This document shows, piece by piece, positions 1-41,072 of a stretch of DNA of 41,072 nt. A program made the position numbers and the translations under genes. This stretch comes from Patescibacteria group bacterium. GTDB lineage: Bacteria > Patescibacteriota > Microgenomatia > Levybacterales > UBA12049. The stretch lies in assembly GCA_023484045.1 (NCBI GenBank), contig JAMDAA010000007.1, forward strand, positions 1 through 41,072. The letters run 5' to 3'. The notes under the pieces were generated by a model. The model made no database searches. It was not told where the DNA came from and saw only the letters and a program-made list of their open reading frames with translations. Every line of letters starts with the position of its first letter. Position 1 is the stretch's first letter.

Positions 1-1689
1 ATCCAATGATTTTTTAAGTGTCACGCTATCTATAGGTTTTACAGAGTAACAATCAATTACCCTTATTAAAATTCCTTCTTTCTTAAGATCTTCGTACGCT
101 TTTAGCGCTTCGTGAACTGTTATGCCGCACGCGGCGACGGTTAACAAATCTTCTTTTGATTCTTTTAAAATTTTTGATCCGCCCACAGAGAACCTTTCAT
201 TTTCATTATAAATTACCGGAGTTTTTGATCTTAAAGTTCTTAGATAAAAAATTCCGTTGTGTATAAGCATCTGCGGGATTAATTTTGCACAAGAAACCGC
301 GTCGGAAGGATGAAAAATAACAGAATCAGGAATCGTACCAAACATCGCGATATCTTCTAGGCCCATCTGCGACGGCCCGTCCTCTCCAATCGAAACACCA
401 GCGTGCGATCCGACAAATTTTATATTTGCTTTTGAAATTGCAGCCATTCTTATTTGATCAAAAGCGCGGGTAAAAAACGCCGCGAATGTCGAAACAAAAG
501 GAATTTTTCCCCTTGCTGATAACCCTACTGCGACACCGACCATATTTTGCTCAGCAATAAAACATTCGATAAACCGATCGGGCCACAGTTTTTTAAAATC
601 TTCCGAGTAAGTTGAGTTTTTTACATCGGCGTCTAACGCAAAAATTAAAGGATTTTGATCTGCGAGTTTACCCAAAACTTTTCCGTAAACTTCGCGAGTC
701 GCAATTTCTTGACCAATTTGATAATTATTATCAAAACGGGTGGCGAGCGCGGGGGACCCCCATCGAGCGCCCACAGAGGATCCGGCAGAGCCGGAGACCG
801 AGGACGTCGGATGGGGGAAAAGCGAGACAGGACCCGCTGACAAGCGATCATCTCTGTCCAACTCAAACCTTAAGTTTTCATCTATATTTCCTAACTCCAA
901 TAATGCTTTTTGTAGCTCTTCTTTGTTTAACGCTTTCCCGTGCCAACCCTCTTTATCCTCCAAAAACGAAACTCCTTTGCCTTTTTTCGTCCGTGCGATT
1001 ATCGCAAAAGGTTTTTGTGGATTATCGATCGCGACATTAAACGCTCTTTCGATTTCTAAAAAATTATGACCGTCGATACCGATCGCTTCCCACCCGAAAG
1101 ACCTAAAACGATCAATATACTCTTCGATAAAATCGCCGAACATCGTCTCCTGACTTTGCCCTAATCGATTGACATCCACAATTGTGATTAAATTATTTAG
1201 CTTGTAATACGAAGCAAAATTCGCCGCTTCCCAAATCTGCCCCTCTGCCATTTCTCCATCACCCAATAGAACATAAATTCTTGGTAAATTATTTGATTTG
1301 GACTTAACCGAAATCGACATCCCGGCTCCGATTGAAAGTCCTTGTCCGAGCGATCCCGTCGCGACTTCTGCATACGGAAATCTCGGAGTCGGGTGTCCTT
1401 CTAAATAACTATCAAATTTTCGAAGATTATTTAACTCTTCTATCGGAAATGCCCCGGATAACGCAAAGAGAGGATACAAAAGCGGCGCCGCGTGACCTTT
1501 GGAAAAAATTAAACGATCGTTACTCGGATTTTTAATATTTTTAATGTCATAAATAAAATATTTATCGAATAAAACCGTCATTATGTCTGCCGCTGACAAA
1601 CACGAAGTCGGATGCCCCGACCCGGCAGCAGTCGTAGATGTTAAACACAGCTTACGAATGAGTTTCGCTTTTTCTTCAAATTTATCCAT
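1..1689 (-). CDS. tkt: Transketolase (both halves; C-terminus runs off the window)
   Basis: Reverse-strand translation from ATG at 1689: MDKFEEKAKLIRKLCLTSTTAAGSGHPTSCLSAADIMTVLF...GHAAPLLY...GSLGQGLSIGAGMS...LGDGEMAEGQIWEAANFA...; second half ...NYQIGQEIATREVYGKVLGKLADQNPLIFALDADVKNSTY...FIAEQNMVGVAVGLSARGKIPFVSTFAAFFTRAFDQIRMAA. Open to the window edge, so absent from the ORF track. Confidence 0.95.
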   Translation of the reverse strand, partial: MDKFEEKAKLIRKLCLTSTTAAGSGHPTSCLSAADIMTVLFDKYFIYDIKNIKNPSNDRLIFSKGHAAPLLYPLFALSGAFPIEELNNLRKFDSYLEGHPTPRFPYAEVATGSLGQGLSIGAGMSISVKSKSNNLPRIYVLLGDGEMAEGQIWEAANFASYYKLNNLITIVDVNRLGQSQETMFGDFIEEYIDRFRSFGWEAIGIDGHNFLEIERAFNVAIDNPQKPFAIIARTKKGKGVSFLEDKEGWHGKALNKEELQKALLELGNIDENLRFELDRDDRLSAGPVSLFPHPTSSVSGSAGSSVGARWGSPALATRFDNNYQIGQEIATREVYGKVLGKLADQNPLIFALDADVKNSTYSEDFKKLWPDRFIECFIAEQNMVGVAVGLSARGKIPFVSTFAAFFTRAFDQIRMAAISKANIKFVGSHAGVSIGEDGPSQMGLEDIAMFGTIPDSVIFHPSDAVSCAKLIPQMLIHNGIFYLRTLRSKTPVIYNENERFSVGGSKILKESKEDLLTVAACGITVHEALKAYEDLKKEGILIRVIDCYSVKPIDSVTLKKSLD

Positions 1690-2188
1690 AATTTTTTATT
1701 AATTTAAAAATCTGATCTACGGTTTCTTCCACTGTTAGATTTGTCGAGTCAATTGTCTTTAATGCTGAATGATCCATATTTGAAAAATCTTTATAATGTT
1801 TTTCAACAAGACTTCCCATTTGGTATTCCGGCTTTCTCGATTGATCACGTTGCCTTAACGTTTCCTCTGTTGGAAGCAAAAGAAATCCATAAACATTTTT
1901 AAATTCGTTTTTATATCTTTCAACGTCTTCGTCTCCAATAACATCATCTATAATTACCACATAATTCGACTCCAAATATCGTCTAACTATCAATCTTGTA
2001 ATTTGTTCAGCAAGTTTCATTTGTTTCTCAACCTCTGGTCCTCCAAATTTTGGCTCTACAAAACCTCCTTTTACAAAATGTCTGATGGTGTCAACAGAAA
2101 AATAAACAGATTGTGGAAATCTTTTGGCTAATGCTTCTCCTACAGAAGTTTTACCAGAAGCAGCCGGACCACTAATAACAATTAACAT
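1682..2188 (-). CDS. P-loop kinase / AAA-type nucleotide or small-molecule kinase
   Basis: N-terminal Walker A MLIVISGPAASGKTSVGEAL; compact 168 aa kinase layout. Confidence 0.75.
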   Translation of the reverse strand: MLIVISGPAASGKTSVGEALAKRFPQSVYFSVDTIRHFVKGGFVEPKFGGPEVEKQMKLAEQITRLIVRRYLESNYVVIIDDVIGDEDVERYKNEFKNVYGFLLLPTEETLRQRDQSRKPEYQMGSLVEKHYKDFSNMDHSALKTIDSTNLTVEETVDQIFKLIKNYG

Positions 2189-2262
2189 ACTTTTGCCTTT
2201 TCTTCCACAAATCCATTGTAAACTGAATATGTATTTCTATCAACCTTTGCTATAATTCAGCT

Positions 2263-2901
2263 ATGAAATCTAAAAGTATGTGCACTATGTATATAATCCG
2301 CCATGCGCAATCGGAGGCAAACGTTAGGGAGACTTTTGAAAACTCTGGTCTTACTGCGCTCGGCAAACAGCAAGCAGAGAGACTGAGTAAAAAATTTAAA
2401 AAAATACATATCGATGCCATATTTTCTTCAGATTTAATACGTACAATACGTACGGCAGAAGTTATCGCATTAGAGAAAAAGCTCGAAATATCGACAACTA
2501 AAGTCATTCGTGAAAGAAGTTGGGGAAGTTTAACAAATAAAACAGGGCCGGAATTAAGAAAAAAGTTTAAAGAACTTTTCGATGAATTTGAAAAAATGAC
2601 CGATCAAGAAAAATTTAAATGGAAAATAGTTGATGATATGGAAAGCGCCGAAGAAGCAGTCTCTCGTTTTATAACTTTTTTAAGAGAAATTGCCGTGGCT
2701 TATCTAGGAAAAACTGTGTTAATAACAAGTCACGGAACAGTTATGCGCTCCTTTTTAATTCATTTAGGTTACGCTACTTTTAAAGAATTACCTGTTGGGA
2801 CGATCGAAAACGCAGCCGTCGTAAAACTCGAAAGCGATGGTATCGACTTTTTCGTAAAACAAACTTCTGGAGTAAATAAAAAAAATAAAATCTATATGTA
2901 A
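2263..2901 (+). CDS. Histidine phosphatase (phosphoglycerate mutase) family protein
   Basis: RHAQSEAN motif, LTALGKQQAERLSKKF, FSSDLIRTIRTAEVI, SHGTVMRSFL. Confidence 0.9.
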   Translation: MKSKSMCTMYIIRHAQSEANVRETFENSGLTALGKQQAERLSKKFKKIHIDAIFSSDLIRTIRTAEVIALEKKLEISTTKVIRERSWGSLTNKTGPELRKKFKELFDEFEKMTDQEKFKWKIVDDMESAEEAVSRFITFLREIAVAYLGKTVLITSHGTVMRSFLIHLGYATFKELPVGTIENAAVVKLESDGIDFFVKQTSGVNKKNKIYM

Positions 2902-2918
2902 AGGAGAATCCTTTACAT
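2896..2918. repeat. Inverted repeat ATGTAAAGGA-GAA-TCCTTTACAT overlapping the stop codon
   Basis: Perfect 10-bp arms, 3-nt loop; no U-tract. Related copy at 26252. Confidence 0.8.
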
Positions 2919-2947
2919 CCCGGTTAAACTTAAACGAAAATTGTACT

Positions 2948-2975
2948 CACTTTAATGATATATATCATTAAAGTG
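2948..2975. promoter_or_regulatory. Perfect 28-bp palindrome CACTTTAATGATATATATCATTAAAGTG, candidate operator
   Basis: Exact self-reverse-complement just upstream of TATAAT (2990-2995) of the 3002 gene; contains TGAT-N4-ATCA. Confidence 0.7.
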
Positions 2976-3001
2976 GCAGAAGATTTTGCTATAATGCCTT
3001 T

Positions 3002-3901
3002 ATGCAAAATCCCTACCAAACAATTATTAATCTTTTAGAAGCTAATAAGATAGCGTTTGAACTTATCGAACACGAACCGGTATATACAAGCGAACAAGCT
3101 GCAAAAGTAAGAGGACTATCATTAAAAGAAGGGGCAAAATCATTACTTCTTAAAGCCGGGGACGGATTTGTTTTGGCTGTACTCCCTGGAAACAGGAAGC
3201 TCGACTCAAAAAAATTGAAAAATCTTTTGAAAGTAAAAGATCTACGTTTTGCCACTTCGGAAGAAGTAAAAAAGACTATGGGATGCGAAATAGGAGCTTG
3301 TTATCCTATCGGAGTAATCATCGGGTTAAAACCATTTATTGATTCTTCTTTTTTGAATACTGAAATAATTTCTTTTAACCCTGGTGTTCACGCTAAGTCT
3401 ATAAAAATGAATTTAAGGGATTTTCTAAAATTAGCTGACCACGAAATAAAAGATATTTCAAAAGACAAAAAAGACAATAAGATAAGACTCGCTGGTTGTG
3501 TTATGCAAAATACCGAAGGTAAAATATTGCTTCTCCATCGAAATACTTCAAAAAGAATCCAATGGGAAATGCCGGGCGGAAAAATAGAAAAAGGAGAAGA
3601 TCCTGTTAAAACCGCAGAAAGAGAAATTGATGAAGAACTAGGTATAGCCGTTAAAATTGTAAATAAGCTCGGTGGGCAAGAATTCTTAGAAGACGGATTC
3701 TTTATGGACTACATCTGGTATAAAGCGGTCATTATTTCCGGAGAACCAAAAATCATGGAAGATAAATTTGATAAATTCAGTTATTTCTCGTGGGACGAAT
3801 TAAGAGAAATGAAAGGCCAACTTTCTTTAAACGCTCAAAATCTTGTTGATGCTTTTTTTGCAAATAAATTAAATTTGGAAAATGAATTTAAAGTGTGTTA
3901 G
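3002..3901 (+). CDS. YbaK/EbsC-type aminoacyl-tRNA deacylase domain fused to NUDIX hydrolase domain
   Basis: N-terminus has YbaK-like layout (HEPVYTSEQAAKVRGLSLKEGAKSLLLK...VLPGNRKLD); C-terminus has Nudix box GGKIEKGEDPVKTAEREIDEELGI. Confidence 0.85.
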   Translation: MQNPYQTIINLLEANKIAFELIEHEPVYTSEQAAKVRGLSLKEGAKSLLLKAGDGFVLAVLPGNRKLDSKKLKNLLKVKDLRFATSEEVKKTMGCEIGACYPIGVIIGLKPFIDSSFLNTEIISFNPGVHAKSIKMNLRDFLKLADHEIKDISKDKKDNKIRLAGCVMQNTEGKILLLHRNTSKRIQWEMPGGKIEKGEDPVKTAEREIDEELGIAVKIVNKLGGQEFLEDGFFMDYIWYKAVIISGEPKIMEDKFDKFSYFSWDELREMKGQLSLNAQNLVDAFFANKLNLENEFKVC

Positions 3902-3913
3902 CATTAGGAAACT

Positions 3914-4078
3914 ATGACAAAAAATTCCTTTCAAAATCTTTTACATAAACTTTCTCTTCAGAGCGGAGAAGATAAATTAAAGATATCTTTTAATCTCTCA
4001 CTTTTTGCGAAAAAATTGAAAGCAGAGGGTGAGAGATATACAAACAATAAAACTCTCAAAAGAGCAAAATCGATTTAA
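3914..4078 (+). CDS. Small hypothetical protein (54 aa)
   Basis: ORF MTKNSFQNLLHKLSLQSGEDKLKISFNLSLFAKKLKAEGERYTNNKTLKRAKSI* with AGGA upstream, 13 nt after the preceding stop. Confidence 0.4.
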   Translation: MTKNSFQNLLHKLSLQSGEDKLKISFNLSLFAKKLKAEGERYTNNKTLKRAKSI

Positions 4079-4123
4079 GATCGTACTATTAAGTCTGTTA
4101 AAGAGTGCTGATATAATAATTTT

Positions 4124-4480
4124 ATGGATGAGACTGTAAAATTAGTTGTCTTTGTTCCGGAAACTCATGCTGATCAAGTCCGGGAAGCGATGGGAAAAGC
4201 AGGCGCTGGAATCGTTGGCGATTATAAATTTTGCAGTTTTTCGGCAAAAGGAATCGGAAGATTTATTCCGATGAAAGGCGCAAATCCAACAATAGGTAAA
4301 ATCGGTAAACTCGAAGAAGTAGTCGAAGAAAGAATTGAAACGGTTTGTTTTAAAAAAGATTTAGAAAAAATAATCGATGCAATAAAAAAAGTCCATCCAT
4401 ACGAAGAAATCGCCCTCGACGTCTATCCCCTCCTTTCAAATCCCCACAAATTGACCTATAATCCAAATAAAAGAAAATAA
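4124..4480 (+). CDS. Standalone NIF3/YqfO-type (CutA/PII-like) domain protein
   Basis: KLVVFVPETHADQVREAMGKAGAGIVGDYKFCSFSAKGIGRFIPMKGANPTIGKIGKLEEVVEERIE...HPYEEIALDVYPL, characteristic of the NIF3-family insert domain. Confidence 0.8.
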   Translation: MDETVKLVVFVPETHADQVREAMGKAGAGIVGDYKFCSFSAKGIGRFIPMKGANPTIGKIGKLEEVVEERIETVCFKKDLEKIIDAIKKVHPYEEIALDVYPLLSNPHKLTYNPNKRK

Positions 4481-4482
4481 AT

Positions 4483-5115
4483 ATGAAACCTTTTCCGGAA
4501 ATGAATTCATCAAATACTGCTTTATTTGTTATCGATATTGTTAATGGATGCGTAAATCAAAAATGTGAAAAGTTGAAGCTAAACATTAGGTTTTCAAAAA
4601 TCAGAGAGATGGTTCCGAATCTAATTAACTTTATCGAAGAATATAGAAAAATTATTGGAGGATTGGTGATCTTTACAAAAACCCCTCCTTGGAAAAAAGA
4701 ATTTCTACCAGAAAATATAAACACGTTATATTCTGATCCCTCGACAAGTTATTACTCTGAAGATAATTCAGGATTCAGTGAAAAATTTTATTTAGTAAAA
4801 CCAAATCCGAAAGATGTCATTATAAATAAAAATAATTACGACGCTTTTTCAGAAACTGATTTAAATAGAATCTTAAAAGAAAAAGGGGTTAAATATATTG
4901 TCGTAACCGGAGTTTTTACAGACGGGTGCGTATTGGCAACAATTATCGCAGGGTTCTCTCTTGGATACAATTTTGTTATTCTAAAAGACCTAATAGAAAC
5001 AACAGATTCTAAAATCCGACAGGAACTGCAGGAAAAATTAAAAGAATTTACTTTTCCTATTATGTATGGAAGAACTTTGATTTCGTCTGATTTTATTGAA
5101 AATTGGAATCTATGA
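4483..5115 (+). CDS. Isochorismatase-like cysteine hydrolase
   Basis: NTALFVIDIVNGC..., catalytic Cys context VVTGVFTDGCVLATI. Confidence 0.85.
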   Translation: MKPFPEMNSSNTALFVIDIVNGCVNQKCEKLKLNIRFSKIREMVPNLINFIEEYRKIIGGLVIFTKTPPWKKEFLPENINTLYSDPSTSYYSEDNSGFSEKFYLVKPNPKDVIINKNNYDAFSETDLNRILKEKGVKYIVVTGVFTDGCVLATIIAGFSLGYNFVILKDLIETTDSKIRQELQEKLKEFTFPIMYGRTLISSDFIENWNL

Positions 5116-5144
5116 TCTAAAATAAAAAATAATTAGATGAGTCT

Positions 5145-5555
5145 ATGAAATCGAGATTAATTGTTTCGGCGGTCATTAAAAAGAGCGACAAATTTCTTTT
5201 TGGGAGAAAAGCAGATGGGATCGGACCATATCCAAATACCTGGCATTTATTAGGAGGGGGCGTTAATTTAGGAAAAGAAAGTCTTAAAGAAGCATTAGTA
5301 AGAGAGATAAAAGAAGAAGCGGGAATAGAAATAGCAGATATTAAAAAATTATCTTTTGACGAGGATTACGAGCCGGATAAAAAAGGAGAATTAACTCACT
5401 ATATATTTTTGGTTTTTGAAGCAAATTATCAGTCCGGAGAATTAAAACCAGATGATGATATTAAAGAATTAAAATGGTTTAATAAATCAGAAATAACAAA
5501 TCTTTCCTTGCCTAAACCATCAATAAATTTATTCCAAAGATTATTCATGTTATAA
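5145..5555 (+). CDS. NUDIX hydrolase
   Basis: Nudix box GGGVNLGKESLKEALVREIKEEAGIE. Confidence 0.9.
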   Translation: MKSRLIVSAVIKKSDKFLFGRKADGIGPYPNTWHLLGGGVNLGKESLKEALVREIKEEAGIEIADIKKLSFDEDYEPDKKGELTHYIFLVFEANYQSGELKPDDDIKELKWFNKSEITNLSLPKPSINLFQRLFML

Positions 5556-5562
5556 TTCTTTT

Positions 5563-6336
5563 ATGAGTCTTTTCCATGCGATTATTTTAGCTATTGTTGA
5601 AGGGGTAACTGAATTTCTTCCGATTTCCTCAACCGGACACATGGTTTTGGCTGCCGCTCTTTTGAAAGTTCAGGAGACGGAATTTGTAAAAAATTATGAG
5701 ATTATTATTCAGCTCGGTGCGATTTTTTCGATCGTATTTTTGTATTGGAAAAAGGTTCTACAAAGTAAAATTATCTGGAAACAATTATTAGTAGCATTTA
5801 TTCCTGCTGCCGTTATCGGACTTGTTTTTTTCAAAGTAATTAAGGGATTTTTAATCGGAAATGAGTACGTAACACTTTCCGCGCTTTTTATTGGAGGTAT
5901 ACTTTTAATCGCTCTTGAACTTGTGTACAAAGAAAAAGACCATCACGTAGATAATGTCGAAAAAATTAGTCTTAAAACCGCTTTTTTTATCGGCGTTTTT
6001 CAGGCGATTTCCGTTATTCCGGGAGTTTCGCGCGCCGCCGCGACGATCGCTGGTGGACTTATTTTTGGCGTAAAAAGAAAACAGGCGGTCGAATTCTCTT
6101 TTCTTCTTGCTGTCCCGACGATGTTTGCAGCAACCGCTTTAGATCTTGTAAAAAGTAATTTTTCTTTTACACCGAACGAGATTTTGATTTTAGTGATCGG
6201 ATCTGTTGTTTCTTTTTTAGTCGCGATCGCAGCCGTAAAATTTTTACTTTATTTTATCCAAAACCACACCTTCATCCCTTTTGCGATTTACAGAATCTTA
6301 CTCGCAATCATCTTCTGGCTAATCGTTCTTAAATAA
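5563..6336 (+). CDS. uppP: Undecaprenyl-diphosphatase (BacA/UppP)
   Basis: AIILAIVEGVTEFLPISSTGHMVL; GVFQAISVIPGVSRAAATIAGGL. Confidence 0.95.
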   Translation: MSLFHAIILAIVEGVTEFLPISSTGHMVLAAALLKVQETEFVKNYEIIIQLGAIFSIVFLYWKKVLQSKIIWKQLLVAFIPAAVIGLVFFKVIKGFLIGNEYVTLSALFIGGILLIALELVYKEKDHHVDNVEKISLKTAFFIGVFQAISVIPGVSRAAATIAGGLIFGVKRKQAVEFSFLLAVPTMFAATALDLVKSNFSFTPNEILILVIGSVVSFLVAIAAVKFLLYFIQNHTFIPFAIYRILLAIIFWLIVLK

Positions 6337-7497
6337 TTAAGAAGTGTCTTTTCTATCGTGTTTAAATATCAACCAGTTTAACCATATTGTCGGTAAAAGT
6401 AATATTTGGAAAAGAAGAAGTGCCATCGCGGGCGAAATTTTATCTGCGATAAAACCCATCATAAAGGAAACTACGGCGAAAAATATGCTTCCGAAAAAAG
6501 AATTTAAAGAACCCATCGTCGCTCTTTGTTCATTTCTAAATTCTTTTTGCATTAAAGAAGTTCTCGCAATCGATACAACTCCATATGAAGGCGACGTTAA
6601 AGACATTAGTAACGGTGATAAAAAAGTTGGATATATAACTGCAATCATATTTAAAACACGACTATAAATATTTGCTCCTACTAAAGTTTTTATCGCACCG
6701 AATCTTTTTATAATATTTCCGCTAAATCTAAAACCAACTGTTGCACCAATATTAGATAGTGCCTTAGCAAAACCGATCGCCCATATCGGCCACAACATAC
6801 TATAAAATGCTGCTTGAAATTGATAAGAAGCTTCTCCAACACCAGACAATATAATTGAGGACAAACTTAATAATCGCAATTTTTTGTTTGTTATAAAAAG
6901 AGAAAAGGCTTCTTTTAAATGATTATAAATATTGCCGCTCCGTTTTGAAATATTTTCCGGTTCGACTAGAAAAAAACTTAAAATCAAACAAACAAGTTGG
7001 GGAATAACCGAAATCCACATGACCCAAGCGAATGACCAATTAGCAATAAATGCTCCGATTAAAGCCGAAACTGCTAATGCGATCTGAAACATTGAACTTA
7101 ATTTTCCCAAATATTCTGCGTATCTATGGTCTTCTCTGTGTTGACTTAATGAATCATACAATAACGCATCGTTATTGCCACTATAAAAAGATACTGATAT
7201 TCCATCAAAAATTGCGCCAGCGGCCAAAAAAACATAAGAACCGCCGATTGCATAAAAGATTGAATAAATGACTGCACATAAGGCTCCCCAGATTACTGTT
7301 TTTCGACGGCCGATATAATCCGAGAATACGCCGGTCGGAACTTCAAATGAGGCAGCAGATATTGTTGCTATTGAAAAAATACTCATTCCCAATGCAAACG
7401 ATCCCGATACCCTTGAAAAATAAATAATCGCAACTGGCGCGTATAGTTTAAAATCAGTAAAAAAATTAAACCATGTAAGTATTTTTATATTCCTCAT
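6337..7497 (-). CDS. MFS transporter
   Basis: Multiple TM helices; motif A-like EVPTGVFSDYIGRRKTVIWG. Confidence 0.88.
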   Translation of the reverse strand: MRNIKILTWFNFFTDFKLYAPVAIIYFSRVSGSFALGMSIFSIATISAASFEVPTGVFSDYIGRRKTVIWGALCAVIYSIFYAIGGSYVFLAAGAIFDGISVSFYSGNNDALLYDSLSQHREDHRYAEYLGKLSSMFQIALAVSALIGAFIANWSFAWVMWISVIPQLVCLILSFFLVEPENISKRSGNIYNHLKEAFSLFITNKKLRLLSLSSIILSGVGEASYQFQAAFYSMLWPIWAIGFAKALSNIGATVGFRFSGNIIKRFGAIKTLVGANIYSRVLNMIAVIYPTFLSPLLMSLTSPSYGVVSIARTSLMQKEFRNEQRATMGSLNSFFGSIFFAVVSFMMGFIADKISPAMALLLFQILLLPTIWLNWLIFKHDRKDTS

Positions 7498-7539
7498 TTT
7501 TCCTATTATAACATTGATCTATTATGTTAAAATAAGTTC

Positions 7540-7917
7540 ATGAATCTTAAAAATCTTCAGGAAGAAATAAAATTATCAAACGAAAAAACACGCCCGCATT
7601 ATAAACTCTACTCCCAGACCGAAAAAGAGATTTTGACAAAGACTGTAAAGTTAAACGAAGAAGTCGGAGAATTGTGCAATGATATTTTGGCGATTCTTAG
7701 GCTTCAACGCAGAGCAAAACTCGAGAAATTCGACAAAAAACATATTTACCAGGAATTCGCCGATGTTATAATTACGACGATTCAACTCGCGAGTATTTCG
7801 GGTGTCGATATCCAGAGGGCGGTCAAAGACAAAATGAGAATTATCGAAGAAAGACACAGTAAAGAAATTGCGAGAAAAAAAATGGATAAATTAAAATCTG
7901 CCAAACATATTAGTTAA
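7540..7917 (+). CDS. MazG-like nucleotide pyrophosphohydrolase
   Basis: LNEEVGELCNDI...EFADVIITTIQLA. Confidence 0.8.
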   Translation: MNLKNLQEEIKLSNEKTRPHYKLYSQTEKEILTKTVKLNEEVGELCNDILAILRLQRRAKLEKFDKKHIYQEFADVIITTIQLASISGVDIQRAVKDKMRIIEERHSKEIARKKMDKLKSAKHIS

Positions 7918-7920
7918 AAC

Positions 7921-8601
7921 ATGAACCCGCTCACACAAAAACTGGAAAAGTTTTTTTCAAAATACAAATCGATTAATTATAAAAAGGGTGAAGTAATATT
8001 ACGTCCCGAAGATATCCCTCTTGGCGTTTTTTACATAAAATCAGGATATGTTAAATTATATTCTGTTTCAGACGAAGGAAACGAACTCACGTTAAATATT
8101 TTTAAACCTCATACTTATTTTTCGATGATGTGGACAATTAGCGATATCAAAAACTCTTTATTTTTCGAAGCAATGACAAATACAGAACTGCTACGCGCTC
8201 CTAAAGAAGATGTGGTAAAATTTTTAAAAAGCGAGCCTGAGATTCTTTTTGATTTAACAAGAAGGCTTTTAATCGGGCTCGACGCAATATTAACGAGAAT
8301 GGATTATTTGCTTCTCGGAGATGCCCGCAGCAGAGTAATGTCGACCGTTCTGTCGCTTATTGAACGCTTTGGAATAAAAGAAAAAGATGAAATCATTTTA
8401 GAAATACCACTTACCCACAAAGACATATCAAACCTAGCCGGATTAACGCGCGAAACAACAAGCATCGAACTTAAAAAATTAAGCGACAAAGGCATTATCA
8501 TTAATAAAAACCGACAACTGATCGTAAAAAATATAGCAAAACTCAGAGAAGAGTCTTTAATTTATAAAGAGGGCGAAGAATCCGCGGATTACCCCTTATA
8601 A
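7921..8601 (+). CDS. Crp/Fnr family transcriptional regulator
   Basis: Cyclic-nucleotide-binding-like N-terminus (KKGEVILRPEDIPLGVFYIKSGYVKLYSVSDEGNELTL) and HTH LTHKDISNLAGLTRETTSIELKKLSDKGII. Confidence 0.9.
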   Translation: MNPLTQKLEKFFSKYKSINYKKGEVILRPEDIPLGVFYIKSGYVKLYSVSDEGNELTLNIFKPHTYFSMMWTISDIKNSLFFEAMTNTELLRAPKEDVVKFLKSEPEILFDLTRRLLIGLDAILTRMDYLLLGDARSRVMSTVLSLIERFGIKEKDEIILEIPLTHKDISNLAGLTRETTSIELKKLSDKGIIINKNRQLIVKNIAKLREESLIYKEGEESADYPL

Positions 8602-8631
8602 TTTTCTACTTGTTGTCGTTACGGAATTAAG

Positions 8632-9348
8632 TCAATTTGTGCCGAAACGGATCCGTATCGCCCCGATAAATGATATTAGCAATTCCTTGGTGTTCGCGTT
8701 TGATTGACCGTATTTTCGATCTGTAAAAGTCGTCGGTATTTCTTTAATCGTAAATTTTGCACGTTTAAGTTTATAAGCCATTTCCGAAAGAGCGATAAAA
8801 CCTTTTTCTCTAAGAGAAAAACGTAAAAGTTTTTCTACTGCACGGCGGGAATACAATCTAAATCCGTTTGTATAATCGCTTATATTAATCCCAAGCCATA
8901 ATTTTAGAAATATATTTATGATTTTACTTTGAATAATTCGGCGCATCGGCCACTTAATAATTCTACTTTCTTTAAGATACCTTGAACCAATGATTAAATC
9001 CGCCGTATTTTTTTCTTTGATAAATAAATTGATTTCTTCGGGTCTATGAGCTAAATCAGCATCCATTTCGATAAAATATTTAATTTTTTTGTTTAACAAC
9101 AATGCTCTCATTCCGTCCCGCACCGCACTTCCTCTTCCGCTTTTTTTATTTCGATAAAGGATATATAATTTTTTTTTCTTAAATAACCGCTCTAATAATT
9201 TCAGCTCCTTCTTTTCTTTTTGACTAGAATCGTCAACGACAAAAACAGATATTCCGGGATATAATTCATATATTTTTAATAAAAGTATTCGTAAGTTTTT
9301 ACTTTCGTTATATGCAGGTATTACAACACCAACATCATTAAAAATCAT
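8632..9348 (-). CDS. Glycosyltransferase family 2 (polyprenyl-phosphate sugar transferase-like)
   Basis: VVIPAYNESKNLRILL...VVDDSS...FIEMDADLAHRPEEI...IGSRYL. Confidence 0.9.
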   Translation of the reverse strand: MIFNDVGVVIPAYNESKNLRILLLKIYELYPGISVFVVDDSSQKEKKELKLLERLFKKKKLYILYRNKKSGRGSAVRDGMRALLLNKKIKYFIEMDADLAHRPEEINLFIKEKNTADLIIGSRYLKESRIIKWPMRRIIQSKIINIFLKLWLGINISDYTNGFRLYSRRAVEKLLRFSLREKGFIALSEMAYKLKRAKFTIKEIPTTFTDRKYGQSNANTKELLISFIGAIRIRFGTN

Positions 9349-9361
9349 AAATAGAACAAGA

Positions 9362-10540
9362 TTATTTAGACAGAATTGAAATAACTTCTTTTTTTTCTTT
9401 TATTGTTAATTCCGGATTATTGCCAAAATAAAATCCCTGATCGTGAATAAATGATGCTATCGGACTTTTAGAAAATTTTTTGGATCCAAAATATTTTTTA
9501 AAAAATGGCTGCTCTACAATGCTTCCACCGACGATCGGACGAATCTCTAATTTATTCCGACATCTTTTAACTAGATTCTCCCGTATTTTTTTAGTTTTAC
9601 AAACAATCGGAAAAGAAAAATTTGAAATTAAATCTATATGATCATATGAAACCGGATAATACAAATCGTTTTTTTTATAAAGGCTGTTTGCAAAATAGTT
9701 AAAATTATCACTGCGTTTAGAAACTATTTTATCGAGATATTTTAATTGCATCCTACCGAGAAATCCGACAATCTCCGTCGGTCGCAAATTATATCCCAAA
9801 TCATAAAATATATATCTGGAATCAAACATCGAATTCACCTGAAATTTTTTCCTGATGTTAGACCGCATCATATAGGTCAAATTTCGATCCCATCCGTGCG
9901 CCCGTACTAAAGAGAGCATCACGGCGAGCTCTTCGTCGTCTGTACACACTGCCCCTCCCTCGATTGTCGACATATGATGACCGACATAAAACGAAAATGT
10001 GCTTGCGTACCCAAAATTACCCAATTTTTTTCCTTTATATACCGTACCGAGCGATTCACAAGTATCTTCAATAAGAATAATTTTATGCTTTACACAGGTA
10101 CTAATGATCTCATCTATGTTTCCGCAAAACCCAAGAAGATGCGTAATAAAAATTGCCTTAATCGGATATTGGCGCAACATTTCCGCAAATGATTTATTTG
10201 AAATATTAAGAGTACTCAGATCTACATCGATTGGAATTGGCGTTAAACCCAATTGAATCATCGGCATAACATTAGTCGACCATGTAATCGCGGAAAATCC
10301 GATCATATCGTTTTTTTTAACCTTTCCCATATTTATCAGCGCCTGAATAATTGCTAAATTAGCTGAACTTCCACTGTTAAGAAGAATGCAATATTTCCTT
10401 CCCTGCCATTTAGCGAAATCATTTTGAAAACGGATGCACTGTTCTCCAAAACTTAATTGACGCGCCCGCTTTAAGAATGAGTTAAGTTGAGAAATAGTCC
10501 TTTTTTCTTTATAAAATGTAGATTTTATTAACTTAATCAT
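9362..10540 (-). CDS. DegT/DnrJ/EryC1/StrS aminotransferase
   Basis: CILLNSGSSANLAIIQAL; IEDTCESLGTVYKGKKLGNFGYASTFSFYVGHHMSTIEGGAV; LGYNLRPTEIVGFLGRMQL. Confidence 0.93.
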   Translation of the reverse strand: MIKLIKSTFYKEKRTISQLNSFLKRARQLSFGEQCIRFQNDFAKWQGRKYCILLNSGSSANLAIIQALINMGKVKKNDMIGFSAITWSTNVMPMIQLGLTPIPIDVDLSTLNISNKSFAEMLRQYPIKAIFITHLLGFCGNIDEIISTCVKHKIILIEDTCESLGTVYKGKKLGNFGYASTFSFYVGHHMSTIEGGAVCTDDEELAVMLSLVRAHGWDRNLTYMMRSNIRKKFQVNSMFDSRYIFYDLGYNLRPTEIVGFLGRMQLKYLDKIVSKRSDNFNYFANSLYKKNDLYYPVSYDHIDLISNFSFPIVCKTKKIRENLVKRCRNKLEIRPIVGGSIVEQPFFKKYFGSKKFSKSPIASFIHDQGFYFGNNPELTIKEKKEVISILSK

Positions 10541-10668
10541 GACTACTTTCTAATATCAACAAATTTGATAACACTTATTACGATTTAAGTCAAATATCTT
10601 ATTTAATCACAGCCAAAAAAATACAACCCATCTTTTTTAAGGATATTTCTATATTAGACTAACAAAAA

Positions 10669-10761
10669 TTATCTTGCCTGATTTTGCTGACCATTTCCTC
10701 CCCTAGGAATAGGGTTTAATTGGATATTTTGCGCTCGTCTTCTACTACGAGAATTTTTCAT
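10669..10761 (-). CDS. Small Arg-rich hypothetical protein (30 aa)
   Basis: Reverse-strand ORF MKNSRSRRRAQNIQLNPIPRGGNGQQNQAR* with TATAAT/TAATAT 6-8 nt upstream of ATG, as at other genes here. Confidence 0.5.
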   Translation of the reverse strand: MKNSRSRRRAQNIQLNPIPRGGNGQQNQAR

Positions 10762-10845
10762 GGCCGTATATTATAGCAGAAACCTGAAAACCAGCTGAAA
10801 GATTCCAGTAAAATTTTTGGTATTTAAATTTAGTATAATGCAAGC

Positions 10846-11175
10846 ATGCTTCTGATTATTAAAAAAAGAGCGACTAAAAAAGATGTGCAAAAAATAGCCG
10901 AGGACTTTGAGGGTTACATTAAGGTTGTGGTCGATGTTGAAAAGGGGATTTTAACAGGCGGAGGAGAACGTCATTTTGATGGCGAACAAAAACTTCTTAG
11001 AGAAGGATCAAAACAAGAAAATCTTTGGGGCGGAGGATTTGATTTGGAGACAAAAGAAATTGATTATAATTCGATTATAAATTTGCGTCCGAATCAAAAT
11101 AATCCGAGTCGCGATATTTTGTCAGAGAGAATCAGAAAAAAGTTTGATAAAATAGTTAAAAAATTATTGTTATGA
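10846..11175 (+). CDS. DUF5674-like conserved hypothetical protein
   Basis: KVVVDVEKGILTGGGERHFDGEQKLLREGSKQENLWGGGFDLETKEIDYNSIINLRPNQNNPSRDI; family name recalled, not searched. Confidence 0.65.
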   Translation: MLLIIKKRATKKDVQKIAEDFEGYIKVVVDVEKGILTGGGERHFDGEQKLLREGSKQENLWGGGFDLETKEIDYNSIINLRPNQNNPSRDILSERIRKKFDKIVKKLLL

Positions 11176-11480
11176 ATAATAAAGATAAAATTATGGACAT
11201 CGCGATGAATTTAAACCGAATCGGCAACTGGGCGGCAGATGATTATAAATTGAAACAAAAAAGAATAATAATATTCCTCGCTCAAACTTCTGATTATTTA
11301 AAATCTTTAAAGCAGTCTATCTTTTCTGATAATTTTAAAAAAACTTTTAATCATTTTATAAATGATTACAGGCAACTCGAAAAAGAAGGAAAACAAGGAC
11401 CCAAAGATGAATTGGCGTGGGCAGAAAAAATGATGACTTGGGGAAATATCCTCACCCATCGCGCAAAACTTCTAAAATAA
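11172..11480 (+). CDS. Hypothetical protein (102 aa), start overlaps the upstream stop
   Basis: ORF translationally coupled to the preceding gene; mostly helical sequence. Confidence 0.65.
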   Translation: MNNKDKIMDIAMNLNRIGNWAADDYKLKQKRIIIFLAQTSDYLKSLKQSIFSDNFKKTFNHFINDYRQLEKEGKQGPKDELAWAEKMMTWGNILTHRAKLLK

Positions 11481-11538
11481 TCTTAATTCTGCCAGTGGCA
11501 TTTTTTTGAAATACTAGTCAAATAGGGGACTATATTGC

Positions 11539-13320
11539 TTATTTATACCCTTGCGCTTGTATATTGAATAGTTCAGCATATAATCCCTTTGCTTTCATTA
11601 ATTTTTCATGATTTCCTTCTTCAATAATATGACCATCGTCGATTACAAAAATTCTGTCTGCATTACGGACCGTTGAAAAACGATGAGAGATTATAATTAC
11701 CGTTTTGTCTTTTTGAAGAGATTGCACTTTTTGGAAAATTTCATATTCAGCCTTAGCATCTATCGCACTTGTCGGTTCATCAAGAATGAGTATTGGTGCA
11801 TTACGGAAAAATGCTCTTGCTAATGCTAACTTTTGCCATTGTCCACCCGATAAATCAATTCCTTTCTCGAACATTTTACCCACAACTTGGTCATATTTAT
11901 CTGGTAAAGTGTCCAAATATTTATCCGCTCCAGATTTCTCGATTGCTTCTTTTAAAAGTTCTTCTTCCTGCTTCTTTGTTAAATCCCCGAAATAAACATT
12001 TTCTTTAAAGGTAAATTGATACTTAATAAAATCTTGAAATAACGCTCCAATATGCTTATGCCATTCATCAAGGTCTACATCTTTTATATTGACCCCATTA
12101 ATCAATATTTCGCCTTCAGTAACATCGTAGAAACGGAGCAGTAATTTTATTAAAGTCGTTTTACCGGCTCCATTTTCTCCTACTAAGGCAACTTTCTCAC
12201 CACTTTGAATAGTTAAGTTGAAGTTTTTTAAAATTTCTCTATCAGTGCCAGGATATTTAAAGGCTACATCTTTGAATTCTATAATTGGGGGTCCTGGTTT
12301 GTTTGGAATAGCCACCGATTTAGAAGGTGAAGTAATGACTTTTTTTGTATCCAAGAAGTCAAAAAATTTATCAAGATATTTATTACGAGCTGCAATGCTG
12401 GAATAGTGATTTAGAATTTCTTCAGCGCTGAATGTAAGAGCTAAAGATTGTTGAAAAACAAGAGTAAATTGACCAATTTGCAAAGTCCCCTGTAGCACTT
12501 TCGATATGTTCAAGTATTGTGTATAAGCAAAAACACCAAACTGTAAAATTCTGGCTAATAAGATTTTTATTATCCACGGATCATTAGCTTTTGCGAATTC
12601 TGAATAGTAAGATTTTTGTTCCTTCTTTATTTTGCTTAGCAAAACTGGTCCGGTTTGAAAGATTATCGCTTCTTTGGATGTTGAGTCTGAGGATAATAAG
12701 TTTTTTATATACTGGGTGACTCTCGTAACCATCGATTTCTTCTCCACATAAAACGGCCAAGTCTTTTTTCTGAATCTATCCGATACTATGTATGATGGAA
12801 TCGTTGCGATAATAATTAATGGAGCAAAGAGCGGGAAAGTTACCGATACAACAATTGCTGCGGTTATGAATTTGAAAACTGCATCAATAAGACCAGTAAA
12901 CCTTAATAAGTGCATTTGTAAAGTTCCTTTTACTCCTTCAAGTTGAGCTATAAGACTTTGAAACTCCGGTTTTTCAAATGTGGCTGGGTCTAGTTCGGTA
13001 AGCTTCTTACTTACTTGAAGGTCAATAAAACCCTCCTGTTGAGTTTGTAAAAATGCTTCTCTAACGTCAAGAAAACTTTTTAAACCTAGCTTTACGAGTG
13101 AGGCCAACAAATAAATAGTTACAATCCACCCTATATCTAAGAAGGTTAAGTTTTTTACTTGCCCCAATAAGTCGAGAAGCTTTGCTAAAAGGAGAACTTG
13201 AATAAGAGGATAGAGAGTGCTTTCGTACAAGTTACTGAAAATAGCTAAAATCGAATAAAATCCGTTAGCTTGCCATGCTAGATTCAATGCTTTGAATCCA
13301 TAACTTAGAGTTTTTCTCAT
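11539..13320 (-). CDS. ABC transporter, permease-ATPase half-transporter
   Basis: Walker A GENGAGKTTLIKLL, signature LSGGQWQKLALARAF, Walker B ILILDEPTSAID, preceded by a TM domain. Confidence 0.95.
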   Translation of the reverse strand: MRKTLSYGFKALNLAWQANGFYSILAIFSNLYESTLYPLIQVLLLAKLLDLLGQVKNLTFLDIGWIVTIYLLASLVKLGLKSFLDVREAFLQTQQEGFIDLQVSKKLTELDPATFEKPEFQSLIAQLEGVKGTLQMHLLRFTGLIDAVFKFITAAIVVSVTFPLFAPLIIIATIPSYIVSDRFRKKTWPFYVEKKSMVTRVTQYIKNLLSSDSTSKEAIIFQTGPVLLSKIKKEQKSYYSEFAKANDPWIIKILLARILQFGVFAYTQYLNISKVLQGTLQIGQFTLVFQQSLALTFSAEEILNHYSSIAARNKYLDKFFDFLDTKKVITSPSKSVAIPNKPGPPIIEFKDVAFKYPGTDREILKNFNLTIQSGEKVALVGENGAGKTTLIKLLLRFYDVTEGEILINGVNIKDVDLDEWHKHIGALFQDFIKYQFTFKENVYFGDLTKKQEEELLKEAIEKSGADKYLDTLPDKYDQVVGKMFEKGIDLSGGQWQKLALARAFFRNAPILILDEPTSAIDAKAEYEIFQKVQSLQKDKTVIIISHRFSTVRNADRIFVIDDGHIIEEGNHEKLMKAKGLYAELFNIQAQGYK

Positions 13321-13426
13321 AACACCAGTATACCAATTAATTTTCTTCTATAACATTAAAAAGATACCTCAGCAAAACTATCAAGCCCTTATTTTAAATT
13401 TAAACACTTAGTAATATAATTGTTTT

Positions 13427-13888
13427 ATGGAAGAAGCTGTTGCCGAGGTGGAAAAGAAAAATCCCGAAACTCCAGCACAACGCTTAGAACAATTTAAGAA
13501 AAGGGGATTCCTGTTTCATGGTTCGAGTAATAATTCTATAGATACTCTTGAACCAAAAAGCACATATGACCCTAAAACTCCCCGAAATACAGATACTGCT
13601 GTTTTCGCAACAGACAATATCGCATGGACTACAATTTTTGGAATTTATGGAGGGCACACTGAATGGTCTACTGATGTTGAAAATGGTATAGTTACTGCAA
13701 AAATTCCGATTAAAGATAGGGAATTAATCGAAAAAACCACAGGAACAGTTTATGTTTTACCAAAAGAACCATTTGACGAACAACATGGAGAACAATACAA
13801 AAGCCATAAGCCAGTAAAACCGACGGAAAAAGTGAGTGTTACTTTAAATGATTTTTATGAGTTAGGTGGTAGAATAGAATGGACATAG
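13427..13888 (+). CDS. Hypothetical protein, possible ADP-ribosyltransferase-like fold
   Basis: LFHGSSNNSIDTLEPKSTYD...TAVFATDNIAWTTIFGIYGG; HGS(S)...VFAT layout only. Confidence 0.55.
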   Translation: MEEAVAEVEKKNPETPAQRLEQFKKRGFLFHGSSNNSIDTLEPKSTYDPKTPRNTDTAVFATDNIAWTTIFGIYGGHTEWSTDVENGIVTAKIPIKDRELIEKTTGTVYVLPKEPFDEQHGEQYKSHKPVKPTEKVSVTLNDFYELGGRIEWT

Positions 13889-13895
13889 TTTAGAA

Positions 13896-16613
13896 TTAAT
13901 TTGGATAATGACACTTCTTGTACTTCTTTCCACTTCCACACCAACACGGGTCATTGCGGCCGAGTTTGTGTTTTTGACCGGATTGATCATTTATTGATGA
14001 TCTATTGTTCACAACCGGCTTTTGTTTTTGCGGTTGATCATCCGACTCGCCCGCGGCTTTTGTAATAACATTCTTTGGAGCTTCAACATGCGGCGCTTGT
14101 TGGACTTGAATTTTGTAAATTCTATGGACTATTTCGTCGTCGATCGTACTAATTAATTGATCAAACATTTTAAATGCTTCATTTTTATATTCAACAAGCG
14201 GATCACGCTGACCATATCCCCGAAGACCAATTCCCTGTCGCAAATTTTCGATCGCGTCCAAATGGTCTGTCCACAAATTATCTATAACCGACAACATCAC
14301 AAACCGTTCAACCTCCCGCATTACTTCTTTTCCTAATTGTTCTTCGCGTTTTTCATAAATATCTTTTGCGATAGTCGTTAAAAATCCGATTCTACCTTCG
14401 ATACTCGACGTTTGTTCCATTTGTTTTGTGAGTTGAATTTGAGAATTTTGGTCAAAAGGAATAATTGTCGAGAATTCTTCTACGATCTTTTCTGGCAATG
14501 GTTCCTGGTTTTCTTGGATCGATTCCGCACTTTGAATATTAACTATGTTTGCGATCGAACCAGAAGCTTTTTCTAATATCTCATTTTTTAATACTGGATC
14601 TTTTTCATTTTCCCCGGCTTCGAGAATTTCTCTTCTATTTTTGTAAATAATTTCCCTTTGTTTGTTTAAAACATCATCGTATTCAACTAAATGTTTTCTG
14701 ATATCAAAATTAAATCCTTCGACTTTAACTTGGGCCTGTTCGATTGCGCGTGAAACAATTGGATGTTGCAAAGGTACGTCCTCGGGCATATTAAACCGCG
14801 TCATAAGCCCTGCGATTTTATCTCCGCCAAAAAGCCGCATAATCTCGTCGTCGAGTCCCACAAAAAATCGCGACTTTCCAGGATCTCCTTGTCTTCCCGA
14901 CCTTCCCCTAAGCTGGTTATCGATCCGCCGCGATTCATGACGCTCTGTTCCGATAACGTAAAGCCCACCAAGACTTTTTACTTCATTGTGTTTTTTCTCC
15001 CATTTCTTCCATTCCTCTGTTTCCCGTTTTTCTGTTCCGTCTTCAGATTTAGGACTGTCCCCACCTAAAATAATATCGACACCGCGTCCAGCCATGTTTG
15101 TCGCAACGGTTACGGCCCCTTTCTTTCCCGCCGCAGCGATAATCTCTGCCTCCCGAAGATGATTTTTAGCATTTAAAACTTCGTGTTTTATTCCGCGTCG
15201 TCTTAAAAGCTCAGAAATTATTTCATTTTTATTGATCGACGTAGTTCCGATTAACACAGGCTGGCCTTTTTTATACGCTTCTTCTATGTCGGAAGCAACA
15301 GCCGAAAGTTTCGCCCGCCCGGTTTTATAAATCGCATCCGATTCATCCTTTCTTATCATCGTCTTATTTGTCGGAATAACAACAACGTCGAGTTTATAAA
15401 TTTTATGGAATTCTTCTGCTTCTGTAACCGCAGTTCCGGTCATTCCCGCCAACTTTTCGTACATGCGGAAATAATTTTGCAGCGAAACTGTCGCCAAAGT
15501 TTTTGACTCGCGCTGAATCGTAACTCCTTCTTTTGCTTCGATCGCCTGATGAAGACCTTCGGAAAGTCTTCGCCCCTCCATAAGTCTTCCCGTAAATTCA
15601 TCCACTAAAATAACCTGATCGTCTTTAACGATATAATCTTTTTCTTTTGTGAACAAGGTCATCGCCTTAAGCGATGCCTCCAAATGATAGACTGTGTCAA
15701 AATCTTTTTCGTAAATGTTTTGGATCCCGTACATTTTTTCGATTTTTAAAATTCCGTGTTCTGTTAAATGCGCTGTTCTTAATTTTTCGTCGATTTTATA
15801 ATCAATATCCGGAGTAAGTTTTCTGACCAAATTTGCGTATTCAACATATTTTTGCGTCGGCTCTTCTTCCGGCGCAGAAATTATATGCGGAGTTCTTGCT
15901 TCATCGATTAACACCGAATCAACCTCATCGACGATCGCGTAATAAAACCCGCGCTGAACAACTTGAGAAATATTAGGCGCCATATTATCACGAAGGTAGT
16001 CAAAACCGAATTCCGAATTTATTCCGTAAACAATATCTGCTTTATACGCTTCTTTCCGCGTAATCGGTCTTAAATGCAAAAGCCTAAAATCCCAAGCGCT
16101 TTTTTCTTTATGATTCGGGTCGAATAAAAACGATTGCTCACTGATAATCGAAGAAACCGAAACACCGAGTAAATTAAAAACCTGTCCCATCCAACCAGCA
16201 TCCCTTCTTGCCAAATAATCATTGACAGTAACCAGGTGGACACTTTTTCCGGTTAAACTGTTTAAGTAAAGTGCGGGGACAGCAGATAAAGTTTTTCCTT
16301 CTCCAGTTTTTTGCTCGACGATTTTTCCGTTCGCCAATGTTATACCAGCCATTAATTGAACGTCAAAATGGCGTTGACCTATTGTTCTTCTTGCGGCTTC
16401 GCGAGCAAGGGCGAATGCCTCGGGCAAAATTAAATCCAAAGATTCCCCGTTTTTTATCCTTTCTTTAAGCTCTAAGGTTTTTTTCGAAAAATCTTTGTCT
16501 TTAAATTTTTTTATTTTTTCCTCAAAAGAATTTATTTCCAGAACAATCGGCTTAAGTTTTTGAATCTCTTTTTCATTAGAATCAAAAAACTTACTTATAA
16601 AGGGGAATTTCAT
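13896..16613 (-). CDS. secA: Preprotein translocase subunit SecA
   Basis: MAGITLANGKIVEQKTGEGKTLSAVPALYLNSL; VDEVDSVLIDEARTP; C-terminal zinc motif GRNDPCWCGSGKKYKKCH. Confidence 0.98.
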   Translation of the reverse strand: MKFPFISKFFDSNEKEIQKLKPIVLEINSFEEKIKKFKDKDFSKKTLELKERIKNGESLDLILPEAFALAREAARRTIGQRHFDVQLMAGITLANGKIVEQKTGEGKTLSAVPALYLNSLTGKSVHLVTVNDYLARRDAGWMGQVFNLLGVSVSSIISEQSFLFDPNHKEKSAWDFRLLHLRPITRKEAYKADIVYGINSEFGFDYLRDNMAPNISQVVQRGFYYAIVDEVDSVLIDEARTPHIISAPEEEPTQKYVEYANLVRKLTPDIDYKIDEKLRTAHLTEHGILKIEKMYGIQNIYEKDFDTVYHLEASLKAMTLFTKEKDYIVKDDQVILVDEFTGRLMEGRRLSEGLHQAIEAKEGVTIQRESKTLATVSLQNYFRMYEKLAGMTGTAVTEAEEFHKIYKLDVVVIPTNKTMIRKDESDAIYKTGRAKLSAVASDIEEAYKKGQPVLIGTTSINKNEIISELLRRRGIKHEVLNAKNHLREAEIIAAAGKKGAVTVATNMAGRGVDIILGGDSPKSEDGTEKRETEEWKKWEKKHNEVKSLGGLYVIGTERHESRRIDNQLRGRSGRQGDPGKSRFFVGLDDEIMRLFGGDKIAGLMTRFNMPEDVPLQHPIVSRAIEQAQVKVEGFNFDIRKHLVEYDDVLNKQREIIYKNRREILEAGENEKDPVLKNEILEKASGSIANIVNIQSAESIQENQEPLPEKIVEEFSTIIPFDQNSQIQLTKQMEQTSSIEGRIGFLTTIAKDIYEKREEQLGKEVMREVERFVMLSVIDNLWTDHLDAIENLRQGIGLRGYGQRDPLVEYKNEAFKMFDQLISTIDDEIVHRIYKIQVQQAPHVEAPKNVITKAAGESDDQPQKQKPVVNNRSSINDQSGQKHKLGRNDPCWCGSGKKYKKCHYPN

Positions 16614-16646
16614 CCCTTAATTTTACCATAATTCTCTCTTTAAAAA

Positions 16647-16676
16647 AATCCCGCACCATAATATTGGTGCGGGATT
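16647..16676 (-). terminator. Intrinsic terminator between the MAKKKKKKKR ORF and secA
   Basis: Reverse strand AATCCCGCACC-AATATTAT-GGTGCGGGATTTTTTT. Confidence 0.9.
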
Positions 16677-16714
16677 ACCAACTGATCAATTGGTAAGCTT
16701 TACGCTTTACCAAC

Positions 16715-16747
16715 CTATCTCTTCTTCTTCTTTTTTTTCTTTGCCAT
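16715..16747 (-). CDS. Decapeptide mini-ORF MAKKKKKKKR
   Basis: ATG GCA AAG AAA AAA AAG AAG AAG AAG AGA TAG, preceded by AAAGGGGGTGATC Shine-Dalgarno; terminator follows. Confidence 0.6.
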   Translation of the reverse strand: MAKKKKKKKR

Positions 16748-17066
16748 TTTGACGATCACCCCCTTTTTCTTTAACCAAGCCCTCGGCAGCGGAGGAATCC
16801 CCGAACAGCAAAAGGCAGTTTCTTAATAAGAAATAATTTCTTTATTAAGCAGGCAGGTTAATTAAATTAATCGTGAAATATTTTTATTGATTTGTCAAGA
16901 TTTTTTCATTGCTTCAAAGTAATATATTTAGATTGACAATACAATAAAAATCATAAACATATTTTTTTATTTTTTAATTGCATTTTGAGGCTAAAATTTT
17001 ATAAAAATCCGAAGCTAAAATTTAAAAATTTTTGATATTTTTTAAATAAAAGAATAAAATAATGTC

Positions 17067-17681
17067 ATGGATTTATTAAAGAAAGAAGAAGAATTGCAAA
17101 AAGGGGCAAGAAAGGTTCTGGAAAAATTAGATTTAATAGAATTATTGTCTAAGCATGGAAAGCCAAAAATTGTAGGAAGTGTTGCGTTTAGACTAATGAC
17201 TTGGAAGGACATAGACATAGTGGTCATAGTTGATAAACTTAATAAGCAAAACATAGCCGAAATATCTGCGATTTTAATAAAGAAATCTTCCAGAAGAATC
17301 GATTTTACAGTTACTGACAACAGAAAAGAAGATGGTTTAGGAAAAATACCTAGAGGAATATATTTAGGATTGAAATATTTTGGCGATGATATAAAGGATG
17401 TTTCACGATATGAAGCCGTTAAAGACATTGTTTGGAAAATCGACATTCACTTTGTATTAAAAGACTCGTCTAGAAGCATAGCAACAATAGAAAAAATAAA
17501 ATCTCAATTAACAGAAGAAAAAAGATTAATAATACTACAAATAAAAGAAGCGCTAATAAAAAATAAGAAATATAAGATTGAGATTTTTAGCATAGACGTT
17601 TACAAAGCAGTTTTGGAAAAAGGAGTTAAAAATCTAGAAGAATTTAAGGAATATTTAAAAAGTGTCGGAAAAAATCTTTAA
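17067..17681 (+). CDS. Nucleotidyltransferase-fold hypothetical protein
   Basis: VGSVAFRLMTWKDIDIVV resembles the GS-x-DxD motif of polymerase-beta-like NTases. Confidence 0.6.
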   Translation: MDLLKKEEELQKGARKVLEKLDLIELLSKHGKPKIVGSVAFRLMTWKDIDIVVIVDKLNKQNIAEISAILIKKSSRRIDFTVTDNRKEDGLGKIPRGIYLGLKYFGDDIKDVSRYEAVKDIVWKIDIHFVLKDSSRSIATIEKIKSQLTEEKRLIILQIKEALIKNKKYKIEIFSIDVYKAVLEKGVKNLEEFKEYLKSVGKNL

Positions 17682-17701
17682 GTTATTTAAAAAATTGTAA
17701 A

Positions 17702-18976
17702 TTATCTATTAGGAATTATTTTCTCTTTTCCTAAATATTTTTTTAAAACTTCCGGAATAATTATAGACCCATCTTCTTGTTGATAATTTTCTAAAATCGC
17801 GATTAGAATTCTTGGAGAAGCAATCACGGTATTATTCAAAGTATAGCAGTAATTAACATCTCCTTTCTTATTCTTAAATTTCATATTAAGTCGACGCGCT
17901 TGCCAATCGGTTAAATTGGAATTTGAGTGAGTTTCTCCATAATTATTTCTTGCCGGCATCCATGTTTCAATATCATACATTTTATATTTTCCTGCTCCCA
18001 TATCGCCAGTTGAATTTTGAATAACATGATAGGGCAACCCAAGCTCTTGCAGAATATTTTCAGAAATAGACTGCATAAGCCTAAAAAGCTCTTCGGATTC
18101 TTCTAATTTATTTTTACAAATTACTACCTGTTCAACTTTAGTAAATTCATGAACTCTATACAAACCGCGAACATCTTTACCATAGTCTCCGACCTCCGAT
18201 CGATAACATTGAGTCAAGGCACATACTTTAATTGGTAAATCTTTTTCGTTCAGCACCTTGTCAGAAAAGTATGCCAAAAGAGACGGCTCTGAAGTCCCGG
18301 CTAAAAATGTTGGAGTTTTAATTTCGTCACCGCTTTCTAGCTTTCCTGGGTTAGCCAGCTGGTAAACATCTTGTTTTCCAAATGGAAAATGGCCGCTACC
18401 AACTAGAGCAAATTCATGAAGTAACGTAGGCGGAACCATCGGTACAAATCCGTTAGAAGTTATTTTCTCCAATGCAAAATTTAAAACAGCCCAATGAAGA
18501 AGCGCTCCTTCATTCTTCAAATAATAGCCGCGGAATCCGGAAGTCTTAGTTCCGGCAGACAAATCAACTATGTCCAAATTCTTGCCTAATTCTATGTGAT
18601 CTTTAATAGGAAAATTAAACTTTGGAATTTCTCCCCACTTAAAAATTTCTTTATTAGACTTGCTGTCCGGACCAACAGGAGTATCAGGAGTAGGAATATT
18701 GGGAGTGATTAGCATTAAATAATTAAACTTATCTTCTACTAATTTTAATTTATCTTCTAACCCACCCAATTCTTCTTTAATCCTTTTTCCTTTTTCGATA
18801 TTTTTTTCTCTTGCTACTTCATTCCTTTTTTGACGCAAACCTTGAACCTTTTCTCCAAGCTCTCGTCTCTCTTTATCGAGTTTTAATAACTCATTTACAT
18901 CAAGCTTAATTCCTTTATCTTCTACGGCTTTTTTTACAATCTCGGGATTTTCCCTTATAAATTTTATATCAATCAT
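17702..18976 (-). CDS. serS: Seryl-tRNA synthetase
   Basis: MIDIKFIRENPEIVKKAVEDKG; TPTFLAGTSEPSLLAYF; YRSEVGDYGKDVRGLYRVHEFTKVEQ; class II motifs. Confidence 0.97.
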   Translation of the reverse strand: MIDIKFIRENPEIVKKAVEDKGIKLDVNELLKLDKERRELGEKVQGLRQKRNEVAREKNIEKGKRIKEELGGLEDKLKLVEDKFNYLMLITPNIPTPDTPVGPDSKSNKEIFKWGEIPKFNFPIKDHIELGKNLDIVDLSAGTKTSGFRGYYLKNEGALLHWAVLNFALEKITSNGFVPMVPPTLLHEFALVGSGHFPFGKQDVYQLANPGKLESGDEIKTPTFLAGTSEPSLLAYFSDKVLNEKDLPIKVCALTQCYRSEVGDYGKDVRGLYRVHEFTKVEQVVICKNKLEESEELFRLMQSISENILQELGLPYHVIQNSTGDMGAGKYKMYDIETWMPARNNYGETHSNSNLTDWQARRLNMKFKNKKGDVNYCYTLNNTVIASPRILIAILENYQQEDGSIIIPEVLKKYLGKEKIIPNR

Positions 18977-18989
18977 ATTTAATACTTTT

Positions 18990-19607
18990 TTAATCTTTTA
19001 GTCTTAAAATCTTTGCAATTGTCGGCTTAAGCCAAACAATTGCTTTATACCTGTGATTATATCGCTTTTGTTCATTAATGGTCAATTGATCTTCATGGTA
19101 ATATTTTTTTATTTCAGGTAAATAAAAAAATGAACGATAAGGATAACCTTTTAATAATTTTAAAAACGGTTTTTTTGCGATAATTCCTTCTACCTCACCT
19201 TTTACGCTATAAACTTTTCCGTTTGGCAAAGCGAATGAAACGACTGCGCGAAAATATGCTTTCCGATTATTATCCGGAAGATTTTTTGAAATTTTTAACA
19301 TGTGATTTATTAATTCTTCATCTGTTGACTCGTGACCCAACCATCTCCTACTTTTTATTCCGGGCTTCCCGTTTAAAGCGCTTATTTCGATCCCGCCGTC
19401 GTCTGCAATCGTTGGAAGATTCGATAATTTTGCATAAAACATAGCTTTCTTTTTTGAATTCTCTTTATAAGTTTTACCATTCTCTTCGATATCTTCTTTT
19501 ATTTTTAAATCATCGAGGGAATAAATTTTCAGCGGCAAACCCGAAAGAAAATTTTTAAATTCATTAAGTTTTCCGGAGTTTCTAGTAGCAATAAGAAGCT
19601 TATTCAT
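18990..19607 (-). CDS. rdgB: Non-canonical purine NTP pyrophosphatase (RdgB/HAM1)
   Basis: LLIATRNSGKLNEFKNFL...TYKENSKKKAMFYAK...ADDGGIEISALNGKPGIKSRRW. Confidence 0.93.
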   Translation of the reverse strand: MNKLLIATRNSGKLNEFKNFLSGLPLKIYSLDDLKIKEDIEENGKTYKENSKKKAMFYAKLSNLPTIADDGGIEISALNGKPGIKSRRWLGHESTDEELINHMLKISKNLPDNNRKAYFRAVVSFALPNGKVYSVKGEVEGIIAKKPFLKLLKGYPYRSFFYLPEIKKYYHEDQLTINEQKRYNHRYKAIVWLKPTIAKILRLKD

Positions 19608-21877
19608 TAGTAGACAATTCCGAATAACTCAATTTCTCCTCCACAGTATTTTATAATTTTTCCGCAGGCTTCCCTTAGCACCTCTTCGACTTTTTTTGGA
19701 CTAATATCATAAACTCCATCAACATTAATATAAAGATTTTTTGTAGATAATTGCACTAAAGTCCTTTGAGCATCCCTATAATTAAAGTCTAAATTAAATC
19801 CTCCTTTTTGATCAAAATATGCAATTTCTCCTTTTCTGTACTTTGTTTGTGTTTCTTCACCTAGCAATAAGATTTCTTCTCCTTCTTTTGCAAAACGAAG
19901 ACTGGTCGGGAACTCGATCTTGTCCAGATCAAATGCTCCGACTGAAACATGGTTTTTCATAACAATTAAATTATAAGCATCAACGCAAGTATTAACGTTA
20001 TATAAGCCCTTTTTTAGCGCAACTCTCCTAAGAAGAGCCTCAGGACTCGGCCGCCTTGAGTGCCAATCAATTCCTGTTTCTTTATATAATCTTCTATAAC
20101 TTAAGACTTCGAGATATTCGTTTATAGCTTCTGTTGTCAAACCTCCCAAAGATTTTGATAAATCCTTTTTTTCTTTTTCCAAATTTTCATTTATTTTTTT
20201 TATTTCAACTCCTTTTATAATCGCAACTCCCACAGATATCGATGGGAATTTATCTTTAACTTCATTGTCAATTAAGAATATTTCCGGATTATTTAGCTTT
20301 TGAAATCCTGATTCTCTTTTATTATTAGTATAATAATACGTATCATTAGAGTATGTTTCTGCGAATCTTTTTTTAACAAAATCTTTTGCCAATGAAAGAA
20401 TTAACCATGCGGCTTTTGGGCCATGGTCTTTTCCGAGAAGCGAAATATAAATTGATGAAAAGGCATCCTTCGAAGGCAACTCTATTTCTTTTGACCATCC
20501 ATAGATATTTTTTTGAAAATCTTCTGCATCCCATTTTTTATCGAGTTCTGATGAAATTTTGCGTAAAAATTCTTTTTGTTTTTGCGATAAATTTTTTACT
20601 GCATCCGGAATTTTTTGTTGCACTAAAAACTTTTCTGATTCGGGCGCGTATTTTTCAACCCAAACTTTTGCGTACCTCGCCCATTTTCCCAAACCTTCTT
20701 TTTTTATTTCATCTTCCATATTCGGCATTTGCACCCATTGCGCCAGAACAGAAAAACGGATTCTTGGAGGGTGTATAGGTTTCTCAATTTGAGAAAGTTC
20801 AAATGCTTTCACTAATTCTTCATTGGTATTATTTCCGCCAGAGGCGGATCGTCCTCTGGACGAAAAATATTCATCCGAAGCTTTTTGATAAGAATCATAA
20901 ATCTTAGGTATAAGATCTGTATTGTAAACTGTAAATTCGACTGCCTGGTTTGGAGGAGTTTTAATTATTGAAAATCTAATTAGCTCAGGAGGCATAACCT
21001 GAAATAAATCATCGGATGATAATCCTATCCCTTTAGAAGATGACATTTTTTTACCGCCGGACAACAAATGTTCATAAGGAATTTTCATCGGCATCTTTTT
21101 CCCAAAGACTTCTTCACAGATTTTTCCGGAAACATCATAAGATCCGCCTTTTGACGCATGATCTTTACCCGCCGCTTCTATCGTAATATTAAAGAGTGCC
21201 CATTTTGCTGCCCATTCAACTCGCCAAACAAGTTTACCATTTCCATTAAAAGGAGACATTTCTCCTCTCTCTCCACAACCTTTTGCCCAGTTAACCATAT
21301 TTTCTTCACAGATAAATTCAACTTTTTCACCATCCCAACCAATAACTTTTGTTGTACCTAATTTTTGACAATTCGGACAAATCACCTGAAAAGGAAACCA
21401 GTCTTCTGGTTTTTGAGAACCAGAAACTTCTTTATAAATTTTTCTTATTTTATCTGCATTGTCTAAGGCTTTTTTTATCCATTCATTGAATTTCCCTTCT
21501 TTGTAAAGTTTCTCGACCCGATAAATTTTTCCCGCGATATTTAATTTTTTAAAAACATCGAGCATTTTATCCATAAAATAATCTGCAAAAGTACCCTTAT
21601 TATTCGGTCCAGGAACTAAAAAAAGAGGATAACCAAAATATTTTTCGTGAGTTTTTAATAGCTCTTTTGGTAACCCATCAACCGGATCCATATCGTCGAT
21701 TCCGAAAATAAATTCCGTTTTTGGGTTTTTTTCTTTTGCGACCCGGTAAATAACATCATGGAGAACCGGTCCTTTTATTGAACCGGCATGAACCATTCCC
21801 GAAGGAGTCCATGAATCATTAATAATCTGTTTTCCCTTGACATTTTCCAATAACTTATCCGCCCAAAACATATTCAT
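19607..21877 (-). CDS. lysS: Class I lysyl-tRNA synthetase with C-terminal B3/B4 (PheRS-beta-like) domain
   Basis: SWTPSGMVHAGSIKGPVLHDVIYR, class I KMSSSKG; C-terminal about 230 aa contains IDWHSRRPSPEALLRRVALKKGLYNVNTCVDAYNLIVMKNHVSVGAFDLDKI, typical of B3/4 domains. Confidence 0.9.
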   Translation of the reverse strand: MNMFWADKLLENVKGKQIINDSWTPSGMVHAGSIKGPVLHDVIYRVAKEKNPKTEFIFGIDDMDPVDGLPKELLKTHEKYFGYPLFLVPGPNNKGTFADYFMDKMLDVFKKLNIAGKIYRVEKLYKEGKFNEWIKKALDNADKIRKIYKEVSGSQKPEDWFPFQVICPNCQKLGTTKVIGWDGEKVEFICEENMVNWAKGCGERGEMSPFNGNGKLVWRVEWAAKWALFNITIEAAGKDHASKGGSYDVSGKICEEVFGKKMPMKIPYEHLLSGGKKMSSSKGIGLSSDDLFQVMPPELIRFSIIKTPPNQAVEFTVYNTDLIPKIYDSYQKASDEYFSSRGRSASGGNNTNEELVKAFELSQIEKPIHPPRIRFSVLAQWVQMPNMEDEIKKEGLGKWARYAKVWVEKYAPESEKFLVQQKIPDAVKNLSQKQKEFLRKISSELDKKWDAEDFQKNIYGWSKEIELPSKDAFSSIYISLLGKDHGPKAAWLILSLAKDFVKKRFAETYSNDTYYYTNNKRESGFQKLNNPEIFLIDNEVKDKFPSISVGVAIIKGVEIKKINENLEKEKKDLSKSLGGLTTEAINEYLEVLSYRRLYKETGIDWHSRRPSPEALLRRVALKKGLYNVNTCVDAYNLIVMKNHVSVGAFDLDKIEFPTSLRFAKEGEEILLLGEETQTKYRKGEIAYFDQKGGFNLDFNYRDAQRTLVQLSTKNLYINVDGVYDISPKKVEEVLREACGKIIKYCGGEIELFGIVY

Positions 21878-21912
21878 ATCTTACTCCTTTTTACTATCTT
21901 ATAAAAGCTTTT

Positions 21913-22884
21913 TCATTTTTTACTGTCGTCTAGAAATCGCGCCATTTTCGTCCCGGGACCATCTGGATCATAAACGTGTTTTACCCATACAATAATATCT
22001 GTATCTTGAAGCAATAAAACCACATTTTCCTGTACCGCTTTTCTTATCCCACTATCGGGACTATTCAAATAGTCACCATATGTCATCTCTTCTATTGTGC
22101 CTCCTTTTTCATCGTATAAGCCATTTGTGTTTTTCCATAAAATTAACTCTTTTGCTCCCAAGACATACGCCATTATCGCTGCCGAATAATCCGAACAATT
22201 ACGGCCTAAAATCGTAACCATTCCATCTTTTGTTCCACCAAAAAAACCGGTAATAATCGGTACTTTGCCTTTTTGTATATGTGTACTGACTAATCTTCGA
22301 GCGTTTTCTTGGGTTTTTTCAAGATCTGGGTTTGCGCTTAAGAAATTACTGTCTGTTTCAATAATATGATCTGTATTTAAAGCCACTGCCTCTATCCTTA
22401 ATTCCTGACATCTTGCTTCCAATAGTAAAGCAGAAAATTGTTCTCCGTAGGAAAAAATCCTTGCTTTATTAGCATCTGTAGATGGAAAGATATTACGGGC
22501 GCTAAAACGTAAATCATTGTAGATACCGATATAATTATTTAGTAGTTCTTCTCTTCTTTTACTTGATAAATGCAGTTTTTCGATAACTTCTCTATGCGAA
22601 GAATCTATGTCTAAAAGCCGGTCTTCGATTAAGTTACCTTTTGTAATTTCATCTAATTTATCTGTTGTCCCTTTCATCGCAGAAACCACTACTACGGTAA
22701 CCCCATTATTTTTTTTGTAAGATGCGACAATATTAGCAGTCTGTTCAATCGAAACAGCATCTCCCATTGAAAATCCACCGAATTTCATAACATATAAATC
22801 GGTCGTTTTTTCCCGTTCCAAAACAGTATTTGATTCTAAAACGTCTAAATTATCTCTTCTTTCTATTCTTGCCTCTGCAATCAT
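21913..22884 (-). CDS. Aspartokinase-like amino acid kinase without ACT domains
   Basis: VMKFGGFSMGDAVSIEQTANIV...VVVSAMKGTTDKL...SYGEQFSALLL...ITGFFGGTKDGMVTILGRNCSDYSAAIMAYVLGAKELILWKNTNGLY; ends at about 323 aa. Confidence 0.85.
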   Translation of the reverse strand: MIAEARIERRDNLDVLESNTVLEREKTTDLYVMKFGGFSMGDAVSIEQTANIVASYKKNNGVTVVVVSAMKGTTDKLDEITKGNLIEDRLLDIDSSHREVIEKLHLSSKRREELLNNYIGIYNDLRFSARNIFPSTDANKARIFSYGEQFSALLLEARCQELRIEAVALNTDHIIETDSNFLSANPDLEKTQENARRLVSTHIQKGKVPIITGFFGGTKDGMVTILGRNCSDYSAAIMAYVLGAKELILWKNTNGLYDEKGGTIEEMTYGDYLNSPDSGIRKAVQENVVLLLQDTDIIVWVKHVYDPDGPGTKMARFLDDSKK

Positions 22885-22907
22885 ATTTTTATCTTCTATT
22901 TTCCACT

Positions 22908-22930
22908 AAAAAACCCCTCTTCTGAGGGGC
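22908..22930 (-). terminator. Intrinsic terminator (downstream of greA)
   Basis: Reverse strand GCCCCTC-AGAA-GAGGGGTTTTTT. Confidence 0.8.
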
Positions 22931-22968
22931 TATGCTTTTGGCTTTAAATATTTACTTTAGACCAAGAC

Positions 22969-22992
22969 AAAAACCCCTCTCAAAAGGTTTTT
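22969..22992 (-). terminator. Second hairpin with U-tract downstream of greA
   Basis: AAAAACC...GGTTTTT inverted repeat. Confidence 0.55.
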
Positions 22993-23060
22993 CTTAGTCA
23001 TACTTAGTAAAACTAAATTTTGATTTTTCATTAATTAACAAGATACCACAACTTTCGTGG

Positions 23061-23534
23061 CTAGTCAACATCTATTATCGTATAATTAATCTTACCCGCT
23101 GGCGCATCAACCTGAACTTTTTCGCCGACTTCTTTTCCGATTAAAGCTTTACCGAGAGGGGATTCGTGAGAAATTTTTTTCTCTTTAGGATCCGCTTCCC
23201 ATTCTCCGACCAACATAAACACTTCTTTTTTACCGTCGACGTGAAGTGTGACTTTTGAGCCGAGTTTTATGGTCTTTTTTCCGCCTTTAGAAGAAGTTTC
23301 ATGAATTAAATTTACCTGTTTTAATAATTCGCTGAGTTCTTCGATCCTACCGTCGATAAATGAAAGCTCGTCGCGCGCCGCGACATACTCGGCGTTTTCG
23401 GAAAGATCACCCATGTTTCGCGCCTGAGTAACTCTTTCTAAAACTTCCGGTCTTTTTATTTTTGTAAGATCTTCGTGTTCTTTTTTAAGTTCTCCTAAAC
23501 CTTCTTTTGTCAGATAAATTTTTTTATTTTTCAT
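23061..23534 (-). CDS. greA: Transcription elongation factor GreA
   Basis: YLTKEGLGELKKEHEDL...ARNMGDLSENAEYVAARDELSFIDGRIEEL...ESPLGKALIGKEVGEKVQV. Confidence 0.97.
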   Translation of the reverse strand: MKNKKIYLTKEGLGELKKEHEDLTKIKRPEVLERVTQARNMGDLSENAEYVAARDELSFIDGRIEELSELLKQVNLIHETSSKGGKKTIKLGSKVTLHVDGKKEVFMLVGEWEADPKEKKISHESPLGKALIGKEVGEKVQVDAPAGKINYTIIDVD

Positions 23535-23545
23535 AACTTTATTCT

Positions 23546-23577
23546 AAAAAATCCCTCAATATTAGTTAATCGAGGGA
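23546..23577 (-). terminator. Intrinsic terminator between the PPAT-DUF359 gene and greA
   Basis: Reverse strand TCCCTC...GAGGGATTTTTT. Confidence 0.8.
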
Positions 23578-23655
23578 ATTAATATATAGAAAATTAAAAC
23601 GAATTGAATGTTATACCAAAGAAAAATCTTTGTCAATAACCTCTAGTAATAAGGC

Positions 23656-24690
23656 TTATTTTGAAGCTATTTTAAATCCTCTTAGAATATTATAGGCTTT
23701 TTCTTTAATTTCTTCGTCAACGTCGATTTTTACTATTCCTTTTCCCGGTTGACCATAAAGAACAGAAAAACCCAAAGGTGAATAGAGTAAAAATGGTAAC
23801 ACCGAAAGATCTTCTTCTCCGTTAACCTTGAGAATTAAATATCGATTTTTATCCAAAGATTTAAAAATCTCGTCGATCGATCTAAAAATATTCGGAGTTA
23901 AGCATCCGGGCGGGCTGGAAGCTCCGACAACTTTCTCTTTACCCGAAAATCCGATTTCTTTCAAATTCAAAAATTTAACTTTTCTTTCGACAAGAAAATC
24001 AACCACAGAAATTTTCGGCTTTAAAGATTTTGACAAAAAAGAATTAACAATATAATCCCCGACTGCTATTATTTTTTGCAAATCTAATCTTTCGTTCTTT
24101 AAGTAATTATTAAAATCTTCGATTAGGATACCAAAAGGATTTTTGAGTTCCATCCGTAATTTTTCCGAAAGAATTAATTTATTGTTAATAAATAAATTAT
24201 CTATATATAATTGCCCCTCTCTATTAATCTGTCCGTTTCTTATTCTTTCCGAAGAGATAGGTTTTCCGTCTTTTGCCAAAGAAAAAGGACAAATGATTAT
24301 TTCAAGTACTGGAAGATTTTTAATTTTCCTGTATTTATTAATAATTTTAGCGCCTTTTATTGTTTCTGAGGAAGTAAAAATCGCCTGGATCGATAAATTT
24401 TTCGAAAGTGTCGGTCCAAAAACATCATCAATTTTAATTATTTCTACCCTTTTTGATAATTTTTCTTTTGAAAAAAAATCAATAAGGTTTTTTACCCTAA
24501 CATCACAAGTTTCGATCCCATTATTAGATTTATTTTTTTTAATATATTTTTCGCTCGTTATTCCGATAATAATTTTTTGACTTTGAGAAAGCGCAAATCT
24601 CAAAAATTCTTTGTGCCCTTTATGAAAATGATCAAACGTTCCCCCGCAAACAGACAATTTAAATCTATACATGTTTTTTAATTTTTGCAT
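23656..24690 (-). CDS. Archaeal-type pantetheine-phosphate adenylyltransferase fused to DUF359 (GTP-dependent dephospho-CoA kinase-like) domain
   Basis: N-terminus VCGGTFDHFHKGHKEFL...PISSERIRNG; C-terminus VGDYIVNSFL...VVDFLVERK...VNGEEDLSVLPFLLYSPLGFSVLYGQPGKGIVKIDV. Confidence 0.88.
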   Translation of the reverse strand: MQKLKNMYRFKLSVCGGTFDHFHKGHKEFLRFALSQSQKIIIGITSEKYIKKNKSNNGIETCDVRVKNLIDFFSKEKLSKRVEIIKIDDVFGPTLSKNLSIQAIFTSSETIKGAKIINKYRKIKNLPVLEIIICPFSLAKDGKPISSERIRNGQINREGQLYIDNLFINNKLILSEKLRMELKNPFGILIEDFNNYLKNERLDLQKIIAVGDYIVNSFLSKSLKPKISVVDFLVERKVKFLNLKEIGFSGKEKVVGASSPPGCLTPNIFRSIDEIFKSLDKNRYLILKVNGEEDLSVLPFLLYSPLGFSVLYGQPGKGIVKIDVDEEIKEKAYNILRGFKIASK

Positions 24691-25516
24691 TATACATCAA
24701 TAATGTTTTATTTTTTACATCGACCGGATGAAAAGCGATAAGATGATCCAAAATCACCTCTTTTGTCCGATGTTTTTTCATATACCAGAGTTGAACTTTT
24801 TTAAAAAAGCTGTCAAACAATCCCCTGTTTTTTTTATTAGTATCTTTATATTTCAGCCCCTTAGTATTGATTGCATTGGGAAGAAATTTATTCACCCAAC
24901 TGTTAGAAGCTAAAAATTTTTGATAAGTTTTATCCCTGTCGAAAACAGGTTTCATTTGGGCAATTTCATGCGCAGTGTATAAATCTTGTCTGTTTTTTTC
25001 AAAATAAATCGCACTCTCATCAATTAACATATTGACACAGATTTTATTTTCAACACTTTGGTCATTTCTTTTTCGACGCAAGCCTAAAATTTCGAGCAAA
25101 AACATGATAAAAAAACGCGTCATCCAAAGAGTATTTTTCTTTGTGATTACAAATAAATCTATGTCCTCTTTTTTATCCGCGTTTTTCATTGCGACGGTTC
25201 CGCTTATACCGATTAATAAAACCGTCGGAATTTTTGATAAATATGAAACAACTTTTTTTGCGATTCTTAATTTAATTTCGCTTTCTTTTTCTTTTTCGAT
25301 CCTTTTTTGAATAATACTATCCCTATTTTCTAGAAAATAAAACTTGTCTTTTTTTGAAATTGGACTTGGTAAATTTTTAAGATTTTTGAAAAATTCTTTT
25401 TTATTTATTTTCTTCTCACTTATTAAAAATTTCCAAATTTCTTCAAAGGTTAACGGATAATCAAAAATATCAGAATATATAAGAGTTTTTAAAATTGATC
25501 TTTTTATGTTCAGCAC
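24665..25516 (-). CDS. Nucleotidyltransferase-fold protein (GTG start)
   Basis: LLIGISGTVAMKNADKKEDIDLFVITKKNTLWMTRF; GTG preceded by TATAAT-N6. Confidence 0.7.
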   Translation of the reverse strand: MLNIKRSILKTLIYSDIFDYPLTFEEIWKFLISEKKINKKEFFKNLKNLPSPISKKDKFYFLENRDSIIQKRIEKEKESEIKLRIAKKVVSYLSKIPTVLLIGISGTVAMKNADKKEDIDLFVITKKNTLWMTRFFIMFLLEILGLRRKRNDQSVENKICVNMLIDESAIYFEKNRQDLYTAHEIAQMKPVFDRDKTYQKFLASNSWVNKFLPNAINTKGLKYKDTNKKNRGLFDSFFKKVQLWYMKKHRTKEVILDHLIAFHPVDVKNKTLLMYNAKIKKHV

Positions 25517-25588
25517 GTCAAAATTATACTACGATCAATTCAAAACTTCGAATTATAGCTACAAATTTTTAAAAGTGGTATATTCATA

Positions 25589-26257
25589 ATGCAAAATCTT
25601 ATGTTTAGATGTAATGTCCAATTTTACTCAAATACTCCCGACGATACTCATTGTTATCAAGCAGCGATTTGTATGGTTTTAAAATATTTTTTGTCGAAGA
25701 AAGAATTTGACTGGAAAAAACTCGAAAAACTTTCCGCTAAAAAAAATGGGTTATGGACTTGGCCAACACAATCATTAATTAATTTCCATAAAATGGGTTT
25801 TAGCATAATAGACATGGACAATTTTAATATAGAAGAATTTATTAAAAACGGAGGAAATTATTTAATCAAAAAGTACGGAAAAGAAGTAGGAGAAGCACAA
25901 ATAAAACATAGTGACATTGAAAACGAAAGAAGAATTTATAAAAAATATTTAAAACTTAATCTTCATCAACAAAAATTACCATCGATTAAGGATATCAAGA
26001 ATTTATTATATAAAGGGTATTTAATCATCTGCAACGTTAACTCAAAAGCCCTAAATAATAAAAATGGATATTGCGGTCATATGGTAGTCGTATGCGGATA
26101 TGACGATAAAAATCTATATCTTCATGACCCTGGTTTACCACCGCTTAAAAATAGAAAAATTTCTTATCGATTATTTAATAAAGCCTGGGGATACCCAAAT
26201 AAGGATGCAAATAATTTAACTGGTTTCAAATATCCAAAAGGGTACTCGAGAATGTAA
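25589..26257 (+). CDS. C39-like peptidase domain protein
   Basis: DDTHCYQAAICMVLKYF (Cys), CGHMVVVCGYDDKNLYLHDPGL (His/Asp). Confidence 0.8.
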   Translation: MQNLMFRCNVQFYSNTPDDTHCYQAAICMVLKYFLSKKEFDWKKLEKLSAKKNGLWTWPTQSLINFHKMGFSIIDMDNFNIEEFIKNGGNYLIKKYGKEVGEAQIKHSDIENERRIYKKYLKLNLHQQKLPSIKDIKNLLYKGYLIICNVNSKALNNKNGYCGHMVVVCGYDDKNLYLHDPGLPPLKNRKISYRLFNKAWGYPNKDANNLTGFKYPKGYSRM

Positions 26258-26274
26258 AGGTGTAACCTTTACGT
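26252..26274. repeat. Inverted repeat ATGTAAAGGT-GTA-ACCTTTACGT overlapping the stop codon
   Basis: Same architecture as 2896-2918. Confidence 0.75.
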
Positions 26275-26295
26275 GTCTTACTATTATTTTAATAT

Positions 26296-27702
26296 CTATT
26301 GGCCATATTGTTTCAGTACTTGAGTGACTCCTTTTGAAAGGGTTTCGACCGCGCTTTCGGGAGATGTATTTTCGAGGATCGATCTAACCGCGTTTCCAAG
26401 ATAAGCATTCATCTGTTGGTTTAACCCGTTATCGTCCGTATCGGAAGCAAAAAAAGAAGATTTCGCAATCGAACCTTGACTCACGAAAGGATAAACGATC
26501 GTGTTGTTTTTTAGACTGTCCGCGAGATCAACCCTTGCGTATGGTTCACCGAAAAGTCGGGTTTTCGATTGTTCTGTAAATAATTTTTGTTCTGTCTCTT
26601 TTTTAGACAAAAATTTCATAAGAAGCATCGCCTCTTTTTGATGTTTGCTTTTAACCGACACTCCCTCTGTCCAATAGCTTGCGATCGTCATCTTTCGATC
26701 GGGCAGATACGGGACGGCGACTACTTGAAACGGTAAATTTTTATTCAACGCTTGTATCGTAAATATGTCCCAGGAATAACCGAAGTACATCGCAAGACTT
26801 CCGTTTGCGAAAGCCAAAGTTGAAGAATCGAGAGTCGAATCCCACACGCTTCCCCCTCCTTTTGCAAACGACGTATAAAATTCGAGCGAATCACTCGCTT
26901 TTTGCGAGGTCGCCGAAATATTATATAAGTCAACTCCATTTTGTACAAAAAGAAGCGAGATAATATCCGGTGCATGAACAATATTATCGTAAGTGCCTAT
27001 CGCAGCCCCGGAAGTTTTAATTTTTCCCTTTTCATCTTTTACCGTTAATGTTTTTGCTGTTTTGATAAAATCATCCCAAGACTTCGGGGTCTGCGCGCCC
27101 GCATCCTTAAAAATCTGTGTGTTTATAAAAAGGGATAATGTATCTATTTCGAGTGGAATCCCGTAAATCGCGCCATTTTTTATCAGATCTTGTTGCGTAA
27201 CCGGATAAAAATTTTTCTTGAATTCATCGGTCGTTGTAACATCACTTGACATCGGTAGTAAATATTTCGAAAGCTCGAGCAACCAAGTATTATGGAATCT
27301 AAAAATATCAGGACCTGTATTACTATTTATTCTCGTAACCAATCTTTCCCTGTATTGCTTTTTATCCATTTTTGAATATTCGACTTTTATGTTCGGGTTC
27401 TCTTTTTCAAAATCCGAAATTATGCCCTGAAAAACCGAAGGCTCTTCCCAAAGACCCCAATAAGTTAAAGTAACTTTCTCGTTTTTGCTTTTCGAAAAAA
27501 GCGGTAACACAAATTGAAAGATGACAAAACCGATTACCACTAAAACTACTATTCCTAAAACAATTTTAATTATGTTTGCTAATGAAAATGGTCTGGATGG
27601 GGATGGAAGCGGTGGCGTTTGATCCGCTTCCTGCTGCGGTTGAATTTGGAAACCTTGTTGCGATTCTCCCGTTGTATTTTGGAATACGGTATTTTCGTCC
27701 AT
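26296..27702 (-). CDS. Extracellular solute-binding protein (family 1-like), TM-anchored
   Basis: N-terminal Gln/Pro-rich tail, TM helix IVLGIVVLVVIGFVIFQFVLPLF, then KVTLTYWGLWEEPSVFQGIISDFEKENPNIKVEYSKMDKKQYRERL. Confidence 0.9.
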   Translation of the reverse strand: MDENTVFQNTTGESQQGFQIQPQQEADQTPPLPSPSRPFSLANIIKIVLGIVVLVVIGFVIFQFVLPLFSKSKNEKVTLTYWGLWEEPSVFQGIISDFEKENPNIKVEYSKMDKKQYRERLVTRINSNTGPDIFRFHNTWLLELSKYLLPMSSDVTTTDEFKKNFYPVTQQDLIKNGAIYGIPLEIDTLSLFINTQIFKDAGAQTPKSWDDFIKTAKTLTVKDEKGKIKTSGAAIGTYDNIVHAPDIISLLFVQNGVDLYNISATSQKASDSLEFYTSFAKGGGSVWDSTLDSSTLAFANGSLAMYFGYSWDIFTIQALNKNLPFQVVAVPYLPDRKMTIASYWTEGVSVKSKHQKEAMLLMKFLSKKETEQKLFTEQSKTRLFGEPYARVDLADSLKNNTIVYPFVSQGSIAKSSFFASDTDDNGLNQQMNAYLGNAVRSILENTSPESAVETLSKGVTQVLKQYGQ

Positions 27703-27722
27703 TTTTTATAGTATAATACCAA

Positions 27723-27743
27723 ATGGACACTCAGTTCAAATGA
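27723..27743 (+). CDS. Six-residue minicistron MDTQFK overlapping the VanW start (ATGA)
   Basis: TATAAT (27712-27717)-N5-ATG GAC ACT CAG TTC AAA TGA; TGA overlaps ATG at 27740. Confidence 0.4.
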   Translation: MDTQFK

Positions 27744-29173
27744 AAAAAGCTAAAAATAAACAAAAACCGTCGACAAAACATAAAATATTAGCTTTTCTTA
27801 AAGGAAGTTTCTGGTTTTTGATCGGTGCGACTTTAGGACTTTTCTTTTGCGTCAGTTTTATTTTTATAATCTTCCGAAATATTCATAAAAATGTTGTTTA
27901 CCCCGGAGTTATGATCAACGGAATTAATTTTGGCCACAAGACAAGAGAGGACGTCAGAAGTTTTTTTGCAGAAAAAAACCATAGGACCGAAGACACAAAA
28001 TTTGTTCTTACCGATGGTAAAGAAAACGTTGTAATAACTGCAAAACAATTAGGTCTAGGTTATGATGAAAATCTATTGGCAAATCAGGCATACAGCGTTG
28101 GCCGAACAAAAAATTTATTTTCTGATATCGCAATAATGTCTCAGGCCTATATAAATGGTGTTAATTTGTCCCCTTCCTATCATTATTCAGACCGTTATTT
28201 AATGGACGCTTTATCGCCGATTGTAAAAAAATTAACGATCGCGCCAAAAGATGCGTTATTTAATTTTCAAGACGGGAAAGTAATCGCGTTCCAACCCTCG
28301 AGTAACGGACAAGAAGTCGATATTGATTCGTTAAAAGTCGATTTATCGAGTAAAATTCCTGGAATTATCTCAACAGAAAAACCATTAACAATCGTGCTTC
28401 CCTTAATCATAAAAGTCGTCGAACCGAAAGTCACGACAGAAAAAGCTAATAATCTCGGGATAAAAGAGCTCGTCGCAACCGGCACGTCGCTATTTCAACA
28501 TTCGATTCCAGAAAGAATTCACAATATTACGCTCGCCGCGACAAAACTTAATGGGGTCTTAATCGCGCCGAATGAAATTTTCTCATTTAATAAAGCGGTC
28601 GGGGATATTTCTGCCGCGACGGGCTACAAACAAGCATACGTAATCCAAAGCGGGAAAACTGTTTTAGGAGATGGCGGCGGAGTTTGCCAAGTTTCGACGA
28701 CTCTTTTTCGCGCGGCGTTAAACGCGGGTCTTACGATAATCGAGCGAAACGCTCATGCTTATAGAGTCGGTTATTACGAACAAGATTCTCCGCCGGGATT
28801 CGATGCAACTGTTTACGCACCGAGCGTCGATTTAAGATTTAAAAATGACACAGGAAATTATTTGCTTATTCAAACATTAGTAGATCAAGAAAATTTAAGA
28901 CTTACTTTTCTGCTCTATGGAACAAGGGATGGAAGACAAGCGGTTATCGACACTCCTGTTGTTTCGTCGCAATCTCCCGCGCTTCCGCCAGTTTATCAAG
29001 ATGATCCAACGCTCAAAAAAGGGATAATAAAACAAGTCGATTTTTCTGCAAACGGAATGAATACTTATTTTACAAGACGAGTGACAAAAAACGGAAAAAT
29101 TATTATTTCTGATAAATTTGTGTCGAATTTTCAACCATGGGCCGCGGTGTATTTAAAAGGAACCAAAGACTAA
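27740..29173 (+). CDS. VanW family protein
   Basis: NITLAATKLNGVLIAPNEIFSFNKAVGDISAATGYKQAYVI...GDGGGVCQVSTTLFRAALNAGL. Confidence 0.93.
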   Translation: MKKAKNKQKPSTKHKILAFLKGSFWFLIGATLGLFFCVSFIFIIFRNIHKNVVYPGVMINGINFGHKTREDVRSFFAEKNHRTEDTKFVLTDGKENVVITAKQLGLGYDENLLANQAYSVGRTKNLFSDIAIMSQAYINGVNLSPSYHYSDRYLMDALSPIVKKLTIAPKDALFNFQDGKVIAFQPSSNGQEVDIDSLKVDLSSKIPGIISTEKPLTIVLPLIIKVVEPKVTTEKANNLGIKELVATGTSLFQHSIPERIHNITLAATKLNGVLIAPNEIFSFNKAVGDISAATGYKQAYVIQSGKTVLGDGGGVCQVSTTLFRAALNAGLTIIERNAHAYRVGYYEQDSPPGFDATVYAPSVDLRFKNDTGNYLLIQTLVDQENLRLTFLLYGTRDGRQAVIDTPVVSSQSPALPPVYQDDPTLKKGIIKQVDFSANGMNTYFTRRVTKNGKIIISDKFVSNFQPWAAVYLKGTKD

Positions 29174-29179
29174 AACACG

Positions 29180-29653
29180 ATGAATAAAATATTAACCGTT
29201 GAACAGTCAATCGATATTAGTAAAGGATTGAAACAAAAAGGTAAAACTATCGTTTTGGTTGGCGGCTGTTTTGACATCCTTCATATCGGTCATGTCAGGT
29301 TTTTAAACGAGGCAAAAAAACAAGGAGATTTCCTCTTTATAATACTTGAAAGTGATGAAAAAATATGCAATATAAAAGGAGAAAACCGCCCGATAAATAA
29401 TCAAGAAGATCGGGCCGAAATACTTTCTAATCTTAAAATGACTGACTATATTATAAAAATTCCTCTTTTGAAATCCGATAATGACTATCGGGATTTAATA
29501 ATTCTGTTAAAACCTGATATAATCGCAACTACAAAAGGCGATCCCAAACGTAACCTAAAGGAAAAACATGCAAAAGCGATTGGGGCAGAAGTTGTCGATG
29601 TTATCGAAAAAATCGAAGACCAATCGACGACAAAAATCGCTAAATACATCTAA
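29180..29653 (+). CDS. Cytidylyltransferase-family nucleotidyltransferase (RfaE domain II-like)
   Basis: VLVGGCFDILHIGHVRFLNEAKKQGD...; ENRPINNQEDRAEIL. Confidence 0.88.
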   Translation: MNKILTVEQSIDISKGLKQKGKTIVLVGGCFDILHIGHVRFLNEAKKQGDFLFIILESDEKICNIKGENRPINNQEDRAEILSNLKMTDYIIKIPLLKSDNDYRDLIILLKPDIIATTKGDPKRNLKEKHAKAIGAEVVDVIEKIEDQSTTKIAKYI

Positions 29654-29656
29654 TCT

Positions 29657-30127
29657 ATGAAAAAAATATTAATACTTTTTGGGGCATTGTTCGTAATCGC
29701 GCTTTTGGGCAGCTATTTTAGTAATTATTTTAAAACTAATTCTTTTCCGTTTATGAAAACTCCGAGTGTTACGATAAAAAGCCAAAAATTTTCTGTTACC
29801 GTTGCCAAAACACTTAAAGATACAGAAATCGGACTCTCCGAAAAAACATCACTTCCGCAAAATCAAGGAATGTTGTTTGCTTTTAAGGATCCCGGGTTTT
29901 ATCCTTTTTGGATGAAAAAAATGAAATTTCCGATCGATATAATTTATATAAACAAAAATAAAATCGTAACTATTTTTGAGAATGCCGCAGTACCGGATCC
30001 TAAAACACAGCAAATCCCAATATATAAACCAGAGACTCAAGCCAACATGGTTTTAGAAATAAATGCCGGTCTTTCAAAAAAATACGGATTTAAAACCGGC
30101 GATGAAGTAAAAACAGAAAACCTTTAA
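29657..30127 (+). CDS. DUF192 domain protein, membrane-anchored
   Basis: TEIGLSEKTSLPQNQGMLFAFKDPGFYPFWMKKMKFPIDIIYIN...VLEINAG. Confidence 0.88.
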   Translation: MKKILILFGALFVIALLGSYFSNYFKTNSFPFMKTPSVTIKSQKFSVTVAKTLKDTEIGLSEKTSLPQNQGMLFAFKDPGFYPFWMKKMKFPIDIIYINKNKIVTIFENAAVPDPKTQQIPIYKPETQANMVLEINAGLSKKYGFKTGDEVKTENL

Positions 30128-30131
30128 ATCG

Positions 30132-31169
30132 ATGAGAATTTTAGGCATCGAAACTTCTTGTGATGAAACCGCGGCTTCGGTTATCGAAGCAAATTCGAAA
30201 GATAAACAAACAAAAATAATATCAAATCTTATCGCATCTTCTCTTCCCTTGCATTCAAAAACCGGCGGGATAATTCCTGAAGTCGCCGCGCGCGAACAAA
30301 TAAAATACATGATTCCTGTTATAAACAACGCTTTAAAAAACGCGAGCTCAACCCCAGGGGTCGAGCATCAAAAAATGATTGACGCGATCGCGGTGACTGT
30401 CGGACCGGGTTTAATCGGCTCACTTTTGGTCGGAGTCGAAGCCGCAAAAACTCTCTCTTATGTTTGGAAAAAACCGATAATCCCCGTTAATCATTTAATT
30501 GGTCACGTTTATGCTAACTTTATCAAGGCCTCTCGTGAACAAAACGAGATCGAATTTCCTGCTCTAGTTTTAATCGTTTCCGGCGGACACACAGATCTAG
30601 TCTTAATGAAAAATCACGGCAATCTTAAATTAATCGGTGGAACTTTAGATGATGCGGCCGGAGAGGCGTTTGATAAAATCGCAAGACTTTTAAATCTTTC
30701 TTATCCCGGAGGACCAGCGATTGAAAATGCGGCAAAAAAGGGAAACGAAAACACATTCAATTTTCCGCGGCCGATGATAAATTCTCGCAATTTTGATTTT
30801 TCCTTTTCCGGCTTAAAAGCAGCTGTTCTTCGCGAAGTGCAAAAAATGAAAAAGATCGACCAAAAAACAGTTTCAAATATCTCGGCTAGTGTTCAAAAAG
30901 CGATTATTGATGTTTTGATCGATAAAACTTTGAAAGCCGCGGAAAATTACAAAGCAAAATCGATTCTTATTTCCGGCGGTGTATCTGCAAACGAACTTCT
31001 CCGAAAAAGTTTAGAGATCAAAAGTTATGATTTAAGAATTAAATTTTTTGCTCCGGAAAAATTTTTATGCACCGACAATGCGGCGATGATTGCCACCGCG
31101 GCATTCTTTAATTACAACCCCATTCACTGGAGCAAAATCAACGTGAACCCCGAATTATATTTTAAATAA
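30132..31169 (+). CDS. tsaD: tRNA N6-adenosine threonylcarbamoyltransferase TsaD
   Basis: ILGIETSCDETAASVI; VNHLIGHVYANF; VSGGHTDLVLM; LDDAAGEAFDKIARLL. Confidence 0.97.
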   Translation: MRILGIETSCDETAASVIEANSKDKQTKIISNLIASSLPLHSKTGGIIPEVAAREQIKYMIPVINNALKNASSTPGVEHQKMIDAIAVTVGPGLIGSLLVGVEAAKTLSYVWKKPIIPVNHLIGHVYANFIKASREQNEIEFPALVLIVSGGHTDLVLMKNHGNLKLIGGTLDDAAGEAFDKIARLLNLSYPGGPAIENAAKKGNENTFNFPRPMINSRNFDFSFSGLKAAVLREVQKMKKIDQKTVSNISASVQKAIIDVLIDKTLKAAENYKAKSILISGGVSANELLRKSLEIKSYDLRIKFFAPEKFLCTDNAAMIATAAFFNYNPIHWSKINVNPELYFK

Positions 31170-31187
31170 TTGTGCTAAAATAGATCC

Positions 31188-32219
31188 ATGTCCACTGAAG
31201 TTGTAATTATCGTTTTTATTGTTGCCGGATTCGCCGCGATATTATACTTTTTGAATAAAAAACTGTCTGAGATGAACAAGCAAAAACCCGATGAAGCGCT
31301 TTTGGAATGGTTAAAAAGCATGCAATCAACTCTGGATAAAACAAACAAAGCCGTAAACGAAACGCTCCACACCTCATCTGTACACATGGTAAAAACTTTG
31401 CAGGAAAACTCAAAACAATTAAACGAAAGACTCGACAAGGCGGCCGCCGTAATAAGGGATGTCGGAAAAGAGGTTGGACAAATGAGTGAAATCGGCCGCA
31501 ACATGAAAGAGCTCCAGGAGTTTTTAAAAAGCCCAAAACTCAGGGGCAATATTGGCGAACAAGTTTTAAAAGATTTAATATCTCAGATGTTTCCGAAAAA
31601 CAGCTTCCATTTGCAGTACCAATTTAAATCAGGCGAAAAAGTCGACGCGGCAATCCAAACCGATGCCGGAATTTTACCGATCGATTCGAAATTCCCGATG
31701 GAGAATTTTCAGAAAATGGCAAAGGCGGAAAATAAGTCCGATGAACAGATTTATAAAAAAGAATTTACAAGAGACGTTAAAAAACATATCGACGCGATTT
31801 CGAAAAAATATATTCTGCCCGAAGAGGGGACAATGGATTTTGCGTTGATGTATGTACCGAGCGAAACTGTTTATTATGAAATAGTTAGTGAACCGGATGT
31901 TTTAGATTACGCAAGAAGATCCAGGGTTTATGTTGTTTCTCCAAATACTTTATACGCCCATTTACAAACAATTCTTTTATCCTTTGAGGGAAGGAAAATC
32001 GAAAGCCGTTCGCGCGAGGTCTTCAAAATGCTAAGGGCTTTGCAGATCGACTACACAAAAGTTGACGAAAACATGGGGGTTTTAGGAAAACATATCAATA
32101 ACGCATCATCCCAATTCAGCAATGTATTAACTGGCTTTAACAGGCTTGGTCAAAAACTTCAGTCGACTCATTCTTTAGAAGACAAGATCGAAAAAGAACA
32201 GCTCAAAATCGAAGATTAA
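31188..32219 (+). CDS. rmuC: RmuC-family protein
   Basis: KSPKLRGNIGEQVLKDLISQMFP...DAAIQTDAGILPIDSKFPMENF...YVVSPNTLYAHLQTI. Confidence 0.9.
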   Translation: MSTEVVIIVFIVAGFAAILYFLNKKLSEMNKQKPDEALLEWLKSMQSTLDKTNKAVNETLHTSSVHMVKTLQENSKQLNERLDKAAAVIRDVGKEVGQMSEIGRNMKELQEFLKSPKLRGNIGEQVLKDLISQMFPKNSFHLQYQFKSGEKVDAAIQTDAGILPIDSKFPMENFQKMAKAENKSDEQIYKKEFTRDVKKHIDAISKKYILPEEGTMDFALMYVPSETVYYEIVSEPDVLDYARRSRVYVVSPNTLYAHLQTILLSFEGRKIESRSREVFKMLRALQIDYTKVDENMGVLGKHINNASSQFSNVLTGFNRLGQKLQSTHSLEDKIEKEQLKIED

Positions 32220-32226
32220 TTTTTAA

Positions 32227-32958
32227 TTAATACCCTGAAAAATTTTCCTTGTGAATTTTTTCTTTTTGAACGCCCAAATTATTAATTATTTCTAAAATCG
32301 CAGTAACCATTGTGGGCGGTCCGGCGACCCAGAAAGAAGAATCCGCGATGTCATTTACATATTTTTTTATCATTTGTTCGGAAATTCTTCCTGTCTCCCC
32401 TGTCCATTGAGATTTCGATTCTTCCGGTTTTGTAATCGTATAAACAATCTCTATATTAGGATTCGACTTTGAGATTTGCGTAAATTCGTCGTAAAACACT
32501 ATGTCTTCAACCGTAGAAAATGAAGCAAACAAAGTGATCTGTGTCGTTATTTTTTTCACCGTTATGTATGCTATTATGCTATGAAACGGTGTAACTCCGA
32601 TTCCGCCTGCCAAAAAGACCCTGGGTTCATTGTCTTCTTCTCTAAATACAAATCCCCCGGAAGGTTTTAAAAACTTAACTTCTGTCCCCGGGGTCAACTC
32701 AAAAAGCGTTTTTTTAAACTTACTTTTAACTATTCTCGTTGTTATTGTTAAAAAATCTTTATTTAAAGGCGAGGAAGAAATTGTAAAATAACGCGAATTT
32801 CCTCTTTCGGGATCTTCGATCGGCAGAAATATTTGTGTAAATTGTCCAGGCAAAAAATCGATCCCACGGCCTGAACAGTCAAAATAAAAAGTATGTGCAT
32901 CCTTTGAAACTTTTTCTTTTTTAACAAATTTTAAATAAAATTCTAAATTTTGATCCAT
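32227..32958 (-). CDS. FAD/NAD(P)-binding oxidoreductase (ferredoxin-NADP reductase-like)
   Basis: FLPGQFTQIFLP...RYFTISSSPLN...VFLAGGIGVTPFHSII...FWVAGPPTMVTAI. Confidence 0.9.
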   Translation of the reverse strand: MDQNLEFYLKFVKKEKVSKDAHTFYFDCSGRGIDFLPGQFTQIFLPIEDPERGNSRYFTISSSPLNKDFLTITTRIVKSKFKKTLFELTPGTEVKFLKPSGGFVFREEDNEPRVFLAGGIGVTPFHSIIAYITVKKITTQITLFASFSTVEDIVFYDEFTQISKSNPNIEIVYTITKPEESKSQWTGETGRISEQMIKKYVNDIADSSFWVAGPPTMVTAILEIINNLGVQKEKIHKENFSGY

Positions 32959-33049
32959 AAAGATATTATAGCGAATTAAATAAGTAATTTAAATTACAGA
33001 GTCATCTGTACAGAAACATCATGATATAATAAAGGGAGGGAGGTGAAAA

Positions 33050-33466
33050 ATGAATAAGACTATTTTATTTGCGGTCGTTATATTAGTAATAATTGGAGGG
33101 GGTATTCTTTTATTAACTAATAAATCGACAAAACAACAAAGTTCATCGCCGGCACAGAATACAATTAATCAATCGTTGCCAACCGATGCCCCGAAAAATC
33201 AAACTACAATAACCGTTAGTCAATCCGGATTTGGACCGAACACAATAACGGTTAAGATAGGAACTGTGGTTACATGGATAAATAAAAGCGGCAGTCCGGT
33301 CACTGTTAACTCAAATAATCATCCTACCCATTTACTGTATTCTCCGCTAAACTTGGGAGAATTTAACGATGGTTCATCGGTGCAGTTAACTTTTGATAAG
33401 CCGGGGACATACGGATATCACAATCACTTAAACCCGAGCCAAACAGGAACTGTGATTGTTAAATAA
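33050..33466 (+). CDS. Membrane-anchored cupredoxin-domain protein
   Basis: N-terminal TM; TITVKIGTVVTWINKSGSPVTVNSNNHPTH...FDKPGTYGYHNHLNPSQTGTVIV; strong SD GGGAGGGAGGTGAAAA-ATG. Confidence 0.85.
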   Translation: MNKTILFAVVILVIIGGGILLLTNKSTKQQSSSPAQNTINQSLPTDAPKNQTTITVSQSGFGPNTITVKIGTVVTWINKSGSPVTVNSNNHPTHLLYSPLNLGEFNDGSSVQLTFDKPGTYGYHNHLNPSQTGTVIVK

Positions 33467-33517
33467 AAAGTAGATTTTAAGATAATTGCTGTGTTGTTTG
33501 TGTGGTAAAATAGCTGC

Positions 33518-36445
33518 ATGGCAGACGTTAAGCTCAATAAAGAGCAACTCGAAGCAGCTAGACACGGGAGTGGACCCCTTTTAATAATCGCTGGGGCAGG
33601 CACCGGTAAGACGACCGTAATCACCGAAAGAATTAAATATTTAATCCTCGAAAAAAAAATTCTTCCATCAGAAATTTTAGCATTAACTTTTACAGAAAAA
33701 TCGGCAAGAGAAATGCAAGAACGCGTCGATGTCGCGATGCCTTACGGTTATACACAGATGTGGATTTCGACATTTCACGCTTTTTGCGACCGGATTTTAA
33801 AAAGCGAGGCAATCCATATAGGCATTAACCCTTCGTATAAATTAATGACCGAGGCCGAAAGTGTTTTATTCTTGCGGAATAATTTATTTAAATTTAATCT
33901 CGAATATTTTCGCCCTTTAGGCAACCCCAATAAGTTTCTAGAAAGTCTTTTACAGCATTTCAGTCGACTTAAAGATGAGGATGTATCGCCTGCCGAATAT
34001 TTAGATTGGCTAAAATCTCAAAAATATCGCCTCGCTCGCTTCGCGCAGCAAGCTTCGCGGGCGAAGCGGGCAAAAATTGATGAAGAAGAATTAAAAAAGA
34101 ATCTGGAACTCGTAAATGCATGTAAAATTTATGAGGAACTAAAGGTCAAAGAAGGAGTCATGGATTTTTCGGATCTAATAAGCAATATTTTAAAACTTTT
34201 TAGGATACGAAAAAACATTTTAAAAAATTATCAAAACCAATTTAAGTATATTTTAGTGGATGAATTCCAAGACACTAATTTTGCCCAAAATACTTTAGCG
34301 ATACTTCTTTCCGGAGGAAAACAGAACATTACAGTCGTCGGCGATGATGATCAGGCGATTTATAGGTGGCGCGGCGCTGCGATTTCAAATATTATCCAAT
34401 TTAAAGAACATTTTAAAGATGCAAAAATTATAACACTGATCAAAAACTACAGATCGACAAAAGAAATACTCGATTCATCTTATGATTTAATCCAAAACAA
34501 TAATCCCGACAGACTCGAAATAAAAGAAAAAATAAATAAAAAACTAATTTCTGAACGTGGAATAAAAGGAAATGAAATCGAATTTGTTTTTAGTAAAAGG
34601 GCCGAAGATGAAGCCGAATTTGTCGCTAAAAAAATAAAAGAATTAAATAAAAATTATAAATATTCTGATATCGCGATTCTGGTTCGCGCAAACGATCACT
34701 CCCAGTCTTTTACTAGAGCTTTTGAAAGAATAAAAATCCCTTATCAATTTTTAGGGCCCGGTAAGCTTTTTCACGCGGACGAGATAAAAGATTTAATCGC
34801 CTATTTAAAAGTTTTATACAATTTTGAAGAGTCTGCTTCTCTTTACAGAGTTTTGACGAACCCAATTTTTAATTTAGAAGGGATCGAAATCGCGAAGTTA
34901 TTAAATTTGGCGAAAAGAAAAAATTATTCACTTTTTGAAGCACTCGAAAAAGCAGATGAAATTTATCTAAAACCTGAGACAAAAGAAAAAACACAATACA
35001 TCACAGAAATGATAAGAAAACACATAAAAAGAGTTCCCAAAGACACTGCTGGTCAGATTCTTTTTTATTTTTTAGAAGACTCTGGACTTCTCAAAAAAAT
35101 TATTTCATCAAAGACCCAGACGGATGAAAGAAAATCTCAAAATATCGCAAAGTTTTTTGATAAATTAAAAACGTATGAAGTTGAACACGAAGATGCGTCT
35201 GTTTTTGCGGTTGTCGATTGGATTGATTTATCGATGCAAATGGGGGAAAGTCCGCTTGCAACAGATGTTGACTGGAGCGAAAATAACGCGGTCAATATTT
35301 TAACGATACATTCGAGCAAAGGCCTAGAATTTCCAGTTGTATTTTTAGTGAATCTTGTTGAACAACGATTTCCGACCCGTGAACGCAAAGAACAAATCCC
35401 TATTCCCCAAGATTTAATAAAAGAAATTTTACCCGTCGGAGATTACCATCTCGAAGAGGAAAGAAGACTTTTTTATGTCGGTACGACAAGGGCGCGCGAT
35501 CTTCTGTTCTTAACAGCGGCGAATTTCTATGGCGAGGGAAAACGCGAGCGAAAAATATCTCCATTTGTTTTCGAAATCATCGGAAAAAATCGGATCGAAA
35601 AAATTATCTCCAAAAAAAAGACAGAAGAATCATCGAATCAGTTATCTTTACTCGAATGGGCTACTCCTTTAACAGAAACAAAAACGATTGCGAATAAAAT
35701 TACCACGAAGATAAATTATATTTCTTATTCGCAAATTCAAACTTTTGAAATTTGTCCCTTACATTACAAATTAAAATATATATTAAAGATTCCAACTGCG
35801 CCGACCGCAGCCCAAAGTTTTGGAATAAGCCTTCATAGCGTTCTTCGCGATTTTTATCAATTGGCGTTGCGCGACGAAAAAATAAAAATTCATGAAAGCG
35901 AAAAATTATTAGAGAAAAACTGGATTAATGATGGATATACCAGTAAATCTCACGAAAAAGCCGCATTCGAAAAAGCCAGATTAATTCTTTCAAATTATTT
36001 CAAAGAGAATTTTGACCAGAAGATAATCAAAACCCAAATACTCGAATACCCGTTTAATTTTTTTGTTAAAAATTTAAAAGTCGGGGGAAGGATAGACCGC
36101 GTCGATAAAATCAGTGAAAATAAAATCGAGATCATCGACTATAAAACCGGAAGTAATATACCGACCGAAAAGGATATTGCCAAGGATTTACAATTGACTA
36201 CCTATGCTTTAGCGGCGACAAAAATAAACGAAAAAGTTTTTAATAAAAAACCGGACGAGGTCGTGCTCTCACTTTACTATTTAGAAAAAGGACAAAAAAT
36301 ATCCACAACGAGAACAAAAGAACAACTCGAAGAGGCAGAAAAATATATTCTCGAAAGGGTAAAAGAAATCGAAAATAGCGACTTTAAATGCAGTAAAATA
36401 TCTCTTTGTCGAAACTGCGAATATAAAATCCTCTGTTCAACATAA
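33518..36445 (+). CDS. UvrD/PcrA-like helicase with C-terminal PD-(D/E)XK nuclease and Cys cluster
   Basis: LNKEQLEAARHGSGPLLIIAGAGTGKTTVITERI; VDEFQDTNFAQ; VVGDDDQAIYRWRGA; IIDYKTG; C-terminal CSKISLCRNCEYKILC. Confidence 0.95.
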   Translation: MADVKLNKEQLEAARHGSGPLLIIAGAGTGKTTVITERIKYLILEKKILPSEILALTFTEKSAREMQERVDVAMPYGYTQMWISTFHAFCDRILKSEAIHIGINPSYKLMTEAESVLFLRNNLFKFNLEYFRPLGNPNKFLESLLQHFSRLKDEDVSPAEYLDWLKSQKYRLARFAQQASRAKRAKIDEEELKKNLELVNACKIYEELKVKEGVMDFSDLISNILKLFRIRKNILKNYQNQFKYILVDEFQDTNFAQNTLAILLSGGKQNITVVGDDDQAIYRWRGAAISNIIQFKEHFKDAKIITLIKNYRSTKEILDSSYDLIQNNNPDRLEIKEKINKKLISERGIKGNEIEFVFSKRAEDEAEFVAKKIKELNKNYKYSDIAILVRANDHSQSFTRAFERIKIPYQFLGPGKLFHADEIKDLIAYLKVLYNFEESASLYRVLTNPIFNLEGIEIAKLLNLAKRKNYSLFEALEKADEIYLKPETKEKTQYITEMIRKHIKRVPKDTAGQILFYFLEDSGLLKKIISSKTQTDERKSQNIAKFFDKLKTYEVEHEDASVFAVVDWIDLSMQMGESPLATDVDWSENNAVNILTIHSSKGLEFPVVFLVNLVEQRFPTRERKEQIPIPQDLIKEILPVGDYHLEEERRLFYVGTTRARDLLFLTAANFYGEGKRERKISPFVFEIIGKNRIEKIISKKKTEESSNQLSLLEWATPLTETKTIANKITTKINYISYSQIQTFEICPLHYKLKYILKIPTAPTAAQSFGISLHSVLRDFYQLALRDEKIKIHESEKLLEKNWINDGYTSKSHEKAAFEKARLILSNYFKENFDQKIIKTQILEYPFNFFVKNLKVGGRIDRVDKISENKIEIIDYKTGSNIPTEKDIAKDLQLTTYALAATKINEKVFNKKPDEVVLSLYYLEKGQKISTTRTKEQLEEAEKYILERVKEIENSDFKCSKISLCRNCEYKILCST

Positions 36446-36453
36446 GGCTAAAC

Positions 36454-36482
36454 TTGATTTGTTTTGATTTTTCTTCTATAAT
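36454..36482 (+). promoter_or_regulatory. rnpB promoter (TTGATT-N17-TATAAT)
   Basis: Correct spacing; predicted start coincides with the 5' arm of P1. Confidence 0.8.
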
Positions 36483-36488
36483 GTTGGC

Positions 36489-36936
36489 AGTCTAGGAAGA
36501 AGACTGCTACTCCGCGGAGCTTTAGCGAAGTGGAGAGGAAAGTCCAGACAGGTGTAAAGCCGGGGATGGAGCGTAAGCTCCGACGCGTAAGCGCTAGTGT
36601 TCTGAATCCGAAAGGATGAAGAAACCCTGCGAGAATTGACTCAAAGGGAGAGCAACAGAAACGACCCTTCGACTACGCTCAGGGTTAAGTGAGAGCTTGG
36701 CCTGAGTATGCCGAAGGCTGAAACGGGCAATCCTACCTGCTGCAACTTCCGAACGGTGTTTGTCTCGCCGAAAGGCGGACGTAATGCGCTTTACCGAGCA
36801 CCAAAGTTCGAAGGCATTCTGGATAATTATCCAGAGCGGTAAATGACTAATAATCATAACCGAGATAGATTGCGGTAACCCGTCCCGCCGAAGGCGGACG
36901 AGGTTAACAGAATCTGGCTTACTCTCTTCCTAGACT
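36489..36936 (+). ncRNA. rnpB: RNase P RNA
   Basis: P1 arms AGTCTAGGAAGA/TCTTCCTAGACT; GAGGAAAGTCCAGAC; GCAACAGAAACGA; GGCTGAAACGGGCAATCC; ACAGAATCTGGCTTA; followed by T-run. Confidence 0.93.
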
Positions 36937-36960
36937 TTTTTGTGGATTTAATATCAAAAA

Positions 36961-36990
36961 AGAAGCTTCCCAAAGTTTAGGAAACTTCTT
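36961..36990. terminator. Hairpin terminator between rnpB and hup
   Basis: AGAAGCTTCC...GGAAACTTCT flanked by A/T runs on both sides. Confidence 0.7.
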
Positions 36991-37014
36991 TTTATATGCA
37001 CGCTAGATAAAATT

Positions 37015-37287
37015 TTATCTAACTATTTTCTTTAATGTTTTTCCGGCTGTAAAACCAGGAGCTTTTCTCGCTGCGATTGTAATTTTTTCTCCGGTTTTTG
37101 GATTTCTTCCCGGCCTTGCTGCTCTTTTTCTAACTGAAAAAGTGCCAAATCCTGTAATAACAACCTTTTCTCCACGTTTTAGAGAATCTCTGATCGCGTT
37201 AAGAAAAGCTTGCACTGACTCACGCGCTGCTTTGTTTGTAAGATTAGCTTTTTTGGCAACAAGGTCGATTAAATCTCTTTTAGTCAA
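37015..37287 (-). CDS. hup: HU-family DNA-binding protein (TTG start)
   Basis: MTKRDLIDLVAKKANLTNKAARESVQAFLNAIRDSLKRGEKVVITGFGTFSVRKRAARPGRNPKTGEKI; SD AAAGGGGGTGA upstream of TTG. Confidence 0.96.
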   Translation of the reverse strand: MTKRDLIDLVAKKANLTNKAARESVQAFLNAIRDSLKRGEKVVITGFGTFSVRKRAARPGRNPKTGEKITIAARKAPGFTAGKTLKKIVR

Positions 37288-37348
37288 GTATATTCACCCC
37301 CTTTCATTAGAAATTCTTAACGAATTTATGAGTTATAGAATTTCTTAT

Positions 37349-37419
37349 GTCCGCCTGAGAACGCTCCGTGAAGCGTGAACGAATAGTTCTGAAAAGCTAA
37401 ACGGTAAGTTCTGGCGGAC
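37349..37419 (-). repeat. Structured inverted-repeat element in the HU 5' leader
   Basis: GTCCGCC...GGCGGAC arms enclosing ACGCT...AGCGT hairpin and AGTTCT/AGAACT repeats. Confidence 0.6.
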
Positions 37420-37438
37420 TTACAACTTAATTAGGTTA

Positions 37439-37467
37439 AAAATACAATGAAAACATAACATTGTCAA
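37439..37467 (-). promoter_or_regulatory. hup promoter TTGACA-N17-TATTTT
   Basis: Reverse strand TTGACA (37462-37467), 17-nt spacer, TATTTT (37439-37444). Confidence 0.7.
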
Positions 37468-37517
37468 GAAGCAAATTGGAGATTAAATTCAATTAGTAAT
37501 CAAAATTAAAATGAATA

Positions 37518-38777
37518 CTACGAATTTACCGAAACGGCGCGGAATTCTCTTATCGCAGTTACTTTTACCTCGCCGGGGATGGTTAATTTTTTATCGATCT
37601 CTTCCCTTATTTTTTCTGCAGCTAATATTGTTTGACTATCATCAAGTCTTCCCGGATCAATAATAACTCTAATTTCTCTGCCCGCTTCGAATGCGTACGC
37701 GTCGCTTACCCCTTCGTACGTCTTTGCGATTTCTTCCATCTCTTTTAATCTTTTTACATATTCTTCGTAATTTTCCTGTCTCGCGCCCGGTCTTGCGCCC
37801 GAGATAGCATCAGCAGTGTAAACGATCGCGGATTCCACAGACGAAAACGGCTTGTCTTCATGATGTTCTAAAACGCAGTTTAAAACACGATCCGGAATAT
37901 TAAATTTTTTAAGAAAATCAGCACCGAGTTTAGCATGATTTCCTTCCCCTTCTAAAACTTTTCCAATGTCGTGTAATAAACAACCGAGCCTTACGACGTT
38001 TGAATCAGCGCCGATTTCCTGCGCCATATACACACCTATTTTTGTTTCCTCGATCGTGTGACTGATAAGATTTTGCCCGTAAGAAGTCCTGAATTTAAAC
38101 CGTCCGATTACTGACAAAATTTCGACCGGAAGATTGTAAACTCCTACTTCGTGGGCAAGTTTTTGTCCTTCTTCAAACATTACTTTTTCGACTTCTTTTT
38201 TCGTCTGTTCGACGATTTCCTCGATCCTAAAAGGCTGAATTCTTGTGTCGGTTAAAAGTTTTTCTAAAGCGCGTCTCGCGATCTCGCGTCTGACTTGATC
38301 AAACGATGAAAGCCTTATTATTCCCTCTTCATCTAAATCAACATCGACTCCGGTTGCGTTTTCAAAAGCCCTTATATTCCGACCTTCTTTCCCGATTATC
38401 CGCCCTTTCATTTCTTCGTCCGGAATTTTAATCGTCGAAACAGTGTATTCTGCAATATAATTAATCGCACCATGACGCATCGCGTCGACTAATATTTCCT
38501 GGGATTTTTTGTCGACGGTTCTCTTTGCCTCTTCTTCGCGCTCTTTAATTGTTTTTGCGACGATCTGCGCGTTTTTTTGTTCGATCTCTGAAAGCAGTAT
38601 TCTTTTTGCCTCTTCTTCTGTTAATCCCGAAGCTCTTTGAAGTTTCTCTCTATATTCATCTTTAAGATGAACTAATTCTTCGCGCTCCTTATCGAGTCTT
38701 TCTTTTTCACGCTCAAGTTTTTCTTCTTTTTCGAGAAGCTTTTTTTCTAAATCGATTAAATCACTTTGCGGTGCCAT
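37518..38777 (-). CDS. rny: Ribonuclease Y lacking the N-terminal TM helix
   Basis: Coiled coil; KH motif MKGRIIGKEGRNIRAFENATGVDVDLDE; HD domain VVRLGCLLHDIGKVLEGEGNHAKLGADFLKKF. Confidence 0.95.
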   Translation of the reverse strand: MAPQSDLIDLEKKLLEKEEKLEREKERLDKEREELVHLKDEYREKLQRASGLTEEEAKRILLSEIEQKNAQIVAKTIKEREEEAKRTVDKKSQEILVDAMRHGAINYIAEYTVSTIKIPDEEMKGRIIGKEGRNIRAFENATGVDVDLDEEGIIRLSSFDQVRREIARRALEKLLTDTRIQPFRIEEIVEQTKKEVEKVMFEEGQKLAHEVGVYNLPVEILSVIGRFKFRTSYGQNLISHTIEETKIGVYMAQEIGADSNVVRLGCLLHDIGKVLEGEGNHAKLGADFLKKFNIPDRVLNCVLEHHEDKPFSSVESAIVYTADAISGARPGARQENYEEYVKRLKEMEEIAKTYEGVSDAYAFEAGREIRVIIDPGRLDDSQTILAAEKIREEIDKKLTIPGEVKVTAIREFRAVSVNS

Positions 38778-38941
38778 AATTTATTTAAGCAGAACAATAG
38801 AAGACCCGAATTTATCGGCTTAATTTTTAATATGTAAAAAGAGGTCAATTAATCTTTTCATAACTTTGACTACTCGCTTTACAGCTTCTATTTCTGCCTT
38901 TTTATTATACTATTGATCTAACCCCCCGTCAACTAGATGTG

Positions 38942-38964
38942 TTTTAGGGGTTAAACCCCTAAAA
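38942..38964. repeat. Near-perfect palindrome TTTTAGGGGTT-A-AACCCCTAAAA
   Basis: 11-bp arms in the recX-rny intergenic region, without a canonical U-tract. Confidence 0.7.
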
Positions 38965-38976
38965 TAGATTGATTTA

Positions 38977-39474
38977 TCAATTAATTTCATTTTTAATCGC
39001 TTCTTTTATAGTTTCGTAATCGAATCCCTTACTCGCCAAAAAACGAAACAATTTTTGATAAACTTTTTCTTTCGGTAAATTCCTGTATTTTCTCATTTGT
39101 TTTTCGACTAATTTTCTCGCCGACTGCAAGTCGTTTGGAACTTGTAATTTTGAATCTACAATTTGAGATTCGATAATCTCATTATTTATTCCTTTTTGTT
39201 TCAGCTCGATTTTTATTAACCTTAAACTTCTCGGCTTAAATTCTGTCCTTTGTTCGATCCACCATCTGGCAAATTCTTCATCGTTTAAAAATCTCTGTTC
39301 CTTTAATTTTTGGATAATTTTTTCGATGACTGATCGATTAATTTCTTCTGAAGACTTTTTAGATCCTGCTTTGCAGGACTTTTTTTTGAGGTAATCGCTT
39401 ATCTCCTTTTCCGACCTTGGACGAAACGAGAGAAATCGAAGCGCTCTATTATAAAACTTTCCAAAATCATCCAT
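38977..39474 (-). CDS. recX: Regulatory protein RecX
   Basis: ALRFLSFRPRSEKEISDYLKKK...LNDEEFARWWIEQRTEFKPRSLRLIKIELKQKGI; directly downstream of recA. Confidence 0.9.
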   Translation of the reverse strand: MDDFGKFYNRALRFLSFRPRSEKEISDYLKKKSCKAGSKKSSEEINRSVIEKIIQKLKEQRFLNDEEFARWWIEQRTEFKPRSLRLIKIELKQKGINNEIIESQIVDSKLQVPNDLQSARKLVEKQMRKYRNLPKEKVYQKLFRFLASKGFDYETIKEAIKNEIN

Positions 39475-39485
39475 GTGGCAGAAAA

Positions 39486-40628
39486 TTATTCTTTTGTTTC
39501 TTCTACTCCTAACTCAACTGGTGCTGAAGTTGCACTTTTGTGTTTTTCTTTTATTTCCTCTACAATCTTTTTTGCGATATCTGTTTTGTCTTTAAGAAAC
39601 ATTTTTGTCGCTTCTTTTCCTTGTCCGAGCATCAATTCGCCATACCTATAAAACGCGCCGGATTTTTGAATAATTTCCATTTCGACTCCGACATCTACGA
39701 TTCCGCCTTCACGCGAAATTCCGTCTCCGACCATTACATCAAATTCTGCGATTCTAAACGGTGCCGCAACTTTGTTTTTCACGATTTTTGCGCGGTGTCT
39801 CGAACCGATAACTTTATCGCTATCTTTTAATGTTTCTATTTTCCTAACATCAATCCTAACTGATGAGTAAAACTTGAGAGCCAAACCTCCGGTTGTTGTT
39901 TCAGGGTTCCCAAACATCACGCCGATTTTTTGACGGAGCTGATTTGTGAATATAGCGATTGTTTTGGATTTAGAAATAACTCCAGTCAACTTTCTAAGCG
40001 CTTGGGACATAAGACGTGCCTGAAGTCCAATCATGGCATCTCCCATTTCCCCTTCGATCTCTGCCCGCGGAACCAAAGCCGCAACAGAATCAATAACTAA
40101 CACGTCGACTCCGCCCGATCGAATTAAGCTTTCGGCGATTTCCAAAGCCTGTTCTCCTGTGTCGGGCTGGGAAATTAAAAGTTCGTCGAGTTTTACGCCG
40201 ATCGTTTGTGCCCAAAGCGGATCCAAAGCGTGCTCGGCATCTATAAACGCCGCAACCCCTCCGTGCTTTTGCGCTTGCGCGATTACCGAAAGACTAACCG
40301 TAGTTTTACCCGAAGCCTCGGGACCAAAGATTTCGATTATTCTCCCCCTTGGCAATCCACCAACCCCGAGCGCCAAATCCAAGGGAAGACAGCCCGTTGA
40401 GATAACAGATACGTCGAGTTTACCCGCTGCCTCTCCAAAACGCATAATCGAACCGCGTCCATATTGCTTTTCAATTTGTTCCATCGCAAGTTTAACCGCT
40501 TCAAGTTTTTGAGATTGTTCTGTCGGACCATTTGGAGGCATTGCTTTTTGTGAATTCGGCGTGCGTCCCATATTAAAACTCATTTTAAAAGCATTTATGA
40601 TAAAATACAAGAGATCAATCACGATCAT
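39486..40628 (-). CDS. recA: Recombinase RecA (true start probably internal, near [10 protein letters not shown])
   Basis: [95 protein letters not shown]. Confidence 0.98.
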
Positions 40629-40642
40629 TCTGCTTTGCAGGA

Positions 40643-40713
40643 CGGGGAGTAGTTTACCGGTAGAATGCGCGCATGGGGTGCGTGTGGACGGAGTTCAATT
40701 CTCCGCTCCCCGA
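40643..40713 (+). tRNA. tRNA-Pro (anticodon GGG), CCA not encoded
   Basis: CGGGGAG/CTCCCCG acceptor, CGCGC-ATGGGGT-GCGTG anticodon arm (U33, GGG, G37), CGGAG-TTCAATT-CTCCG T arm. Confidence 0.88.
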
Positions 40714-40778
40714 CAAATTAGTGCGGGATTAAAAGGAAGCGGGGTGTGATGGTGTGATTGAGAGGTTTCAATAATATT

Positions 40779-41072
40779 ATGTCCGAGAGAAGTTTATTAT
40801 CAGAAATATCTTTATACAAATCTGCAAATAAAGTATCTAGTCTTGAAGGCGCCATTACCACAGCAAGAAGATGGAAACGCTATGAAAGTAGGCTTTTTAT
40901 TTCTCCCGAGGCTTTAAGAAATGAAACTGTTCTTAATTTTGGATGCGGTGGATCTAATATTGGAGAAGCATTAAGAGAAAAAGGAGTAAATTGTAATGTT
41001 GTTGATGTAGATTTACGCTACAATTCGAAATCACCATTAACCTCAGTAAGTGTTTTGCTTGATACCAAGTCA
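40779..41072 (+). CDS. SAM-dependent methyltransferase (N-terminal part; truncated by window)
   Basis: MSERSLLSEISLYKSANKVSSLEGAITTARRWKRYESRLFISPEALRNETVLNFGCGGSNIGEALREKGVNCNVVDVDLRY; motif I-like LNFGCGGSNIG. Confidence 0.7.
   Translation, partial: MSERSLLSEISLYKSANKVSSLEGAITTARRWKRYESRLFISPEALRNETVLNFGCGGSNIGEALREKGVNCNVVDVDLRYNSKSPLTSVSVLLDTKS

What the first reader, a model, noticed from the sequence alone, without database searches (positions are those of the whole stretch)
16647..16898. Standalone transcription unit for a poly-lysine decapeptide MAKKKKKKKR
On the - strand: TTGACA (16893-16898), then a leader of roughly 130 nt, the strong SD AAAGGGGGTGATC, then ATG GCA AAG AAA AAA AAG AAG AAG AAG AGA TAG, then a strong intrinsic terminator (16647-16676). 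secA has its own -10 (TAAAAT-N6-ATG) after that terminator, so the unit appears autonomous. The SD core (AAAGGGGGTGA) is shared with the HU gene. A highly translated Lys7-Arg peptide could bind nucleic acid or ribosomes, neutralise polyanions, or act as a ribosome-stalling sensor; alternatively the RNA is the functional product. This is my strongest candidate for something undescribed, but the function is unknown.
Basis: partly seen in the sequence, partly recalled or inferred. Interest (0 to 1): 0.72.

Follow-up and report, generated by a model that had tools for sequence, protein, structure and literature searches.

The report
Conserved gene for a polylysine micro-protein
Levybacteria, tiny uncultured bacteria, carry a complete, strongly translated gene for a nine- or ten-residue peptide made almost only of lysine, conserved in about 60 relatives; it looks like the smallest form of a free-standing, histone-H1-tail-like polycation gene that annotation pipelines miss.

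Summary
Between serS and secA there is an autonomous minus-strand unit: a TTGACA promoter, the strongest Shine-Dalgarno of the 41 start sites scored in the window, ATG-MAKKKKKKKR-TAG, a hairpin and an intrinsic terminator; secA has its own extended -10 and starts leaderless. I found the unit upstream of secA in 62 distinct loci (Levybacteria order plus one other Microgenomatia family), with peptides of 9-38 aa built only from K, R, A, T, V, P, S and G, always at least 7 K+R and never acidic. Lysines use AAG 65% of the time against 19% in the neighbouring secA, and A-runs are halved, so selection is on clean translation of a basic peptide. Short pure-polylysine genes also occur away from secA in other families, and longer H1-like relatives (15-42 aa) with the same SD occur across Patescibacteria. 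A secA attenuator or stalling sensor is therefore unlikely. A conserved 3'-UTR hairpin with loop UGAUCA and a dedicated, nearly unique promoter show tight control. Best reading: an abundant polycationic micro-protein that binds nucleic acid. Target (DNA, rRNA or other polyanions) is not shown. New variant of a known kind.

The parts
16911..16935 (-). Upstream promoter element: CAATCTAAA (16935-16927) and TTTGAAGC (16918-16911), about 12 nt before the -35
   Evidence: Consensus over 62 loci TTTTT-N9-CAATCTAAA-N7-TTTTGAAGC; TGAAGCAA-N7..10-TTGACA occurs about once per genome
16893..16898 (-). -35 hexamer TTGACA
   Evidence: Read directly; conserved in nearly all 62 loci
16870..16875 (-). Likely -10 hexamer CACGAT, 17-nt spacer; start near 16863 (inferred)
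   Evidence: Conserved CAnnAT column block; weak match to consensus
16754..16766 (-). Extended Shine-Dalgarno AAAGGGGGTGATC
   Evidence: Duplex with 16S 3' end -22.0 kcal/mol, stronger than the 40 other scored window starts; relatives median -20.45
16715..16747 (-). Micro-ORF MAKKKKKKKR + TAG
   Evidence: 62 distinct loci, frame and charge conserved, AAG-biased
16677..16694 (-). 3'-UTR hairpin ACCAAUUGAUCAGUUGGU with GAUC loop
   Evidence: single site per genome in most; 53/62 tails; G.U changes on the sense strand
16707..16713 (-). Segment TTGGTAA directly after the stop codon; can pair with 16696-16690 and so compete with the hairpin
   Evidence: Folds; common but not universal (absent in L015, L016, L089, L099 and others)
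16647..16676 (-). Intrinsic terminator of the unit
   Evidence: terminator-like structure in 57 of 62 loci
16620..16628 (-). Extended -10 (TGGTAAAAT) of secA, 6 nt before its ATG: separate, leaderless secA transcript
   Evidence: TGnTAnnnT in 51 of 62 loci against 7 expected in shuffles
13896..16613 (-). secA (neighbour, not part of the unit)
   Evidence: PF07517, PF21090, PF07516, PF01043, PF02810

Best explanation
It is a complete, independently transcribed and very efficiently initiated gene whose product is a 10-residue oligolysine, the minimal form of a family of free-standing, histone-H1-tail-like polycationic micro-proteins (8-42 aa) found in Patescibacteria. The peptide would act by charge: made in quantity, it binds nucleic acid (nucleoid DNA and/or rRNA) without needing a fold, which is why length and order of residues drift while net charge, small spacer residues and absence of acidic residues are kept. 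A dedicated promoter with a TTTTGAAGC box and a 3'-UTR hairpin set its level. Shown: gene structure, conservation, frame and charge selection, codon choice against slippage, autonomy from secA (from sequence), wider family. Inferred: abundance, nucleic-acid binding, role of the hairpin and the promoter box.
For: 62 distinct loci keep SD-led ORFs of 9-38 aa made only of K485 R63 A106 T31 V12 P11 S10 G5, no acidic residue in 723 codons, K+R always >=7; other frames of the same DNA would give many Glu, Gln, Ser. AAG fraction 0.65 vs 0.19 in secA of the same loci, higher in 50 of 51 loci; longest A-run mean 6.0 vs 13.1 expected. SD -22.0 vs window median -3.45; HU, a nucleoid protein, has the same SD and a similar leader. 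Own promoter, terminator 57/62, secA's own -10 51/62. Pure polyK or near-pure genes away from secA: G669 MAKKKKKK after rpsI, G634 MPKKKKKK, G218 MARKKAKKKKR. Longer relatives with the same SD and MPAKKK/MPVKKK/MAAKKK starts: 31-42 aa in the class and 15-42 aa elsewhere in the phylum. One genus has both a 9-10-aa K-rich gene and a 31-35-aa H1-like gene.
Against: No expression, proteomic or binding data. A 10-mer oligolysine is short for cooperative DNA compaction and would be prone to proteolysis. The gene is absent upstream of secA in 8 order members, and most of these have no SD-led K-rich substitute under the pattern used, so it is dispensable. Strong conservation of the 3' hairpin and promoter shows that the RNA or its regulation matters too.
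Confidence: 0.6

Rival explanations
1. The peptide is a lineage-specific ribosomal micro-protein (works like mycobacterial bL37, bTHX or eukaryotic/archaeal eL41), seated in an rRNA pocket.
For: Tiny, basic, strongly translated; bL37 is a 24-aa protein in an rRNA pocket that was found only from cryo-EM density (PMC5876184); in G669 the gene follows rplM-rpsI.
Against: A pocket-bound protein should conserve sequence and length; here length runs 8-42 aa with no fixed residue pattern. Lost in several relatives.
Confidence: 0.17
2. Dual-function RNA: the transcript carries the peptide and also acts as, or is controlled through, an RNA element (UGAUCA hairpin competing with a segment masked by the ribosome at the stop codon).
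For: Hairpin in 53/62 tails with sense-strand wobble changes (T.G 27, G.T) and different stems but the same TGATCA centre in L018, L045, L164; unique site in most genomes; seg1 0-1 nt after the stop.
Against: Hairpin lacking in L152, L153, L156, L161 and the alternative pairing is not universal; no target known. The hairpin search was centred on GATC, so loop invariance is partly by construction.
Confidence: 0.15
3. A regulatory leader peptide of secA (ribosome stalling or attenuation, like SecM).
For: Conserved position before secA; poly-lysine can slow ribosomes (general knowledge).
Against: Terminator and separate leaderless secA promoter between them; no signal sequence or arrest motif; sequence drifts; AAG preferred and A-runs avoided; same gene far from secA in other families; spacing to secA varies (55-414 nt).
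Confidence: 0.05
4. Non-coding small RNA with an incidental purine-rich ORF, or a truncated longer gene (assembly error).
For: Leader and tail fold well (z -3.9).
Against: Charge, frame, ATG, SD and codon bias kept in 62 loci from independent assemblies; purine-rich RNA alone would give Glu and Gly codons. Leader length and sequence vary widely.
Confidence: 0.02

Closest known systems
Bacterial histone-H1-like lysine-rich proteins (Chlamydia Hc2/HctB; Pseudomonas AlgP and PhaF C-terminal domains; mycobacterial HupB tail)
   Same: Lys with Ala/Thr/Val/Pro/Ser spacers, no acidic or bulky residues, size varies; composition like the H1 C-terminal tail. AlgP tail peptides bind DNA (PMC9239181); Hc2 varies by numbers of Lys-rich pentamers (PMC2848022 abstract).
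   Different: Those are tails or repeats in 150-350-aa proteins; here the whole protein is 8-42 aa and, in the window, a pure oligolysine. No Pfam or NCBIfam match above cut-off for five of the longer relatives.
Lineage-specific ribosomal micro-proteins (bL37, bS22, bTHX, eL41)
   Same: Very small and basic, easily missed by annotation (PMC5876184).
   Different: They have defined, conserved sequences; this one conserves composition only.
SecM and other secretion-monitor leader peptides
   Same: Small ORF upstream of a Sec gene.
   Different: No signal sequence, no arrest motif, separate transcription units.
epsilon-Poly-L-lysine of Streptomyces
   Same: Oligolysine polycation.
   Different: That is made non-ribosomally with epsilon linkages and secreted (general knowledge).

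Membership tests
H1-like lysine-rich micro-protein (Hc2/AlgP-tail type composition) | Lys-rich with small spacer residues, no acidic or bulky residues | tested here: met
   723 codons in 62 peptides: only K, R, A, T, V, P, S, G
H1-like lysine-rich micro-protein (Hc2/AlgP-tail type composition) | Tandem short repeats such as KPAA or Lys-rich pentamers | tested here: not met
   Window peptide is a plain K7R; only the longer relatives look repeat-like
H1-like lysine-rich micro-protein (Hc2/AlgP-tail type composition) | Match to a curated family model | tested here: not met
   Five 32-42-aa relatives: no Pfam match above cut-off, no NCBIfam match; the decamer is too short to test
H1-like lysine-rich micro-protein (Hc2/AlgP-tail type composition) | Binds DNA | not testable with these tools
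   Needs purified peptide
SecM-type secretion monitor | N-terminal signal sequence and C-terminal arrest motif | tested here: not met
   All 62 peptides lack any hydrophobic stretch or conserved motif
SecM-type secretion monitor | Co-transcription with secA | tested here: not met
   Terminator-like structure in 57/62 and own secA -10 in 51/62; inferred from sequence, no transcript data
Ribosomal micro-protein (bL37/eL41 type) | Conserved sequence matching an rRNA pocket | tested here: not met
   Length 8-42 aa, composition-only conservation
Ribosomal micro-protein (bL37/eL41 type) | Present in purified ribosomes | not testable with these tools
   No proteomic data
Known structured RNA family (Rfam) | Score above gathering threshold | tested here: not met
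   No match at gathering; best E 0.34 in the relaxed search

The most novel reading that the evidence does not exclude
A ribosomally made oligolysine that takes over the bulk polycation job of polyamines in bacteria that have lost polyamine synthesis. The polyK gene sits at the junction upstream of secA where, in many other Microgenomatia, a spermidine-synthase-like gene lies. That domain (PF01564) is found in 9 of 82 genomes of this order against 89 of 187 in the class sample, and both genes occur side by side in G091 and G026. Caveats: these PF01564 proteins are short and may not be true spermidine synthases, and order members without the polyK gene lack PF01564 too.
Probability: 0.15. Interest if true: 0.85.

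Novelty: new variant of a known kind. Interest (0 to 1): 0.64.

Why it matters
It is a gene far below the usual annotation size limit that nevertheless passes strict comparative tests, so whole classes of Patescibacteria may hide an abundant polycation. It shows how far an H1-like protein can be reduced, to a bare run of lysines, and gives directly testable questions: does it coat the nucleoid or the ribosome, and does it stand in for polyamines in reduced genomes. It also offers a natural case of codon choice that lets ribosomes read polylysine without slipping.

Tried and rejected
Rfam at gathering and relaxed thresholds: nothing credible. secA leader or attenuator: rejected. DNA operator reading of the TACCAATTGATCARTTGGTA palindrome: disfavoured because the common variants break DNA symmetry but keep G.U pairs on the transcript strand, and spacing to the secA promoter varies. 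Leader hairpin hiding the SD: seen in the window fold, but leaders of relatives range from short to long, so not general. Strict promoter pattern with wrong spacing found little, corrected. Strict MA.KKKKK pattern across the phylum found only three genomes, all in this family; a looser pattern was needed. Polyamine-replacement test by PF01564: suggestive in distribution but not complementary within the order. Literature searches for lysine-rich small proteins or H1-like proteins in CPR gave nothing on this gene.

Full report
What was checked. The window is contig 13 of a 0.9-Mb genome; matching public contigs are nearly all named Candidatus Levybacteria or unnamed bacterium MAGs, i.e. Microgenomates / Patescibacteria. 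serS lies on the upstream side (17702-18976, PF02403 and PF00587) and secA on the downstream side.

Conservation. A DNA search in 40 relatives found the stretch from SD to terminator in many same-family genomes, and reading the loci showed a Lys-rich ORF before secA. SecA N-terminus searches over the order (82 genomes) and class (187) gave a set of upstream regions. After removing duplicates there are 105 regions; 61 were found automatically to have an SD-led K/R-rich micro-ORF, and L060 was added by eye, where the SD is weak, giving 62. One of them (L171, genome G091) belongs to another family of the class. Eight order members with enough upstream sequence lack it: L085, L092, L145-L148, L150, L151.

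Selection is on the peptide. The 62 peptides have 9-38 residues and, after Met, only K 485, A 106, R 63, T 31, V 12, P 11, S 10, G 5; none has an acidic, aromatic or large hydrophobic residue, and K+R is never below 7. If only a purine-rich RNA were kept, Glu and Gly codons should appear; they do not, apart from 5 GGA. Lys codons are AAG in 65% against 19% in secA of the same loci (50 of 51 loci higher, Fisher p about 3e-70, sequences not independent) and 15% in window genes; longest A-runs average 6.0 instead of 13.1 expected. This is what is expected if ribosomes must read the run without slipping, and the opposite of what a poly(A) stall would need.

Translation and transcription signals. 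Most genes in the window have no SD (median duplex energy -3.45 kcal/mol). The micro-ORF has -22.0, ahead of all 40 other scored starts; relatives have a median of -20.45. A cupredoxin-like gene (33050) has -21.4, and HU (37287-37015, not in the scored list) shows the same AAAGGGGGTGA. The promoter region aligns over the 62 loci to TTTTT-N9-CAATCTAAA-N7-TTTTGAAGC-N9/10-CTTGACAAA and a CAnnAT -10. TGAAGCAA-N7..10-TTGACA is nearly unique per genome, so the gene has its own control. A terminator-like structure follows in 57 of 62 and secA has TGnTAnnnT within 40 nt of its ATG in 51 of 62 (7.2 expected in shuffles). The two genes are therefore separate units, as inferred from sequence.

The 3' hairpin. 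ACCAAYTGATCARTTGGT occurs once in most genomes of the family and in this unit. In 53 of 62 tails a stem of at least 7 pairs surrounds GATC. Variants are T.G or G.T on the transcript strand, which keep RNA pairing but break DNA symmetry, and genus g25 (L018, L045) and L164 have other stems around the same TGATCA. A TTGGT segment right after the stop codon can pair with the left arm instead, so the ribosome at the stop codon could favour the hairpin; this is common but not universal. Its role, in mRNA stability, feedback or something else, is inferred only.

Wider family. A looser pattern (SD, M, K/R-rich, stop) over 374 class genomes finds short K-rich genes outside the order: G091 MAKKKKKKK with the same promoter box, G669 MAKKKKKK, G634 MPKKKKKK, G218 MARKKAKKKKR, G735 MAAKKKKKAGKKKKR. 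G735 and G091 are near secA, the other three are not. It also finds N-termini of longer H1-like proteins: 31-42 aa in the class and 15-42 aa elsewhere in the phylum, such as MPVKKKARKAAKKVVKKAKKTVKRKAKKATKRK. All share the SD and the MPAKKK / MPVKKK / MAAKKK-type start. The decapeptide is best seen as the short end of this series; common descent of all members cannot be proven with sequences of such low complexity, and is supported by promoter and position only for the Levybacteria order and G091 and, by position only, for G735.

Mechanism. I take the product to be an abundant polycation that binds nucleic acid by charge, like the H1-type tails of AlgP and Hc2 (PMC9239181; PMC2848022 abstract). 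A ribosomal micro-protein like bL37 (PMC5876184) is the main rival. Replacement of polyamines is the most novel reading: PF01564 is rare in this order (9/82) and found in 89 of 187 genomes of the class sample, and comparison of coordinates shows this domain just upstream of secA on the same strand in at least 28 class genomes; but order members without the polyK gene also lack the domain, so this stays a lead.

Novelty and limits. No paper found describes it, and no Rfam, Pfam or NCBIfam model applies. Statements on abundance, binding and regulation have no experimental support here. Genome-wide uniqueness rests on pattern searches of draft assemblies.

Noticed in passing
window 36492-36937 (+): Divergent RNase P RNA (RF00010, 44 bits, E 2e-12) well below the family's gathering score of 100, so it was missed by the default scan.
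   Followed up: partly
window 33050-33466 (+): Small cupredoxin-like protein (PF13473) with an SD almost as strong (-21.4 kcal/mol) as the polyK gene, while most genes of the window have none.
   Followed up: no
window 37015-37465 (-): HU gene with TTG start, strong SD, TTGACA promoter and a long structured leader, a layout similar to the polyK unit.
   Followed up: partly
class genomes G185, G226, G149, G088, G127, G143 and others, upstream of secA: A short spermidine-synthase-like protein (PF01564, about 210-230 aa) lies just upstream of secA in many Microgenomatia outside this order.
   Followed up: partly
L219 and L220: Genus g43 has a second, longer H1-like gene (35 and 31 aa) elsewhere in the genome besides the short K-rich one before secA.
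   Followed up: partly
L111, L132: Contigs labelled Nanoarchaeota and Bacteroidetes carry the Levybacteria hairpin pattern; L111 also carries the polyK unit and secA and looks misbinned.
   Followed up: partly
window 17042-17681: Two overlapping ORFs on opposite strands (134 and 204 aa) without a Pfam match sit between serS and the polyK unit in this genome, unlike in most relatives.
   Followed up: no
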